Assembly (NCBI RefSeq): GCF_900187395.1
Contig: NZ_FYEZ01000001.1
Location: 1,302,001-1,366,000, forward strand
Source of the DNA: Kytococcus aerolatus
GTDB lineage: Bacteria > Actinomycetota > Actinomycetes > Actinomycetales > Dermatophilaceae
Direction: 5' to 3'
DNA: 64,000 nt
Below, piece after piece: positions 1-64,000 of the stretch (its first letter is position 1; every line of letters begins with the position of its first letter). The notes under the pieces are model-generated. The model did not search any database and had not been told where the DNA came from. It saw nothing but the letters and a program-made list of their open reading frames with translations. A program made the position numbers and the translations under genes.

Positions 1-1042
1 CGTGCCCCTCGCCCTGCGGGGTGGTGGCGCCCCAGGCAGCGGTGAAGGCGACGATCTCGGCATCGTCCTCGCAGGTCACGTCGTGACGCGGATCCTCGGT
101 CGGCTCGTCGCCCAGCCCACCGCAGTTCCGGATGGTGCCCGGCACGCGATTCAGGCCGTCCAGCTGGACGGTGCGGCCGTCGACCTGCAGGCTGCCGGTC
201 CAGCGGGGGCGGACCACGGCTGCACGACGCAGCCGTCGGTCGAGCACCAGCACCGGGCGCTCCCCGACCGGCTCGCTGAGCAGGACACCGCGCTGGACGC
301 TGGCACCAGCCGGGTCTCCCTCGGCGCCCGCCTCGGGGTCCATGACGAAGAAGCCACCGTTCACCGCAGCCACGGCGCCCTCGGCAGCGGCTAGTGCCGA
401 GGTCGTCTCTCGGCGCTGCAGATCGGGACCGAAGGCCAGGCCGACACTGCCCCGGTAGGAGGCCGGGTCCACGCTGAGCACGCGGACGTTCCACGGGCCG
501 GGCGCGTCGGTACCGCCGTCCCAGCCGGTGTTCCACACCCGCCCGGCGAATCCCTGTTCCACGGCGCGATCGAGCCAGGCGGTCGCCGCCTCCTCGGTGG
601 AAAAGGTCTCGCGGGCTCGCACCCGGTGCCCGAGCAGGCCGTCCGGCACGTCCACGGCACCGGTCTGCTGCACGGGCTGCACCTCGGCCTCGAACCCGGC
701 CGCCACGAGCGCGTCCACGAGTGCCCTCGCGTCACGCCGGGGGCGCACCGGCTGGGTGTCCTCGGGGTCACCTCCGGCAGTGGGGATGGCGAACTCGACC
801 GCCCACCTCTGGTGAGCGCTGCGCTTGCCCCGGTGAATGGTCGTGAGGGCGACGCCAGGGGCGATCTGGGTGACCGTGCGCTGCTCGAGCAGGTCGGACG
901 GGCCGAGAGGCAGGGGTTCCTCCCGGACCGGAGTCGTCTGGGAGGCAGCCACCACAGGGGCGACAGAGGCCAGCGCGACGGCGGGGGCGGTCCAGGCGGT
1001 GCCAGCGATCACAAGGCGGCGGGAGACGGGGTGGAGGGGCAT
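1..1042 (-). CDS. Secreted phosphodiester glycosidase (NAGPA) family protein, 3' end cut by window edge
   Basis: Only the first 347 codons are visible; the gene runs off the left edge with no stop. The ATG at 1042 follows a CAGGAG ribosome binding site. The N-terminus has SRRLVIAG, a hydrophobic run and an Ala-rich end (VVAAS), which fits a Tat-type export signal. Two stretches (about residues 102-117, ARALVDALVAAGFEAEV, and 146-161, EEAATAWLDRAVEQGF) resemble SPOR-like peptidoglycan-binding repeats. AAVNGGFF at about residue 224, followed by a Gly-rich G-V-L-L segment, is typical of the NAGPA fold, whose members cleave sugar phosphodiesters. The substrate here is unknown; a cell-wall or teichoic acid polymer is inference. 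It is divergent from the nuclease-helicase gene at 1198. Confidence 0.75.
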   Translation of the reverse strand, partial: MPLHPVSRRLVIAGTAWTAPAVALASVAPVVAASQTTPVREEPLPLGPSDLLEQRTVTQIAPGVALTTIHRGKRSAHQRWAVEFAIPTAGGDPEDTQPVRPRRDARALVDALVAAGFEAEVQPVQQTGAVDVPDGLLGHRVRARETFSTEEAATAWLDRAVEQGFAGRVWNTGWDGGTDAPGPWNVRVLSVDPASYRGSVGLAFGPDLQRRETTSALAAAEGAVAAVNGGFFVMDPEAGAEGDPAGASVQRGVLLSEPVGERPVLVLDRRLRRAAVVRPRWTGSLQVDGRTVQLDGLNRVPGTIRNCGGLGDEPTEDPRHDVTCEDDAEIVAFTAAWGATTPQGEGH

Positions 1043-1197
1043 TCGGATCTCCTGTGGGTGAGGGGTGCCCGGCAGCGGGCCGCCCGCCAACACACCACCA
1101 CCGAGTGACCCCCGGGTGTCGCGCCGGCAAGGTTCCGGTGTCCGGCACCGGAACGCTGCGTGGCAGACCTGTCCCCGGTCACCTCTACGGTGAACCC

Positions 1198-4100
1198 ATG
1201 TTCCTCCTCGACGACGGCTCGCTGGCCGTCAGCGCCCAGGACCTGCGGCTGGTCAGCGAGTGCGAGCTCGCCCTGCTCGACCGGCTGGACGTCACCCTGG
1301 GACGCACCCCGCGGCGCGCCGAGGAGGACCCGATGCTCGAGCGCCTCGCCGAGCTGGGTGACGCCCACGAGGCCCGTGAGCTGGAACGCCTGCAGACCGA
1401 GCACCCCGGCGGCGTCGTCATCGGGGAACGACCCCGCAGATTCGGGCTGGAGGGCTACCGGAAGGGCGCCACGTGGACGCTCAGGGCCTGCGCCGACCCC
1501 GCCACCCAGGTCGTCCACCAGGCGCCCGTGCTGCTCGAGGGCGGCGAGGGCCTGCTGCCGCTGGTGGGCATGGTCGACTTCCTCACCCGCACCCCCGCGG
1601 GCTGGCGGGTCGGCGACACCAAGCTCGCTGCCCGCTCGACCGTCGCCTCGATGCTGCAGGTGGCCGCCTACGCCGACGCCCTGGCCCGCGGCGGCCTGAC
1701 CGTCGCCCCCGAGGTCGACCTGGTGCTGGGCACCGGGGCGGTGGAGTCCCACCCGCTGGGCCCGACCGTCGCGGTGATGCGGGACCGCTGGGCGCACCTC
1801 TCCCGCCTGCTGAGCGAGCACCGGGAGGCCGAGGGGCCGGTCCGGTGGGGCGCCGCGGGCGTGGCCGCCTGCGGGCGCTGCGAGGTGTGCGCCCCGCTGG
1901 CCGAGGCCGCCGACGACCTGCTCGGGGTGGCCCGCATGTCCCTGGCCCGTCGGAAGGTGCTGCACGAGGCCGGGATCCGCACGATGGCCGAGCTGGCCGG
2001 AAGCACCACGCCCCCGGCCGGGATGCGCGCCGCGGTCTTCGCCGAGCTGCGCGACCAGGCCGCCCTGCAGGTCCGAGCCCGCGCGGAGACCGCCCGCCGC
2101 CGGGAAGCCGACCCCGAGGCACCGCCGGTGGTCCTCTCCGAGGTGATCGACCCCGCCCCGCTGGAGGCCCTGCCCGCCCCCGGCCCGGGCGACGTGTTCT
2201 TCGACTTCGAGGGCGACCCGATGTGGCGGCCCCGTCCGAACGCACCCGCCGGGCTGGAGTACCTCTTCGGGGTGGAGGTGCTCACCGTCGACGCCGGGGA
2301 GGACGACGCCGCCTACGGCCCGCCGGACGCCGCGGGTGCCCGCTACCGCGCCTGGTGGGCCCACGACCGGGCCGGCGAGCGGCAGGCGCTGGGGGACTTC
2401 CTCAGCTGGCTGGCCGACCGCCGCGAGCGCCACCCGGGCCTGCACGTCTACCACTACGCCGCCTACGAGGTGACCGCCCTCAAGCGCCTCACCGCCGTGC
2501 ACGGGTTCGGGGCGGAGCTGCTCGACCAGCTGCTCCGGGAGCACGTCTTCGTGGACCTCTACGGCACGGTGCGCGCCGGCATCCGCGTCTCGCAGGCGTC
2601 GTACTCCATCAAGAAGCTCGAGCCGCTCTACATGCCCGCCCGTGACGCCGAGGGCGTGACCGGTGGCGGCGACTCGATCGTGGAGTACCACCGATACTGC
2701 CAGGCCCGCGACGCCGGGGACGCGCCCCGGGCGGCCGGGCTGCTGGAGCGGATCCGGGCGTACAACGAGCTCGACTGCGAGTCGACCTGGCGGTTGCGGG
2801 ACTGGCTGCTGGCCCAGCGCCACACCGCGGCCGGTGGCGACGCCCAGGACGACGGGCAGCGGGCGCCGGAGGAGGCATCCTCGGGCGGCACCCTCGTCGA
2901 GGCCCCGGCACCCCAGGCACCGGAACGCTGGGTGGAGGCCGAGCGGCTCGAGGCGGCGCTGCGCGCCCTGGACCTGCCCGAGCCCGGCGCCCGCACCGCC
3001 GCCGAGCAGGCCACCGCCATGGTCTCGGCCGCCCCGCAGTACTACCGGCGGGAGCACAAGCCCTTCTGGTGGGCGCACTTCGACCGGCTCGCGCTGCCGG
3101 TCGCGGAGTGGGCCCTCACCGGGGACGTCCTCGTCGTGGAGCGCGCCGCCTGGACCGACGACTGGGCCCGACCCACCCCGCGCTCGAACCCGCGCCGCAC
3201 CCTTCGGACCGTCGTCGACACCGGGGGCCGACCCGTGGCACCGGGCACCACCCTCCACGCGGTGTTCGCCCACCCGCTGCCCGAGGGGCTGGAGGCGGAG
3301 CCCGGGCACCCGCACGCGCTGTGGCCCTCGGCCGCCACGGTGGTGGACTCCGGCCCGCACCCGGACTCCGGGCTGGAGCTCTGCACCCTGGAGCTTCCCT
3401 GCCCGCAGCCGCGTGGTGACAGGCCCGGCCTGCCGGAGACCGACGAGCTGCCCGTCGGCCTCGTCCCCACCCCGCCCCCGAGCACCGGACCGCTCGACGC
3501 CGCCCTGGCCGAGCTGGCCGAGGAGGTGCTGGGCGCCCACCCCGGGCTGCCGCCCGGCGCGGCCAGCGACCTGCTCACCCGCCGCACACCCCGTCTGCAG
3601 GGTGGCGGGGCTCTGCCCCGGGTCGGCGCCCCGGGGACCCCCACCCCGCTCGACGCCGTGACCACCGCCGTGCGCGCCCTGGACGACAGCTATGTCGCCG
3701 TGCAGGGCCCGCCCGGCACCGGGAAGACCTACCTGGGCTCCCGCGTGGTGCGCTCCCTGGTGCAGCAGGGCTGGAAGGTCGGCGTGGTGGCGCAGTCGCA
3801 CGCCGCGGTGGAGAACTTCCTCGGCGCCTGCGTACGGGCCGGGGTGCCCGCCGAGCAGGTGGCCAAGGTGCCCCGCTCCGGCCGGTCCGCGGAGGACGCC
3901 GAGCCGACCTGGACGGCGCTGCAGGGCTCGCGGCAGCCGGCGGCGTGGATGGACGAGCAGTCCGAGGCCGGCCGCGGGTTCGTCGTCGGCGGCACCGCGT
4001 GGACCTTCAGCAAGGACGCCCTGGAGCCCGGCGGGCTCGACCTCCTGGTGGTGGACGAGGCCGGCCAGTTCTCCCTGGCGCCCCTGCTGGCCTGCAGCCG

Positions 4101-4857
4101 CGCCGCCCGGAACCTGCTGCTGCTCGGTGACCCGCAGCAGCTCCCGCAGGTCTCCCAGGGCATCCACCCCGAACCGCTGGACCGCTCCGCGCTGGGCTGG
4201 CTCATCGGCTCCGCGGCGGTCCTCCCGGCCGACCTGGGCTACTTCCTCGACACCACCTGGCGCATGCACCCCGCCCTCACCGAGCCGGTCTCCCGCCTCG
4301 CCTACGACGGCCGGCTGCGCTCCCACGAGGCGGTCACCACCGGCCGCACCGTCGAGGGGGTGGAACCCGGCGTGCACGAGGTGCTGGTGGACCACCGGGA
4401 CCAGTCCGTCGCCTCCCCCGAGGAGGCCGCGGAGGTGGTGCGCCTCGTGGAGTCCCTGCGGGGCCGTGCCTTCCGGGACGGGGCAGGTGGCGGCACCGCC
4501 CGGCCGCTGGAGGCCTCGGACGTCCTCGTGGTGGCGCCCTACAACGCCCAGGTGAACCTGCTGCGACAGCGCCTCGACGCCGCCGGGCTGTCCGAGACCC
4601 CGGTGGGCACCGTCGACGCCTTCCAGGGCCAGGAGGCACCAGTGGTGATCGTCTCCATGACCGCCTCCGCACGGGACCGCGTCTCCCGCGGGCTGGCCTT
4701 CCTGCTCGACGTCCACCGGATGAACGTGGCCATCTCCCGCGGGCAGCTCGCCGCCTACGTGGTGCGCTCCCCCCGGCTCACCGACATCGCCCCGGCCAGC
4801 CCCCGGGACCTGCTGGCCCTCGGCGCCTTCCTGGAGCTCCTCGGCCGCGCCCGCTGA
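1198..4857 (+). CDS. TM0106-family RecB-like nuclease fused to SF1 helicase
   Basis: A 1219-residue three-part DNA-processing enzyme. The RecB-like nuclease part has GMVD (about 124-127) and DTK (about 140-142), which match motifs II and III. A lone Cys near residue 22 (SECELA) and a CGRCEVC cluster near 224-230 have the spacing of the four-Cys iron-sulfur site of AddB/Cas4-type nucleases. A second, RNase H-like or DEDD-type segment begins at FFDFEGDP (about 334) and includes NELDCEST. The C-terminal third is an SF1/UPF1-like helicase: Walker A GPPGTGKT (about 837), DEAGQ (about 953), GDPQQLP, DAFQGQE and MNVAISRG. I chose the ATG at 1198 because homology starts there; the frame stays open further upstream. 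The cellular role of this family is not settled. It stands alone, with no CRISPR or restriction genes beside it. Confidence 0.88.
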   Translation: MFLLDDGSLAVSAQDLRLVSECELALLDRLDVTLGRTPRRAEEDPMLERLAELGDAHEARELERLQTEHPGGVVIGERPRRFGLEGYRKGATWTLRACADPATQVVHQAPVLLEGGEGLLPLVGMVDFLTRTPAGWRVGDTKLAARSTVASMLQVAAYADALARGGLTVAPEVDLVLGTGAVESHPLGPTVAVMRDRWAHLSRLLSEHREAEGPVRWGAAGVAACGRCEVCAPLAEAADDLLGVARMSLARRKVLHEAGIRTMAELAGSTTPPAGMRAAVFAELRDQAALQVRARAETARRREADPEAPPVVLSEVIDPAPLEALPAPGPGDVFFDFEGDPMWRPRPNAPAGLEYLFGVEVLTVDAGEDDAAYGPPDAAGARYRAWWAHDRAGERQALGDFLSWLADRRERHPGLHVYHYAAYEVTALKRLTAVHGFGAELLDQLLREHVFVDLYGTVRAGIRVSQASYSIKKLEPLYMPARDAEGVTGGGDSIVEYHRYCQARDAGDAPRAAGLLERIRAYNELDCESTWRLRDWLLAQRHTAAGGDAQDDGQRAPEEASSGGTLVEAPAPQAPERWVEAERLEAALRALDLPEPGARTAAEQATAMVSAAPQYYRREHKPFWWAHFDRLALPVAEWALTGDVLVVERAAWTDDWARPTPRSNPRRTLRTVVDTGGRPVAPGTTLHAVFAHPLPEGLEAEPGHPHALWPSAATVVDSGPHPDSGLELCTLELPCPQPRGDRPGLPETDELPVGLVPTPPPSTGPLDAALAELAEEVLGAHPGLPPGAASDLLTRRTPRLQGGGALPRVGAPGTPTPLDAVTTAVRALDDSYVAVQGPPGTGKTYLGSRVVRSLVQQGWKVGVVAQSHAAVENFLGACVRAGVPAEQVAKVPRSGRSAEDAEPTWTALQGSRQPAAWMDEQSEAGRGFVVGGTAWTFSKDALEPGGLDLLVVDEAGQFSLAPLLACSRAARNLLLLGDPQQLPQVSQGIHPEPLDRSALGWLIGSAAVLPADLGYFLDTTWRMHPALTEPVSRLAYDGRLRSHEAVTTGRTVEGVEPGVHEVLVDHRDQSVASPEEAAEVVRLVESLRGRAFRDGAGGGTARPLEASDVLVVAPYNAQVNLLRQRLDAAGLSETPVGTVDAFQGQEAPVVIVSMTASARDRVSRGLAFLLDVHRMNVAISRGQLAAYVVRSPRLTDIAPASPRDLLALGAFLELLGRAR

Positions 4858-4921
4858 GCACCGACCGCACCGCCCACCCGCGTCCCACGGGACGCCGGGG
4901 CCCGTGGGGCACGGGAACCGG

Positions 4922-5236
4922 TCAGGCGCCGAACACGAGGAGGAGGAAGGGCAGCAGGAAGAGCGGGACGAAGATCGCCACCATGACGACCGTCAGGAGC
5001 GTGCCGACGATGCCCAGCGCCCAGCCCACCGTCACCAGGCCCTCGTTCCGGTAGCGCCCGGGCTGGCGGAGGATGTCGCGGCGCGCCCGCCCACCCATCC
5101 ACCAGGCGATGATCCCCAGCGGCGGGAAGAGAACCAGGCTGAGGGCGCCCAGGACGAGCACCGCGATGCCGTCGGGGTGCTCCTCCTGCGGCCAGGCGGG
5201 AGGCTGCGGCGGGGTCCACTCCGACGAGGTGCTCAT
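4922..5236 (-). CDS. Small DUF4190-like membrane protein
   Basis: A 104-residue protein with a short Pro/Trp-rich cytoplasmic N-terminus (PPQPPAWPQ) and two hydrophobic segments: one around residues 25-45 (AVLVLGALSLVLFPPLGIIAW) and one at the C-terminus (GWALGIVGTLLTVVMV and beyond). A basic loop with GGRARRDI lies between them. This layout is typical of DUF4190 and related small actinobacterial membrane proteins, whose function is unknown. The ATG at 5236 starts the recognisable protein; the frame is open for about 60 more codons upstream, but those are low-complexity and overlap the promoter region of the sugar porter. Transcribed divergently from 5334. Confidence 0.7.
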   Translation of the reverse strand: MSTSSEWTPPQPPAWPQEEHPDGIAVLVLGALSLVLFPPLGIIAWWMGGRARRDILRQPGRYRNEGLVTVGWALGIVGTLLTVVMVAIFVPLFLLPFLLLVFGA

Positions 5237-5333
5237 GGACCCACCGTAGCCCGACCCGTGACCCATACCACATCCGTGACCCGCCCGGCGGATCTGCCGC
5301 CCGGCGCCGCTCCCGGGACTCACACTGCGCGCC

Positions 5334-6848
5334 ATGATTTCCGCAGACGCCGCACCCAGCGGCTCCTCCCCCTCCGGTGGCGCCGGAGCACCCGTGGTCC
5401 CCACCGACCGGGAGGCCAACTCCGGCTCCCAGGTCGTGATGCTCGCCCTGGTGGCCGCCCTCGGCGGCTTCCTCTTCGGCTACGACTCGGCCGTCATCAA
5501 CGGTGGCGTGAACGCCATTGGCGAGCGCTTCGACCTCTCCCCGGGCATGCTCGGCTTCGTCGTCTCCTGCGCCCTGCTCGGTGCCATGGCCGGCGCCTGG
5601 TTCGCCGGCTCGCTGGCCGACCGCATCGGCCGCACCCGCGCGATGGTCGTCGCCGCCATCTTCTTCACCCTCTCGGCCATCGGCTCCTGGGCCACGGTCA
5701 CCGCCTGGGATCTCGTCCTGTGGCGCGCCCTCGGCGGCGCCGGCATCGGCATGGCCTCGGTGCTCGCCCCGGCCTACATCGCCGAGATCTCCCCCTCGCA
5801 GGTCCGTGGGCGCCTCGGGTCGCTGCAGCAGCTGGCCATCGTCGTCGGCCTGTTCTCCGCCCTGCTCGTCGACGCCTGGCTGGCCGGTCTCGCCGGCGGA
5901 GCCGCACAGGACCTGTGGTTCGGCCTGGAGGCCTGGCGCTGGATGTTCCTCTCCGAGCTGCTCCCGGCCCTCGTCTACGGCGCCCTGGCACTGTCGATCC
6001 CCGAGTCCCCGCGCTTCATGGTGGCCCAGGGCAAGGAGGCCGAGGCCGCGCACCTGCTGCGCGACGTGGTCGGCCTGCGCGGCGAGGAGGTCGAGGCCAA
6101 GCTGGACGACATCCGCGCCACCATCAACACCGAGAAGCGGCAGACCCTCTCCGACCTCGCCGGCGCGGCCGCCGGGCTCAAGCCGATCGTGTGGATCGGC
6201 ATCCTGCTCTCGGTCTTCCAGCAGTTCGTCGGCATCAACGTGATCTTCTACTTCGGCTCCACGCTGTGGCAGGCCGTCGGCTTCGGCGAGTCGCAGGCCC
6301 TGCTCATCAACGTCGGCACCTCGATCACCAACATCGTCGTGACGGTGGTGGCGATCCTCATCGTCGACCGGGTCGGCCGCCGCCCGATGCTGCTGGCCGG
6401 CTCGGCCGGCATGACCCTCTCCCTGGCCGCGATGGCCCTCGCCTTCTCCCACGCCACCGTGAGCGGCAGCGGCGCCGAGCAGTCGGTGAGCCTGCCCGAC
6501 CCGTGGGGTCCGATCGCCCTGGCGGCGGCCAACCTGTTCATCGTGGCCTTCGGCATCACCTGGGGCCCGATCGTCTGGGTGCTGCTGGGCGAGATGTTCC
6601 CGAACAACATCCGCTCGGTCGCGCTCGGCGTGGCCGCCGCCGCCCAGTGGCTGGCGAACTTCGTGATCACCACGACCTTCCCGTGGCTTGCCGACGTGAG
6701 CCTCACCCTCGCCTACGGGCTGTACGCCGCGTTCTCCCTGCTCTCCCTGGTCTTCGTCTGGCGGTACGTCGGCGAGACCCGGGGCAAGGAGCTCGAGGAG
6801 ATGGGCGACGGGGCCCACCAGCGGGTGGCCGCCCCGGTTCCCGCCTGA
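5334..6848 (+). CDS. Sugar porter (SP) family MFS transporter
   Basis: A 504-residue proton-linked sugar uptake permease with 12 predicted membrane segments. Family motifs are present: GGFLFGYD in TM1, ADRIGRTRA after TM2, PESPRFMV in the central loop, QQFVGINVIFYFG in TM7, DRVGRRPML, and VGETRGKELEEM at the end. The QQ-x3-GIN signature marks the glucose/xylose-type SP subfamily; the actual sugar cannot be told from sequence. The first 25 residues are a Ser/Gly/Pro-rich extension. The gene stands alone and is followed by a strong hairpin at 6892. No clear Shine-Dalgarno precedes the ATG. Confidence 0.92.
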   Translation: MISADAAPSGSSPSGGAGAPVVPTDREANSGSQVVMLALVAALGGFLFGYDSAVINGGVNAIGERFDLSPGMLGFVVSCALLGAMAGAWFAGSLADRIGRTRAMVVAAIFFTLSAIGSWATVTAWDLVLWRALGGAGIGMASVLAPAYIAEISPSQVRGRLGSLQQLAIVVGLFSALLVDAWLAGLAGGAAQDLWFGLEAWRWMFLSELLPALVYGALALSIPESPRFMVAQGKEAEAAHLLRDVVGLRGEEVEAKLDDIRATINTEKRQTLSDLAGAAAGLKPIVWIGILLSVFQQFVGINVIFYFGSTLWQAVGFGESQALLINVGTSITNIVVTVVAILIVDRVGRRPMLLAGSAGMTLSLAAMALAFSHATVSGSGAEQSVSLPDPWGPIALAAANLFIVAFGITWGPIVWVLLGEMFPNNIRSVALGVAAAAQWLANFVITTTFPWLADVSLTLAYGLYAAFSLLSLVFVWRYVGETRGKELEEMGDGAHQRVAAPVPA

Positions 6849-6891
6849 GGCACCCCACCCACCGGGCTCTCCACGCCCTCCCACCCCCACC

Positions 6892-6926
6892 GGGCCGTGA
6901 CCTGCGCGCTGCGCGGGTCACGGCCC
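6892..6926 (+). terminator. Hairpin terminator of the sugar porter gene
   Basis: Perfect 11-bp inverted repeat, GGGCCGTGACC (6892-6902) against GGTCACGGCCC (6916-6926), with a GC-rich loop that can pair further. There is no T-tract, as is common for actinobacterial terminators. It lies 43 bases after the stop codon. Confidence 0.6.
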
Positions 6927-6927
6927 G

Positions 6928-6971
6928 GTCTCGATCCAGTCTCGATCCGGTCTCGATCCGGTCTCGATCCG
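6928..6971. repeat. Four tandem 11-bp repeats upstream of the Nramp-like gene
   Basis: Four head-to-tail copies of GTCTCGATCCG at 6928, 6939, 6950 and 6961; the first ends in A instead of G. The 11-bp period is close to one helical turn, so copies face the same side of the DNA. The array ends 55 bases before the ATG at 7027. It could be an operator array for the Nramp-like gene, or a simple slippage repeat. Confidence 0.9.
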
Positions 6972-7026
6972 GCCAACCACAGGCGGGTGGTTTCACAGCC
7001 GCCCGGCACCGTGGCAGCGTCCCGTC

Positions 7027-8307
7027 ATGGCGACCGTGACGACTCCGCAAGCTCCCTCCCCCGAGGCCCCGGGCACCTGGGGCTCCCGACTGGCCGCGCT
7101 CGGCCCCGGACTGCTCATGGCCTCCGCGGCCATCGGCGGCTCCCACCTCGTGAGCTCCACGCAGGCCGGCGCCCTCTACCAGTGGCAGCTCATCGGGCTG
7201 GTGGTGCTGGCCAACGTCCTGAAGTACCCCTTCTTCCGCTTCGGCGCCCAGTACACGGTCGAGACCGGGCACAACCTCGTCGAGGGCTACGCGCGCCGGG
7301 GCCGCCCGCACGTGTGGGTCTTCTTCATCCTGTGCGCCGTCTCCTCGGTGATCTCGGCCGCCGGGGTGGGCATCCTGAGCGCCACCATCCTGAACTTCGC
7401 CCTGCCCTCGGGCTGGGTCCTGTCCATGCCGTGGACCGCCGGGCTGATGATGCTCAGTGTCTGGCTCATCCTCATGGCCGGCCGGTTCCCGGTCCTCGAC
7501 GGGCTGACCAAGGTCATCGTCATCACGCTGACGGTCATCACCGTGCTCACCGTCGTCGTGGCCGTGTTCAAGGGCGCCCAGGGGGACCCCGCCGCGGTCC
7601 CGCCGAGCCCCTGGACCCTGGCCTCCCTGCCCTTCCTCGTCGCCCTGGTGGGCTGGATGCCGGCGCCCATCGAGATCTCCGCGCTGCAGTCCCTGTGGGT
7701 GGCGCGCAAGCAGCGGGACCACGAGTCGAGCGGCCGGGACGTCCTGTGGGACTTCAACGTCGGCTTCGCCGTGACCGCCCTGCTGGCCGTGCTCTTCGTC
7801 GTCCTGGGCTCCCTGGTGCAGTTCGGCACCGGCACGAAGATCGAGATGTCCGGTGGCGCCTACATCCCGCAGCTCATCACGATGTACACCAGCACCATGG
7901 GTGAGTGGTCGCGTCCGCTCATGGCCCTGCTGGCCTTCGTGGTCATGTACGGCACGGTCATCACCGTGGTGGACGGGTACGGCCGCGCCTGCGCCGAGGC
8001 CCTCCACCACATCCGCCGCAACCCCGGCAACGCCGGCCGCGGCGCGGTCATGGCCTGGAGCACCGGCATCGCGGCCGTGTCCCTGGCGATCATCCTGTGG
8101 TTCAACGCGCACATGGGTGAGCTGCTCCGCTTCGCGATGATGTCGGCCTTCGTGGCCGCCCCCGTGTTCGCCTGGCTGAACTTCCAGCTCGTCCGCCGGG
8201 AGGAGCACCTGCCCGGCTGGCTGCGCGGCCTCACCTGGGCCGGTGTGGTCTTCCTCAGCGCCTTCACGTTGCTCTTCCTGGCCACCGAGCTCGGCCTGGT
8301 CGGCTGA
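7027..8307 (+). CDS. Nramp-like (SLC11 superfamily) membrane transporter lacking canonical metal ligands
   Basis: A 426-residue polytopic protein that aligns with Nramp divalent-metal/proton symporters (GPGLLMASAA, QAGALYQW, FFRFGAQYTVETG, and a later GYGRACAEALHHI). The two short motifs that bind metal in classical Nramp proteins are altered: the TM1 DPGN position reads GGSH, and the TM6 MPH position reads MPA (GWMPAPIEISAL). It is therefore probably not a Mn/Fe transporter of the usual kind. The substrate is unknown; a different divalent cation or an organic substrate is possible. No good Shine-Dalgarno is seen; the start was chosen as the first ATG of the conserved region. It is monocistronic, with the 11-bp repeat array in front. 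Confidence 0.8.
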   Translation: MATVTTPQAPSPEAPGTWGSRLAALGPGLLMASAAIGGSHLVSSTQAGALYQWQLIGLVVLANVLKYPFFRFGAQYTVETGHNLVEGYARRGRPHVWVFFILCAVSSVISAAGVGILSATILNFALPSGWVLSMPWTAGLMMLSVWLILMAGRFPVLDGLTKVIVITLTVITVLTVVVAVFKGAQGDPAAVPPSPWTLASLPFLVALVGWMPAPIEISALQSLWVARKQRDHESSGRDVLWDFNVGFAVTALLAVLFVVLGSLVQFGTGTKIEMSGGAYIPQLITMYTSTMGEWSRPLMALLAFVVMYGTVITVVDGYGRACAEALHHIRRNPGNAGRGAVMAWSTGIAAVSLAIILWFNAHMGELLRFAMMSAFVAAPVFAWLNFQLVRREEHLPGWLRGLTWAGVVFLSAFTLLFLATELGLVG

Positions 8308-8334
8308 CCGGGGGCGCGCGTAGGGTTCCCCGCA

Positions 8335-8353
8335 CACCGGCCACCCGCCGGTG
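8335..8353 (+). terminator. Candidate terminator of the Nramp-like gene
   Basis: CACCGGC (8335-8341) pairs with GCCGGTG (8347-8353) across a 5-base loop and is followed by a pyrimidine-rich CCCCTTCTTT. It is short but correctly placed, 28 bases after the stop. Confidence 0.4.
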
Positions 8354-8409
8354 CCCCTTCTTTCCGACGGATCGTCCGGCACGTACCTGCCGGGGAAGAG
8401 AGCGCCCCC

Positions 8410-9546
<1,137 letters not shown>

Positions 9547-9579
9547 CCCGACCCGCCCGCCCCCTCCCAGGAGACCCCT

Positions 9580-10989
9580 GTGCCCACTGCCTCCACGGCC
9601 CGGTCCGACTCCACGGACGCCCCTTCCGCCGGCCAGCACCTCGAGCGAGGCCTGTCCACCCGCCACATCACCTTCATCGCGCTCGGGACGGCCATCGGCA
9701 CCGGCCTCTTCCTCGGCTCGGCCAGCGCCATCCAGGTGGCCGGCCCCGCGGTGCTCGTCGCCTTCGCCCTGGCCGGCTTCGCCATCTTCGTGGTGATGCG
9801 GGCGATGGGCGAGATGCTCCTGCGCCACCCCGACGCCACGAGCTTCGTGGACTTCACCGAGTCCTACCTCGGCCGGGTCATGGGCTTCGTGATGGGGTGG
9901 ATGTTCGCCCTGGAGATGGCCCTGGTCGGGGTCGCCGACGTCACGGCCGTGCGCATCTACCTCGGCCACTGGTGGCCCGACGTGCCGGGCTGGATCTGGA
10001 TGGCCCTCGTGATCGCCACCGTGCTCGTGCTCAACCTCGTGGCGGTGCGCTTCTTCGGCGAGACCGAGTTCTGGCTGACCCTGCTGAAGGTCGGCGCCAT
10101 CGTGGCCATGATCGTGCTCGGCATCGGCCTGCTGATCTCCGGCGCGGGCCTGCCCGGCAGCGAGCCGAGCGTCTCCCACCTGTGGGAGCACGGCGGGTTC
10201 GCCCCGAACGGGCTGAGCGGCATCGTCCTCTCGCTGAGCATCGTGGCCTTCGCCTTCGGCGGCATCGAGACCCTCGGCATGACGGTGGCCGAGACCGACG
10301 ACCCGGAGCGTGCCCTCCCCAAGGCCGTGAACACGCTGCCCTGGCGCATCGCCATCTTCTACCTGGGCTCCATCGGCGTGATGCTCTGCCTCGCCCCGTG
10401 GACCGGCATCACCGGGGAGAACTCGCCCTTCGTGCAGGTCCTGGACGCCGTGGGCCTGCCGGCCGCCGGGCACGTGCTCAACGCGGTGGTGATCATCGCC
10501 GCCTTCTCGGCGCTCAACGCGATCACCTACGCCACCGCCCGCACCCTGCTGGGCCTCGCCCGCCACGGCCGCGCCCCGCGGGTCCTGGGGCAGGTCCACC
10601 CCTCCGGCGTCCCGGTGCCGGCCGTGCTCGTGGTCGGCGCGGCCCTGGTCGTGGGGCTGGTGGCCAACATCGTCTGGCCCGGCATCATCTTCCTGGCCCT
10701 GGCCACGCTCGCCAGCTTTGCGACCGTCTTCGTGTGGCTGGTCATCCTCGCCGCGCACGCGGTGATGCGCTGGCGCGTGGCCCGGGGCGAGCTGGAGCCG
10801 GGGGCCTTCCCGGTGCCGCTGTGGCCGGGGCTGTCCCTCGTGGCCGCGGCGCTCCTGCTGGTGGTCTTCGGGGCGATGGGATGGAGCGCCGACACCCGAC
10901 CGGCCCTCGTGGTGGGTCTCGTGGCGACGGTGGTGCTCACGGCCATCGGCTGGGTCTCCGTGCGGGCCCGGGAGCGCGCCGACGCCTGA
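9580..10989 (+). CDS. APC-superfamily amino acid permease (AAT family)
   Basis: A 469-residue, 12-segment amino acid/proton symporter. The N-terminal block RGLSTRHITFIALGTAIGTGLFLGS and the MRAMGEMLLRHPDATSFVDF block are hallmark sequences of the AAT family (AnsP, GabP and AroP relatives). AFAFGGIETLGMTVAETDDPERALPKAV marks TM6 and the following loop. The amino acid cannot be assigned. The start is GTG at 9580, set by AGGAG eight bases upstream. It lies 33 bases behind the ABC ATPase gene, so the two may be co-transcribed without a functional link. A strong bidirectional terminator follows. Confidence 0.9.
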   Translation: MPTASTARSDSTDAPSAGQHLERGLSTRHITFIALGTAIGTGLFLGSASAIQVAGPAVLVAFALAGFAIFVVMRAMGEMLLRHPDATSFVDFTESYLGRVMGFVMGWMFALEMALVGVADVTAVRIYLGHWWPDVPGWIWMALVIATVLVLNLVAVRFFGETEFWLTLLKVGAIVAMIVLGIGLLISGAGLPGSEPSVSHLWEHGGFAPNGLSGIVLSLSIVAFAFGGIETLGMTVAETDDPERALPKAVNTLPWRIAIFYLGSIGVMLCLAPWTGITGENSPFVQVLDAVGLPAAGHVLNAVVIIAAFSALNAITYATARTLLGLARHGRAPRVLGQVHPSGVPVPAVLVVGAALVVGLVANIVWPGIIFLALATLASFATVFVWLVILAAHAVMRWRVARGELEPGAFPVPLWPGLSLVAAALLLVVFGAMGWSADTRPALVVGLVATVVLTAIGWVSVRARERADA

Positions 10990-10994
10990 CGCAG

Positions 10995-11032
10995 GTGGCC
11001 GGGCCGCGGGGGGGTCCCCGCGGCCCGGCCAC
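10995..11032. terminator. Bidirectional terminator between permease and TusA genes
   Basis: Perfect 17-bp inverted repeat (10995-11011 with 11016-11032) and a 4-base loop GGGT, in the gap between two converging genes. It can serve both strands. Confidence 0.8.
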
Positions 11033-11046
11033 TCGGGCGGGGCTGG

Positions 11047-11274
11047 TCAGCCCTTGCGGACGGTGATGCTCCAGCTGGCGTCGCCGGTGCGGTCGAACTC
11101 GGTCACCTGGTGGCCGTGCTCGGCCGCCCAGAGCGGGAGCGACTCGGTGGCCTGCGTGCAGTCGAAGCCGATGACGAGCTCGTCGGCCGGCTCGAGCTGC
11201 TGCATGGCGCGGGTGGCCTCCTGCAGGGGGAAGGGGCAGACCTGCCCGGCGGTCTCGAGGGTGTAGCGGGCCAT
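11047..11274 (-). CDS. TusA-family sulfur carrier protein
   Basis: A 75-residue protein with the Cys-Pro-x-Pro motif (CPFP) near residue 13, whose Cys carries persulfide sulfur in TusA/SirA proteins. Length and fold pattern (GQVCPFPLQEATRAMQQLEPADEL) match the family. GAGGAGG stands before the ATG. It follows the YeeE/YedE gene by 80 bases on the same strand; this pairing is that of TsuA-TsuB thiosulfate uptake systems, in which the TusA-like partner is needed for transport or first use of the sulfur. The cytosolic acceptor here is unknown. Confidence 0.9.
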   Translation of the reverse strand: MARYTLETAGQVCPFPLQEATRAMQQLEPADELVIGFDCTQATESLPLWAAEHGHQVTEFDRTGDASWSITVRKG

Positions 11275-11354
11275 GGTGTTCCTCCTCGGTGGGGGTGGGC
11301 GGCCTCACGGGCGTGGGCCGCACGGACGACGGGGGCCGGAGGGCGGGGTGGGCC

Positions 11355-12446
11355 TCAGGCCGGGGTGAGGACCGGCGCGGGGCCGGCTGCGGCCGGGGAC
11401 GCCTCGGGCACGGCCTCGTTGACCGACGCACGGCCCGCCACGGCCACCCGGGCGGCCAGGCCCGCGCCGAGCAGCATCGCGCCGGTGGCCACCCAGCCCT
11501 CCCAGCTGAGCTGGGCGGTCGCCACCATGCCGTGGCCGACGGTGCACCCACCGGCCAGGGCGGCACCCACTCCCATGAGTGCGCCGCCGACGATGGACCG
11601 CTGGACGGTGGAGGCGTCGGGCACCCGGACCCGGAACTCGCCGCTGGCACGGGCGGCCACGTACGAGCCGGCCAGGATGCCGAGCACCAGCAGCACGCTC
11701 CAGTCGACCATCGCCAGGTCACCGGTGGCCAGGAAGTTCACGGCCTTGGCGGAGGGCGTGGTGATGCCGAGGCTGCCGACCCGGCCCGTCGCCGCGCTGA
11801 GCGGCCAGGCCACGAGGGCGATGGCGGCGATCACCAGGGCGGTGGCGAAGGGGTGCCAGCGGGCCTCCAGGAGCACCCGGGCGAGGCCGGAGCGGCGCGG
11901 CGGGAGGGAGGCGACGGCGGGACGGGCGGCGTCGCGGCGCAGGTGGTGCACCACCGCGGCCCCGACGAGGACGGCCAGGGCCGCCACGACGGTCCAGGCG
12001 GGGACGCCCAGCGTCGCGTCGATCGTGGTCGCGCCCACCGTCTGCTCGCGGGCCCAGGTGGTGAGCGGGGCGAGCGGGCCGTACTTCATGGCCGCGGCGG
12101 TGAGGGCGTACAGCACGAGGGCGAACCAGCTGCCCACGAGGCCTTCCCCGGAGCGGTAGTAGGTGCCGGTGGCGCACCCGCCGGCGAGGATGATTCCGAC
12201 ACCGAAGACCAGGCCTCCGACGAGGGCGGCGCCCAGCGGCAGCGGGTCGACCTGCGGGGTGACGACCCCGGTGGTGGTGAGGACGAGCAGGCCCACGGCG
12301 TGGGCGGCGATGACGACTCCGAAGGCGGTGAGCCAGCGGGTCGAGCCGGTGAGCCAGACGTCACGGAAGGCCCCGGTGATGCAGAAGCGACCGCGCTGCA
12401 AGACGAAGCCCAGGGCGAGACCGACGGCGAGGCCGGTGAGGATCAT
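11355..12446 (-). CDS. YeeE/YedE (TsuA-type) thiosulfate/sulfur transporter
   Basis: A 363-residue polytopic membrane protein. The three Cys-containing signatures of the family are present: RGRFCITGAFRD near residue 20, GGCATGTYYRSGEG around residue 95, and GGCTVGHGMV near residue 305. In characterised TsuA these cysteines relay thiosulfate through the pore. The ATG at 12446 is preceded by CAGGAGA. It heads a two-gene unit with the TusA-like gene. Upstream lies a short cysteine-ending leader peptide gene (12560-12649), so expression probably responds to cysteine or sulfur supply. A Pro/Ala-rich cytoplasmic tail ends the protein. Confidence 0.9.
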   Translation of the reverse strand: MILTGLAVGLALGFVLQRGRFCITGAFRDVWLTGSTRWLTAFGVVIAAHAVGLLVLTTTGVVTPQVDPLPLGAALVGGLVFGVGIILAGGCATGTYYRSGEGLVGSWFALVLYALTAAAMKYGPLAPLTTWAREQTVGATTIDATLGVPAWTVVAALAVLVGAAVVHHLRRDAARPAVASLPPRRSGLARVLLEARWHPFATALVIAAIALVAWPLSAATGRVGSLGITTPSAKAVNFLATGDLAMVDWSVLLVLGILAGSYVAARASGEFRVRVPDASTVQRSIVGGALMGVGAALAGGCTVGHGMVATAQLSWEGWVATGAMLLGAGLAARVAVAGRASVNEAVPEASPAAAGPAPVLTPA

Positions 12447-12477
12447 GCGTTCTCCTGACGAGGGGGCGCGCACGCGT

Positions 12478-12508
12478 CGTGCCCCCGGAGAGGGGCGGCG
12501 CGGGCACG
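12478..12508 (-). promoter_or_regulatory. Candidate attenuator hairpin between leader peptide and yeeE
   Basis: CGTGCCC (12478-12484) and GGGCACG (12502-12508) can pair around a GC-rich loop, between the leader peptide stop and the YeeE start. The stretch 12447-12559 is very GC-rich, so other pairings are possible. It is assigned only because it lies where a leader-controlled terminator or sequestering structure would be expected. Confidence 0.3.
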
Positions 12509-12559
12509 CGGGGTGGTGCGCCCCGGGGAGCCGGGGCAGGGGCGGTGCGGTGCGTCAGG

Positions 12560-12649
12560 TCACCGACAGGCGCTGGTGTGGGTGCGCATGAGGTCGACGT
12601 GGAGACGACGGACCAGGGGAGTGCGCGGGGTGGTGCGGTGGCGCGGCAT
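12560..12649 (-). CDS. Cysteine-responsive leader peptide upstream of the sulfur transport genes
   Basis: A 29-codon open frame, ATG at 12649 with AGGAGGAACG directly in front. The peptide is rich in Arg, Thr and His and ends RRLHVDLMRTHTSACR just before TGA. The H-V-D-L-x-R core and the terminal S-A-C-R match the short leader peptides found upstream of sulfur-assimilation genes in many actinobacteria. The Cys codon is the second-last sense codon. Ribosome stalling there when Cys-tRNA is low could alter RNA folding and release the YeeE/TusA operon; this mechanism is inferred from related leaders. The gap to yeeE is 113 bases. Confidence 0.82.
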   Translation of the reverse strand: MPRHRTTPRTPLVRRLHVDLMRTHTSACR

Positions 12650-12846
12650 CGTTCCTCCTGGTCTGCGTCTCGTGGCGTTGTGCCCGGCGAGGGGCACAGA
12701 ACGATAACGCACCGTGAGGACCTGCGTCACGTCTGGTTTCTTCTCTCCCGTCGGGGTCGCGCCTCCCGGACGGCAGGGGCGTGAACCACCCCGTGCCGGC
12801 CCGACCGTCTGCGCGGCGGCTTTCGTCGTAGGTGAAAATGGCTCGT

Positions 12847-14076
12847 ATGAAGGTCGTGAGCGCTGAGGCCCTGGCCACCACCCTGTCCGCCCTCCCCGGC
12901 GAGCCCCGCGTCGTCTGCTCCGGGAGCATGGCCGCCCCCGGGGCCGGGCTCGAGGTGGTGGACGGCGCGCTCGAGCGCTACACCCTCCACGCGCTGAACG
13001 CCGCCCCCGGCCTGCCGGAGCGCGAGGGCGTCACCCTGGAGACCTGCTTCGTCGGCGGCGGGCAGCGTCGCCGCCCCGGGCTGCGCTACGTGCCCTGCCG
13101 CCTCTCCCTGGTGCCGCTGCTCTTCAGCAGCACCCTGCCCCCGGACGTCGTGCTCGTCCACGTGGCCCCGCCCCGGGACGGCATGGTGAGCCTGGGTGTG
13201 GAGACGAACATCATGCCAGCGGTGGTCGAGGCCTGCCGCGCCCGTGGTGGGCTGGTCGTCGCCGCGATCAACCCGCGCATGCCCTACACCTTCGGCGACT
13301 CGCAGATCCCGGTCGAGCACATCGACCTCGCCCTGGAGATCGACGAACCGCTCACCACCCCGGGGGAGGTTCCGCCGCTGGACGAGGCCGGCCAGGTGAT
13401 CGGCGAGCGCATCGCGGCCCGCATCGGCGACGGCGCCACCCTGCAGACCGGCATCGGCGCCATCCCCGACGCCGTGCTCAGCCGCCTGGGCGACCGGCGC
13501 GGGATGCGGGTGTGGACCGAGATGTTCAGCGACGGGGTGCTGGCCCTGGATCGGCTCGGGGCGCTCGACGAGTCCGAGCCGATCGTCTCCTCGTTCTGCT
13601 TCGGCTCCACGGAGCTCTACGAGTGGCTCGACGGCAACGAGCGCGTGCGGATGCTGCGCACCGAGCGGACGAACGATCCCGGGCTCATCGCCCAGCAGCC
13701 GGCCATGGTGTCCATCAACTCGGCGCTCGAGGTGGACCTGTTCGGCCAGGCCAACGCCTCCCGGATCGACGCCCGGATCCACTCCGGGTTCGGCGGGCAG
13801 ACTGACTTCATCGTCGGCGCGCTGCACTCCAAGGGTGGGCAGAGCCTCATCGGGCTGCGCTCCTGGCACCCGAAGGCGGACGTCTCCACGGTGGTGCCGC
13901 TGCTCGACGAGCCGGTGACGAGCTTCCAGCAGACCGCCATCGTCACCGAGCAGGGCGTGGCCGAGCTGCTCGGGCGCTCCGAGCGGGAGCAGGCGGCGGC
14001 CCTCATCGAGCAGGCGGCCCACCCGCGGGTCCGCGAGGAGCTGTGGGACGAGGCCCGGGAGCTCGGCTTGGCCTGA
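12847..14076 (+). CDS. Acetyl-CoA hydrolase/CoA-transferase family protein
   Basis: About 409 residues, homologous to acetyl-CoA hydrolase and 4-hydroxybutyrate CoA-transferases. GATLQTGIGAIPDAV and VWTEMFSDGVLAL contain the conserved Gln/Gly loop and the catalytic Glu that forms a glutamyl-CoA intermediate; GFGGQTDFIVGA belongs to the C-terminal domain. It either hydrolyses a short acyl-CoA or moves CoA between acids; sequence does not separate these. The start is uncertain: GTG 12832, ATG 12838 and ATG 12847 are in frame, and AGGTGA at 12830 best serves 12847. The GNAT gene begins 13 bases after the stop. Confidence 0.85.
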   Translation: MKVVSAEALATTLSALPGEPRVVCSGSMAAPGAGLEVVDGALERYTLHALNAAPGLPEREGVTLETCFVGGGQRRRPGLRYVPCRLSLVPLLFSSTLPPDVVLVHVAPPRDGMVSLGVETNIMPAVVEACRARGGLVVAAINPRMPYTFGDSQIPVEHIDLALEIDEPLTTPGEVPPLDEAGQVIGERIAARIGDGATLQTGIGAIPDAVLSRLGDRRGMRVWTEMFSDGVLALDRLGALDESEPIVSSFCFGSTELYEWLDGNERVRMLRTERTNDPGLIAQQPAMVSINSALEVDLFGQANASRIDARIHSGFGGQTDFIVGALHSKGGQSLIGLRSWHPKADVSTVVPLLDEPVTSFQQTAIVTEQGVAELLGRSEREQAAALIEQAAHPRVREELWDEARELGLA

Positions 14077-14089
14077 GGGAGGACGCGTC

Positions 14090-14680
14090 ATGACCGACTC
14101 CCCTGCCGTCGTGCGCCAAGGCAGCCCTCGCCACCGCGAGCTCGTGGAAGCCGGCTGGCAGGTGAGCGAGGAGTCCTTCGGCGCCCAGCTCGACGCGGGC
14201 CCCGGGATGCTGGAGACGCTGGACGCCCGAGCGGCGGCGCTGGATCCTGCGCTGCGTCTGCGACCGCTCACCGCGGACGATGTCGAGGCCGTCCTGGCGC
14301 TCGACGCCGCCACCGCAGCCGACTACCCGGGTGGCCCGGCGACAGCGCACCCGGGGCTCACCCTCGAGCAGGCCACTCCCGGCCCCGGCCGCCGGGGATT
14401 CGGCGCCTTCGACGGTGGATCACTCGTCGCGATGACCTGGGTGGACGCCCGTCCCGACTCCGCGTACGCCGAGGTGCACATCACCGTGGTCGCACCCGCG
14501 TGGCGAGGGTGCGGTGTGGCCAGTGCGCTCAAGGCAACAGCCGTGGTCGAGCTCCTCCGCGGTGGGGCCACCCGCATCCGCTCGGGTGGGTCGATGCGGA
14601 ACACCGCGATCCTGCGCGCCAACGCGGCCCTCGGGTTCCGCATCGACGAGCACTGGCTCACCCTGGTGCCGCCCGCCTGA
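14090..14680 (+). CDS. GNAT family N-acetyltransferase
   Basis: A 196-residue protein with a C-terminal GNAT fold. It has the acceptor strand AEVHITVVAPAWRGCGVASALKATAV, in which R-G-C-G-V-A replaces the usual acetyl-CoA loop Q/R-x-x-G-x-G/A. A typical SGGSMRNTAILRANAALGFRID C-terminal segment follows. The N-terminal 65 residues are less conserved. The substrate is unknown. GGGAGG stands before the ATG, and the gene sits 13 bases behind the CoA-transferase gene, so the two are probably one transcript. Confidence 0.8.
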   Translation: MTDSPAVVRQGSPRHRELVEAGWQVSEESFGAQLDAGPGMLETLDARAAALDPALRLRPLTADDVEAVLALDAATAADYPGGPATAHPGLTLEQATPGPGRRGFGAFDGGSLVAMTWVDARPDSAYAEVHITVVAPAWRGCGVASALKATAVVELLRGGATRIRSGGSMRNTAILRANAALGFRIDEHWLTLVPPA

Positions 14681-14716
14681 GCCGAGGTGGGCAGGGCGCG
14701 GCAAGGAGGGCTCCCC

Positions 14717-15175
14717 TCACGCCCCCGCCTGCACCGCGGCGACCTCCCAGAGCTCGCGGGCGGCGGCAGTGAACTGCTCGACCTCCGCGGCGGTGGGCTC
14801 GGCGGTGGTGGGGGCGTCGTCGTCGACGCGACGGCCGAGCTGCCAGAGCACCCGGTCCCAGCGCAGGGCCGCCTCCCGCCATTCCTCCTCCACCGGCGCC
14901 ACCTGCAGGGTGGCCAGGCAGTGCCCACCTTCCCGCACTACGTCGAGGGCCACCAGCGCGACCGTCCGTCCGCCCCGCTCGTGGGTGCCGCGCAGCCGGT
15001 TGGGTGCCTCCCCCAGCTCCACCTGCAGCTCCCCCTCGGGGAGCGCGAGCGCCTCGTGGGCCTGCCACAGGCGCCGCGGGTCCACGGGGAATCGACGGGC
15101 CAGCGAGACCACCGGCCCGGTGGGCAGGAGGTCGACCCGGCGGGTCACGGCATCGGCGTGCTGGAGGGTGTCCAT
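14717..15175 (-). CDS. Conserved hypothetical protein, possibly SRPBCC-like
   Basis: A 152-residue soluble protein that I do not firmly recognise. It is rich in charged and aliphatic residues and has no signal peptide. LARRFPVDPRRLWQAHE near residue 25 resembles the first strand and helix of SRPBCC (START-like) domains, and the Trp-rich helix WREAALRWDRVLWQLG fits their C-terminal helix, but the length is short for a full domain. It is convergent with the GNAT gene (36-base gap) and divergent from the DEAD-box helicase. Function unknown. Confidence 0.6.
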   Translation of the reverse strand: MDTLQHADAVTRRVDLLPTGPVVSLARRFPVDPRRLWQAHEALALPEGELQVELGEAPNRLRGTHERGGRTVALVALDVVREGGHCLATLQVAPVEEEWREAALRWDRVLWQLGRRVDDDAPTTAEPTAAEVEQFTAAARELWEVAAVQAGA

Positions 15176-15369
15176 GAGGGAGATCGTGCCTCAGCGGGGT
15201 AGGGTGGCGCGTGCTTGGCCCGCTCCGTCTTGCGGCGGGCCCCCGGTGATGATGCCCGTACCCCGACCCTCAGGTCGCGGATGAACACGGAGCCCTGTTG
15301 CCGCACCGACCACGACGACGTGGAGGACGGTGCCGCGCGAGACACCGACGAATCACGAGAGATACCCCC

Positions 15370-16938
15370 TTGACTTCTGTGCACCCCACCCTGCCCGCCG
15401 CCGACCAGGGTGCCTCCTTCGGCGCCCTCGGCGTCCCGGAGGAGCTCGTCCGCGTCCTCACCGAGGCCGGCATCACGACCCCCACCCCCATCCAGACCGC
15501 CACCCTGCCGGACTCCCTCGGCGGGCGCGACGTCCTGGGCCGCGGCCGCACCGGCTCCGGCAAGACGCTGGCCTTCGGCATCCCGCTGGTGGCCCGCCTG
15601 GCCGCCGAGAACCGCCGTCCCGCCCCGGGCCGCCCGCGGGCCCTCATCCTGGCGCCGACCCGCGAGCTCGTCACGCAGATCGAGACCGCCATCGCCCCGC
15701 TGGCCGCCACCGCCCGCCTCACCACGCGCACCATCTTCGGTGGCGTGGGGCAGAACCCGCAGGTCAACGCGCTGCGCAAGGGTGTGGACATTCTCATCGC
15801 CTGCCCCGGCCGCCTCGAGGACCTCATGGGTCAGGGCCACGCGAACCTCTCCGAGGCCGGCATCGTCATCCTCGACGAGGCCGACCACATGGCCGACCTG
15901 GGCTTCCTTCCCGGCGTGAAGCGCATCCTCACCGCCACCCCGCGGAACGGGCAGAAGCTGCTCTTCTCCGCCACGCTCGACGGCGGCATCAAGGTCATCG
16001 CCGACAAGTTTCTCCACGACCCGGTGACCCACGAGGCCGACTCCGCCGAGTCGCCCGTGTCGACCATGACCCACCACGTGCTCGAGGTGGCCAAGGACGA
16101 CCGGGTCGGCGTGCTCCGCGACCTGGCCGCCGCACCGGGCCGCACCGTGGTCTTCACCCGCACCAAGCACGGCGCGAAGAAGCTGGCCAAGCAGCTCACC
16201 GCGATGGGCGTGCCCAGCGTGGACCTGCACGGCAACCTCTCCCAGAACGCCCGCCAGCGGAATCTCGCGGCCTTCTCCGAGGGCACCGCGAAGACCCTGG
16301 TGGCCACCGACATCGCGGCGCGTGGCATCCACGTGGACGACGTGGCCCTCGTGGTGCACGCCGACCCGCCCTCCGAGCACAAGGCCTACCTGCACCGCTC
16401 GGGCCGCACCGCCCGCGCCGGCGCCGAGGGCACGGTCATCACGCTCGCCATGCCGGACCAGCGTGGTGAGGTCCGGTCGCTGATGCGGGCCGCGAAGATC
16501 CGCCCGGAGAGCCAGAGCACGGCTGTGGCGGGCTCTCCGATCCTGACGGAGCTGGCCCCGGGTGAGCGCGTCTTCGCCGAGCCCTCGAACGAGCCCGTGG
16601 TCCCGGCCCCGCAGCAGCAGCCGTCGCGTGGCGGCCAGGGCGGTGGTGGCGGGCGTTCGCGCTCACGCCGCGGCGGTGGCCAGGGTGGTTCCGGCCGCGG
16701 TGGCCAGGGCGCCGGTGGCGGGCGCTCGTCCGGCCAGGGTGGCGACTCCCGTCAGGGTGGGCCCCGTCAGGGCGGCCGGTCCCGGGGCGCGGGCCAGGGC
16801 GGCGCGGGCCGTGGCAGCCAGGACGGCTCGGGTCGTAGCAACCAGGGCGGCTCCGGTCGTAGCAACCAGGGCGGCTCCGGTCGGTCCTCGCGCCCGTCGC
16901 GCGCGCCCCGCATCACGACGCGCGGCAGCCAGGGCTGA
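15370..16938 (+). CDS. DEAD-box RNA helicase with RGG-rich tail
   Basis: A 522-residue ATP-dependent RNA helicase. Motifs in order: Q-motif region TPIQTATLPD, motif I GRTGSGKT, PTREL, motif II DEAD, SAT, ARGIHVDDV and HRSGRTARAG. The last 120 residues are Gly/Arg/Ser/Gln repeats (RGG-like), which in such helicases bind RNA; two exact 24-bp direct repeats (16831-16854, 16855-16878) encode part of it. Likely roles are ribosome assembly or cold-stress RNA remodelling. The likely start is TTG at 15370, seven bases after GAGAGA and where homology begins; GTG at 15379 is the alternative. A near-perfect terminator follows at 16968. Confidence 0.92.
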   Translation: MTSVHPTLPAADQGASFGALGVPEELVRVLTEAGITTPTPIQTATLPDSLGGRDVLGRGRTGSGKTLAFGIPLVARLAAENRRPAPGRPRALILAPTRELVTQIETAIAPLAATARLTTRTIFGGVGQNPQVNALRKGVDILIACPGRLEDLMGQGHANLSEAGIVILDEADHMADLGFLPGVKRILTATPRNGQKLLFSATLDGGIKVIADKFLHDPVTHEADSAESPVSTMTHHVLEVAKDDRVGVLRDLAAAPGRTVVFTRTKHGAKKLAKQLTAMGVPSVDLHGNLSQNARQRNLAAFSEGTAKTLVATDIAARGIHVDDVALVVHADPPSEHKAYLHRSGRTARAGAEGTVITLAMPDQRGEVRSLMRAAKIRPESQSTAVAGSPILTELAPGERVFAEPSNEPVVPAPQQQPSRGGQGGGGGRSRSRRGGGQGGSGRGGQGAGGGRSSGQGGDSRQGGPRQGGRSRGAGQGGAGRGSQDGSGRSNQGGSGRSNQGGSGRSSRPSRAPRITTRGSQG

Positions 16939-16967
16939 CGCACGCGGCAGGTGACCCTGTCGCGGGA

Positions 16968-17002
16968 GGAAGGGGGCGGACCGCTGCGGTCCGCCCCCTT
17001 CC
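16968..17002 (+). terminator. Strong terminator of the DEAD-box helicase gene
   Basis: Perfect 16-bp stem (16968-16983 with 16987-17002) and a CTG loop, 30 bases after the stop codon. Confidence 0.85.
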
Positions 17003-17041
17003 TCGTGCCCGGGGGCCTCCCTCCACACCCTTGGTACAGAT

Positions 17042-17069
17042 GTTTGCCTACTTGGATCTTGTGTACTAT
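17042..17069 (+). promoter_or_regulatory. Candidate promoter of the DUF222/HNH gene
   Basis: This is the most AT-rich patch nearby (17035-17075). TACTAT at 17064-17069 is a good -10 element; GTTTGC at 17042-17047, 16 bases upstream, is only a weak -35 match. The start codon is 65 bases downstream. Confidence 0.35.
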
Positions 17070-17133
17070 GATGGGGTCATTGGCAACGGGGGTTGGCCGG
17101 TGAGGGCACGACGCGAGCGCGCAGGGGGTGGGC

Positions 17134-18633
17134 ATGGCCATCGAGACACGAGAGCCGGTCGATGCGGCCTCGGCCCTGGTCGCCACGCACCGAGCCGTGG
17201 ATCATCTGCTGGACGCCCTGGGCGGGGCCGACCCTGACGCGCGGAGCCACACCCCGGGGGACCTCGCACGGCTCGAGGGGGAGATCACCCGGGCAGTGAA
17301 CCGGCTGGAGTCCGCCCGGCTCCGGGTGGGTTCCCTCATGACCCACCACCGGGAAGCCGGAGCCGTCCCCCACCTCGACGAGGGTCAGTTCTTCGCCCGG
17401 GGAGGGCGGCGCGACCTGCGTGAGGCCCGGCGCGACGCCGCCCTCGCACGGGAGCTGGGGCACGGCCCCGCGGCGCCGGTCGGCGGGCTGCCCGTGGAAC
17501 CGACGCACGACCGGCCGGACACCGCTGGTGGGGCCGCGGTCGCACGCACGCCCACCGGGGTCGCACTGGACCGGGGACTGCTGAGCAGTCGCCACGCCGA
17601 GGTGATCCACCGCGCGCTGCGTGACCTCCCGGACGACGTCACCGCCCCGGAGCGGCAGCGTGTGGAGGAGCACCTCGTGGAGCGCGCCCAGCGCCTCTCC
17701 CCCTCGGCGCTGCGCAGCGCGGCGCGCCGTGCGCTCGAGGCCCTCGAACGCCCGGCCCCGGCGGTGGATGCCCACGAGGCACGGCTCGTCGAGGCCGAGG
17801 AACAGGCTGCCTGGCGGAAGACCCGTGCCTCGATCACGCACCGCGACGACGGGACCTCCGTGCTCCACGCCGTGCTGCCCACCCTCCCAGCCCTGGCGCT
17901 GGAGCGGGTTCTGCAGGCGATGGTGTCGCCGAGCCGGCGCATCCGTCCCGGGGAGCAGGCCGCGTCGAGCGCAGGCGGCCGGGCGCCCTCGCCGGCGGCG
18001 GCCCCGGCAGCGCACGGGAGTGACGACTGGCGCGAGCAGCAGGAGGACTTCATGCACCTGCGGGGCCTGGCCCTCGCGGAGCTCGTCGAGCGCGTGCCGA
18101 CCGACCACCTGCACAACAAGGTGGCGGCGGCGGTCGTCGTGCACACGGACCTCACGACGCTCCGCGGTGAGACCGACCGGGCCGGGGTCACCGACGGCGC
18201 GCACCGAATCTCGCCCGGGGAGGTGCGACGGCTCGCCGCAGCGGCGGGGATCATCCCGAGCGTCCTGGGCGGCGACAGCCTCCCGCTGGACCTGGGGACG
18301 CAGCGCCGGTTCTTCTCCGACGCCCAGCGGGTGGTCCTGTCACGGATCTACGACGAGTGCGCGGCCGCCGAGTGCGATCGACCGTTCAGCTGGTGCCAGG
18401 TCCATCACGATCAACCGTGGGCGGCGAGGCGCGGCTCACCGGGTGACGGGCGGGCAGGAGAGGGAGTCAGCAGAGCTCGTGGGAGGACGGACCTGCGGAA
18501 CGCGATTCCCCTGTGCGGCAGACACAACCGGCTCGTGGAGGCGCCGGGGGTGCGGCACAGCGTGGAGCGGGAGGCCGACGGGCGAGCAGTGGTGCACTTC
18601 GACTGCTCCGGCGTGCCCTCACACGTGCCCTGA
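17134..18633 (+). CDS. DUF222 domain protein with C-terminal HNH endonuclease motif
   Basis: A 499-residue member of the actinobacterial DUF222/13E12 repeat family. The N-terminal two thirds is helical DUF222 sequence (HRAVDHLLDAL, MTHHREAGAVPHLDEGQFF, LRRSARRALEAL-like helices). The C-terminal HNH nuclease has CDRPFSWCQVHHDQPW and NAIPLCGRHNRLV, with the paired His and metal-binding residues kept and a Gly/Arg/Glu-rich insert between them. These proteins occur in many copies in actinobacteria; their role is unknown and they are sometimes treated as selfish elements. ATG 17134 follows GCAGGGGGTGGG; an in-frame GTG lies two codons upstream. Two convergent genes share the terminator at 18647. 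Confidence 0.88.
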   Translation: MAIETREPVDAASALVATHRAVDHLLDALGGADPDARSHTPGDLARLEGEITRAVNRLESARLRVGSLMTHHREAGAVPHLDEGQFFARGGRRDLREARRDAALARELGHGPAAPVGGLPVEPTHDRPDTAGGAAVARTPTGVALDRGLLSSRHAEVIHRALRDLPDDVTAPERQRVEEHLVERAQRLSPSALRSAARRALEALERPAPAVDAHEARLVEAEEQAAWRKTRASITHRDDGTSVLHAVLPTLPALALERVLQAMVSPSRRIRPGEQAASSAGGRAPSPAAAPAAHGSDDWREQQEDFMHLRGLALAELVERVPTDHLHNKVAAAVVVHTDLTTLRGETDRAGVTDGAHRISPGEVRRLAAAAGIIPSVLGGDSLPLDLGTQRRFFSDAQRVVLSRIYDECAAAECDRPFSWCQVHHDQPWAARRGSPGDGRAGEGVSRARGRTDLRNAIPLCGRHNRLVEAPGVRHSVEREADGRAVVHFDCSGVPSHVP

Positions 18634-18646
18634 CGCGAACAGCGGC

Positions 18647-18682
18647 GAGGGGCGCGCGCACCAGGTGGTGCGCGCGCCCCTC
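18647..18682. terminator. Bidirectional terminator between HNH gene and surface protein gene
   Basis: Perfect 17-bp inverted repeat (18647-18663 with 18666-18682) and a 2-base loop, between the stops of two converging genes. Confidence 0.85.
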
Positions 18683-18698
18683 AGAGGGACCGGATCGG

Positions 18699-19445
18699 TC
18701 AGTTGCGGCGAGCGGCGGCGGCCACGCCACCACCGGCCAGCAGCAGGGCGGCACCAGCGGCACCGGCCAGCGCGGTGTTGTCCTCGGTCATGTAACCGGT
18801 GTCGATGACGGGGGCCGGCTCGGGCTTCGGCTCCGGCTTGGGCTCGGGCTCCGGCTTGGGCTCGGGCTCCGGCTTGGGCTCGGGCTCCGGCTTGGGCTCG
18901 GGCTCCGGCTTGGGCTCGGGCTCGGGCTTCGGGGCCGGCTCGGGCTTGGGCTCCTCACCACCGAGGTCGTCACCCTGGAAGGAAATGTTGTCCAGCTGCA
19001 CCATGCAGGACGGCACACCATTGACGGTGTACTCGAAGGCCGGACCCAGGAGGGTCACCGGGTCGGTCTTGCCGAAGTCACCGTCGGCGATGGTGTGCTC
19101 ACCGGTGAGAGTCACCGTGCCACCGGCCGGCAGGGTGTCCTGCTCCGTGCGGACGGTGTAGTACGCGTTGCCACCGTTGGCGTCCTGGTACGGGGCACTG
19201 AAGCTGTGGAAGGGCACGTCGCCGTTGGTGCCGTTGGTCAGCGTGACGGTCAGGGCGATCTTGTCGCCGGCGGAGGCCTTGCCGTCGCCGTCGACGTCGG
19301 TGATCTTGTGGGTGCCGTTGCCGGTGAACTTGGTGCAGGCCGGCAGGTCGCCGGGAGCGGCCTGGGCGGCGGTGCCACCGGCGAAGGTGGCGCCAGCGGC
19401 CACGACGCCGGCCACGGAGACGGCTGCGAACTTCGAGAACTTCAT
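18699..19445 (-). CDS. Secreted wall-associated protein with KPEPEP repeats
   Basis: A 248-residue exported protein. Residues 1-31 are a Sec signal peptide ([10 protein letters not shown], hydrophobic core, AQAA cleavage). A beta-rich domain with two Cys follows; it has [20 protein letters not shown] and repeated VTLTG/VTLTN strands and resembles DUF11/CARDB-type surface domains, with a Ca-binding-like DVDGDG loop. Next is a Lys-Pro-Glu-Pro rod. The C-terminus (VIDTGY, about 20 hydrophobic residues, AARRN) is built like a sortase signal but lacks LPxTG. CTGAGGAGA precedes the ATG at 19445. It probably spans or sits in the cell wall; the ligand is unknown. Confidence 0.82.
18841..18912. repeat. 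Four perfect 18-bp tandem repeats coding for KPEPEP
   Basis: Exact copies of GGCTCGGGCTCCGGCTTG at 18841, 18859, 18877 and 18895, with degenerate copies on both sides. On the coding (minus) strand each gives K-P-E-P-E-P, so copy-number change keeps the frame and only alters the rod length. Confidence 0.95.
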
Positions 19446-19646
19446 GATTCTCCTCAGGTGTCTGCGGCACCGGACGGCACCGGCCGGAACTCTCCGGCGC
19501 CTCTCATGCTGGCGACCACCCCAGATCCCGTCAACCGCTCGTGGGAGGAGATCACCACCCCCGGATCTCCTCGAACCCCTACCATGGGAGGTGGGTTCGT
19601 ACACCCCGGGGGGGGACCCGCCACCCGCGGTGAAAGGATCCCTCCC

Positions 19647-21695
19647 ATGGCCGACCCACAGCACGCCAACCCGCTCGACGACCTGCTGGCCCGGGTGCAC
19701 GCCCGCTTCCGGGACCATGCCGACGGTGAGACCGCCGCCTTCGTCAAGGCCCTCGGCACCGTCGACGAGACGGACTTCGGGATCGCCCTCACCACCGTCG
19801 ACGGCCACACCTACACCCACGGTCAGGCCACCACCGAGTTCGCCATCCAGTCCATCTCCAAGGCCTTCACCTACGCGGTGGCCCTCGCGGACTCCGGCTT
19901 CGAGGCGGTCGACGCCGTGATCGACGTGGAACCCTCCGGCGAGGCCTTCAACGAGATCTCGCTCCAGGAGGGCAGCGGCCGCCCTTCGAACGCCATGATC
20001 AACGCCGGGGCCATCGCCGCCACCTCCCTCGTGGCCGGGCGCTCGAGCAACCCCTATGTCGAGGACGGCGCCAGCCTCTACACCCCCGACCAGGGTGCGA
20101 GCTCGCACGACGAGACCACCGGCCGGACCAGTGCGGCGACACCCACCGACGGAACCCGCGCGGCGACACCGACCGGCGGGGTCAGCGCGGACGCCCCCAC
20201 CGGCCCCCGCGAGGGCGAGACCCGCCGCGAGCGCCTGCGCCGTGCCTTCTCCACGATGGCCGACCGCGAGCTCACCGTGAACCCCGAGGTGCTGGCCTTC
20301 GAGCGCGAGGACGGGGACCGCAACCTGGCCCTCGCCCACCTCATGCGCAGCTTCGGCCTCATCAGCGAGGGCCCCGAGGCGATCGCCGACGACTACTTCG
20401 CCGCCTGCTCCATCGACGTCACCGTCACCGACCTGTCGATGATGGCGACCCTCCTGGCCACCGGTGGCATCCACCCCCGCACCGGACGGCGCCTCCTCGA
20501 CCAGGCCGTCGTGGACCGCGTCCTGGGCGTCATGACCACCTGCGGCATGTACGACGACGCCGGCGAGTGGATCGTGCGGGTCGGCCTCCCCGCCAAGTCC
20601 GGGGTCGGCGGGGGGATCATCGCCGTCGTGCCCGGCCAGGTGGGGCTGGCCGTCTACTCCCCCCTGCTCGACCAGCACGGCAACTCCGAACGTGGCGTCC
20701 TGGCCTGCGAGGCCCTCTCCGACGCCCTCGACCTGCACCTCATGCGCGGCGCCCGGGTGCGGCACGCCGCGGTGCGCAGCTCCTACCCGGTCTCGGACAC
20801 CCCCAGCGGGGTGCGCCGCGCCCCCGCCGCCGAGCGACTCCTCACCGAGCACGGGGACCGGAGCCGCGTGGTGGAGATCCAGGGCGAGCTGGGTTTCGGC
20901 CCCGCCGAGTCCGTGATGCGGCAGCTGAGCCGGCTCACCGAGGTCGACGCCGTGGTCCTCGACGTCCGCCGCGTCACCGAGGTCACCCGCTTCGCCCGCG
21001 AGGGACTGGTCCGGGTGGCCGCGGAGCACGCCGACGAGGGACGGCTCGTGGTGCTGGTGGACGACTCCGGGCACGTGTTCACCGAGGACGCCACGGAGCG
21101 GCTCACCACGCGCACCACCTCGCCACCGGACGGGTCCCGGAGGAACCAGCCGGGCGTCATCGTCCGCCGCCAGCGACGGGCGGCGATCGAGGCGGTGGAG
21201 GACTTCCTGCTGTCCCGCCACGGGGACGAGGACCTGCGCCCCGAGACGATCGAGGTCTCCGACGCGATCCTCATGACCGCCCTCGACCCCGCCGACGTGG
21301 AGCAGCTCGAGGAGATCATGCGCCCGCGCACCCACCGGGAGGGGGACGTGATCATCGAGGAGGGGCAGGACTTCGCGGGCATCCACGTGGTCGTCACCGG
21401 ATCGGTGCAGACGACGCACGCCGACGAGGACGACGAGGAGCACCGCGTGAACGTCCTCGGCCCGGGCAGCAGCTTCGGCGAGTTTGGCCTCGTCGGGGAC
21501 CACCGGCACTGGTTGACCGTCACCGCGCTGGAGGAGGTCGAGACCCGGGTGCTCGACGCGGCCGCCCTGGCCCGGCTCGAGGAGGACGACCCGCGCCTGG
21601 CACTCCGGCTGTGGAAGGCGATCAGCGCCGACGCCTACCACCGGGTGCAGGTCCAGCTGGCGGAGATCACCGCCCGCGCGTCGGAGGCCCGCTGA
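19647..21695 (+). CDS. glsA: Glutaminase A fused to STAS and cyclic-nucleotide-binding domains
   Basis: A 682-residue cytosolic fusion. Residues 1 to about 375 are a serine-type glutaminase (Gln to Glu plus ammonia): QSISK carries the catalytic S-x-x-K, and [23 protein letters not shown] and the C-terminal NSERG match the family. A Thr/Pro/Ala-rich insert of about 55 residues (about 137-193) interrupts the enzyme. A STAS domain ([13 protein letters not shown], about 405-500) and a CRP-like cNMP-binding domain (from about 542; [25 protein letters not shown]) follow, suggesting allosteric control by a partner or ligand. AAAGGA stands before the ATG. The membrane protein gene begins 2 bases after the stop. 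Confidence 0.9.
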
Positions 21696-21696
21696 C

Positions 21697-22458
21697 GTGG
21701 CCGGCGGGCGATCTGGGCTGTCCGGCGTCGCCCCGACGTGGCGCATGGTCGCGCTCGTTGCCGGGGCCGGTGTCGTCGCCACGGTCGCCCTGTCGACCTC
21801 GGGGATCGAGGCAGTGCCGCCGGAGAGGACCTCGGAGTTCGGTGGTCACCCGGCGGGCTGGGCAGGGGTGCCCGCCCGACTCGTGGACGCCCTCTCTTAC
21901 TTCACGATCTGGTCGAACGTCGTCGTTGCCCTCGCGGCCGGTGCCCTCGCACGCCGGGGCACCCGAGGAGAAGGCACCACCGCGGCCGGGGGCCCCACCC
22001 GCCGGGGCGCACGGGAGGACGCACCGGGCCGGGCCGGGAGGCGGCACCACCCATGGCTGCCGGTCCTCCTCCTGGACGCCCTGCTCATGATCACGATCAC
22101 CGCACTCGTCTACTGGGTGGTCCTCGCCCCCACCACCGAGGTGCGTGGCCTGGAGCACGTGACCAACCCGTGGATCCACGGCCTCACCCCGCTGCTCGCG
22201 CTGGGCACCTGGTGGCTCGTCGGCCCCCGCCGGTTGCTGCGGTGGGGGCACGTGCCCCGGGCCCTGGTGATCCCGCTGGTGTGGGTGGCCTGGACCCTGG
22301 CCCGCGGCGCCGCCACGGGCACCTACCCGTACGGATTCCTCGACGTGGTGGACCTCGGGGCCGCCCGGGCCGGGCTCAACGTGCTGGGCGTCCTCGCCCT
22401 CGGGCTCGTCCTCGCCGCCGGCTTCGTGGGGCTGGACCGGGCCCGCGGCCGGGGCTGA
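21697..22458 (+). CDS. Pr6Pr family membrane protein
   Basis: A 253-residue protein with about six membrane segments. [18 protein letters not shown] in the second segment, [37 protein letters not shown] and the paired Tyr/Pro motif TYPYGFLDV are characteristic of the actinobacterial Pr6Pr family. No biochemical function is known. It begins with GTG at 21697, one base after the glutaminase stop, so it is translated from the same mRNA. A Gly/Arg-rich loop of about 35 residues between segments two and three is not conserved in character. Confidence 0.75.
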
Positions 22459-22530
22459 GCCGAGCAGACGCGCCACCCCACGTCCCGCGCGGGGCGCGCT
22501 AACGCGCCCAGGCACGCCGCCCTCCGGTGC

Positions 22531-22896
22531 TCAGTCGGGGAGGAGCGCGATCTTCCGCCAGATGGTGCCGGCCAGTCCGCTGGTCAGCTGCTCCACGTCC
22601 GAGACGGTGTCGAGCACCAGGTCGTCGTCCGAGGCCTCGGCGCACAGCGCGGCCACCTTGCCCACCAGGTGCAGGAGCTCGGCGCAGTACTCGAGGTAGT
22701 GCCCCATCTCGGGGCGCCCCATCGGGTCCTGCACCGACGCCTCCGTGGGGCGGTAGCCCGGGCGGAGGTTCTCCGGGTCCTCCGTGAGCTGGTGCATGTC
22801 CACGACGTGGGCGGCCGAGCGCAGGCGGTGGAGCAGGGCCAGCATCCGGGAACGCTCCCAGCGCTGGGGCAGGAAGAGCAGGAACCAGACCCCCAC
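22531..22896 (-). CDS. Conserved hypothetical protein behind tRNA-Leu
   Basis: About 121 residues, not recognised. It starts WFLLFLPQRWERSRMLALLHRLRSAAHVVDMHQL and continues as a charged, mostly helical protein with conserved-looking Trp/His/Tyr positions (MGHYLEYCAELLHLVGKVAALCAEA). The start is uncertain: GTG at 22896 gives the full block; ATG at about 22845 would remove the hydrophobic N-terminus. The GTG lies only 5 bases downstream of the tRNA-Leu terminator hairpin, so a separate promoter would have to lie in or before the tRNA gene. It is convergent with the Pr6Pr gene. Confidence 0.55.
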   Translation of the reverse strand: MGVWFLLFLPQRWERSRMLALLHRLRSAAHVVDMHQLTEDPENLRPGYRPTEASVQDPMGRPEMGHYLEYCAELLHLVGKVAALCAEASDDDLVLDTVSDVEQLTSGLAGTIWRKIALLPD

Positions 22897-22900
22897 GACG

Positions 22901-22934
22901 CGAAGAGGCCCGGCATCTCTGCCGGGCCTCTTCG
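22901..22934 (-). terminator. Terminator of tRNA-Leu
   Basis: Perfect 15-bp stem (22901-22915 with 22920-22934) and loop of four, two bases after the encoded CCA end of the tRNA. Confidence 0.85.
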
Positions 22935-22936
22935 TC

Positions 22937-23023
22937 TGGTGCGCGAGGGGGGAGTTGAACCCCCACGCCCTCTCGGGCACACGGACCTGAACCGTGCGCG
23001 TCTGCCTATTCCGCCACTCGCGC
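22937..23023 (-). tRNA. tRNA-Leu (anticodon CAG)
   Basis: An 87-base class II tRNA with the CCA end encoded. The acceptor stem is GCGCGAG/CTCGCGC. The anticodon stem CACGG/CCGTG holds the loop TTCAGGT, so the anticodon is CAG. A long variable arm (GTGCCCGAGAGGGCGT) and the GTTCAAC T-loop are present. It lies between a hypothetical gene and, divergently, fhaA. Confidence 0.95.
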
Positions 23024-23336
23024 GTGGGCTTCTCCGGAGGACCCTGCGAACGATCCGCAGTCGGCTCCCGGGGGAACGACGGCACACATTAGCACCTCCG
23101 GGGCGGTACGCACGAATCACGCAGGTCGGGGTCTGCTCGGGACCTGCCCGGGGCCTGCCCCTCCCACCGCCACCCCGGTCGCGAGGAGGCCAGGATCCAC
23201 CGGGAGGACCAGCCCGCGGGAGGCGGCGGGAAGTACCATCGAGGGCAAGGCAGTCCCGTCCGTCCAGCACGGCCGCGTCCGCTGCCTCGTCAGGACGTCG
23301 CCGCCCCGGCACACCAACCGCCCCAGGAGGCACCAC
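23024..23336. other. Non-coding divergent region between tRNA-Leu and fhaA
   Basis: 313 bases with no convincing gene. It must hold the promoters of the tRNA (minus) and of the fhaA operon (plus). TAATGT on the minus strand near 23086-23091 is a possible -10 for the tRNA. CCAGGAGGCACC just before 23337 is the fhaA ribosome binding site. Confidence 0.5.
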
Positions 23337-24572
23337 ATGGGCATGCTCGACCGCTTCGAGGCTGGCACGGAGCGCGCCTTCACCGCTCCCTTCGCCCGCC
23401 TGTTCCGCAAGGAGCGCCTGCAGCCGGTGGAGATCGGGTCGGCCATCCGCAAGGCCATGGACTCCCGGGCCGCCGTGGTGAACCGCCACCGCACCATCGT
23501 CCCGAACGTCTTCACGGTCGAGCTCTCCGACGACGACTTCGACCGTCTCATCTCCTACGACGAGGCGATCACCGACGCGCTCATCGCCGACGCCCAGGAG
23601 TACGTGACCCAGCAGCGCTACACCCCCGGCGGTCCGCTGCAGATCGAGCTCGTGGCCGACCCCGAGCTGAACCCCGGCGTGTACAAGCTGCACCACGCCA
23701 CCGTGCGGAATCCCGCCACGCTCGAGGAGCGCGGCGACATCGACACCTGGGACGCCAGCCACGAGCGCTTCGACGACGTGATCGACCGCCACACCTCCGG
23801 CCAGCGCCTGCCCACCGACGCCCGCTACCTCGGGGAGGTCGACGAGCAGGCCATCGCCGAGGCCCAGGCCGCTCCCGCCGAGCAGACGGCCCCGGAGGCC
23901 GGCGAGGAGATCGTGGCGGCCCCGGTGAGCACGCGGCAGCAGCGCAAGGAGGAGAAGGCCGCCCGCAAGGAGGCCGAGCGCGCCGAGCGGGAGGCGCGGG
24001 AGCGCGAGGAGGCCGAGCGCCGGGAGCAGGAGGCCCGGGAACGCGCTGAGCAGCAGGAGGCCCAGCGCCGGGAGCAGGCGGCCCAGGAACGCGCCGAGCA
24101 GGAGGCACAGCGCCAGGCGCAGGAGGAGGCACAGCGCAGCGAGGCCGAGGCCCGGGTCGACCACCCGGTGCAGGCCCCGGCGGCCCCCGCAGCAGCTGCC
24201 GCGAGCACCCCGGCCGACGGCGACTCCACCCCCGACACGGGCCCGGCCGCCACCGTCCCGGCGGCCCGCAGCACCCGCTCGGTGGCCCGCCCGTGGCTGG
24301 AGATCGAGGGCGCCCGCCACCGCCTCGAGCAGGACACCACCACCCTGGGCCGTGACGTGGGCTGCGACATCACCCTGGCCGACCCCGGCACCTCCCGCCG
24401 TCACGCCGAGATCACCGTCTCCGCCGACGGTTCCGACGTCTCCCTGCGCGATCTCGGCTCCACCAACGGCACCTACCTGGACGGCCAGCTGGTCCGCAAC
24501 GCCCGGCTCGCCGACGGGGACGTCGTCGTGATGGGCCGCACCCGCGTCACCGTGCACCTCGACGCCCCGTGA
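23337..24572 (+). CDS. fhaA: FhaA, DUF3662/FHA-domain signalling protein
   Basis: A 411-residue cytosolic adaptor. Residues 1-125 are the DUF3662 domain (MGMLDRFEAGTERAF, FRKERLQPVEIGSAIRKAMD). The middle (about 195-275) is an Arg/Glu/Ala/Gln-rich helix of coiled-coil type, and the last 95 residues are an FHA domain with GRDVGCDITL, SRRHAEI and LGSTNGTYLDG, which bind phosphothreonine. In mycobacteria FhaA binds the phosphorylated pseudokinase linked to MurJ; both partners are encoded at the right end of this window. A strong CCAGGAGG site precedes it. It heads the six-gene operon to 31350 and overlaps fhaB by 4 bases. Confidence 0.95.
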   Translation: MGMLDRFEAGTERAFTAPFARLFRKERLQPVEIGSAIRKAMDSRAAVVNRHRTIVPNVFTVELSDDDFDRLISYDEAITDALIADAQEYVTQQRYTPGGPLQIELVADPELNPGVYKLHHATVRNPATLEERGDIDTWDASHERFDDVIDRHTSGQRLPTDARYLGEVDEQAIAEAQAAPAEQTAPEAGEEIVAAPVSTRQQRKEEKAARKEAERAEREAREREEAERREQEARERAEQQEAQRREQAAQERAEQEAQRQAQEEAQRSEAEARVDHPVQAPAAPAAAAASTPADGDSTPDTGPAATVPAARSTRSVARPWLEIEGARHRLEQDTTTLGRDVGCDITLADPGTSRRHAEITVSADGSDVSLRDLGSTNGTYLDGQLVRNARLADGDVVVMGRTRVTVHLDAP

Positions 24573-25078
24573 GCGAGCTGACCGTCGCGGTGCTGCGCTT
24601 GGCGCTCCTCGTGGCGCTGTGGCTGTTCGTGCTGCTCGCCCTCAAGGTGCTCCAGTCGGACCTCTACGGCGCGCGCGTCGTCACCCACCGCGGTCGCCGG
24701 GGCTCGGGCGAGCGCAGCACCGTCCGCACGCCCATGCCCGACGAGGCCCACCCGGACCGCCCCGGCCGGGAGGACGCACCCCGCGAGCCACACCGCCTGG
24801 TCGTCGTGGAGGGCCCCCTGCGGGGCGCCTCCCTGCAGCTGGGCCAGCGCCCCGTCCTCATCGGACGCAATCCCGAGGCGAGCCTCTCCCTGGACGACGA
24901 CAGCGCCTCCGGGAGACACGCCATGATCAGCCCCGACGCCCACGGCTGGGTGATCGAGGACCTCGGCTCCACCAACGGCACCTGGGTCGATGACGAGCGG
25001 CTGGGCGACGAGATCGTCCCCGTCCTGGTCGGGACCCGCATCCGCGTCGGTGAGACCCATCTCGAAGCGAGGCCCTGA
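24569..25078 (+). CDS. fhaB: FhaB (FipA), membrane-anchored FHA protein
   Basis: A 169-residue protein with an N-terminal membrane helix (VLRLALLVALWLFVLLALKVL, about residues 6-27), a basic linker and a C-terminal FHA domain with LIGRNPEASLSL, SGRHAMI and LGSTNGTWVDD. The GTG start overlaps the fhaA stop (GTGA). In actinobacteria FhaB is a Ser/Thr kinase target that links the kinases to cell division and wall synthesis. Confidence 0.93.
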   Translation: MSELTVAVLRLALLVALWLFVLLALKVLQSDLYGARVVTHRGRRGSGERSTVRTPMPDEAHPDRPGREDAPREPHRLVVVEGPLRGASLQLGQRPVLIGRNPEASLSLDDDSASGRHAMISPDAHGWVIEDLGSTNGTWVDDERLGDEIVPVLVGTRIRVGETHLEARP

Positions 25079-25080
25079 GC

Positions 25081-26471
<1,391 letters not shown>

Positions 26472-26475
<4 letters not shown>

Positions 26476-27971
26476 CCCCCACCGAGCCGATCACCACCGC
26501 CTCGTCGGCGCGCGCCGACGAGCGGTGGCTCGCGCCGCGACGAGGCCGGTGGCGCGAGCTGCTGCTGCTCGCCGCCGCGATCGGCATCACGGCGCTGGCC
26601 TACCTGAACCTCAACCTGGCCACCACCGGCGCCCCGCCGGAGAACATGGCCACCCTGGCCGGGGGGATGGCGGGCATCGCCCTGCTCTTCCACCTCGTGC
26701 TGTGGTGGCGGGCGCGGTACGCCGACCCGGTGATCCTGCCGGTGGTGACCCTGCTCAACGGGCTGGGCCTGGTGATGCTGCACCGCCTGGACATCGCCGA
26801 GGGACGCAGCCTGGGGGCCGGGGTCGCCTCGCGGCAGCTCATGTGGACCGCCCTGGCGGTCGTGGTGGCCATGGCCGTGCTCGTCCTGCTGCGCGACCAC
26901 CGGGTGCTGCGCCGGGTCACCTGGACCTGCGCCCTGCTCGGCTTCGTCCTGCTGCTCAGCCCGCTGGTGCCGGGGCTGGGCGTGGCGAACTACGGCTCGC
27001 GGATCTGGATCGGCATCGGCCCGTTCAGCTTCCAGCCCGGCGAGGTGGCCAAGATCCTGCTGACGATCTTCTTCGCCGGCTATCTCGTGGGGGCCCGGGA
27101 CGCGCTGAGCACCGCCGGTCCCCGCCTCCTCGGCCTGCAGCTCCCCCGGGGACGCGACCTGGGGCCGATCCTCATGGTGTGGGTGCTGAGCATCCTCATC
27201 CTCGTCTTTGAGAAGGACCTCGGCTCCTCGCTGCTCTTCTTCGGTCTGTTCGTGGCGATGCTCTACGTGGCCACCGAACGGCTCTCCTGGGTGCTGCTGG
27301 GCCTCACGATGTTCGCCGGCGGGGCCGTCCTGGCCTGGCGTCTCTTCGGGCACGTGCAGCAGCGGGTCACCATGTGGCTGGACCCCTTCAGCCCGGAGGC
27401 CCTCTCGGTCTCCAACCAGGTGCCGCTGGGGCTCATGGGGATGGCCAACGGTGGCCTCCTGGGCACCGGCCTGGGGCGCGGCCGCCCCGACCTGACCTAC
27501 TTCGCCGAGAGCGACTTCATCATGCCCAGCTTCGCCGAGGAGCTCGGTCTGGCCGGTTTCATGGCGATGGTCGTGCTCTACGGGATCCTCGTGCAGCGCG
27601 GCCTGCGGGTGGCGCTGGGCTCCCGCGACGGGTTCGGCACGCTGCTGGCCGCCGGTCTCTCCTTCTCGGTGGCGCTGCAGGTCTTCGTCGTCGTCGGGGG
27701 CGTCACCCGCGTCATCCCGCTCACCGGACTCACCACGCCCTTCCTCTCCGCGGGTGGCTCCTCGCTGCTGGCGAACTGGACCATCGCGGCGCTCCTGCTG
27801 CGCCTCTCCCACGACGCCCGGGCACCGATCCCCCTCGACGACGAGCCCACCCCGACCGGCGACTCCCCGGCCGCCCGGGCAGCCGCCCTGCAGCGGGGGA
27901 CCCCTGCCGCGGAGAGCGGCCGCGCCCACGGAACCGGCCCGCAGGCCTCCCCCCGGGTGGTGATGGCATGA
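26472..27971 (+). CDS. rodA: RodA/FtsW-family peptidoglycan polymerase
   Basis: A 499-residue SEDS protein with about ten membrane segments, which polymerises lipid II into glycan strands together with the class B PBP encoded next. Family motifs include SRIWIGIGPFSFQPGEVAKI, EKDLGSSLLFFGLF, NGGLLGTGLGRG and the C-terminal TGLTTPFLSAGGSSLLANW. The conserved Asp of the large loop lies in the VSNQVPLG/AESDFIMPSFAEELG region. GTG at 26472 overlaps the pstP stop by 4 bases. A Pro/Ala-rich cytosolic tail of about 50 residues follows the last helix. Confidence 0.95.
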
Positions 27972-29440
27972 ACCGCCCCGTGCGTTCCCTGGCCTGGGTG
28001 ATCACCCTGCTGCTCGGCTCCCTGCTCGTCGCCGCCACGTGGATCCAGGTGGTCCAGGCCGAGTCGCTCCGCGAGCGCCCCGACAACCGGCGCACGATGC
28101 TGGAGGAGTTCGGGCGGCAGCGCGGCGACATCCTCGTGGACGGTGAGCCGCTCGCCACGAGCGTCCCCGCCGAGGGTGACCTGCCCTGGCTGCGCACCTA
28201 CCCGGGCGGGCCCGGCAGCGCCCACGTCACCGGTTACTTCAGCATGATCTACGGCAGCGGAGGCGGGCTGGAGGGCACGGAGTCCGCGCTGCTCTCGGGG
28301 CGGGACGACTCGCTCTTCTACCGCCGCCTGCCGGACCTGTTCATGGGCCGGGAGCCGGCCGGCGCCAGCATCGAGACCACTCTCCACCCCGGCGCACAGG
28401 CCGCGGCGGAGAAGGCCCTCGACGGGCGACGCGGGGCGGCCGTCGCGCTGGACCCGCGGACGGGGGCGATCCTGGCGATGGTGAGCAACCCGAGCTACGA
28501 CCCGACGCGCCTCACCGGCAACGACCTCACCGCCGTGCAGGAGGCCTGGACGGAGCTGAACGCCGACCCCTCCCAGCCGCTGCTGAACCGCGCCCTGCGG
28601 GGGAACGGCTACCCGCCCGGCTCCGTGTTCAAGCTCGTGACCGCCGCGGCGGCGCTGGAGGCCGGCGACCACCAGCCGGACACGGAGGTGGCGGCCCCGC
28701 ACACCTACCGGCTCCCGAACAGCTCCCGCGAGCTGCGGAACTTCGGGAACAAGGAGTGCACCGACGACGGGTCGGACACCCAGTCGCTGGCCGACGCGCT
28801 GCGGGTCTCGTGCAACACCGCCTTCGCCCGGCTGGGCGTGGAGCTGGGGGCCGAGCAGCTCTCCGAGACCGCCTCGGCCTTCGGCTTCGGGCAGGAGCTG
28901 AGCGTCCCGATGTCGGTGACCCCGAGCCGTTTCCCGCAGGACCCGGACGACCCGCAGACGGCCCTCTCGGCCCTGGGGCAGTTCGAGGTCCGCACCACGC
29001 CCCTGCAGGTGGCCCTGCTCAGCGCGGCCATCGCCCGCGAGGGGCAGGCCATGGAACCGCACCTGGTGGACCAGGTGCTCGACGAGGACCTCGACGTGAT
29101 CAGTGAGCACAACCCCCGGGAGATGGAGCGAGCGGTGTCGCACGAGACGGCCCGCGAGCTGCGGGACATGATGGTGGGTGTCGTGGAGAGCGGCACCGGT
29201 CGGGCGGCCGCCATCGAGGGCGTGCAGGTGGCCGGCAAGACCGGCACCGCCGAGTACGACGACGCCGACGGTCGGGTGCACGCCTGGTTCACCGGCTTCG
29301 CGCCGGCGGACGACCCGCAGGTGGCGGTGGCCGTCGTCGTCGAGGGCGTCGGCCGGTTCGCCACCGGCGAGACCGGGACGGGTGGCTCCGTGGCTGCTCC
29401 CGTCGCACGATCGATCATGGAGGAGGTGGTGAGTCGATGA
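27968..29440 (+). CDS. pbpA: PbpA, class B penicillin-binding protein
   Basis: A 490-residue transpeptidase with one N-terminal membrane anchor (LAWVITLLLGSLLVAATWI). The three active-site motifs are S-V-F-K with Ser 219, S-C-N at 281 and K-T-G at 424-426. The pedestal region is short, as in PbpA of the actinobacterial fhaA operons. It cross-links wall made by the RodA partner at the septum or sides. ATG 27968 overlaps the rodA stop, and its own stop overlaps the kinase start. The frame is open for a long way upstream of 27968, but that is shadow sequence inside rodA. Confidence 0.96.
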   Translation: MNRPVRSLAWVITLLLGSLLVAATWIQVVQAESLRERPDNRRTMLEEFGRQRGDILVDGEPLATSVPAEGDLPWLRTYPGGPGSAHVTGYFSMIYGSGGGLEGTESALLSGRDDSLFYRRLPDLFMGREPAGASIETTLHPGAQAAAEKALDGRRGAAVALDPRTGAILAMVSNPSYDPTRLTGNDLTAVQEAWTELNADPSQPLLNRALRGNGYPPGSVFKLVTAAAALEAGDHQPDTEVAAPHTYRLPNSSRELRNFGNKECTDDGSDTQSLADALRVSCNTAFARLGVELGAEQLSETASAFGFGQELSVPMSVTPSRFPQDPDDPQTALSALGQFEVRTTPLQVALLSAAIAREGQAMEPHLVDQVLDEDLDVISEHNPREMERAVSHETARELRDMMVGVVESGTGRAAAIEGVQVAGKTGTAEYDDADGRVHAWFTGFAPADDPQVAVAVVVEGVGRFATGETGTGGSVAAPVARSIMEEVVSR

Positions 29441-31350
29441 GCAGGGGACACGGTTCGGGTGACCTGGTGGCCGGGCGGTACCGCCTGACCGACCACATCG
29501 CCAGCGGCGGCATGGGTGAGGTGTGGAAGGCCGACGACGAGGTGCTGCAGCGCCCGGTGGCGGTGAAGCTCCTCACGAAGGGCCTGAAGCACACCGAGGG
29601 GTTCGACGAGCGCTTCCGCTCGGAGGCCCGGCACTCGGCACAGCTGCACCACCACAACATCGCGGCGGTGCACGACTTCGGCGAGGACGACGAGGGTGCC
29701 TGGCTGGTCATGGAGTACGTGCCCGGTCGCACCGTGGCACAGCTCATCCGGGAGCGGGGCCCCCTGCCACCGCAGGAGGTCGCCCAGCTCCTCACCCAGG
29801 CCGCCCGTGCGCTGGGGGCCGCCCACACCGCCGGGGTGGTCCACCGCGACGTCAAGCCGGCCAATGTCATCGTCAGCCCCGCGGGCGTGGCGAAGCTGAC
29901 GGACTTCGGCATCTCCCGGGCCGTGGACGGCGCCGGTCTGACCCGCACCGGCGAGGTGATGGGCACCGCCCAGTACCTGGCCCCCGAGCAGCTCATGGGG
30001 CGCGGGGCGTCCCCGGTGAGCGATCTGTACAGCCTCGGCGTGGTGGCCCACGAGATGCTCACCGGCGAGCGCCCGTACGAGCGGGAGTCCGTGGTGGCCA
30101 CGGCGATGGCCCACGTGAACGACCCGATCCCGCCGCTGCCCGAGTCCACCCCGCCGGCCCTGGCCGCCGTGGTCGTGCGACTCATGGCCAAGGACCCGGC
30201 GGAGCGGCCGCAGAACGCCCGCGACCTGGTGGCGATGCTGGAGAACCCGGACGCCTTCCGGGCCGCCCCCGCGGCCCCGCAGCGCCCGGCGCCGGAGGAC
30301 ACTCAGGTGATGACCCGCCCGGTGCGGCGCAGCGTCGCCACCACGCAGGGTCACCCGATCATGCGGAATCTCGACCCGGCCGGCGCGGCCCCCACCGGCC
30401 GGAGCAGCACGGGACGGGTCGGCCGGGGGGCCACCGCCGGCGGCATCGCCGGGGCCGGGGCGTCCACGGGGGCCGTCCGCGCCGACGGCCCGGGCACCGG
30501 GGGCACCGACACCGCGCCGGAGCAGGACGAGCCGCGTCGTCGGGGGTTCCCGTGGCTGTGGCTCCTGGCAGCACTGGTGCTGCTGGCCCTCCTGGTGGGG
30601 ATGACCCAGCTCTTCGCCCGGGGCGAGGACGAGCCGGCCCCCGTGACCACGGTGACGAGCCACCGGACCGTGACCTCCTCCGGTGAGGCCGAGGAGTCCT
30701 CGCCGGAGGAGGTCACGGAGCCCGCCCCCGTGGAGTCCGTGGACGGGGGCGGGGACAGCCCGGAGGACCCGACCCCGGAGGACAGCGGGCAGGACGAGCC
30801 GGGGACGGACGTGCCGGTGGAGGAGAACGACGAACCGCTCGAGGAGCCGACGCCGGACGAGCCCGGGCAGGACGAGCCGACGGGCCCGACCACCGGGGAG
30901 GAACACACCACGGGCGAGCCGGTGCAGGACGAGCCGACCCCCTCGACCACCGCTGACGAGCCCGCCGCGGACCCGAGCTCGGACGATGCGCCGACCACGG
31001 ATCCCACCAGCGAGCCGGCACCCACCAGCGAGCCGGACCCCACCAGCGAGCCCGCCCCCACAGACCCCACCAGCGAGCCGGCGCCCACCAGCGAGCCCGC
31101 CCCCACCGCCCCCACCAGCGAGCCCGCCCCCACCAGCGAGCCCGCCCCCACAGACCCCACCAGCGAGCCGGCACCCACCACCGAGCCCACCAGCGACCCC
31201 ACGACCGACCCGGGCCCCAGCGAGAGCAGCCTGACGATCGACCCGCCGCCGGAGAACCCGTCCACCCCGCCGGACCCCACCACCACGCCGGACCCCACCG
31301 AGATCCCGCTGCCGGACCCGAGCCGGATCGGCGCCGGCAGTCTCGCCTGA
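29437..31350 (+). CDS. pknA: Transmembrane Ser/Thr protein kinase (PknA position)
   Basis: A 637-residue Hanks-type kinase. Residues about 12-270 hold GGMGEVW, VAVKLL, HRDVKPANV, DFGISR and APEQLMG, so the catalytic core looks complete. A linker of about 100 residues leads to one membrane helix near 370-393. The outer part (about 240 residues) is Pro/Glu/Thr/Ser-rich and contains tandem P-T-S-E-P-A copies (DNA repeats of about 15 bp from 31005 to 31190); it has no PASTA or other folded domain. It overlaps pbpA by 4 bases and is the last gene of the fhaA operon. The second kinase follows after 94 bases. Confidence 0.92.
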   Translation: MSRGHGSGDLVAGRYRLTDHIASGGMGEVWKADDEVLQRPVAVKLLTKGLKHTEGFDERFRSEARHSAQLHHHNIAAVHDFGEDDEGAWLVMEYVPGRTVAQLIRERGPLPPQEVAQLLTQAARALGAAHTAGVVHRDVKPANVIVSPAGVAKLTDFGISRAVDGAGLTRTGEVMGTAQYLAPEQLMGRGASPVSDLYSLGVVAHEMLTGERPYERESVVATAMAHVNDPIPPLPESTPPALAAVVVRLMAKDPAERPQNARDLVAMLENPDAFRAAPAAPQRPAPEDTQVMTRPVRRSVATTQGHPIMRNLDPAGAAPTGRSSTGRVGRGATAGGIAGAGASTGAVRADGPGTGGTDTAPEQDEPRRRGFPWLWLLAALVLLALLVGMTQLFARGEDEPAPVTTVTSHRTVTSSGEAEESSPEEVTEPAPVESVDGGGDSPEDPTPEDSGQDEPGTDVPVEENDEPLEEPTPDEPGQDEPTGPTTGEEHTTGEPVQDEPTPSTTADEPAADPSSDDAPTTDPTSEPAPTSEPDPTSEPAPTDPTSEPAPTSEPAPTAPTSEPAPTSEPAPTDPTSEPAPTTEPTSDPTTDPGPSESSLTIDPPPENPSTPPDPTTTPDPTEIPLPDPSRIGAGSLA

Positions 31351-31444
31351 CCACCTACCATCGATGGTGGGGGACGAACGGCCACGGCCCGCTGGCCCCA
31401 CGGACGCCGCCCCAGCAGAACCCGACTTCACGAAGAGGTGCACG

Positions 31445-34399
31445 ATGAACGACCGCCGGCTGGGTGACCGCTACGAGATCACCGGGACCCTGGGGCACGG
31501 CGGCATGGCCGACGTCCTGGAGGCCCACGACCTCCGGCTGGCGCGCACCGTGGCGATCAAGCTGCTCCGCGAGGACCTCTCCCGGGACCCGGAGTTCGTG
31601 AAGCGCTTCGAGTCCGAGGCCCTCGCCGCCGCCCGGCTGAACCACCCCGGCATCGTCTCCGTCTTCGACGTCGGCGAGGACGCACCGGAGGTGCGCGGTG
31701 GGCTGGCCCGCCCGTTCATCATCATGGAGCGCGTGGACGGATCCACCCTCCGCACCGTCCTCGACGCCCGCGCTCCGCTGCCGCCGCGGGAGGCGGCCGA
31801 CATCGCCGCCGACGTCCTGGCAGCGCTGGAGGTGAGCCACCAGCAGGGGATCGTCCACAACGACGTGAAGCCGGGCAACGTGATGATCACCGCCTCCGGG
31901 CAGGTCAAGCTCATGGACTTCGGCATCGCCCGGGCCCTGAGCGATCTCTCGGTCACCCTCATCGAGCAGCCGGGCACGGTGCTGGGCACCGCGAAGTACA
32001 TGGCGCCCGAGGTGGCCATGGGCAACCCGGCCGTCGCGGCGTCGGACATCTACGCCCTGGGCTGCGTCCTCTTCGAGATGGTGACCGGCCGCCCGCCCTT
32101 CACCGGGGACCCCGGTGCGCTGGTGACCCAGCACCTCAACGTCTCCCCGCCACGTCTGTCGGCCATCCAGCCGGGCCTGCCCGCGGACCTGGACGCCGCC
32201 ATCCAGCACGCCCTGGCCAAGTCGCCGTCCGCGCGCTGGTCGTCCGCCGCGGAGTTCGAGGCCGAGCTGCGGGAGATCGCGCGTCATCTGGTCGACGACG
32301 AGCGCGCCGCCACGAACGTGGTGGGCAGCGCCCGGACCGACCGGGAGAGCGCGGTGGCCGCCGACGAGGCCACGCGCCGCCCGTCCGCCCGTTCCGGCGG
32401 GTCCTCCACGGCGGCTGGGTCGACGACTGCAGCCGGGGTCGCCGGGGCGGCGGGGGCACTGGCCGGGGTGACGGCCGTGGGTGCCGCCGCCGGCCCGCAG
32501 GACACCGGCACCGCTGGCGGGTCGGCGCAGGGGGTCGGAGGGTTCACCCCGCTCCCCGTGGACGACAGCACCGGCACGGGCCCGGAGCAGACGACGGATC
32601 CCGCCCAGACCCCGTTCACCCCCCTGGAGGTGGGCGCTGACGCGTCGGGCGAGGTGCGCGATCCCGAGCCCAGCCCGCTCACCCCGCTGGACACCGACGT
32701 GACCGCGGCCGTGCCCACGGAACAGCCCGCCACGCAGCCCACTGCGGAGCCCACTGCGGAGCCCACGGAACAGCCCGCCAGTCCCTGGGAGGACATCCCG
32801 CGCTTCTCGGCCGACGAGACGAGCCGGGTGCCGGCCCCGGACCCCGCCCCGACCGCCCGCATCGACCGGGCGGCCGACGACAGCCCGGCCGCGCGCGTGG
32901 CCGCCGCGGAGGCGGGTACTGCCGTGTCCGGGTCGACCTCCGGTGACGCCCCGCCGGACAGCGAGGTGATCCGCCTCGGGCACACCACCCGCATGCAGGT
33001 CGAGGAGGCCGCCGCGGCGCCCGCCGGGCAGGACGACGAGCGGGACGACGAGCGGGACGACCGGGTGGCCGGAGCCGCCGGGCTCGCGGGGGCCACCGCC
33101 GTCACCGCCGGGGGTGCTGCGGCCGCGGCCGGCGTCACCGGAGCCGCGACGGGTACGGGCCAGCCCGGGCTCGGCGGCTGGAACGACGGTGCGGACGAGG
33201 CCGCGCACGTGCACACGGAGCACGGCGCGGAGACCACCGTGCTCGGCGCCTCGGAGGGCTCCGGGGCCGGTGGGACCGGCAACGACCATCCGTGGGGCGA
33301 GGGCGAGGGCGGCGAGGGCGGCGAAGGCGGCGGCCTCCCCCGGTGGGCGTGGCTGGCGGGTGGTCTGGGAGCCCTGGCCCTGGCCGGAGGAGGTGCTGCA
33401 GCACTCGGCCTGCTCGGCGGGGACGACCCGGAGCCCCAGGGCCCCAGCGTGACCGACAGCCCGGAGCCCGGCGGTGCCGCCGAGAGCACCAGCTCCGAGC
33501 TCGGCTCGGCCGACCCGAGCTCGGGGAGCAGCGGCAGTGCCTCCTCGGAGACCTCCGACGAGAGCTCGGAGGGTGAGCGGAGCTCCACCTCCGAGGAGGG
33601 TGACTCCTCCAGCACGTCCTCCACCCAGGAGGAGTCCTCCGGCAGCCCCGCGGAGGACGAGGGTGCCCCGACCGGGGAGAGGTCGACCGACTCCCCGGAG
33701 GAGGACGGCACGGCCGCCGAGCCCACGGCACCCGTCGACGAGGGGCGCACCGGAGACGACGAACCGACCACCACCGAGGGCCGTCCGGACGAGCAGCCGA
33801 CGCCGGACGACCCGGTGCAGGACGATCCGACCACCACGGAACCCGCACCCGCACCCGAGCCGACCCAGGACGAGACGACCACCACCGAGCCGAGCCCGAC
33901 CCAGGACGAGACGACCACCACGGAGCCGGAGCCCGCGCCGACGCAGGACGGCCCCACGACGACCGAGCCGGACCCGACCACGTCCGAGCCGAGCCCGACG
34001 CCGGACGACCCGACGCAGGACGACCCGACGCAGGACGAGCCCACGACCGAGCCGGAGCCCGCACCGTCCCAGGACGGCCCCACGACGACCGAGCCGGACC
34101 CGACCACGTCCGAGCCGAGCCCGACCCAGGACGACCCGACCACCACCGACCCGGACCCGAGCACGTCGGCGACCGAGCCCGCGCCCACGGAGGCTGATCC
34201 CGCCCCGACGCAGGACGAGCCGACCCAGGACGATCCGACCACCACCGAGCCGGACCCCACCTCCGAGACCTCCTCGGTCTCCGACGATCCGTCCCCGACG
34301 GACCCGGTCAGCGACCCCGAGCCGGACCCCTCGAGCGAGCCCACCCCCGGCGAGAGCGGCTCGCAGGAGCCGGGCCCCACCTCACCCAGCGCGGTCTGA
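31445..34399 (+). CDS. pknB: Transmembrane Ser/Thr protein kinase (PknB position) without PASTA domains
   Basis: A 984-residue kinase. The catalytic domain (about 8-268) has GHGGMADV, VAIKLL, HNDVKPGNVM near residue 138 and MDFGIAR; the loop reads HND instead of the usual HRD, so the Asp base is kept and the Arg is lost. A disordered Ala/Pro/Thr/Glu linker of about 360 residues comes before a single membrane helix near 633-655. The outer 330 residues are Ser/Glu/Asp/Pro/Thr-rich repeats with no PASTA domain, although PknB at this locus normally ends in four. ATG 31445 follows an AGGTG-like site; the frame opens further upstream. Its last 18 bases overlap the convergent DUF881 gene. Confidence 0.9.
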   Translation: MNDRRLGDRYEITGTLGHGGMADVLEAHDLRLARTVAIKLLREDLSRDPEFVKRFESEALAAARLNHPGIVSVFDVGEDAPEVRGGLARPFIIMERVDGSTLRTVLDARAPLPPREAADIAADVLAALEVSHQQGIVHNDVKPGNVMITASGQVKLMDFGIARALSDLSVTLIEQPGTVLGTAKYMAPEVAMGNPAVAASDIYALGCVLFEMVTGRPPFTGDPGALVTQHLNVSPPRLSAIQPGLPADLDAAIQHALAKSPSARWSSAAEFEAELREIARHLVDDERAATNVVGSARTDRESAVAADEATRRPSARSGGSSTAAGSTTAAGVAGAAGALAGVTAVGAAAGPQDTGTAGGSAQGVGGFTPLPVDDSTGTGPEQTTDPAQTPFTPLEVGADASGEVRDPEPSPLTPLDTDVTAAVPTEQPATQPTAEPTAEPTEQPASPWEDIPRFSADETSRVPAPDPAPTARIDRAADDSPAARVAAAEAGTAVSGSTSGDAPPDSEVIRLGHTTRMQVEEAAAAPAGQDDERDDERDDRVAGAAGLAGATAVTAGGAAAAAGVTGAATGTGQPGLGGWNDGADEAAHVHTEHGAETTVLGASEGSGAGGTGNDHPWGEGEGGEGGEGGGLPRWAWLAGGLGALALAGGGAAALGLLGGDDPEPQGPSVTDSPEPGGAAESTSSELGSADPSSGSSGSASSETSDESSEGERSSTSEEGDSSSTSSTQEESSGSPAEDEGAPTGERSTDSPEEDGTAAEPTAPVDEGRTGDDEPTTTEGRPDEQPTPDDPVQDDPTTTEPAPAPEPTQDETTTTEPSPTQDETTTTEPEPAPTQDGPTTTEPDPTTSEPSPTPDDPTQDDPTQDEPTTEPEPAPSQDGPTTTEPDPTTSEPSPTQDDPTTTDPDPSTSATEPAPTEADPAPTQDEPTQDDPTTTEPDPTSETSSVSDDPSPTDPVSDPEPDPSSEPTPGESGSQEPGPTSPSAV
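33944..34125. repeat. Two exact 56-bp direct repeats in the kinase tail
   Basis: The 56 bases at 33944-33999 recur exactly at 34070-34125. The offset of 126 bases is a multiple of three, so both encode the same Q-D-G-P-T-T-T-E-P peptide block in the outer tail of the second kinase. Recombination between them would delete 42 codons in frame. Confidence 0.9.
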
Positions 34400-35125
34400 G
34401 CCGGAGCTCCCGGTCCGGGCCCCGGGCCGGGACTTCTCGGCCACGGCCTCCTCGAGCAGGATCGTTCCGCTGTAGGGCGGCAGCTCCACGGTCTCCTGGG
34501 GCGTCTGCTCGTAACCCAGGCCGACGAGGTCGGTGTACTCACGCATCATCTGCACCTCCACCGACCCGTCGAGCATCGCCTCCATGTCCTCCACCGGGCC
34601 CACGGCACGGATGACGAAGGGTGGCGAGTAGACCCGTCCCTGGAGGATGAGCGTGTTGCCCACGCAGCGCACGGCCGAGGTGGAGACGATCCGCTGGTCC
34701 ATGAGCTGGATCCCCTCGGCACCACCGGCCCACAGGGCGTTGACGACCGCCTGCACCTGCTCCTGGTGGATCACGAGGTCGTTCGGACCGAATCCCTCGG
34801 GCACGCGGCTGCCGCGCAGGGGGGAGTCGTCCAGACGCACCTCGATCCCCTCGCCGCGCACCTCGGTCAGACCGGCCTGACGCGCCACGGGGTCGTCCCG
34901 GTCGCTGACGCCCCGCTCCACGGCGATCTGCTCCACCTCCGCCCGCAGCGCACCGACCTCGTCCTGCTTGGCCCCCACGGTGCGGTCCAGCTCGGCGAGC
35001 GCCTCGGAGCGGTCCGCCTGGGCGGGACGGATGTCCTCCCCCTCGGAGACCGTCGCGGACACCGCGAAGATGAGCCCGGCGGCGACGCCGACCAGGGGGA
35101 CGGCCATGCCCCATCGTGATGTCAT
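34382..35125 (-). CDS. DUF881 family membrane protein
   Basis: A 247-residue protein with an N-terminal membrane anchor (WGMAVPLVGVAAGLIFAVSATV), a coiled-coil segment (about 45-75, ELDRTVGAKQDEVGALRAEVE) and a folded outer domain with G-EVRGEGIEVRLDDS, NDLVIHQEQVQAVVNALWAGGAEGI and SPPFVIRAVGPVE. These blocks define DUF881, an actinobacterial family near division genes with no settled biochemical role. The ATG at 35125 follows GGCAGGAGGG. It is divergent from crgA, as in many relatives, and overlaps the kinase gene tail to tail by 18 bases. Confidence 0.9.
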   Translation of the reverse strand: MTSRWGMAVPLVGVAAGLIFAVSATVSEGEDIRPAQADRSEALAELDRTVGAKQDEVGALRAEVEQIAVERGVSDRDDPVARQAGLTEVRGEGIEVRLDDSPLRGSRVPEGFGPNDLVIHQEQVQAVVNALWAGGAEGIQLMDQRIVSTSAVRCVGNTLILQGRVYSPPFVIRAVGPVEDMEAMLDGSVEVQMMREYTDLVGLGYEQTPQETVELPPYSGTILLEEAVAEKSRPGARTGSSGSDRAG

Positions 35126-35293
35126 CGACCGGCCCTCCTGCCCCTTCGTCCCCGCCGGCGGTGTCGGCTTCCCCGGCACTCGATGCGTCTGCTCCCGGCG
35201 GGTGCGAGCCAGTCTCGCACGCAGGTGCGGGAGGATGTCTCCCGACGTGGCGCGGCCCGCCGGGCCCCCGCAGCCGATCACCGAGGAGCGACG

Positions 35294-35557
35294 ATGACGA
35301 ACCTTCCCCCCGAACTGCGTGACGCCGAGGAGCACGACGACCCGCGTCGCGCGGAGATCCAGTCCCAGGCCGCCGGGGTGAACCCGCGGTGGTTCGTCCC
35401 GCTCATGGTCGGCCTGCTGGTGGTGGGGATCCTGTGGGTGGTCGTCTACTACGTGACCCAGGGGCAGTACCCGATCGGCTCGATCGGGCAGTGGAACGTG
35501 GCCGTCGGGATGGGTCTGCTCATGTCGGGCTTCGTCCTGGCGACCCGCTGGCAGTAA
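35294..35557 (+). CDS. crgA: CrgA cell division protein
   Basis: An 87-residue protein with two membrane helices (WFVPLMVGLLVVGILWVVVYYV and WNVAVGMGLLMSGFVLATRW) joined by TQGQYPIGSIGQ, the CrgA signature. CrgA binds FtsZ, FtsI and other divisome parts and times septum formation in actinobacteria. The ATG at 35294 has GAGGAG in front and begins the typical short acidic N-terminus. Confidence 0.96.
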   Translation: MTNLPPELRDAEEHDDPRRAEIQSQAAGVNPRWFVPLMVGLLVVGILWVVVYYVTQGQYPIGSIGQWNVAVGMGLLMSGFVLATRWQ

Positions 35558-35601
35558 TCCCTCCACAGGCGTTTCCCCTGCAGCACAAGGACTTCCAGGG
35601 T

Positions 35602-35673
35602 TTCTCCACAGGTTGTCCCCAGAAGACTCCCGGAGCGAATGACAACGGTGTGGTTATCCCCAGCTCATCCACA
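35602..35673. promoter_or_regulatory. Cluster of four DnaA-box-like sites
   Basis: TTCTCCACA (35602), TTGTCCCCA (35613), TTATCCCCA (35654) and TCATCCACA (35665) each match TTATCCACA or TTGTCCACA at 8 of 9 positions, all in the same orientation. The starts form two pairs, each exactly 11 bases apart. The second pair lies inside the hairpin at 35637-35702. It could be a DnaA titration or regulatory site, or a by-product of the terminator sequence. Confidence 0.45.
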
Positions 35674-35702
35674 GGCTGGGGAGAACCACACCGTTGTCAT
35701 TC
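35637..35702. terminator. Large bidirectional terminator hairpin between crgA and rhomboid gene
   Basis: Arms of 19 bases (35637-35655 with 35684-35702), then a 2-base internal mismatch, then a second 7-bp stem (35658-35664 with 35675-35681) and a 10-base loop. It includes two bases of the rhomboid stop codon. Two convergent genes end here. Confidence 0.8.
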
Positions 35703-36648
35703 AGCCCAGGTAGTTCGGGACACCCCACAGGCTCCACACCGACAGGGCCACGAGGAGTCCCAGCACAGCCGCCACCGTGCCCCACACGAGGCCGGTCCGC
35801 CGCGTGCGGTGACCGCGCACCATCCCCCAGGCCAGGACGAGGCCGGTCAGCGCTCCCCCCAGGTGCGCCTGCCACTCGATGTTGGGGGCCACGAAGCCGA
35901 TCACGGCGTTGATCCCCAGCAGCACGAGCATGGGCGTGGGGCTCTCGCCCCGGGCGTGACCCACCACGAGCATCGCGGCGAAGAGCCCGAAGACGGCGCC
36001 CGAGGCCCCCACGCTGGGCGAGAACCAGTCCCCCAGGTCGTGCGCCAGGAGGTCCGGCTTCCGCGCCAGCAGCAGGGAGCCCACGCTGCCCCCGAGGCCG
36101 CTCACCAGGAAGAGCGCCAGGTAGCGGAGCTGGCCGAGGGTGCGCTCCAGGTGGGAGCCCACCATCCACAGGGCCAGGCCGTTCATCATGAGGTGCGTCG
36201 GCCCGCTCGGTGAGTGCAGGAAGACGCTGGTGAGGAAGCGCCACGGCTCGCTGGCGGCCAGGGCCGGCACGAAGGACCCCCGGTCGGTGGTCCCGGGCAC
36301 CACCAGCTGCAGCAGCCAGGCCGCGACGCACAAGCCGAGCAGGACGTACGTGACCGGCGTGCTGTCCCAGGATCCGATCCGGACTCCCCCCAGGGCGGCC
36401 CGTTGGCGCGGGATCGCGGCCGAGGAGGCACGCACGCACTCGCTGCACTGGAAGCCCACCGGGGCCTGGCGCCGGCAGTCCGGGCAGACCGGGCGGGAGC
36501 AGCGCTGGCAGCGGATGCGTGTGGCCACCTCGGGGTGGCGCGGGCACAGGTCGACCTCCCCACCCGGGCCCTCCGTCGGGCCACCGAGCGGCGGGGGCTC
36601 GGAGGGTCCGTGCGGGTCGTGCGGGCCGGGCGGGGAGGTCGGGTTCAT
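35701..36648 (-). CDS. Rhomboid family intramembrane serine protease with N-terminal zinc finger
   Basis: A 315-residue membrane protease. The N-terminal 85 residues are Pro/Gly-rich and hold a B-box-like zinc finger (CPRHPEVATRIRCQRC, CPDC, CSEC). The rhomboid core follows: SVGASGAVFGLFAAML contains the G-x-S-G nucleophile and QAHLGGALTGLVLAW the catalytic His, with about six membrane helices. The substrate is unknown. ATG 36648 is 11 bases after the cyclophilin stop, so they form an operon, the usual actinobacterial order near crgA. Confidence 0.93.
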   Translation of the reverse strand: MNPTSPPGPHDPHGPSEPPPLGGPTEGPGGEVDLCPRHPEVATRIRCQRCSRPVCPDCRRQAPVGFQCSECVRASSAAIPRQRAALGGVRIGSWDSTPVTYVLLGLCVAAWLLQLVVPGTTDRGSFVPALAASEPWRFLTSVFLHSPSGPTHLMMNGLALWMVGSHLERTLGQLRYLALFLVSGLGGSVGSLLLARKPDLLAHDLGDWFSPSVGASGAVFGLFAAMLVVGHARGESPTPMLVLLGINAVIGFVAPNIEWQAHLGGALTGLVLAWGMVRGHRTRRTGLVWGTVAAVLGLLVALSVWSLWGVPNYLG

Positions 36649-36659
36649 GCGGTGCTGCG

Positions 36660-37178
36660 TCAGCCCTGGACGGTGACGCCGGTGATCTCCACCTTCTCCA
36701 CCGGGGCGTCCATGCGGCCGGTCGGGACCTGGGCGATGGCGTCGACGACCTGCTGGCCCGCGGCGTCCTTCACCTCGCCGAAGATCGTGTGCTTGCCCTG
36801 CAGGTGCGGGGTCGGCGCCACGGTGATGAAGAACTGGGAGCCGTTGGTGCCCTTGCCCATGCGCTTGCCGGCGTTGGCCATGGCGAGCAGGTAGGGACGG
36901 TCGTAGGACAGCTCGGGCGAGATCTCGTCGTCGAACATGTAGCCCGGGCCGCCGGTGCCGGTACCCAGCGGGCAGCCGCCCTGGATCATGAAGCCGTCGA
37001 TGATGCGGTGGAAGGTCAGGCCGTCGAAGTAGGGGGTCGGGTTGGTGCGCCCGGCGTCGTCCTTGTACTCCTTGGTGCCCTGGGCGAGGCCGACGAAGTT
37101 CTCGACCGTCTTGGGCGCCTGGTTCTCGAAGAGCTCGACCGGGATGTCCCCGTGATTCGTGTGCAGGATGATGTCCAT
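36660..37178 (-). CDS. ppiA: Peptidyl-prolyl cis-trans isomerase, cyclophilin type
   Basis: A 172-residue cytosolic cyclophilin covering the whole fold with no signal peptide. FHRIIDGFMIQGGCPLGTGTGGPGY and NGSQFFITVAPTPHLQGKHTIFGEV carry the active-site Arg, Phe, Gln, Phe and His. It speeds proline isomerisation in protein folding. It is the first gene of the two-gene unit with the rhomboid protease and is divergent from the gene at 37297. Confidence 0.96.
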   Translation of the reverse strand: MDIILHTNHGDIPVELFENQAPKTVENFVGLAQGTKEYKDDAGRTNPTPYFDGLTFHRIIDGFMIQGGCPLGTGTGGPGYMFDDEISPELSYDRPYLLAMANAGKRMGKGTNGSQFFITVAPTPHLQGKHTIFGEVKDAAGQQVVDAIAQVPTGRMDAPVEKVEITGVTVQG

Positions 37179-37296
37179 GGCGTCATCCTCCCAGACGGAG
37201 GTCCGACGACGCGCCTCACACCCGCCACCCCGAGGTGGAGAACTGCCCCCCCTTGGGTGCAGGATGGTGGGAGATCACCACGACCGAGGAGGATCC

Positions 37297-38403
37297 GTGC
37301 TCGAGAACCCGTTCCGCAAGAAGACCGCCAGCGAGCGTCTCGCCGAGGGGGCCCGTAGCCGCTTCTCGGCTGCCGCGGGCGCCACCCAGGGCGCTGGCCT
37401 GTCCGCCCGCGACAAGGGCTTCGAGGCGGCCGACTCGGTCGCCTCCACGGCCAAGGGGGCTGGTGACTCCCTCTACGCGGCAATCGTCCCCACGATCGCC
37501 GGCGCCTTCGCCGCCGCCCGCTCCGCCACCGCCCGCGGGGTCGACGAGGGCGTGGAGCGTTCCGCCTCCCGCGTGAGCTCCGGCCTGGAGTCCGCCCCGG
37601 ACCAGATCGACTCCGCCCGTGACTGGCTGGTCGAGGACCTGCTCCCGCGCATCCAGGAGATGGTCGACCACGCGGTGGACGCCAAGGACGAGGCCGCGGA
37701 CGAGGACGGCGCCCTCTCGGCCCTCGCCGGGGAGACCGTCCGCAAGCGCCCCCGCAAGGGTGGCGTGCTCATGCTGCTCGGCCTGGCCCTGCTGGGTGGC
37801 GCCGGGTACTTCTGGTACACCGACGAGAAGCGTCGTCAGGGTGACCCGTGGGGCAAGGTGCGCACCGTCGTGGAGGACCCGTGGGCCGCCCGCAACGAGC
37901 GCCGCGCCGTCTCCGCCGCTGCCAACCCGGGCGCCGGCACCCTGCCGAGCCGCCACACCACCCACACCGAGCAGGTGGACCACACGTCCGCCGAGGGCCA
38001 CCACCGCACCCCGTCCGAGGCCGCCGCCGCCCGCGCCGGCACCGGCCCGGTCTCCGCGCTGGCGACCCCGGCCACGACCTCCGCCACCCCGGCGGGCACC
38101 GTGACCACCACGACGACCACCTCCACCCCGGCGGCCACCACGACCACCTCGGCCGTCGGTGACGCCGCGCAGCGCCCCACGGGCGACGGCCGTCAGTCGG
38201 TGGCCCCGGCCGGTTCCGGTCTGGGTCAGGACGCCGCGACCGGCCCCATCGCCACCGGTCACGCCCGCAGCGCCGACGAGATCGCCGGCGACAACGCCCC
38301 CACCCAGTCGATCCCGACCGTCGGTGAGCGGCTGAACCCGCGCGACCAGCGCCCGGCGGACAACAACCCCTATCTCGAGGACGAGGCCGACCAGCGCAGC
38401 TGA
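37297..38403 (+). CDS. Actinobacterial single-pass membrane protein of unknown function
   Basis: A 368-residue protein. The first 145 residues are amphipathic and Ala/Ser-rich (ENPFRKKTASERLAEGARSRF, SATARGVDEGVERSASRVS), like apolipoprotein-type helices of actinobacterial DUF5324-like proteins. One membrane helix (GGVLMLLGLALLGGAGYFWYTD, about 152-173) is followed by DPWGKVR and a long Thr/Ala-rich tail. No enzyme motif. The start is GTG at 37297, set by GAGGAGG; the frame is open further upstream. A 23-bp perfect hairpin follows. Confidence 0.8.
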   Translation: MLENPFRKKTASERLAEGARSRFSAAAGATQGAGLSARDKGFEAADSVASTAKGAGDSLYAAIVPTIAGAFAAARSATARGVDEGVERSASRVSSGLESAPDQIDSARDWLVEDLLPRIQEMVDHAVDAKDEAADEDGALSALAGETVRKRPRKGGVLMLLGLALLGGAGYFWYTDEKRRQGDPWGKVRTVVEDPWAARNERRAVSAAANPGAGTLPSRHTTHTEQVDHTSAEGHHRTPSEAAAARAGTGPVSALATPATTSATPAGTVTTTTTTSTPAATTTTSAVGDAAQRPTGDGRQSVAPAGSGLGQDAATGPIATGHARSADEIAGDNAPTQSIPTVGERLNPRDQRPADNNPYLEDEADQRS

Positions 38404-38419
38404 GGCCGCGCCCCGCGGG

Positions 38420-38468
38420 GCACGTGCTGAGGGGGACCACCCGTTGGGTGGTCCCCCTCAGCACGTGC
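38420..38468. terminator. 23-bp perfect bidirectional terminator
   Basis: Arms 38420-38442 and 38446-38468 pair without mismatch around a GTT loop. It separates the plus-strand gene ending at 38403 from the minus-strand DLW-39 gene ending at 38514. Confidence 0.9.
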
Positions 38469-38513
38469 GGGCCTTCCCGGCACGGGATCCGCGCCCTCGC
38501 CCGTGGCCGGCGC

Positions 38514-38645
38514 TCAGGCCTGCGGCGGGAGGTCGTCGGTGGCGACGGCCCACAGCTCGGCGGTGCGGACGCTGCGGCGGGAGATCTGGCGGGCGGCCAG
38601 GGCGGCGGCACCGGCCAGCGTGGCGGCGATGATCAGCTTCTTCAT
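38514..38645 (-). CDS. DLW-39 family small protein
   Basis: 43 residues: a short hydrophobic N-terminus MKKLIIAATLAGAAALAAR, a basic turn RQISRRS, and RTAELWAVATDDLP. The basic hydrophobic start and the (D/E)-LW-x-x-AT-D ending are the mark of the DLW-39 family, tiny actinobacterial proteins of unknown role found near gyrA and tRNA-Ala/Ile, as here. It lies 17 bases behind the PqqD-like gene on the same strand. Confidence 0.82.
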   Translation of the reverse strand: MKKLIIAATLAGAAALAARQISRRSVRTAELWAVATDDLPPQA

Positions 38646-38662
38646 GGGACCAGCCTATGTGC

Positions 38663-38965
38663 TCAGGAGGCCTCGGGCGTCGCCACCGTGGCCTGCGGGA
38701 CCAGGCGGAGGAATCCCTCGGCCACGAGCTCGTCCACGACCTCCCCCAGCTGGTCCACGGCCTCGGCGGGGTGGTCCGGGAAGTAGGAGAGCACCGCCTT
38801 GACGAGATCGGGACGTCGGAGGCTGCCCTCGAGCAGCTCGTCCCACACGAGCACCGCCGGCCCCTGCAGGATGCGGATGGGCCCCGACGGCAGCAGCGCG
38901 AGCACCACCTCGTCCTCCCGGTCCACGTGGGCCACGTTCTCCGCGCGGGCGATGACAGTGTTCAT
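38663..38965 (-). CDS. PqqD-like small protein
   Basis: A 100-residue protein. VAHVDREDEVVLALLPSGPIRILQGPAVLVWDELLEG followed by a helical C-terminus with EAVDQLGEVVDELVAEGFL is the winged-helix-like PqqD fold, which in RiPP pathways binds precursor peptides. No radical SAM or precursor gene is nearby, so a RiPP role is not supported; stand-alone PqqD-like proteins are common in actinobacteria. It lies 82 bases downstream of tRNA-Ala on the same strand. Confidence 0.7.
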   Translation of the reverse strand: MNTVIARAENVAHVDREDEVVLALLPSGPIRILQGPAVLVWDELLEGSLRRPDLVKAVLSYFPDHPAEAVDQLGEVVDELVAEGFLRLVPQATVATPEAS

Positions 38966-39047
38966 GCCGTGGAGCGTAACCGGTGCGGGGGAGGGCCGGC
39001 GCGGCGGACACGACGAAGGGCCGCCCTCTGGCGAGGACGACCCTTGG

Positions 39048-39123
39048 TGGTGGAGCCTAGGGGACTCGAACCCCTAACCCTCTGCTTGCAAAGCAGATGC
39101 GCTACCAATTGCGCCAAGGCCCC
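39048..39123 (-). tRNA. tRNA-Ala (anticodon TGC)
   Basis: A 76-base cloverleaf with encoded CCA. Acceptor GGGGCCT/AGGCTCC contains the G3-U70 wobble pair that identifies tRNA-Ala. The anticodon loop CTTTGCAAG gives TGC. It is 12 bases from tRNA-Ile on the same strand. Confidence 0.97.
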
Positions 39124-39135
39124 GGGGGGGCTTGC

Positions 39136-39212
39136 TGGTGGGCCTAACTGGACTTGAACCAGTGACCTCTGTCTTATCAGGACAGCGCTCTAACCGACTG
39201 AGCTATAGGCCC
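39136..39212 (-). tRNA. tRNA-Ile (anticodon GAT)
   Basis: A 77-base cloverleaf with encoded CCA. Acceptor GGGCCTA/TAGGCCC, D-arm AGCTCAGTCGGTTAGAGC, anticodon loop CTGATAA giving GAT, T-arm with GGTTCAAGTCC. The Ile-Ala pair after gyrA and DUF3566 is a conserved actinobacterial arrangement; there is no rRNA operon here. Confidence 0.97.
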
Positions 39213-39241
39213 GTGACCACGTCACCGTGATGCGAGGGGAT

Positions 39242-39271
39242 ACGGTACACGACTTCCTGCGATCGGACCAA
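39242..39271 (-). promoter_or_regulatory. Candidate promoter of the tRNA-Ile/tRNA-Ala unit
   Basis: On the minus strand TTGGTC (39266-39271) and TACCGT (39242-39247) are 18 bases apart, 29 bases before the tRNA-Ile 5' end. Confidence 0.4.
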
Positions 39272-39336
39272 TCGTCCGGTGGCGGCCACCTCCGGGCGCA
39301 GCACGCCCGGCCCGGTGTCCGCCGCCTCCACGACGG

Positions 39337-39810
39337 TCAGTCCTCGTAGAGTTCCACCTGCAGACCGCCCACCAGGGAGCTCATGAGGTTGTAGATGAGC
39401 GCCAGCAGCAGACCGAGCAGGGCGACCACCACGGTGTTGATCACCGCGAAGACGGTGGTGAAGGTGAGGACGGTGCCCAACCCCATCATGTCGGTGAAGC
39501 TGCTGGCCCCCTCCTCCTCGGTGGAGCTCCCGGCGAACTCGCCGACCAGGGAGTTCACGTCCTCGAACACGCCCAGGGTGTTGAGCGCGACCCAGAGGAT
39601 CGTCACCAGCCCGATGGCCGCCAGCCCCAGCGCCACCCCGGTGAGGAAGGACAGCTTGAGGGCGGAGAGGGGGGAGACCCACCCGAGGGTGGCCGGACGC
39701 AGCGTGCGCTCCCCGGCCTCCGACCGGGCGGAGCGCCCGCCCTCGACCCGACGAGCGCCCGTGGGGGTGGCACCGCGGGAGGATGCCGTTCGACGCGGGG
39801 TGGTGCTCAC
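39337..39810 (-). CDS. DUF3566 membrane protein
   Basis: 157 residues: a basic Ser/Thr/Arg-rich cytosolic N-terminus of about 45 residues and two membrane segments ([45 protein letters not shown]), with the outer loop between them, typical of DUF3566. The family always follows gyrA in actinobacteria; its role is unknown. The GTG start overlaps the gyrA stop by 4 bases. Confidence 0.93.
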
Positions 39811-42527
39811 TCGGCCTCCTGCGGCTCGGTGCTCTCGGCCCCGTCGAGCTCCTCGACCGGGTCCTCGTCGTGCTCGGGCTCGGTGCGGGCGACCGCCACG
39901 ATGTGCTCCTTCTTGCCCGGGTCGGCGAAGCGGACACCGGAGGTGTCGCGCCCGGTGGTGCGGACCTCGGCGACCCGGCTGCGAACGACCTTGCCGGAGG
40001 ACATGACCACCATGACCTCGTGGTCCTCGCCGACGACGAGGGCGCCGACGAGGTCGCCGCCCTTGTCGGTGGACTTGGCGACCTTCACGCCGAGCCCACC
40101 GCGACCCTGCAGACGGTACTGCTCGAGCTCGGTCCGCTTGGCCATGCCGTTCTCGAAGACGACGAAGATCTCGGCGTCGGAGACGTGGTCGGCCGGCACC
40201 ACGCGCATGGCGAGCAGGTCGTCGTCCTCGCGGAAGCGCATCCCGGTCACGCCGGAGGTGGCGCGGCCCATCGGGCGAAGCTGGTCGTCGCTGGCCTGGA
40301 GGCGCAGGCTCTGGCCCTTGCGGCTCACCAGCACCAGCTCGTCCTCCGCGCCGCACAGCTCGGCGCCCACCAGCTCGTCGCCCTCACGGAGGTTCACCGC
40401 GATGAGGCCGCCGGAGCGGGGGGAGTCGTACTCGGCCAGACGGGTCTTCTTGACCAGGCCGTTGCGGGTGGCCAGGACCAGGTAGTCGGCCGCCTGGTAG
40501 TCCTTGATGGTCAGCACCTGGGCGATCTTCTCGTCCGGGCCGAAGGCCATGATGTTGGCGACGTGCTGGCCCTTGGAGTCGCGCGATCCCTCCGGCAGCT
40601 CCCAGGCGCGGGCCCGGTAGACCCGGCCGGCGTCGGTGAAGAAGAGCAGCCAGTCGTGGGTGCGAGTGGTGAAGAAGTGGTCCACCACGTCGTCGGCCCG
40701 CAGGGCGGTCCCGCGCACCCCCTTGCCACCGCGGCGCTGCGAGCGGTAGGCGTCCACCCGGATCCGCTTGGCGTAGCCGCCGCGGGTGATGGTCACCACA
40801 ACATTCTCGTCGGGGATGAGGTCCTCCATGTTGACCTCGCCGTCGCTGGGCACGATCTGGGTGCGTCGCTCGTCGCCGTACTTGTCGACGATCTCGGCGA
40901 GCTCCTCGGAGACGATGCTCCGCTGCCGCTCCGGCCTGGCGAGGATGTCCTGGTAGTCCTCGATCATCGCCTGCAGGCGATCGTGCTCGTCGATGATCTT
41001 CTGGCGCTCCAGCGCGGCCAGGCGGCGCAGCTGCATGTCGAGGATCGCGCGGGCCTGGATCTCGTCGATCTCGAGGAGCTCCATGAGGCCGTCACGGGCC
41101 TCCTCCACGGTCGGCGAGCGGCGGATGAGGGCGATCACCTCGTCGAGCATGTCGAGAGCCTTGAGCAGGCCGCGCAGGACGTGGATCTGGTCCTCGGCGC
41201 GCTTCAGGCGGAACTGCGTCCGGCGGACGATGACCTCGATCTGGTGGTCCACCCAGTGGCGCACGAAGGCGTTGATCGGCAGGGTGCGGGGCACGCCGTC
41301 GACCAGCGCGAGCATGTTGGCCCCGAAGGACTGCTGCAGCTGGGTGTGCTTGTAGAGGTTGTTGAGCACGACCTTGGCCACGGCGTCGCGCTTGAGCACG
41401 ATGACCAGACGCTGGCCGGTGCGGCCGGAGGTCTCGTCGCGCAGGTCGGCGATGCCCTGCAGCTTGCCGGTCTTCACCAGCTCGGCGATCTTCCGCGCCA
41501 GGGCGTCGGGGTTGACCTGGTAGGGCAGCTCGGTGGCCACCAGACAGGTGCGTCCCTGGATCTCCTCGACCTCGACGACGGCGCGCATGATGATGCTGCC
41601 GCGGCCGGTGCGGTAGGCCTGCTCGATCCCGGACTGGCCCATGACGAGGGCGCCGCTGGGGAAGTCCGGGCCCTTGATGGTCTTGATGAGCTCGGCCTGG
41701 AGCTCCTCCTTGGTGGCCTCCGGGTGCTCCAGCAGCCACTGGCAGCCGGCGGCGACCTCACGGAGGTTGTGCGGGGGGATCTGCGTGGCCATGCCGACGG
41801 CGATGCCGGCGGACCCGTTGACCAGGAGGTTCGGGAAGCGGGCCGGGAGGACCTTCGGCTCCTGCGCACGGCCGTCGTAGTTGCCCTGGAAGTCGACCGT
41901 GTTCTCGGTGATGTCGCGCACCAGCTCCATCGCCAGCGGCTGCATGCGGCACTCGGTGTACCGCGGGGCGGCGGCACCGTCGTCACCGGCGGAGCCGAAG
42001 TTCCCCTGGCCGTCGACCAGCGGGTAGCGCATGGCCCACGGCTGGGCGAGGCGCACCATGGCGTCGTAGATCGCCGAGTCGCCGTGGGGGTGGTAGTTGC
42101 CCATGACCTCGCCGACGACGCGGGAGCACTTGTTGTACCCGCGGTCGGGTCGGTACCCGCCGTCGTACATGGCGTAGACGATGCGGCGGTGGACCGGCTT
42201 GAGGCCGTCGCGGACGTCCGGGAGCGCGCGCGACACGATGACGCTCATGGCGTACTCGATGTAGCTGCGCTGCATCTCGGCGTTGAGGTCGACCGGCTCG
42301 ACCCGGCCGCCCTGGGGGATCACGTCGTCCACCGGCTGCGGCCCGGGGAGCGTGTCGGCGTCCTCGCCGTCTACCGGCTCCTCGGCCTCCGGGGCCATCG
42401 CCTCGTCGGCCTGGTCGTCGGCCTGGTCGTCGTTCCCGAGGATCGCGTCGACGGAGTCGCTGGAGTCCCCGAGGGCGTCGTCGTTCGGCTCGTCGCCCGT
42501 GGGGTCCTGCGGGGGCTGCTCGCTCAC
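39807..42527 (-). CDS. gyrA: DNA gyrase subunit A
   Basis: A 906-residue type II topoisomerase subunit that breaks and rejoins DNA. The catalytic Tyr is near residue 190 in APRYTECRM. The quinolone-determining region reads [12 protein letters not shown], with the usual Ser and Asp at the positions of E. coli 83 and 87, i.e. the susceptible form. The GyrA box is QRRGGKG. A six-bladed C-terminal wrapping domain follows, then an acidic tail. The protein begins with about 68 extra acidic residues ([26 protein letters not shown]) not found in most GyrA. GTG 42527 has GAGGAAGAG in front. It follows gyrB by 60 bases. Confidence 0.98.
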
Positions 42528-42587
42528 AGTCTCTTCCTCAGTCTCTCGTGGTCTCTAGAAAGTCTTAGAACGTCGTACAAGACGGGA

Positions 42588-44747
<2,160 letters not shown>

Positions 44748-44906
44748 CTACCTCGCGCGGCCCCGATCGGGGCACCCCGAGCGGCCGACACCGGCCCGAA
44801 TTCGACGCGCTGTGCCCCTCAGACCGGACGAGCGGGCCCGGCGCCGTGGGCGGGTATGGCTCCGCACCCCTCAGACGGGCAGAACCGCCGTCCACGGCGC
44901 GGGACC

Positions 44907-45452
44907 TCAGCCGTAGGTGTCGCGCGGGCCCCGGCCGGGGAGGCTGCGCCGCCCGTGCTTCCAGGACGGCGCCGCCGGCCCCACGATCCGGACCTCGGTC
45001 ACCACCCCGTACCCGAGCTCGTCGTCCAGCCGGGACTGCAGCGTCGCGGTGAGCATCGTGAGCTGCGTGGCCCAGGTGGAGGACTCCGCCCGCACCACCA
45101 GCCGCCCGTCCTCGAAGGAGATCGGCTGGCTGTGCGCGGCCACGTCGGCCCCCACGATGCCGAACCAGTCACCCATGACGCGGCCGATCTTGAGGTCGTC
45201 CTCCCAGCCGCGCTCACCGACGAGCCGGCCCAGCTCCGAGCCGAGCGTCTGCGGGTCGCGGCTCGACCGCCGGTAGCCGCCACCGGTGGTGCGCTTCTTC
45301 CTCCGCCGCCCCGGTGCGCCCGGGCGCAGCCCCCGGGCCCGGGCCATGTCCCGCAACCGGGCCAGGGTGAGGTCCGCGGCGTCGAACTCCGGCTCGGCGA
45401 CCGTCTCCTCGGCCGGGGGGCGGGGGTCCCGGTGCGTCGGCTCGGTGCTCAC
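44907..45452 (-). CDS. DUF721 (DciA-like) protein
   Basis: A 181-residue basic protein. The C-terminal half (LGRLVGERGWEDDLKIGRVMGDWFGIVGADVAAHS, GRLVVRAESSTWATQLTML) is the DUF721 domain, related to DciA, the replicative helicase loader of bacteria without DnaC. The N-terminal 65 residues are Arg/Pro-rich with RRRKKRT. In actinobacteria the gene always sits between recF and gyrB. The GTG start overlaps the recF stop by 4 bases. A helicase-loading role is inferred from the family. Confidence 0.93.
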   Translation of the reverse strand: MSTEPTHRDPRPPAEETVAEPEFDAADLTLARLRDMARARGLRPGAPGRRRKKRTTGGGYRRSSRDPQTLGSELGRLVGERGWEDDLKIGRVMGDWFGIVGADVAAHSQPISFEDGRLVVRAESSTWATQLTMLTATLQSRLDDELGYGVVTEVRIVGPAAPSWKHGRRSLPGRGPRDTYG

Positions 45453-46618
45453 GCGCGTGCCACCGCCTGCCCCGGGGTGACGTCCACGTAGTGCGCCGTC
45501 GCCCGCAGGGACTCCGGGATGTCCTCCTCCACGGCTGCGGTGACCAGCACCTGCTCCGCCCCGGCCACGTGCTGCGCGAGCCGCTCCCGCCGCCCGGCGT
45601 CCAGCTCGGCGAAGACGTCGTCGAGCACCAGCACCGGGTCTGTCTCCAGGTCGGTGCGCAGCAGCTCGAAGGCCGCCAGCCGCAGGGCCAGCGCGAAGGA
45701 CCACGACTCCCCGTGGCTCGCGTAGCCCTTGGCCGGCAGCTCGCCCAGCCGCAGCTCCAGCTCGTCGCGGTGCGGCCCCACCAGGGTGATGCCCCGGTCC
45801 AGCTCGCGGGGCCGCAGCTCCTGCAGGGAGGCGGTCATGAGCTCGGCGAGCACCTCCCGCTCGGGCACCTCGGCGCCCTCGGCCAGCTCCTGCTCGAGGC
45901 GCTCGGCCTCGGCGCCGGTGAGCGACCAGCGGTAGGCGATCTCGGCCCGGCTGGGGGAGTCACTCACCTCCGCGTAGGCCGTCGAGACAAATCTCCGCAG
46001 ATCTCGGATCAGACGTAGACGGGCGTAGAGCAGGGAAGAACCCAGCATCGTGAGGTGCACGTCCCACGCATCGATCAGCGCATCGGCCTGCGGACCCCGC
46101 TCCCGGCGGGCCCGCAGGTCCTTCACCAGGGCGTTGCGCTGCCTGAGCACCTGCGCGTAGTCGGCCTGCACCCCCGCCCAGCGCGGCTGGCGCGCCACGA
46201 GCAGGGCGTCGAGGAAACCCCGCCGCCCGGCCGGGTCGCCCTTCACCAGGGCCAGGTCCTCCGGGGAGAAGAGCACCGTACGCAGCGTGCCGAGCAGCTC
46301 CCGGGAGCGCGGCAGCGTCGTCCGCCCCAGCCGGGCCCGGTTCGCCCGCCCGGGCACGATCTGGATCTCGGCGACGGTCTCGTGGCCGTCGCGCTCCACC
46401 ACAGCACGCACGATGGCGTGCTCCGCCCCCATCCGCACCAGCGGCGCGTCGCTGGAGACGCGGTGGGAGCCCAGCGTCGCGAGATACCCGGCGGCTTCCA
46501 CCAGGTTCGTCTTGCCCTGCCCGTTGCGACCCACCAGGACGGTGACCCCGGGCTGCAGGTCCAGATCGTTCTCCGCGTACGAGCGGAAGTCCCGCACCGC
46601 CAGGTGACGCAGCCTCAT
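45449..46618 (-). CDS. recF: RecF recombination protein
   Basis: A 389-residue SMC-like ATPase. Walker A is GRNGQGKTNLVEA, the signature region is ESWSFALALRLAAFELL, and Walker B is DPVLVLDDVFAELD. It loads RecA at gaps with RecR. The ATG at 46618 starts MRLRHLAVRDFRSY, the standard RecF opening; GTGGGAG precedes it. It follows gnd by 37 bases. Confidence 0.97.
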   Translation of the reverse strand: MRLRHLAVRDFRSYAENDLDLQPGVTVLVGRNGQGKTNLVEAAGYLATLGSHRVSSDAPLVRMGAEHAIVRAVVERDGHETVAEIQIVPGRANRARLGRTTLPRSRELLGTLRTVLFSPEDLALVKGDPAGRRGFLDALLVARQPRWAGVQADYAQVLRQRNALVKDLRARRERGPQADALIDAWDVHLTMLGSSLLYARLRLIRDLRRFVSTAYAEVSDSPSRAEIAYRWSLTGAEAERLEQELAEGAEVPEREVLAELMTASLQELRPRELDRGITLVGPHRDELELRLGELPAKGYASHGESWSFALALRLAAFELLRTDLETDPVLVLDDVFAELDAGRRERLAQHVAGAEQVLVTAAVEEDIPESLRATAHYVDVTPGQAVARA

Positions 46619-46655
46619 GCCGCTCCCACGCCCGGGAGCGGCAGCACGGCGCTCC

Positions 46656-47636
46656 TCACGCGTCGTTGTCGGCGGCCCCGGGGGTGGCCTTCCCTCGCGT
46701 GTGCTGCTGCTCGGCCGCCTGGTGCACCTGGGTCGGGCGGTCCCACGGCTCCTGACCGAGCTGCATCACCTCGTGACCACCGAAGCCGCCCCGCAGGGCC
46801 GCCACGGCCTGCATGGCGGGGGAGTTCTCCTGGCGGGAGGTGAAGCGGGAGAAGAGCGCCGCGGAGATCACCGGCATCGGGACGGCGTTCTCGATGGCCT
46901 CCTGCACCGTCCAGCGGCCCTCCCCGGAGTCGGTCGTGTAACCCGAGACGCCCTCCAGGCCGGGGTTCTTCTCCAGCGCGTCCACGAGCAGGTCCAGCAG
47001 CCAGGAGCGCACGACCGTGCCGCGGCTCCAGGCCTTGAAGGCCCCGGGGACGTCCTTGACGATGTCCTTGGCCATGAGCAGCTCGTAGCCCTCGGCGTAG
47101 GCCGCCATGAGGCCGTACTCGATGCCGTTGTGCACCATCTTCGCGTAGTGGCCCGCGCCCACCTCGCCGGCGTGGACGAAGCCCTCCTCACGGGGGCCCT
47201 CTGGACGCAGCGCGTCGAAGATCGGCATGGCCAGCCCCACGTGCTCCTCGCGGCCACCACACATCAGACCGTAGCCGTTCTCCAGGCCCCAGATGCCACC
47301 GGAGACGCCACAGTCCACGTAGCCGATGCCCTTCTCCGAGAGCAGCTGGTCGTGCGCGAGGTCGTCCTGGTACGGCGAGTTGCCGCCCTCGATGACCAGG
47401 TCCCCGGCCTCCAGGTGGTCGGCCAGCATCTCGATGTTCATCCGGGTCGGCCGGCCGTGGGGGACCATCACCCACACCACCCGCGGGGCCCGGAGCGTCT
47501 CGCAGAGCTCGGCGATGCTCTCCACGTCGCGCAGCTCCGGGTCGAGGTCGAACCCGACGACCTCGTGGCCGGCCCGCTCGAGCCGGGTCTTCATGTTGCC
47601 GCCCATCTTGCCGAGGCCGATCATTCCGAGCTGCAT
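46656..47636 (-). CDS. gnd: 6-phosphogluconate dehydrogenase, decarboxylating (short type)
   Basis: A 326-residue NADP/NAD-dependent enzyme of the pentose phosphate pathway (6-phosphogluconate to ribulose 5-phosphate). The Rossmann motif is GMIGLGKMGGNM. VIEGGNSPYQDD, DCGVSGGIWGLENGYGLMCGG and GHYAKMVHNGIEYG hold the substrate-binding Ser-Gly-Gly and the catalytic Lys and Asn. This length is the short, GndA-like form. The gene between dnaN and recF is usual in actinobacteria. CAGGAG precedes the ATG at 47636. Confidence 0.97.
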   Translation of the reverse strand: MQLGMIGLGKMGGNMKTRLERAGHEVVGFDLDPELRDVESIAELCETLRAPRVVWVMVPHGRPTRMNIEMLADHLEAGDLVIEGGNSPYQDDLAHDQLLSEKGIGYVDCGVSGGIWGLENGYGLMCGGREEHVGLAMPIFDALRPEGPREEGFVHAGEVGAGHYAKMVHNGIEYGLMAAYAEGYELLMAKDIVKDVPGAFKAWSRGTVVRSWLLDLLVDALEKNPGLEGVSGYTTDSGEGRWTVQEAIENAVPMPVISAALFSRFTSRQENSPAMQAVAALRGGFGGHEVMQLGQEPWDRPTQVHQAAEQQHTRGKATPGAADNDA

Positions 47637-47737
47637 GCCAACTCCTGCGTCATCAGAGGACTGGGGGGATCGTGGGAGGTCAGAGGACTCACGGGCGCAC
47701 GGTCGCCACGCTCCCACCGTAACGGGCTCAGGCGTTC

Positions 47738-48874
47738 TCAGGCACCCGGGAAGCGCACCGGCATGATCACGTAGGCGAACGAGCCGTCCGAGACGCCGCC
47801 GGCCTCCTCCTGGCCGGTGATCATCGCCGGCTTGCCCGGCTGGGTGAAGCTGATGCGGGTGAAGGGCAGGCCCACGGCGTTCAGGCCGTCGAGCAGGAAG
47901 CCCGGGTTGAACGCCGCGTCGATGTCGTCCCCGTCCAGGGTGCACTCCACCGCCTCCGAGGCCTGGGCGTCCTCACCGGTGCCGGCCTCGATCGCGACCG
48001 ACCCGGGGGTGAAGCGCAGCCGCACCGGGGTGGTCCGCTCGGCGACCAGGGCGACGCGCTTGACCGCCTCGACCAGCGCCGCGGTCTCCACCACGGCCTC
48101 GACCTCGCTGGTGGTGGGGAAGAGGCTGGAGACCTTCGGGTACTCACCGTCGAGCAGGCGGGTGGTGCTGTGGCGCTGCCCGGCCGCGAAGCCGATGAGG
48201 CCCTTGCCGCCGGCCTCGTCGCCCAGCGCGATGTCCACCGAACCGACCGCGCCCAGCGAGCGGGCGGTGTCGGCCAGGGTGCGCGCGGGGATCAGGGCGA
48301 TGTGGTGGCCCGCGGGGTCGCGAGGGGTCCAGGTGAGCTCGCGGCGGGCCATCCGGTACCGGTCGGTGGCCAGCATCGTGATCTTCTCGCCGTCGAACTC
48401 CACGTGCACACCGGTGAGGATCGGCAGCGCGTCGCTCTTGTCCGCCGCCACCGAGACCTGCCCGACGGCCTTGGTGAAGGTCGCACCGTCCACGGTGCCG
48501 CTGGACTCCGGGGAGGTGGGCAGGGCGGGGTAGTCGGCCAGCGGCATCTCCAGGAGCGCGAAGCGGCTGGACCCGCAGGTCACCTGGAGCTTGCCCGACT
48601 CCTGCTGCACGCGCACCGGCTTGTCCGGCAGGGAGCGGGAGATCTCGGCCAGCAGGCGGCCCAGGACGAGGGCCTCGCCACCGGTCACGACGTCGGCCTC
48701 GATGGTCACCGTGCCGGAGACCTCGTAGTCGAAGGCGGAGAGGGTCAGCGTGCCGGCCGGGTCGGCGGTCATCCGCACACCGGCGAGCACGGGCACCGGC
48801 GGACGGTTGCTCAGCCCGCGGACCACCCAAGCAACGGCCTCGGACAACACGTCGCGCTGAACCTGGAACTCCAT
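47738..48874 (-). CDS. dnaN: DNA polymerase III sliding clamp (beta subunit)
   Basis: A 378-residue ring clamp that keeps the replicative polymerase on DNA. Three repeats of the clamp fold are visible, with MEFQVQRDVLSEAVAWVVRGLSNRPPVPVLAGV at the start and the conserved C-terminal Y-V-I-M-P-V-R hydrophobic pocket. GTGAGGGA precedes the ATG at 48874. It is the first gene after the dnaA-dnaN gap, which contains the probable origin. Confidence 0.98.
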   Translation of the reverse strand: MEFQVQRDVLSEAVAWVVRGLSNRPPVPVLAGVRMTADPAGTLTLSAFDYEVSGTVTIEADVVTGGEALVLGRLLAEISRSLPDKPVRVQQESGKLQVTCGSSRFALLEMPLADYPALPTSPESSGTVDGATFTKAVGQVSVAADKSDALPILTGVHVEFDGEKITMLATDRYRMARRELTWTPRDPAGHHIALIPARTLADTARSLGAVGSVDIALGDEAGGKGLIGFAAGQRHSTTRLLDGEYPKVSSLFPTTSEVEAVVETAALVEAVKRVALVAERTTPVRLRFTPGSVAIEAGTGEDAQASEAVECTLDGDDIDAAFNPGFLLDGLNAVGLPFTRISFTQPGKPAMITGQEEAGGVSDGSFAYVIMPVRFPGA

Positions 48875-49378
48875 GGCTTCCCTCACTGCTCTCGCCGGCG
48901 ACGGCCCGCGCGGTGGGAACCGGCAGGCCGTGGATCTGGCCGAAGCCTAGCGTCCGGCCCGGACCGCCCGTGCCTCCCCGAAGCCTGACGTTCGCGGCCC
49001 CCACCCCTCATCAGGAACGGGGAGTAGTCGTCGTCATCACGGCTGTGGGATCTGTGGAGAAGGCGATCGGAGCGCGGCACCGTGCCGAATCCGGCTGGGG
49101 ACCGGAGATGTGGAGGAGGGACTGCCCCCGGTGGACGCCCGTGGACGGACGAGAACCGTCCACAGGCGATCCCACAGCACCCCGCCGCCCCGTCCACCGG
49201 TCACCCCGGAGTGGTCCCCAGCACCCCACAGGCCGTGCACAGGGGCCGAGCGGCCCGACCGGAGACCACAGGCTCCTCCACAGGCTGTGGACGACGGTGT
49301 GGGGAAGGAAGGGGCTCCCGGGGCGGGATGCTGCGGCGGACGCCTGTGGACAGTGCCCTCCACCGCCTCGGGACGAGC
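48875..49378. other. oriC: Probable replication origin (oriC) between dnaA and dnaN
   Basis: 504 bases with no gene. Near-consensus DnaA boxes (TTGTCCACA or TTATCCACA in either direction): 49053-49061 (8/9), 49286-49294 (8/9), 49345-49353 (8/9), and weaker 7/9 boxes at 49156, 49274 and 49298; the last three boxes before 49310 start 12 bases apart. The dnaA-dnaN gap is the origin in other actinobacteria. I see no clearly AT-rich unwinding stretch; most of the region is GC-rich. Confidence 0.8.
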
Positions 49379-50905
49379 TCAGCGACCCCGCGTGGCCTTG
49401 CGGCGGATGATCGTCGTGAGCTCGGAGACCTCGTCGTACACCCGGCGGTCCTCGCTGAGCAGACCCTTGATCTTGCGCTCGGCGTGCATGACGGTCGTGT
49501 GGTCGCGGCCCCCGAACTCCTTGCCGATCTTCGGCAGCGAGAGGTCGGTGAGCTCGCGGCACAGGTACATCGCGATCTGCCGGGCGCGGGTCAGGCTGCG
49601 CGACCGGGAGGCGCCGCGGATGTCGTCGGTGCTCACCGAGAAGTAGCCCGCCGTCTCCTCGAGGATCATCGTCGGCGTGATCTGCCCGGCGTCGCCGCCC
49701 GGCATGACGTCCTTGAGCACGGTCCGGGCCAGGTACTCGTCCAAGGGGGTGCCCGAGAGGCTCGCGTAGGCCGTCACCCGGGTGAGGGCACCCTCCAGCT
49801 CACGGATGTTCGACGAGATCTTCGACGCGATGAGGGAGAGCACCTCGTCGGGGATGTCCAGCTTCTCCGTGGCCGCCTTGCGGCGCAGGATCGCGATGCG
49901 GGTCTCCAGGTCCGGCGGCTGGACGTCGGTGAGCAGACCCCACTCGAAGCGCGAACGCATCCGCTCGGCGAAGCCGCTGAGCTTCTTCGGCGGCTGGTCG
50001 GAGGTGATGACGATCTGCTTCTCACTGTTGTGGAGCGTGTTGAAGGTGTGGAAGAACTCCTCCATCGTCTGCTCCTTGCCCTGCAGGAACTGGATGTCGT
50101 CGATGAGGAGGATGTCCACGTCGCGGTACTGGCGCTGGAAAGCGTTCGCCTGGCCGGCCGAGACCGCGTTGATGAACTGGTTGGTGAACTCCTCGGAGTT
50201 CACGTACTTGACGCGCACCGAGGAGTCCAGAGTGCGGGCGTAGTGCCCGATGGCGTGGAGCAGGTGGGTCTTGCCCAGCCCGGAGCCGCCGTACACGAAG
50301 AGCGGGTTGTACGCCCGGGCCGGGGCCTCGGCCACCGCGGTCGCCGCGGCGTGGGCGAAGCGGTTCGAGGAGCCCAGGACGAAGGTCTCGAAGGTGTACT
50401 TCGGGTTCAGCGCCGAGTAGTCGCGCTCGTACGCCGGGTCCGCCGGCAGGCGGCCGTCCGGGGTGGTGTGCTGCGCGGCCCCGGTCCCCGAGGGGGGCTC
50501 GGACGGGGAGCCGGCGAGGGCGGGCTCCCCGTCCGGCGCGGTCGGTGCTGTCGGCTCGGTTGGCACGGAGGGCCCGGCCGGTGCGGCGCTCTGCGGCGTG
50601 TCCTCGATGGGCTGCTCGCCCCCCTGGCCGGCGCTCACCGCCTCGGGGTCCACCGAGACCGCCAGCCGGACCGGGCGTCCGACGACCTCGGAGAGGGCGG
50701 TGACGATGTCCTCCCGGAGGTGGCCCTCCACGGCGTCCTTCACGTGCTCGTGCTTGACCGCCAGCAGGGCGGTGGTGTCGAGCAGGCCGACCAGGGTGGC
50801 CAGGCGGAGGACACCGGCGTCCCGGGGCGGCAGGCCGGCCTCGTGGAGCCGGGACATCGCCTCTGTCCAGAGGGCAGCTGCGCTGTCGTCGGGGGTCTGG
50901 TTCAC
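49379..50905 (-). CDS. dnaA: Chromosomal replication initiator DnaA
   Basis: A 508-residue AAA+ initiator. An N-terminal DnaB-contact domain is followed by a Pro/Ala/Gly-rich linker (about 105-165). The ATPase has Walker A GGSGLGKTHLL, Walker B DILLIDDIQFL and the sensor motif. Domain IV ends with the DnaA-box-binding signature FGGRDHTTVMHAERKI. I chose GTG 50905 (VNQTPDDSAAALW), which has GAGGA just upstream and begins the conserved domain I; the open frame extends 19 codons further. It is divergent from rpmH across a 419-base gap. Confidence 0.98.
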   Translation of the reverse strand: MNQTPDDSAAALWTEAMSRLHEAGLPPRDAGVLRLATLVGLLDTTALLAVKHEHVKDAVEGHLREDIVTALSEVVGRPVRLAVSVDPEAVSAGQGGEQPIEDTPQSAAPAGPSVPTEPTAPTAPDGEPALAGSPSEPPSGTGAAQHTTPDGRLPADPAYERDYSALNPKYTFETFVLGSSNRFAHAAATAVAEAPARAYNPLFVYGGSGLGKTHLLHAIGHYARTLDSSVRVKYVNSEEFTNQFINAVSAGQANAFQRQYRDVDILLIDDIQFLQGKEQTMEEFFHTFNTLHNSEKQIVITSDQPPKKLSGFAERMRSRFEWGLLTDVQPPDLETRIAILRRKAATEKLDIPDEVLSLIASKISSNIRELEGALTRVTAYASLSGTPLDEYLARTVLKDVMPGGDAGQITPTMILEETAGYFSVSTDDIRGASRSRSLTRARQIAMYLCRELTDLSLPKIGKEFGGRDHTTVMHAERKIKGLLSEDRRVYDEVSELTTIIRRKATRGR

Positions 50906-50997
50906 GGATCCTCGCAGGTCGGCGGGTGGTCGGACGGTGGGCCGACCAGGTGGTTGGGACACACCGTGTCATGGTCGTCCCCAGCCCTTCCACAGCC

Positions 50998-51006
50998 TGT
51001 GGACAA
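50998..51006 (-). promoter_or_regulatory. Perfect actinobacterial DnaA box (TTGTCCACA)
   Basis: TGTGGACAA on the plus strand, i.e. TTGTCCACA on the minus strand, 92 bases before the dnaA start. It is the only exact match to TTGTCCACA that I found near the origin. Confidence 0.75.
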
Positions 51007-51104
51007 CTCGTGGAATCGGCGCGGGGAAGGCCCACGATATCTGTCGTCCACCGCTCTGCCCACAGGGTCACTCGTCCTGCCTGTGAGGAACCGCGGGGGG
51101 TTCT

Positions 51105-51134
51105 TTGACCGTTCCCCGTCATCCGACCTAGAAT
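51105..51134 (+). promoter_or_regulatory. rpmH promoter
   Basis: TTGACC (51105-51110) and TAGAAT (51129-51134) are separated by 18 bases, a near-consensus housekeeping promoter 190 bases ahead of rpmH. Confidence 0.75.
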
Positions 51135-51324
51135 GGATGGTCCGGTCTGTGCCCATGGTCCTCCGCATCCGCTGCGGGAGGACCCGGGAACGGGCCGAGC
51201 ACGTGACGAGGTGCCCACCATGCTCGGGCACTCACCGCCCTCCCGGTGCCCTGGACGACCAGTGACCACGGGGAGGCCGCATGTCCCACCCGCCGGACGT
51301 GCCCGAACGCAACCAGGAGACACC

Positions 51325-51462
51325 ATGAGCAAGCGCACCTTCCAGCCCAACAACCGTCGTCGCGCCCGCAAGCACGGCTTCCGCGCCCGCATGTCCACCC
51401 GCGCCGGCCGCGCCATCCTGGCCGCCCGCCGTGGCAAGGGCCGCTCGAAGCTCTCGGCCTGA
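51325..51462 (+). CDS. rpmH: 50S ribosomal protein bL34
   Basis: 45 residues, very basic: [20 protein letters not shown] followed by [18 protein letters not shown], the universal bL34 sequence. ACCAGGAGACACC precedes the ATG. It is followed by rnpA, the invariant bacterial order. Confidence 0.99.
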
Positions 51463-51471
51463 GCCGGCCCG

Positions 51472-51843
51472 GTGCTGCCGGTCCGGCATCGACTGCGCTC
51501 CGGCCGTGACTTCACGGCCGTGCTGCGCGGTCCCGGCCGACGCCGAGCCAGCACCTCGACGATGACGGTCGTCGTCACGCCCCGCGGGCAGGACGAGACC
51601 TCCGCCGACACGCACCCGGTGCGTGTCGGCTTCGTCGTCTCCAAGGCCGTCGGCAACAGTGTGGTCCGGTCCCGCGTCCAGCGGCGGCTCCGCCACCTGG
51701 CCGCGGCGCGACTGCCCCAGATCCCGGCCGGTCACGATCTCGTGGTCCGTGCCCACCCGGCAGCCGCCGGGGCGGAGTCGGACCAGCTCGGTCGGGATCT
51801 CGACCGCTGCCTGGACCGGGCCCTCCGTCGGGAGCGCCGATGA
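51472..51843 (+). CDS. rnpA: Ribonuclease P protein component
   Basis: A 123-residue basic protein. [15 protein letters not shown] opens it, and [22 protein letters not shown] contains the RNR-type helix that binds RNase P RNA. With RNase P RNA it removes 5' leaders from pre-tRNA. GTG start 9 bases after rpmH; its stop overlaps the yidD start (ATGA). Confidence 0.96.
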
Positions 51844-52133
51844 TGCGGGTGGGGGGGCGTCCCCTCCTCGCCTGGCCGCTGCTGGTGGTCATCTGGATCT
51901 ACCAGCGCGCCATCTCCCCGCTCCTGCCCCCGACCTGCCGCTACTTCCCCAGCTGCTCGGCCTACGCCGTCACCGCGCTCACCGAGCACGGTGCCCTCCG
52001 GGGCAGCTGGCTGGCCACGCGACGCCTGCTCCGCTGCCACCCATGGAGCCCCGGCGGGTACGACCCCGTCCCGGGTACCGACCCGGGCGGCCTCCACACG
52101 CGCGACAATGTGGGCGGACCCCCCGCTCCCTGA
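51840..52133 (+). CDS. yidD: Membrane protein insertion efficiency factor YidD
   Basis: 97 residues. The YidD core [33 protein letters not shown] with its three Cys, then the [18 protein letters not shown] block, is complete. It aids YidC-dependent membrane insertion. It overlaps rnpA by 4 bases. Confidence 0.97.
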
Positions 52134-52181
52134 CCGGGCAGCGCGGACATCTCCTGAACACCGACTCGAGAAGGACTCTTC

Positions 52182-53273
52182 GTGCCGAACCTGCTCTACC
52201 CCATCGAATGGGCCGTGGCAGCCATCCTCGCCGGTGCCCACTGGGCCCTCACCGCGCTGGGCCTGCCGGAGGACTCCGGCTGGACCTGGGTGCTGTCGAT
52301 CCTGGTGCTGGTGATCCTCGTCCGCCTGCTCATGATCCCGCTGATGCTCAAGCAGATCCGCAGCAGCCGCAAGATGCAGCTGCTGGCCCCTGAGCTCAAG
52401 AAGATCCAGGCCAAGTACAAGGGCAAGAAGGACCAGGCGTCCATGCAGGCCCAGCAGGCCGAGACCATGGAGCTCTACCGGAAGAACGGCACCAACCCCT
52501 TCGCCTCCTGCCTGCCGATGCTCGTGCAGCTGCCGATCCTCTTCGGCCTCTTCCGCGTGCTCAACACCGTGGACGAGATCGCAGCCGGCGCCCGGGAGCC
52601 GATCGGCTACATGACGCGGGAGCTGGCGGGGTCCTTCAACGCGGCGAAGATCTTCGCCGCCCCCCTCTCGGACTCCTTCCTCCACGACTCGGACCTGACC
52701 GGCAAGATCGTCTCGCTCGTGCTCATCGTGCTCATGACGGCCTTCACCTTCTTCAGCATGAAGATGATGATGGACCTGAACATGCCCGACTCGGCCAAGG
52801 AAGGGCCGATGGGGCAGTCGCAGACGATCATGCTCTACGTCCTGCCGATCATCCTGGCCATCACCGGTGTGAACTTCCCGATCGGTGTGCTCGTCTACTG
52901 GACCTTCACCAACCTGTGGTCCTTCTTCCAGCAGCTCTTCGTGATCCGCCACATGCCCACCCCGAACACCGAGGCCGAGCGCCGCATGCACGCGCGCCAG
53001 ATCGCGGCCGGCAAGGAGCCCAAGCGGCTCACCCTGGCCACCGCGGACTCCGGGGCCGGAGCCACCGCGCTGGGCGACGGCGAGCCCGCACGTGGCCGCA
53101 AGGGGGCCGGTGGGGGCGGAGCCCTGGTGAACGAGGGCGTCGACGGCACCTCGGCCAACGCCAGCACCGTCGACCGGACCCGCCTGGCCCAGGGCGGGAC
53201 GGGTGGTCAGCGGGCCCAGCCGGTGCGTCGGAAGAAGAGCAAGAAGAAGTCGAAGAAGCGCAAGAAGGGATGA
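52182..53273 (+). CDS. yidC: Membrane protein insertase YidC
   Basis: A 363-residue Oxa1/YidC/Alb3 insertase with five membrane segments. WVLSILVLVILVRLLMIPLMLKQIRS opens the core, RKNGTNPFASCLPMLVQLPILFGLFRVL contains the conserved loop, and PIGVLVYWTFTNLWSFFQQ ends it. The last 90 residues form a Lys/Arg-rich tail (RRKKSKKKSKKRKKG) that probably touches the ribosome. GTG start with AGAAGGA upstream, 48 bases after yidD. Confidence 0.96.
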   Translation: MPNLLYPIEWAVAAILAGAHWALTALGLPEDSGWTWVLSILVLVILVRLLMIPLMLKQIRSSRKMQLLAPELKKIQAKYKGKKDQASMQAQQAETMELYRKNGTNPFASCLPMLVQLPILFGLFRVLNTVDEIAAGAREPIGYMTRELAGSFNAAKIFAAPLSDSFLHDSDLTGKIVSLVLIVLMTAFTFFSMKMMMDLNMPDSAKEGPMGQSQTIMLYVLPIILAITGVNFPIGVLVYWTFTNLWSFFQQLFVIRHMPTPNTEAERRMHARQIAAGKEPKRLTLATADSGAGATALGDGEPARGRKGAGGGGALVNEGVDGTSANASTVDRTRLAQGGTGGQRAQPVRRKKSKKKSKKRKKG

Positions 53274-53277
53274 CGCG

Positions 53278-53784
53278 ATGACCACGCACGACGTCTCCGA
53301 GCCCACCCCTGCGGAGCTCGAGCAGCAAGGGGAGATCGCGGCCGACTACCTCGAGGCCCTGCTCGACATCACCGACCTCGACGGCGATCTCGACGTCCAG
53401 GTGGAGGGCGGCCGGGCTATCGTCTCCATCGTGGACTCCGAGGACGGCCCGGCGCCCCGCACCCTGGCCGGTCCCGACGGAGAGGTCCTCGACGCCCTCC
53501 AGGAGCTCACGCGGCTGGCGGTGCTCACCCGGACCGGGGAGCGCTCGCGGCTCATGCTGGACGTCGCCGGGTACCGGGAGGAGCGTCGAGCGGCCCTGGA
53601 GGCACGGGCCGACGAGGTGGTGGCCCGGGTGCGGGAGACGGGTGCTGCGCAGGCGATGGAGCCGATGACCGCCTTCGAGCGCAAGGTGGTGCACGACCGG
53701 GTGCTGGCTGCCGGGCTGGCCTCGGACTCCGAGGGCGAGGAGCCCCACCGCCACGTGATGGTCCTGCCGGCCGTGGAGGCGTGA
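53278..53784 (+). CDS. jag: Jag/KhpB, KH and R3H domain RNA-binding protein
   Basis: 168 residues. The KH-like segment includes DVQVEGGRAIVSIVDSEDGP. The R3H domain at the C-terminus is MEPMTAFERKVVHDRVLAAG followed by SDSEGEEPHRHVMV. It binds RNA and helps membrane protein and division functions in other bacteria. ATG 53278 lies 4 bases after yidC; its stop overlaps the rsmG GTG. Confidence 0.95.
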   Translation: MTTHDVSEPTPAELEQQGEIAADYLEALLDITDLDGDLDVQVEGGRAIVSIVDSEDGPAPRTLAGPDGEVLDALQELTRLAVLTRTGERSRLMLDVAGYREERRAALEARADEVVARVRETGAAQAMEPMTAFERKVVHDRVLAAGLASDSEGEEPHRHVMVLPAVEA

Positions 53785-54548
53785 ACCCGATGAACCCGCA
53801 GCCGGCCCGCGAGCCGGAGGGCTCCCCCGCGGGCGAGGGTCTCGGCCCGACGCCGCCCGCGGCCGCCCGGGTCTTCGGGGAGCTGCTGCCGCAGGCGGAG
53901 GAGTTCGCCCGGCTCCTGGCCACGAGCGGGTCCGAGCGCGGCCTCATCGGCCCGCGGGAGGTGCCCCGGCTGTGGGAGCGGCACGTCCTGAACTGTGCGG
54001 TGGCGGCCGAGGAGATCGGCTCCGTCCCGCGGCTGGTGGACGTGGGCAGCGGTGCCGGGCTCCCCGGCATCGCGCTGGCGCTGGCCCTGCCGGAGACGCA
54101 GGTCACGCTCGTGGAGCCCATGCTGCGCCGCACGGTGTGGCTCACCGAGGTGGTCGACGCCCTGGAGCTGGCTGACCGGGTGGAGATCGTCCGGGCCCGG
54201 GCCGAGCAGGTGACCGGGGAGTTCGAGGCGCCCGTCGTGACCGCCCGGGCCGTGGCCCGGCTGGAGGTGCTGGCCCCCTGGTGCCTGCCCCTGGTCGAGC
54301 TCGGGGGGCGGATGGTGGCGCTCAAGGGTGAGAGTGCCCAGCAGGAGGTCGACGAGACGGCACCGGTGCTGCCCCGACTGGGGGTGACCGCCACCCGCGT
54401 GGTGGACTGTGGTCAGGAGGTCCTGGAGACGCCGACCCGGGTAGTGGTGCTGGAGCGCGGTGCGGAGCCGCAGAGCCCGAAGGCTGGCCGTCCGGGGCGG
54501 AACCGACGCTCGAAGAGTCCGCGTCGTCGAGGCAAGGAGACACGATGA
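53781..54548 (+). CDS. rsmG: 16S rRNA guanine-527 N7-methyltransferase RsmG
   Basis: A 255-residue SAM-dependent methyltransferase. The motif I loop is VDVGSGAGLPGIALAL, and LWERHVLNC and VVTARAVARLEVLAPWCLPL are RsmG-specific. It modifies the decoding-site region; loss gives low-level streptomycin resistance in other species. GTG 53781 overlaps jag; ATG 53790 is an alternative. The C-terminus is basic (RRSKSPRRRGK). Confidence 0.96.
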   Translation: MNPMNPQPAREPEGSPAGEGLGPTPPAAARVFGELLPQAEEFARLLATSGSERGLIGPREVPRLWERHVLNCAVAAEEIGSVPRLVDVGSGAGLPGIALALALPETQVTLVEPMLRRTVWLTEVVDALELADRVEIVRARAEQVTGEFEAPVVTARAVARLEVLAPWCLPLVELGGRMVALKGESAQQEVDETAPVLPRLGVTATRVVDCGQEVLETPTRVVVLERGAEPQSPKAGRPGRNRRSKSPRRRGKETR

Positions 54549-55591
54549 GCCATCCCGTGGGCTGGCCGGCGGGTACGCACCCCGGCATCCCGACCGACCC
54601 GACTCCGCCTTCGGCGCCCGTCGGCTGGCAGCCGCCCACGACAGGTGAGGTCACGGTGGTCTCCGCCGAGCCCGGGGGCGAGGAGAGCTCGTCCCCGGAG
54701 GACTCCTCCGAGGACGACGAGGAGGATCATCGGATGGCCCCGTTCACCCCGAAGGAGCGCAAGGAGCGCGGCAAGCCGCGCCCACTGAAGGCTCCTGCCG
54801 AAACTCGAGTCATCACGGTGGCGAACCAGAAGGGTGGCGTCGGCAAGACGACCACCACGGTCAACATGGCCGCTGCCCTCGCAGAGGGGGGGCTGCGGGT
54901 GCTGGTCATCGACCTCGACCCGCAGGGCAACGCCTCGACCGCCCTGTCGATCGAGCACCGCTCCGGCGTGGCCGGTGTGTACGACGTGCTCATCGACGAG
55001 GCCACGATCCTCGAGGTCATGCAGTCCTCGCCCGAGCTGCCTGACGCGAAGGGATCGATCGACGTGGTCCCGGCGACCATCGACCTGGCTGGTGCCGAGA
55101 TCGAGCTGGTCTCGCTGGTGGCTCGGGAGACGCGCCTCCGCCGTGCCCTGCAGGACCTGCGGGACGAGAAGGCCTACGACCTGGTGCTCATCGACTGCCC
55201 GCCGAGCCTGGGATTGCTCACGGTGAACGGTTTCGTGGCGGCGGACGAGGTGTTCATCCCGATCCAGTGCGAGTACTACGCGCTGGAGGGCGTCTCCCAG
55301 CTCATCCGCAACATCTCCCTCATCCAGCGGCATCTCCACCCGGACCTTCGGGTGGGTGGGATCCTCATGACGATGTTCGATGCTCGGACCCGCTTGGCCA
55401 CCCAGGTGGCGCAGGAGGTGCGGGACCACTTCGGCGAGGTGGTGCTGGAGACCCTCATCCCCCGCAGCGTCCGCATCTCGGAGGCACCGTCGTACGGTCA
55501 GACCTCGATCTCGTATGACCCCGAGGGTCCCGGTGCACGGGCCTACCGGTCTGCCGCCCTGGAGATGACGGAGCGCTGGGCCCGGGCCTGA
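54545..55591 (+). CDS. parA: Chromosome partitioning ATPase ParA (Soj)
   Basis: A 348-residue deviant Walker ATPase. NQKGGVGKTTTTVN is the Walker A, and DLDPQGNAST and LVLIDCPPSLGLLT follow. ParA binds DNA as an ATP dimer and is moved by ParB. The first 80 residues are a non-catalytic extension: Pro-rich (PGIPTDPTPPSAPVGWQPP), then acidic, then basic (KERKERGKPR), perhaps a membrane, polar-protein or DNA tether. It overlaps the rsmG stop by 4 bases. Confidence 0.97.
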   Translation: MSHPVGWPAGTHPGIPTDPTPPSAPVGWQPPTTGEVTVVSAEPGGEESSSPEDSSEDDEEDHRMAPFTPKERKERGKPRPLKAPAETRVITVANQKGGVGKTTTTVNMAAALAEGGLRVLVIDLDPQGNASTALSIEHRSGVAGVYDVLIDEATILEVMQSSPELPDAKGSIDVVPATIDLAGAEIELVSLVARETRLRRALQDLRDEKAYDLVLIDCPPSLGLLTVNGFVAADEVFIPIQCEYYALEGVSQLIRNISLIQRHLHPDLRVGGILMTMFDARTRLATQVAQEVRDHFGEVVLETLIPRSVRISEAPSYGQTSISYDPEGPGARAYRSAALEMTERWARA

Positions 55592-55709
55592 AGCCCCACG
55601 GCTGCCGCGATCTTCGGCCCCCGGGGTGGACGGAACCGGTGTGAGAGGATGGTCCATCCTGTGTCCCGCCGGGCCACAGACCCCATCGACTGATGCAGAG
55701 GAGGATGCG

Positions 55710-55784
55710 ATGTCCAGCAAGCGCCGCCGCAAGCTGAAGGCTCGTCGCAAGGGTGCCAACCACGGCAACCGACCCAACAGCTGA
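55710..55784 (+). CDS. Ribosomal protein bL37 (24 residues)
   Basis: A 24-residue, extremely basic peptide: SSKRRRKLKARRKGANHGNR then PNS. The RRK...ANHG-x-RPN ending matches bL37, the small actinobacterial 50S protein. GAGGAGG in front of the ATG is near perfect. It lies between parA and parB, 118 bases after parA, and is followed by a strong terminator, so it may have its own promoter. Confidence 0.85.
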   Translation: MSSKRRRKLKARRKGANHGNRPNS

Positions 55785-55805
55785 CCACGGACGTCCTGTC
55801 CGACT

Positions 55806-55846
55806 CGAGAGCGGCCGATCTCCCCTGGGGAGATCGGCCGCTCTCG
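55806..55846. terminator. 20-bp perfect hairpin after bL37
   Basis: Arms 55806-55825 and 55827-55846 are fully complementary around one base. The parS-like site begins at the next base. Confidence 0.85.
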
Positions 55847-55862
55847 TGTTTCACGTGGAACA
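55847..55862. promoter_or_regulatory. parS-like site 1
   Basis: TGTTTCACGTGGAACA, one base from a perfect palindrome and close to the parS consensus TGTTTCACGTGAAACA. It is 104 bases upstream of parB. Confidence 0.9.
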
Positions 55863-55965
55863 CAGGGTGTGGACAACGGTGGGGGGAATCACTGCATGCG
55901 AGAATGTGGGATCGCCTGAGCCGCCGGACGGCGCACTAGGCAGGTGAACCGACGCAGGAGGATGC

Positions 55966-57042
55966 ATGGCAGGTCAGCGACGTGGTCTGGGCAAGGGCCT
56001 CGGAGCCCTCATTCCGCAGGATGACGGAGGCCAGCGACCCCGCGACGTCTTCTGGCCGAATGCCACGGACAGCGATGGCGGCGACGTCCCGGACGTCCTC
56101 ACGGTGCAGGGGGCCGACGTGAGATCGGGACTGGACGACGCTGGCGGCACCAAGCCCGGCACGAAGGGCAAGGGGGCGAAGAAGGTTCGTGAGGGGGGGA
56201 CGCCTTCCGACGCCACTCTCGAGCCTGCCGACGACCAGGCCTCCGGGGTGGCACGGCTGGTGGAGCTGCCCGTGGCGGACATTCGCCCCAACCCACGACA
56301 GCCTCGGCAGGTGTTCGACGAGGACGACCTGCAGGAGCTGGCCCACAGCATCCGCGAGCTCGGGGTCATGCAGCCGATCGTGGTGCGCCGCACCGAGACG
56401 GGCCACGAGCTCATCATGGGCGAGCGTCGTCTGCGTGCGACGAAGCTGGCGGGACTGGACACCATCCCGGCGATCCTCCGCGAGACGGAGGACGAGGATC
56501 TTCTCCGGGAGGCGCTGCTGGAGAACCTCCACCGCGTCCAGCTCAATCCGCTGGAGGAAGCCGCCGCGTACGGGCAGCTCCTCGATGACTTCGGGTGCAC
56601 CCACGAGGAGCTGGCGCAGCGCCTGGGGCGCAGCCGCCCACGCATCACCAACTCCTTGCGACTTCTGAAGCTCCCGCCCAGTGTGGCACGCCGGGTGGCG
56701 GCGGGGGTGCTCTCTGCCGGACACGCCCGGGCTCTCCTGAGCCTCGAGGACGGTGCGGCGATGGAGCGGATGGCCCAGCGGATCGTGGCCGAGGGTCTGT
56801 CGGTGCGCAGCGTGGAGGAGCTCATCGCTCTCGGGGGGGGCCGGGAGGACGACAAGAAGCCCCGCCGTCCCAGTGTGCGCGCGCTGCGTCCCGAGCACCA
56901 GGAGATCGCCGATGATCTGGCCGACCGGCTGGACACCCGGGTCTCGCTCAAGGTCGGCCGCAAGAAGGGAACCCTCACCGTGGAGTTCGCCGGCGAGGAG
57001 GACCTGCAGCGGATCCTCGGCCTGCTCGCACCGACTGAGTGA
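55966..57042 (+). CDS. parB: Chromosome partitioning protein ParB (Spo0J)
   Basis: A 358-residue CTP-dependent clamp. The N-terminus RRGLGKGLGALIP is the ParA-activating patch. The CTPase domain has PNPRQPRQVFDED and GERRLRATKLAGL, then a central helix-turn-helix (THEELAQRLGRSRPRITNSLRLLKLP) that reads parS, and a C-terminal dimer domain. A disordered linker of about 80 residues (25-105) follows the N-terminus. CAGGAGG precedes the ATG. parS-like sites lie just before and just after the gene. Confidence 0.98.
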   Translation: MAGQRRGLGKGLGALIPQDDGGQRPRDVFWPNATDSDGGDVPDVLTVQGADVRSGLDDAGGTKPGTKGKGAKKVREGGTPSDATLEPADDQASGVARLVELPVADIRPNPRQPRQVFDEDDLQELAHSIRELGVMQPIVVRRTETGHELIMGERRLRATKLAGLDTIPAILRETEDEDLLREALLENLHRVQLNPLEEAAAYGQLLDDFGCTHEELAQRLGRSRPRITNSLRLLKLPPSVARRVAAGVLSAGHARALLSLEDGAAMERMAQRIVAEGLSVRSVEELIALGGGREDDKKPRRPSVRALRPEHQEIADDLADRLDTRVSLKVGRKKGTLTVEFAGEEDLQRILGLLAPTE

Positions 57043-57065
57043 CAGACTGTCGTCACGACAGGTCG

Positions 57066-57101
57066 TGAGGGGTGGTGTTCCACGTGGAACACCACCCCTC
57101 A
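57066..57101. promoter_or_regulatory. parS-like site 2 inside a 36-bp perfect palindrome (also terminator)
   Basis: TGTTCCACGTGGAACA at 57076-57091 is a perfect palindrome and sits in the middle of an exact 36-bp inverted repeat, 24 bases after the parB stop. The outer arms (GAGGGGTGG/CCACCCCTC) make it also a plausible parB terminator. Confidence 0.88.
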
Positions 57102-57106
57102 TGCGT

Positions 57107-57997
57107 TCACAGAGGGGTCGTGAGGATGAGCGGACAGTGGTGGAGCGTCGTCTCTGTCGGATCAGCTCGGAACCCGCAGCACGTGCTGAGCGCTGGGGTC
57201 GGGTCTTCGTCGGAGGAAACGCTCGGCAGAAGAGGGAGGCCCACCTCCACGAGCGCGCCCCGCTGATCCGGGTAGCCAGCACTGCCCGCCCCTCTCCTGA
57301 GGACGATGTGACGGGGCGATGAGCATCGGAGGGGGCAGGACGATGAGCATCCGGGCCGTCCGAGGAAGCAGCAGTGCCCTCGTCCCGGCCCACGGTCAGG
57401 AGAGCTACGGGAGACGAAGGTTGTGCGAACGTCCCACCGAGCGGGGTTGCTGAGCAGGACTCGTTCGCGGAGCATTCCGGCGGGCTGCGGGACCGCCTGG
57501 CCCCGGAAGGTGGACAGCTGTTCCGGGTGAAGCCCCCGCAGGCTCGCCTGGGCGCCGAGCTCCTCCCACGAGGGAAGAGGGAGCTCCAGGATCCCGGTGG
57601 GCAGGTCGGCGGCGAAGGCCATCCCTGAAGGCATCGGGCCCGAGTCCAGCCAGACCACGTGGGAGCCGAGGTGAGGGCTGCGGTCCAGGACGAGGCTGAC
57701 CGGGGAGTTGGCACCGCTGTGGGCGACGAACGTGGCAGGACGGTCCGGCGACTCGAGGGTGATGGCCCGGGCCTGGTCCTCGAGGGTCCGTGTCAAACGG
57801 TCCGGATCATCCGGTTCAAGGCCGGGCAGGGTGAGTGTGAGTGGCTCGACGGATAGCTCCTGCAGAGTTGGGGTGATGGCGTCCCACGACCAGGCACCGA
57901 GCCAGTGGCCGGCGAGTCGGAGAACGGTGGGCTGTGCGGTCTGTGCAGGAATCCGTGTGATGGCGTGACCCTCGCAGGGGGTGTGGACAGCGGGATG
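57107..57997 (-). pseudogene. Decayed alpha/beta hydrolase
   Basis: The frame reads an alpha/beta hydrolase with LAGHWLGAWSWDAITPTLQ, the nucleophile elbow VAHSGAN (Ser) and QASLRGLHPEQLSTFRGQAVP. No ATG, GTG or TTG occurs in frame from the stop at 57998 down to TTG 57794-57796, which already lies behind the first strand and oxyanion loop. After VRTTFV (about 57415) the sequence loses all hydrolase character in every frame, and the catalytic His is not found. Near 57320-57360 there is a small duplication of GATGCTCATCG. It is divergent from the WYL remnant, a common actinobacterial pairing. Confidence 0.7.
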
Positions 57998-58051
57998 TCA
58001 CCATCTCAGTCGTGAATGGAGCTCTGTCATGAATCGGGGAGGGAGCACCTC

Positions 58052-58534
58052 GTGAGGAGGGCCGAGCGGCTGCACGCGCTCACGGCCGCGCGCCGTCGCG
58101 GTGGGACGCGGGGACGCCGGGCGGAGTCGCTGGCGGCGTCGGCGGTGCGGGAGCTCCTCGGTGTGCTGGACCCGTGCTCACGAGAACGAGCTGAGGTGCT
58201 GGCCGATCGCATCTGGGTCGACCTGCCCGACGGACCACCGTGGCGGGTGCATTCTGCGCTGGAGGAGGCGATGACCGAGCAGCGGGTGGTACGTCTCCGA
58301 TTCACCTCCCGCCGGGGTGAGGAGACGCCCCGTGATGTCGAACCGATGCTCTTCGCCTCCACCCGGGGTGAGTGGTACCTCGTCGGCTGGTGCCGTCTCC
58401 GGGAGGCGGTGCGCTGGTTCCCCCGCTCCCAGATCCGGGCGGCGCACGTGACCCGTGCAGCCTGTTCCGGTCACGACGTGACGGAGATCGGGCGACCAGC
58501 GGATTCGGCGCGGAGCGCCACTCTCCACGGGTGA
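58052..58534 (+). pseudogene. Truncated WYL-domain transcriptional regulator
   Basis: 161 codons remain. GTG 58052, with GGGAGG upstream, begins RRAERLHALTAARRR, the usual opening of YafY-type regulators, and the WYL domain (EQRVVRLRFTSRRGEE, RDVEPMLFASTRGEWYLVGWCRLREAVRWF) is well kept. Between AESLAA and SAVRELLGVLDP the recognition helix and linker are missing, apparently an in-frame deletion of roughly 80 codons. It could make a stable fragment but not a normal DNA-binding regulator. The neighbouring divergent hydrolase is also broken. Confidence 0.7.
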
Positions 58535-58582
58535 CGGGGGCCGGGGCGGTCTCGTCCGGCGTGGGCGACGGGCAAACGTTCG

Positions 58583-58598
58583 TGTTTCACGTGGAACC
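58583..58598. promoter_or_regulatory. parS-like site 3
   Basis: TGTTTCACGTGGAACC: the core GTTTCACGTGGAAC is identical to site 1. It lies between the WYL remnant and trxA, 1.5 kb from parB. Confidence 0.85.
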
Positions 58599-58610
58599 TG
58601 GCGAGCCGAG

Positions 58611-58656
58611 GACAGGAAACGGCCCGCGAGCTCCTGCTCGCGGGCCGTTCCCTGTC
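58611..58656 (-). terminator. Terminator of trxA
   Basis: 21-base arms (58611-58631 with 58636-58656) with a single mismatch and a 4-base loop, 14 bases after the trxA stop. Confidence 0.85.
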
Positions 58657-58670
58657 CTGCGGGCGGGGTC

Positions 58671-58997
58671 TCACCCGATGAAGGGCTCGAGCTCCTTGAG
58701 CAGCTTCGGCTTGGGGTGGGCCCCCACGATCGTCTTGGCGACGTCACCCTGGAAGAAGACGTGCATCGTGGGGATCGAGGTGATGCCGTACTTGGCGGCG
58801 GTCTGCGGGTTCTCGTCGGTGTTCAGCTTCACGATGCGCAGCTTGTCGCCGTGCTCGGCGGCGATCTCCTCGAGGATCGGGGCTACCCGCTTGCACGGGC
58901 CGCACCAGTCCGCCCAGAAGTCGACGAGCACCGGGGTCTCGCTCTTCAGGACGTCCTGGTCGAAGGTGGCGTCGGTGGTGGCAGTGGTACCGGCCAT
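58671..58997 (-). CDS. trxA: Thioredoxin
   Basis: A 108-residue thioredoxin with the active site DFWADWCGPCKRVAP and the cis-Pro region SIPTMHVF. It reduces protein disulfides and is itself reduced by the TrxB encoded upstream. ATG 58997 is set by AAGGAG; a GTG two codons upstream is possible. It follows trxB by 51 bases. Confidence 0.97.
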   Translation of the reverse strand: MAGTTATTDATFDQDVLKSETPVLVDFWADWCGPCKRVAPILEEIAAEHGDKLRIVKLNTDENPQTAAKYGITSIPTMHVFFQGDVAKTIVGAHPKPKLLKELEPFIG

Positions 58998-59048
58998 GGT
59001 CACTCCTTGGGTTGTGCGGGGATGGGGACGGTCTGGGGGGAGATTCTC

Positions 59049-60140
59049 TCAGGCGGTCGGGTGCCCGGGGGTGTCCTCGTCCGAGGTGGTCTCGATCTGG
59101 GCGCCGGCCACGTCGGAGTCGGCGCGTGCGGCGAGGTGACGCTCGGCGTCGAGCGCCGCCTGGCACCCGCTGCCGGCTGCGGTGATGGCCTGCTGGTAGG
59201 TGTGGTCCACGAGATCCCCGCAGGCGAAGACGCCCTCGAGGTTCGTGCGGGTGGAGCGGCCGTCCACGAGGACGTAGCCGTTGTCGTCCAGCTCGACCTG
59301 GCCACGGATCAGCTCGTTGCGCGGGTCGTGGCCGATGGCGACGAACAGACCGGTGACGTCCAGGGGCCGCTCCTCGCCGGTGACGGTGTCGCGCAGGGTG
59401 ACACCGCTCAGCTTGTCCTCGCCGTGCAGGGCGACGACCTCGGAGTTCCAGGCGAACTCGATCTTCGGGTCGTTCTCGGCCCGCTGCTGCATGACCTTCG
59501 AGGCCCGCAGCTCGTCGCGCCGGTGGATCAGCGTCACCGTGCTCGCGAAACGGCTGAGGAAGGTGGCCTCCTCGATGGCGGAGTCGCCACCACCGACGAC
59601 GGCGATGTGCTGCTCCCGGAAGAACGCGCCGTCGCACGTGGCGCACCACGAGACACCGTGCCCGGAGAGCTCCTTCTCGCGCGGGATGCCCAGCTCGCGG
59701 TAGGCCGAGCCCAGGGCCAGGATCACGGAGTGCGCGCGGTGGGTGTTCCCCTCGCCGTCGCGGAGCACCTTCACCGGCCCGATGAGGTCCATCTCCACGA
59801 TGTCGTCGGTGACGAGCTCGGCCCCGAAGCGCTCGGCCTGGGCGCGCAGGTTGTCCATGAGCTCCGGGCCCATGATGCCCTCGGGGAAGCCGGGGAAGTT
59901 CTCCACGTCCGTGGTGTTCATGAGGGCGCCACCGGCGGTCACCGAGCCCTCGAAGACCAGGGGCTCGAGATTGGCGCGGGCCGCGTAGACGGCCGCGGTG
60001 TACCCGGCCGGGCCGGAGCCCACGATGATCAGCTCGCGCACGGACCCGTCGTCGGCGGCCGGTCGGGCCTCGGGGGCGGCCGTGGGGCTCGCGTCGATCG
60101 TCGGCATCGTGACGGCCGAGGTGGTGAGGATGCTGGTCAC
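59049..60140 (-). CDS. trxB: Thioredoxin-disulfide reductase
   Basis: A 363-residue FAD enzyme using NADPH. The FAD motif is [12 protein letters not shown], the redox pair lies in [10 protein letters not shown], the NADPH motif is [12 protein letters not shown], and the second FAD contact is [10 protein letters not shown]. Both ends carry extra sequence (about 35 residues in front, 25 Asp/Glu/Thr-rich behind). The GTG at 60140 has AGGAG nearby; ATG 60107 is the alternative. The trxB-trxA-murJ neighbourhood is standard for actinobacterial origins. Confidence 0.96.
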
Positions 60141-60244
60141 GGGCTCTCCTAGGAAGGGGTCTCGCGCAGGGCGGGCAGGGTGGTGGCGCCTGCACCGGGG
60201 TCAACAACCAGCGGTCGGCCCGTGTTCCGAGCCCCCGGGGAGGC

Positions 60245-62464
60245 TCAGCGGACGGTGATCTCCTTGAGGGCCGCGTACCAGCGACCGTCCGTGGTCGGCG
60301 CGGTGTCGGTGAACCACACGTACACGTAGCGGGCTCGCAGCGGCTCGTCGACCTCCCAGGTCACGTCCCCGCCGCCCCGGCGCCCACCGATGACCGTGGC
60401 GCCGTGGACGTCGCCGTGGGAGTCGGCCCGCACCTCGTAGGTCCAGGCCCCCTGCGGCATGCCGATGTCGACGGCGGAGATGGTGCGCACCTGACCCAGG
60501 TCGACCCGGAGACCGAGGGCCTCGGTGAACCCGCCGAAGGGGCGCTGCGCGTACTGGTGCGTCTTCCACGGCTGGTCGGTGCTCGGGTTGTTGATCCGGT
60601 GGATCCAGTCCGAGTGCTCGTCGCCGTCGTGGCCCGGGTCCCACGGCTCGATCATCGCGATCGGCCAGCCGTGGACGGGGTGCGGGGAACCGTCCGGCCC
60701 CGGTCGGCCGGGGTTGCTCCAACCGCCCGACGGACGGGTGCTCGGGCGGTTGTCCTGGCTGGGGCGCGAGGGCTTTCCCCGGCTGCGCTCGGGGCGCTGC
60801 GCCCCGGAGCCGTCGTGGCGTCCGGGGGACGGGTTCCACGTGGTGGTCGGGTCGGTCCTCGGGGCGGTGGTGCTGCCGCCCCCGCCGCCCCCGCCGCCCC
60901 CGCGGTCACCCGCACCGTCACGGCCGCCGTCCTCTGCGGTGTCACCCCCGGAGTCGTCGGACCCGGTGGTGGGGCCCTCCCCGGGGTCGCGCGGACCGGC
61001 GGGAGTCTGCCCGGGCACCTGCTCGCCCGCGGGACCCGGCGCGGCTGCGTCGCCCTCGCCCCACGCGTCGGTGCCCGCCTGCGGCTCCGAGCTGCTCCGG
61101 TGGTCGTCCCGGCCCTGTGCCGGGTCCTCCGGGGCGGGGCCGTCGGTGGATTCTGCAGCCCGCTCCGCAGCGGTCGAGGAGGAGTGCTCCCCCTCGTCCC
61201 CCGGGGTGGTGGTGTCGTCGTCCCCGGTCGAGCGGGTCTCCCCGTCCCGACCCGTTCCCGAGGCACCCTCCGTGCCCGTCGTGCTGGAGGCGTCCGACGT
61301 GCCCGAGGTGGCCACGGGCGCCTGCTCCGGGTCGGGGTCGTCACCGTCAGAGAGCTGGAGGGCGAGTGCCGTCCCCCCGAGGAGGAGCAGGGCTGCGACG
61401 CCAGCCCCGACGAGGCCGCGTCGGCGTGACGAGCCCTCCGTGCCCGGCTCGGGGCGGATCACCCGCACCGGACGCCCTCCGGTGCCGGCTGCCGCGCCCG
61501 CCCCGGCACCCTGCGCCCCGGCCGCTCCCGCCGGCGGCTCGACAGCCGGTGCCGGCTCGGCAGCGGCCTCCTCCGCACCGGTCGCGGCAGACCCGGCGGC
61601 CAGGGGGACCGCCCCCGCGGCAGCACCCGCCACCGGTCGGATCCGGGTGGTGGCCGGCTCGTCGCGCAGCAGCACCCCCCGGCCCTGCACGCGCTGGCCG
61701 TTCCACGGGGCGAGGACGCGGGCCAGGTCGCCGGGGGTGCGGACCGGCTCCCCGTTGAGCTCCAGCGGCTGGTCGGAGACCAGGCGGTCGCAGAGCTCGT
61801 CGAGGTCGTGGGGGACGTGGGCGGCGATCTCACGGGGCGGCAGGAGCCGCTGCCCCTCCCGAGCGGCCGGTGGTGCCGCCGAGGGCCAGGAACCGGGCCA
61901 CCCGCCGGTCACCGCGGTGTGCAGCAGGGCCACCAGGTCCCGGGTGTCCACGAGCGCGGCCTCGTCCCCCGGCGGGACCTTCCGTCCGCTCACGGCGGCC
62001 GCCACGGACAGCCCGGTCACGACGATCCCGTCGTCGACGTCACGCAGCAGGTGCTCCGGGGTCAGCGCACCGTGGTGGACGCCGTGGCGCCGGGCGATCT
62101 CCAGCGTGGCCGCGGCCTCCCCGACCAGGCGGCGACCCTCCGCGGGAGGCAGGGGACCCTCGGCCACCAGCTCGGCCAGGGTGTGGGCGCGGGGGTCGTG
62201 CTGGGTGACGACGAACTGACGGTCCGACTCGTGACCGATGTCGAGCACCCGGGGGAGCCGTCCGTCCTCCACGAGCGCGGCGCGCCGAGCGGAGTCCTGC
62301 ACCGCCTGGGCGTGGGGGTGGTCCGCCGGGACGACCCAGAGCACCACCTCGCGCCGGAGCGTCTCGTCGACGGCGATCCATCGCTGGGCGTCACCGGCCA
62401 GACCGGAGCGTCGGAGCAGCAGGTACCGGTCCCTGATGCGCCGGCCCTCGCGCAGCTCGTCCAC
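60245..62464 (-). CDS. MurJ-associated membrane pseudokinase with C-terminal discoidin-like domain
   Basis: 739 residues. The N-terminal 250 residues have a protein-kinase-like fold but no catalytic loop: HGVHHGALTPEHLL stands where HRD-K-N would be, and no DFG is seen. This matches the pseudokinase that binds FhaA in mycobacterial MurJ (Rv3910). One membrane helix (GLVGAGVAALLLLGGTALAL, near 365) is followed by about 200 Pro/Gly/Ser/Asp-rich residues. The C-terminal 150 residues (IEPWDPGHDGDEH, ALGLRVDLGQVRTISAVDIGMP, YVYVWFTDTAP) look like a discoidin-type sugar- or wall-binding domain. GTG 62464 follows AGGAGG. In relatives this part is fused to MurJ. Confidence 0.88.
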   Translation of the reverse strand: MDELREGRRIRDRYLLLRRSGLAGDAQRWIAVDETLRREVVLWVVPADHPHAQAVQDSARRAALVEDGRLPRVLDIGHESDRQFVVTQHDPRAHTLAELVAEGPLPPAEGRRLVGEAAATLEIARRHGVHHGALTPEHLLRDVDDGIVVTGLSVAAAVSGRKVPPGDEAALVDTRDLVALLHTAVTGGWPGSWPSAAPPAAREGQRLLPPREIAAHVPHDLDELCDRLVSDQPLELNGEPVRTPGDLARVLAPWNGQRVQGRGVLLRDEPATTRIRPVAGAAAGAVPLAAGSAATGAEEAAAEPAPAVEPPAGAAGAQGAGAGAAAGTGGRPVRVIRPEPGTEGSSRRRGLVGAGVAALLLLGGTALALQLSDGDDPDPEQAPVATSGTSDASSTTGTEGASGTGRDGETRSTGDDDTTTPGDEGEHSSSTAAERAAESTDGPAPEDPAQGRDDHRSSSEPQAGTDAWGEGDAAAPGPAGEQVPGQTPAGPRDPGEGPTTGSDDSGGDTAEDGGRDGAGDRGGGGGGGGGSTTAPRTDPTTTWNPSPGRHDGSGAQRPERSRGKPSRPSQDNRPSTRPSGGWSNPGRPGPDGSPHPVHGWPIAMIEPWDPGHDGDEHSDWIHRINNPSTDQPWKTHQYAQRPFGGFTEALGLRVDLGQVRTISAVDIGMPQGAWTYEVRADSHGDVHGATVIGGRRGGGDVTWEVDEPLRARYVYVWFTDTAPTTDGRWYAALKEITVR

Positions 62465-62568
62465 GGCACTCCTCCTGGGCGGGTGTCGGGGTCCCGCGCC
62501 ACGATCCCCGAGTGTAGGCACTCCTCACCGGGCACCGGGGGCGCATCGCGGAGGGCCCCCGGAATCGC

Positions 62569-64000
62569 TCAGCGGACGACGCGCCCCAGGAGCTGGCGCA
62601 CCACACCGAGCACCTCGTCGACCCGCAGCAGCACGACGAGGAGCGCGAGCACGGCGAGGAAGACCAGCCCCGCCTCGACCGAGGTCAGGAGCACCGGGAC
62701 CCACTGGTCGGCCACCCGCACCACCTGGCCGCAGGCCGCCTGCCCGTCCCCGCCGCAGGCGGTCCCGAGGTCGGTGCTGAAGCGCAGCACCGGGGCACCG
62801 TTCACGCCGGCGAGCCACTGCAGGGTGAGCCAGGAGGCGAGGGCGGCACCGACGCTGGCCAGGGCGAGCCGGGCGTAGAAGCTCCGCAGGCTCCCCAGTC
62901 GAAGCCCCGGCACCCGACGGCGGATGAGCACGCTGGAGAAGGCCGCCCCGCCGTACTGCGAGAGGGTTTGCGCCAGCGCGATGCCGAGCAGCACCCACTG
63001 CGGGTCCAGCCCCAGCACGATCCACGCCATGATGCCGATGAGCATCGTGGAGACGATCTGGATGACGAAGGGCTTGTAGCCCTCCTCGAAGGCGTAGTAG
63101 GCGCGCTGGAAGAGCGCGATGGCGGCGTAGGGCACCAGGCCGACCGCCAGGATGCCCACCGCGTAGCCGATGGCCCGGACGGTGCCCTCGGTCTGCGAGG
63201 GGAACATGAGCGCTGCCACGGACGGCCCCATGACCATGAGCAGGGCGGCCAGCGGCATCACCGCGGCGGTGGTGCGGCGCAGACCCTGCCGGAGGTCCAC
63301 CCCGATGGCCTGCCAGTTGCGGTCGTGGATCCGCCGCGACATGGACGGGTACATGGCCGTCAGGAGGCTCACCGTCACCAGGCTGTGCGGCAGCATGAAG
63401 ATCAGGAAGGCGCTGGAGTAGGCCGCCTGGCCCGCCACCCCGTGGGGGGCGTGGGAGAGCACCGTCTTGTTCGCCATGATCCCGAGCTGGGCGATGACGA
63501 TCGTGGCCAGCGACCAGAGGGCCACGGTGGAGGCGCTGCGCAGACCCACCCCGCGGAAGCCCCAGCGGGGCCGGTAGCGGAAGCCGATGCGCCGCAGCGG
63601 CGGGACGAGCGCCAGGGCCTGGACGACGATCCCGAGGGTGGCCGAGCCGCCCAGCAGCAGGATCATCGGCCAGGTGACGTCCGAGACCTGCGGCTCCCGG
63701 GGGTAGACGAGCAGGTAGACCAGGATGCCGGCGATCTGCACCACGTTCGCCAGGACCGGGGTCCACATGTAGGCCGCGAAGGACTCCCGGCTGGTGAGCA
63801 CCTGCCCCAGCAGCGTGTAGAGCCCGTAGAAGAAGATCTGCGGGAGGCAGAGCATCGTGAAGAAGACCGACAGGCGCGCGGTCTCGGGGGTGTAGCCCGA
63901 GCCGTAGAGCGCCACCAGCAGCGGTGCGGCGATGATCGCCACCACCGTCAGGCCGCCGATGACGGTGAGGGCCAGGGTGAGCAGCCGGTCGGTGTAGTCC
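62569..64000 (-). CDS. murJ: Lipid II flippase MurJ (MviN), N-terminus beyond window
   Basis: 477 codons are visible; the start lies past the right edge. It is a MOP-superfamily transporter with at least 11 membrane segments here (LSVFFTMLCLPQIFFYGLYTLLGQVL; LWSLATIVIAQLGIMANKTVLSH; LMVMGPSVAALMFPSQ), including the family's SRESFAAYMWTPVLANVV. It flips lipid II across the membrane for wall synthesis. The stop at 62569 is 104 bases before the pseudokinase start, so the two form an operon. Confidence 0.93.
   Translation of the reverse strand, partial: DYTDRLLTLALTVIGGLTVVAIIAAPLLVALYGSGYTPETARLSVFFTMLCLPQIFFYGLYTLLGQVLTSRESFAAYMWTPVLANVVQIAGILVYLLVYPREPQVSDVTWPMILLLGGSATLGIVVQALALVPPLRRIGFRYRPRWGFRGVGLRSASTVALWSLATIVIAQLGIMANKTVLSHAPHGVAGQAAYSSAFLIFMLPHSLVTVSLLTAMYPSMSRRIHDRNWQAIGVDLRQGLRRTTAAVMPLAALLMVMGPSVAALMFPSQTEGTVRAIGYAVGILAVGLVPYAAIALFQRAYYAFEEGYKPFVIQIVSTMLIGIMAWIVLGLDPQWVLLGIALAQTLSQYGGAAFSSVLIRRRVPGLRLGSLRSFYARLALASVGAALASWLTLQWLAGVNGAPVLRFSTDLGTACGGDGQAACGQVVRVADQWVPVLLTSVEAGLVFLAVLALLVVLLRVDEVLGVVRQLLGRVVR

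Follow-up and report, generated by a model that had tools for sequence, protein, structure and literature searches.

A frame of 29 codons lies upstream of the thiosulfate transporter genes in the DNA of Kytococcus aerolatus analysed here, a stretch of 64,000 nucleotides referred to as the window. This frame probably encodes a leader peptide through which tsuA-tsuB would respond to the supply of cysteine. We arrive at this reading because the frame has a strong Shine-Dalgarno sequence, an HVDLxR...C framework and an in-register UGU codon by its stop, because a C-rich interval of 113 nt follows it, and because its family stands before sulfur genes. The leader is real and probably functional, a known kind at a new target, with a score under the formal model cutoff. 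The new part of the present work is that the leader family is locked to the UGU spelling of one cysteine codon, and the interest for the specialist lies there. No mention of this lock was found in the literature searched; it may still be known.

The leader frame and its operon

The features of the leader and of the genes behind it are the following:

12701-12730, minus strand: possible promoter GTGACG-18-TATCGT, found by eye only
12654-12659, minus strand: leader Shine-Dalgarno sequence, AGGAGG, separated from the ATG by 4 nt (from sequence)
12560-12649, minus strand: leader ORF (from sequence; NF042934 E-value 9.7e-5, 21.9 bits)
12584-12601, minus strand: HVDLMR block, the conserved HVDLxR (alignment of 79 leaders)
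12566-12568, minus strand: UGU cysteine codon, the proposed sensing codon, at offset 11 from the His and second codon before the stop
11355-12446, minus strand: tsuA/yeeE, thiosulfate transporter family (PF04143, E-value 4.7e-98; best NCBIfam model TsuA, E-value 6e-103)
11047-11274, minus strand: tsuB/yeeD, a tusA-like sulfurtransferase (PF01206; NF041048, TsuB/YeeD, E-value 1e-32)

The frame runs from 12649 to 12560, has 29 codons followed by TGA (MPRHRTTPRTPLVRRLHVDLMRTHTSACR) and ends with RRLHVDLMRTHTSACR at the C-terminus. From its stop to the ATG of tsuA/yeeE there are exactly 113 nt. The earlier note had described a 29-codon frame with a good ribosome binding site that stops 113 nt ahead of YeeE/TusA genes, and coordinates, AGGAGG and spacing all hold. 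An alternative GTG start farther upstream would give a frame of 56 amino acids; the natural start is the ATG with the strong Shine-Dalgarno sequence. A consensus (sigma-70-type) scan found no promoter at the locus, not even the possible one listed above.

Both downstream genes score below the curated cutoffs of their best NCBIfam models, TsuA and TsuB/YeeD. In E. coli, YeeE and YeeD are described as acting jointly in thiosulfate uptake (PMC11073785), and the name thiosulfate uptake operon is therefore sound. The leader is placed on the same strand before the sulfur-acquisition gene tsuA, as the functional class of actinobacterial cysteine leaders requires. The divergent neighbour (12841-14076, plus strand) belongs to the acetyl-CoA hydrolase/transferase family (PF13336) and is apparently unrelated to sulfur.

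The combination of HxDLxR with an in-register Cys codon gave one match in the 64-kb window versus none in 100 shuffles. The TGT form of this pattern has exactly two matches in the whole 2.4-Mb genome, and the reversed control has none. The second match is the leader MPVVLTRRLHVDLGRSPAFRC on contig 5 (about 120857..120795, minus strand; L014 1545..1480; L098), which ends in UGU-stop; it and the window leader both have TGT at the Cys. It precedes a symporter whose best NCBIfam models are carriers of the SDF type (DctA, GltP), plausibly a cystine carrier.

Family membership and distribution

The leader peptide matches NCBIfam NF042934, 'putative leader peptide', about 5 bits short of the 27 bits at which that model assigns a name, and automatic annotation by NF042934 would therefore probably miss it. 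Its layout is that of NF042934 (cis_reg_atten): a short ORF with the RR-x-HVDLxR...C core towards its C-terminal end, the Cys in the same register, and a position before actinomycete sulfur genes. It differs in its low score and in having T at offsets 6 and 8, where Val and Ser, respectively, are usual.

Matches of the NF042934 type were found in 198 of 297 genomes of the class, versus none of 14 control genomes. The genes behind 81 surveyed leaders are mostly for sulfur. They comprise 18 sulfite reductases, seven CysH, six TsuA, which were picked via TsuA and are not independent, and five SDF symporters; the remainder includes sulfonate, sulfatase and flavin genes. The symporter behind MPVVLTRRLHVDLGRSPAFRC is among the five of 81 with the Pfam SDF domain. 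The likeness to leaders of actinobacterial sulfur genes, which had been claimed from the motif, is thus borne out by the NF042934 match together with hundreds of related leaders, from about 300 genomes, before sulfite reductase, CysH, TsuA, sulfonate and sulfatase genes.

At tsuA itself the picture is mixed. The motif proposed for a search before tsuA in relatives is present at five tsuA genes outside the genus: L010, L074 (Georgenia), L085 (Mobilicoccus massiliensis), L089 (Tessaracoccus) and L096 (Propionibacteriaceae). The tsuA gene of the congener and most other tsuA loci examined have no leader. This patchy presence, and above all the missing leader of the congener, gives the sequence the look of a movable control module.

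It is very improbable that the frame arose by chance or is a small ORF without function. The congener without a leader and the score below the curated HMM cutoff would agree with such a reading; the empty shuffles, the strong Shine-Dalgarno sequence and a genome with just two matches, both TGT and one before an SDF symporter, speak against that reading.

Other elements occur upstream of tsuA in relatives. In one of them a SAM-IV riboswitch stands in the leader's place (L008 1322-1430 and L034 2822-2930, apparently the same record region). In relatives of the window's family, a palindrome CATAA-N7-TTATG is found upstream of tsuA and also of sulfite reductase genes that have a leader (L005, L007, L009, L011, L012, L028, L085, L154, L158); it is probably the operator of an unnamed sulfur regulator, and it is absent from the window.

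A cysteine codon locked to UGU

The Cys codon 11 residues past the His is TGT in 76 of 78 cases (86 non-redundant leaders), and also in L010 and L085, two further leaders beyond the 78. In neighbouring genes TGT accounts for 15 of 200 Cys codons (93% TGC), and elsewhere in the same leaders Cys is written TGT 11 times and TGC 53 times (Fisher p 2e-25 for the bias at offset 11). Strict thinning to 25 dissimilar sequences left TGT at offset 11 in all 25. A second subfamily (RRAVDLCRV...C), which includes polycysteine leaders of the mycobacterial kind, has TGT in 34 of 34 at the same register and mostly TGC at its other offsets (31/34 at offset 4, 23/30 at offset 9, 7/8 at offset 10). A pattern search free of the HMM over 198 genomes matched 120 of them with TGT and 11 with TGC; the TGC matches are mostly chance, and only about two of them resemble leaders.

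In the leaders, the codons for the conserved residues His, Asp, Leu and Arg are used roughly as in the background, so that the peptide appears to be selected as a peptide and the Cys as a codon. A near-invariant spelling that is otherwise avoided in these genomes points to the offset-11 codon as the sensing site. That cysteine is the signal, as first suggested from the motif and the terminal pattern of the window frame, gains strength from this fixed register and rare spelling.

It could be argued that UGU is kept as an RNA motif, through pairing or a bound factor, and not for decoding, with translation of the leader merely exposing or covering it. The Ser codon at offset 8 is indeed biased as well (AGC in 57 of 69 versus 28%), and UGU is usually followed by C and then G. 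We nevertheless consider this unlikely. RNAalifold on 79 leaders gave neither a conserved fold nor pairing covariation, the flanks vary between the two subfamilies while UGU stays constant, and UGU always codes for Cys in frame, at a constant spacing to a peptide motif with roughly background codons.

For decoding, one tRNA-Cys with anticodon GCA was seen among 30 of the 46 tRNA matches and their neighbours that were scanned. With this tRNA, UGC is decoded through standard pairing and UGU through G-U wobble. The genome also has a miaB gene, and the window leader contains a single Cys residue, with no run of Cys codons. It is possible, and we put it forward tentatively, that the family is a nascent-chain-assisted sensor keyed to one fixed-register UGU, not a counter of Cys codons, and that UGU may in addition signal whether tRNA-Cys carries its sulfur-dependent ms2i6A37 modification. 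If so, one codon would report both cysteine and sulfur status.

The interval between leader and gene

The following features lie between the leader stop and tsuA:

12447-12559, minus strand: leader-to-gene interval of 113 nt, C-rich, candidate Rho-loading region
12553-12559, minus strand: CCUGACG, adjoining the leader stop; its sequence complements the tsuA Shine-Dalgarno region, with which it is paired in the MFE fold
12520-12537, minus strand: hairpin GCCCCGG-CTCC-CCGGGGC with no T-run behind it
12454-12460, minus strand: CGUCAGG of the tsuA ribosome binding site, which pairs with CCUGACG in the MFE fold

The first 93 nt of the interval have about 54% C and 31% G, and the C-over-G skew in the window is 0.27. 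Family-wide, the skew after the leader is 0.239 versus 0.02-0.04 in controls (p 4e-13), the control genes coming partly from other, less GC-rich lineages. The C-rich, G-poor interval that characterises a Rho-dependent attenuator is thus found in the window, and its composition fits loading of Rho.

A classical attenuator with an intrinsic terminator was rejected: the terminator scan of the locus gave none, and the hairpin at 12537..12520 has no T-run. A minority of loci have strong hairpins; the mean z is -0.5. No Rfam elements were found at the locus.

Another possibility is that the main effect of the leader is on the tsuA ribosome binding site, which would be masked by pairing of the post-stop CCUGACG with CGUCAGG of the Shine-Dalgarno region until a stalled ribosome frees it. 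This corresponds to the published view of the M. smegmatis leaders, for which translation attenuation by such masking is reported (PMC13236596), and in the window the pairing is part of the MFE fold. The earlier note had proposed folding with and without a stalled ribosome. With the ribosome footprint masked, opening the Shine-Dalgarno region in the window costs 4.0 instead of 5.5 kcal/mol; such relief was not supported across 49 loci (p 0.58). The effect is small, the window fold is ordinary (z -1.4), and neither duplex energies nor opening cost show an excess over control blocks across 49-63 loci, so that masking was rejected as a family-wide device. We regard it as a doubtful main mode of action, though a less remote one than an RNA motif at UGU.

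Comparison with known systems and proposed mechanism

The polycysteine leader sORFs of mycobacteria (Shell 2015, PMC4633059; NF042936, Ms4527A) belong to a related subfamily that shares the RRxVDLxRV frame and the same-register UGU. The window leader differs from them in having one Cys, in its downstream thiosulfate transporter, and in the AGGAGG before its ATG, with which it is not evidently leaderless. PMC9031893 and PMC13236596, citing Canestrari 2020, report the M. smegmatis polycysteine leaders as cysteine-responsive attenuators. The cys leaders of Mycobacterium, P. acnes and B. longum (Seliverstov 2005, PMC1262725) likewise have Cys codons by the stop and no clear terminator, but they carry runs of Cys codons and precede cys operons or cbs; Rho was suggested for the mycobacterial ones in that paper. 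The uORFC-8-2 motif before cysS in Rhodobacterales (PMC8632094) also has Cys codons in a leader, but is UGC-dominated, with tandem Cys and an intrinsic terminator.

From the sequence patterns above, the sensor part of a cysteine-supply attenuator that turns on a single codon read by wobble appears well supported, and Rho, a hairpin or masking of the ribosome binding site are candidates for its output step. When Cys-tRNA is short, the ribosome would halt with UGU in the decoding site, and both the slow reading by wobble and the conserved nascent HVDLxR segment, then inside the exit tunnel, would contribute to the halt. A slow codon combined with this nascent segment may render the halt responsive to a modest loss of Cys-tRNA. 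Since it would stand two codons ahead of the stop (mostly 0-4 in the family), the halted ribosome would shield the stop codon and the first part of the interval. The message may then remain open for tsuA, because Rho could not reach its loading site or because the Shine-Dalgarno-masking pairing is held apart. With enough cysteine the ribosome would finish and leave, and expression of tsuA-tsuB would drop.

If this holds, thiosulfate uptake joins sulfite reductase, CysH and other actinomycete sulfur genes under translation-based cysteine control. The locked UGU also offers a single base to change for testing cysteine sensing in a widespread, little-studied leader family: UGU to UGC leaves the same peptide and the same tRNA, and only the reading of the codon differs.

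E. coli tnaC may be alike in a halt near the leader end followed by a C-rich Rho-loading interval. It differs in the opposite expected sign and in the amino acid, and arrest in the window leader is only hypothetical. An arrest peptide of this sort, which would bind free cysteine or another sulfur compound and stall at abundance, seems quite improbable here. In its favour, HVDLxR is kept at the peptide level and at a fixed distance, the interval past the stop is C-rich as in tna, and at some loci the downstream gene is a cysteine dioxygenase. Most downstream genes, however, serve the synthesis or import of reduced sulfur and would be expected to be off when cysteine is high, and the sensing of a free ligand has no need of UGU over UGC. 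Mycobacterial leaders, moreover, reportedly respond to cysteine limitation.

The dioxygenase stands behind a leader variant of the Streptomyces type, RRVHMDLVRYAGCVC, which is found at L174, L185, L214, L226 and similar loci. At L174 the gene behind it was confirmed as cysteine dioxygenase, which consumes cysteine and fits poorly with a scheme in which low cysteine turns the gene on.

Two further arrangements were observed among the leader loci. Divergent leader pairs lie on opposite strands about 130-170 nt apart (pattern matches) at L108, L119 and L211, each leader facing its own gene. At L189 (about 240-320) a tandem repeat of the leader end and stop (CCATCTGTCGGTGACCCCGCTCCGCGT) follows immediately 3' of the leader.
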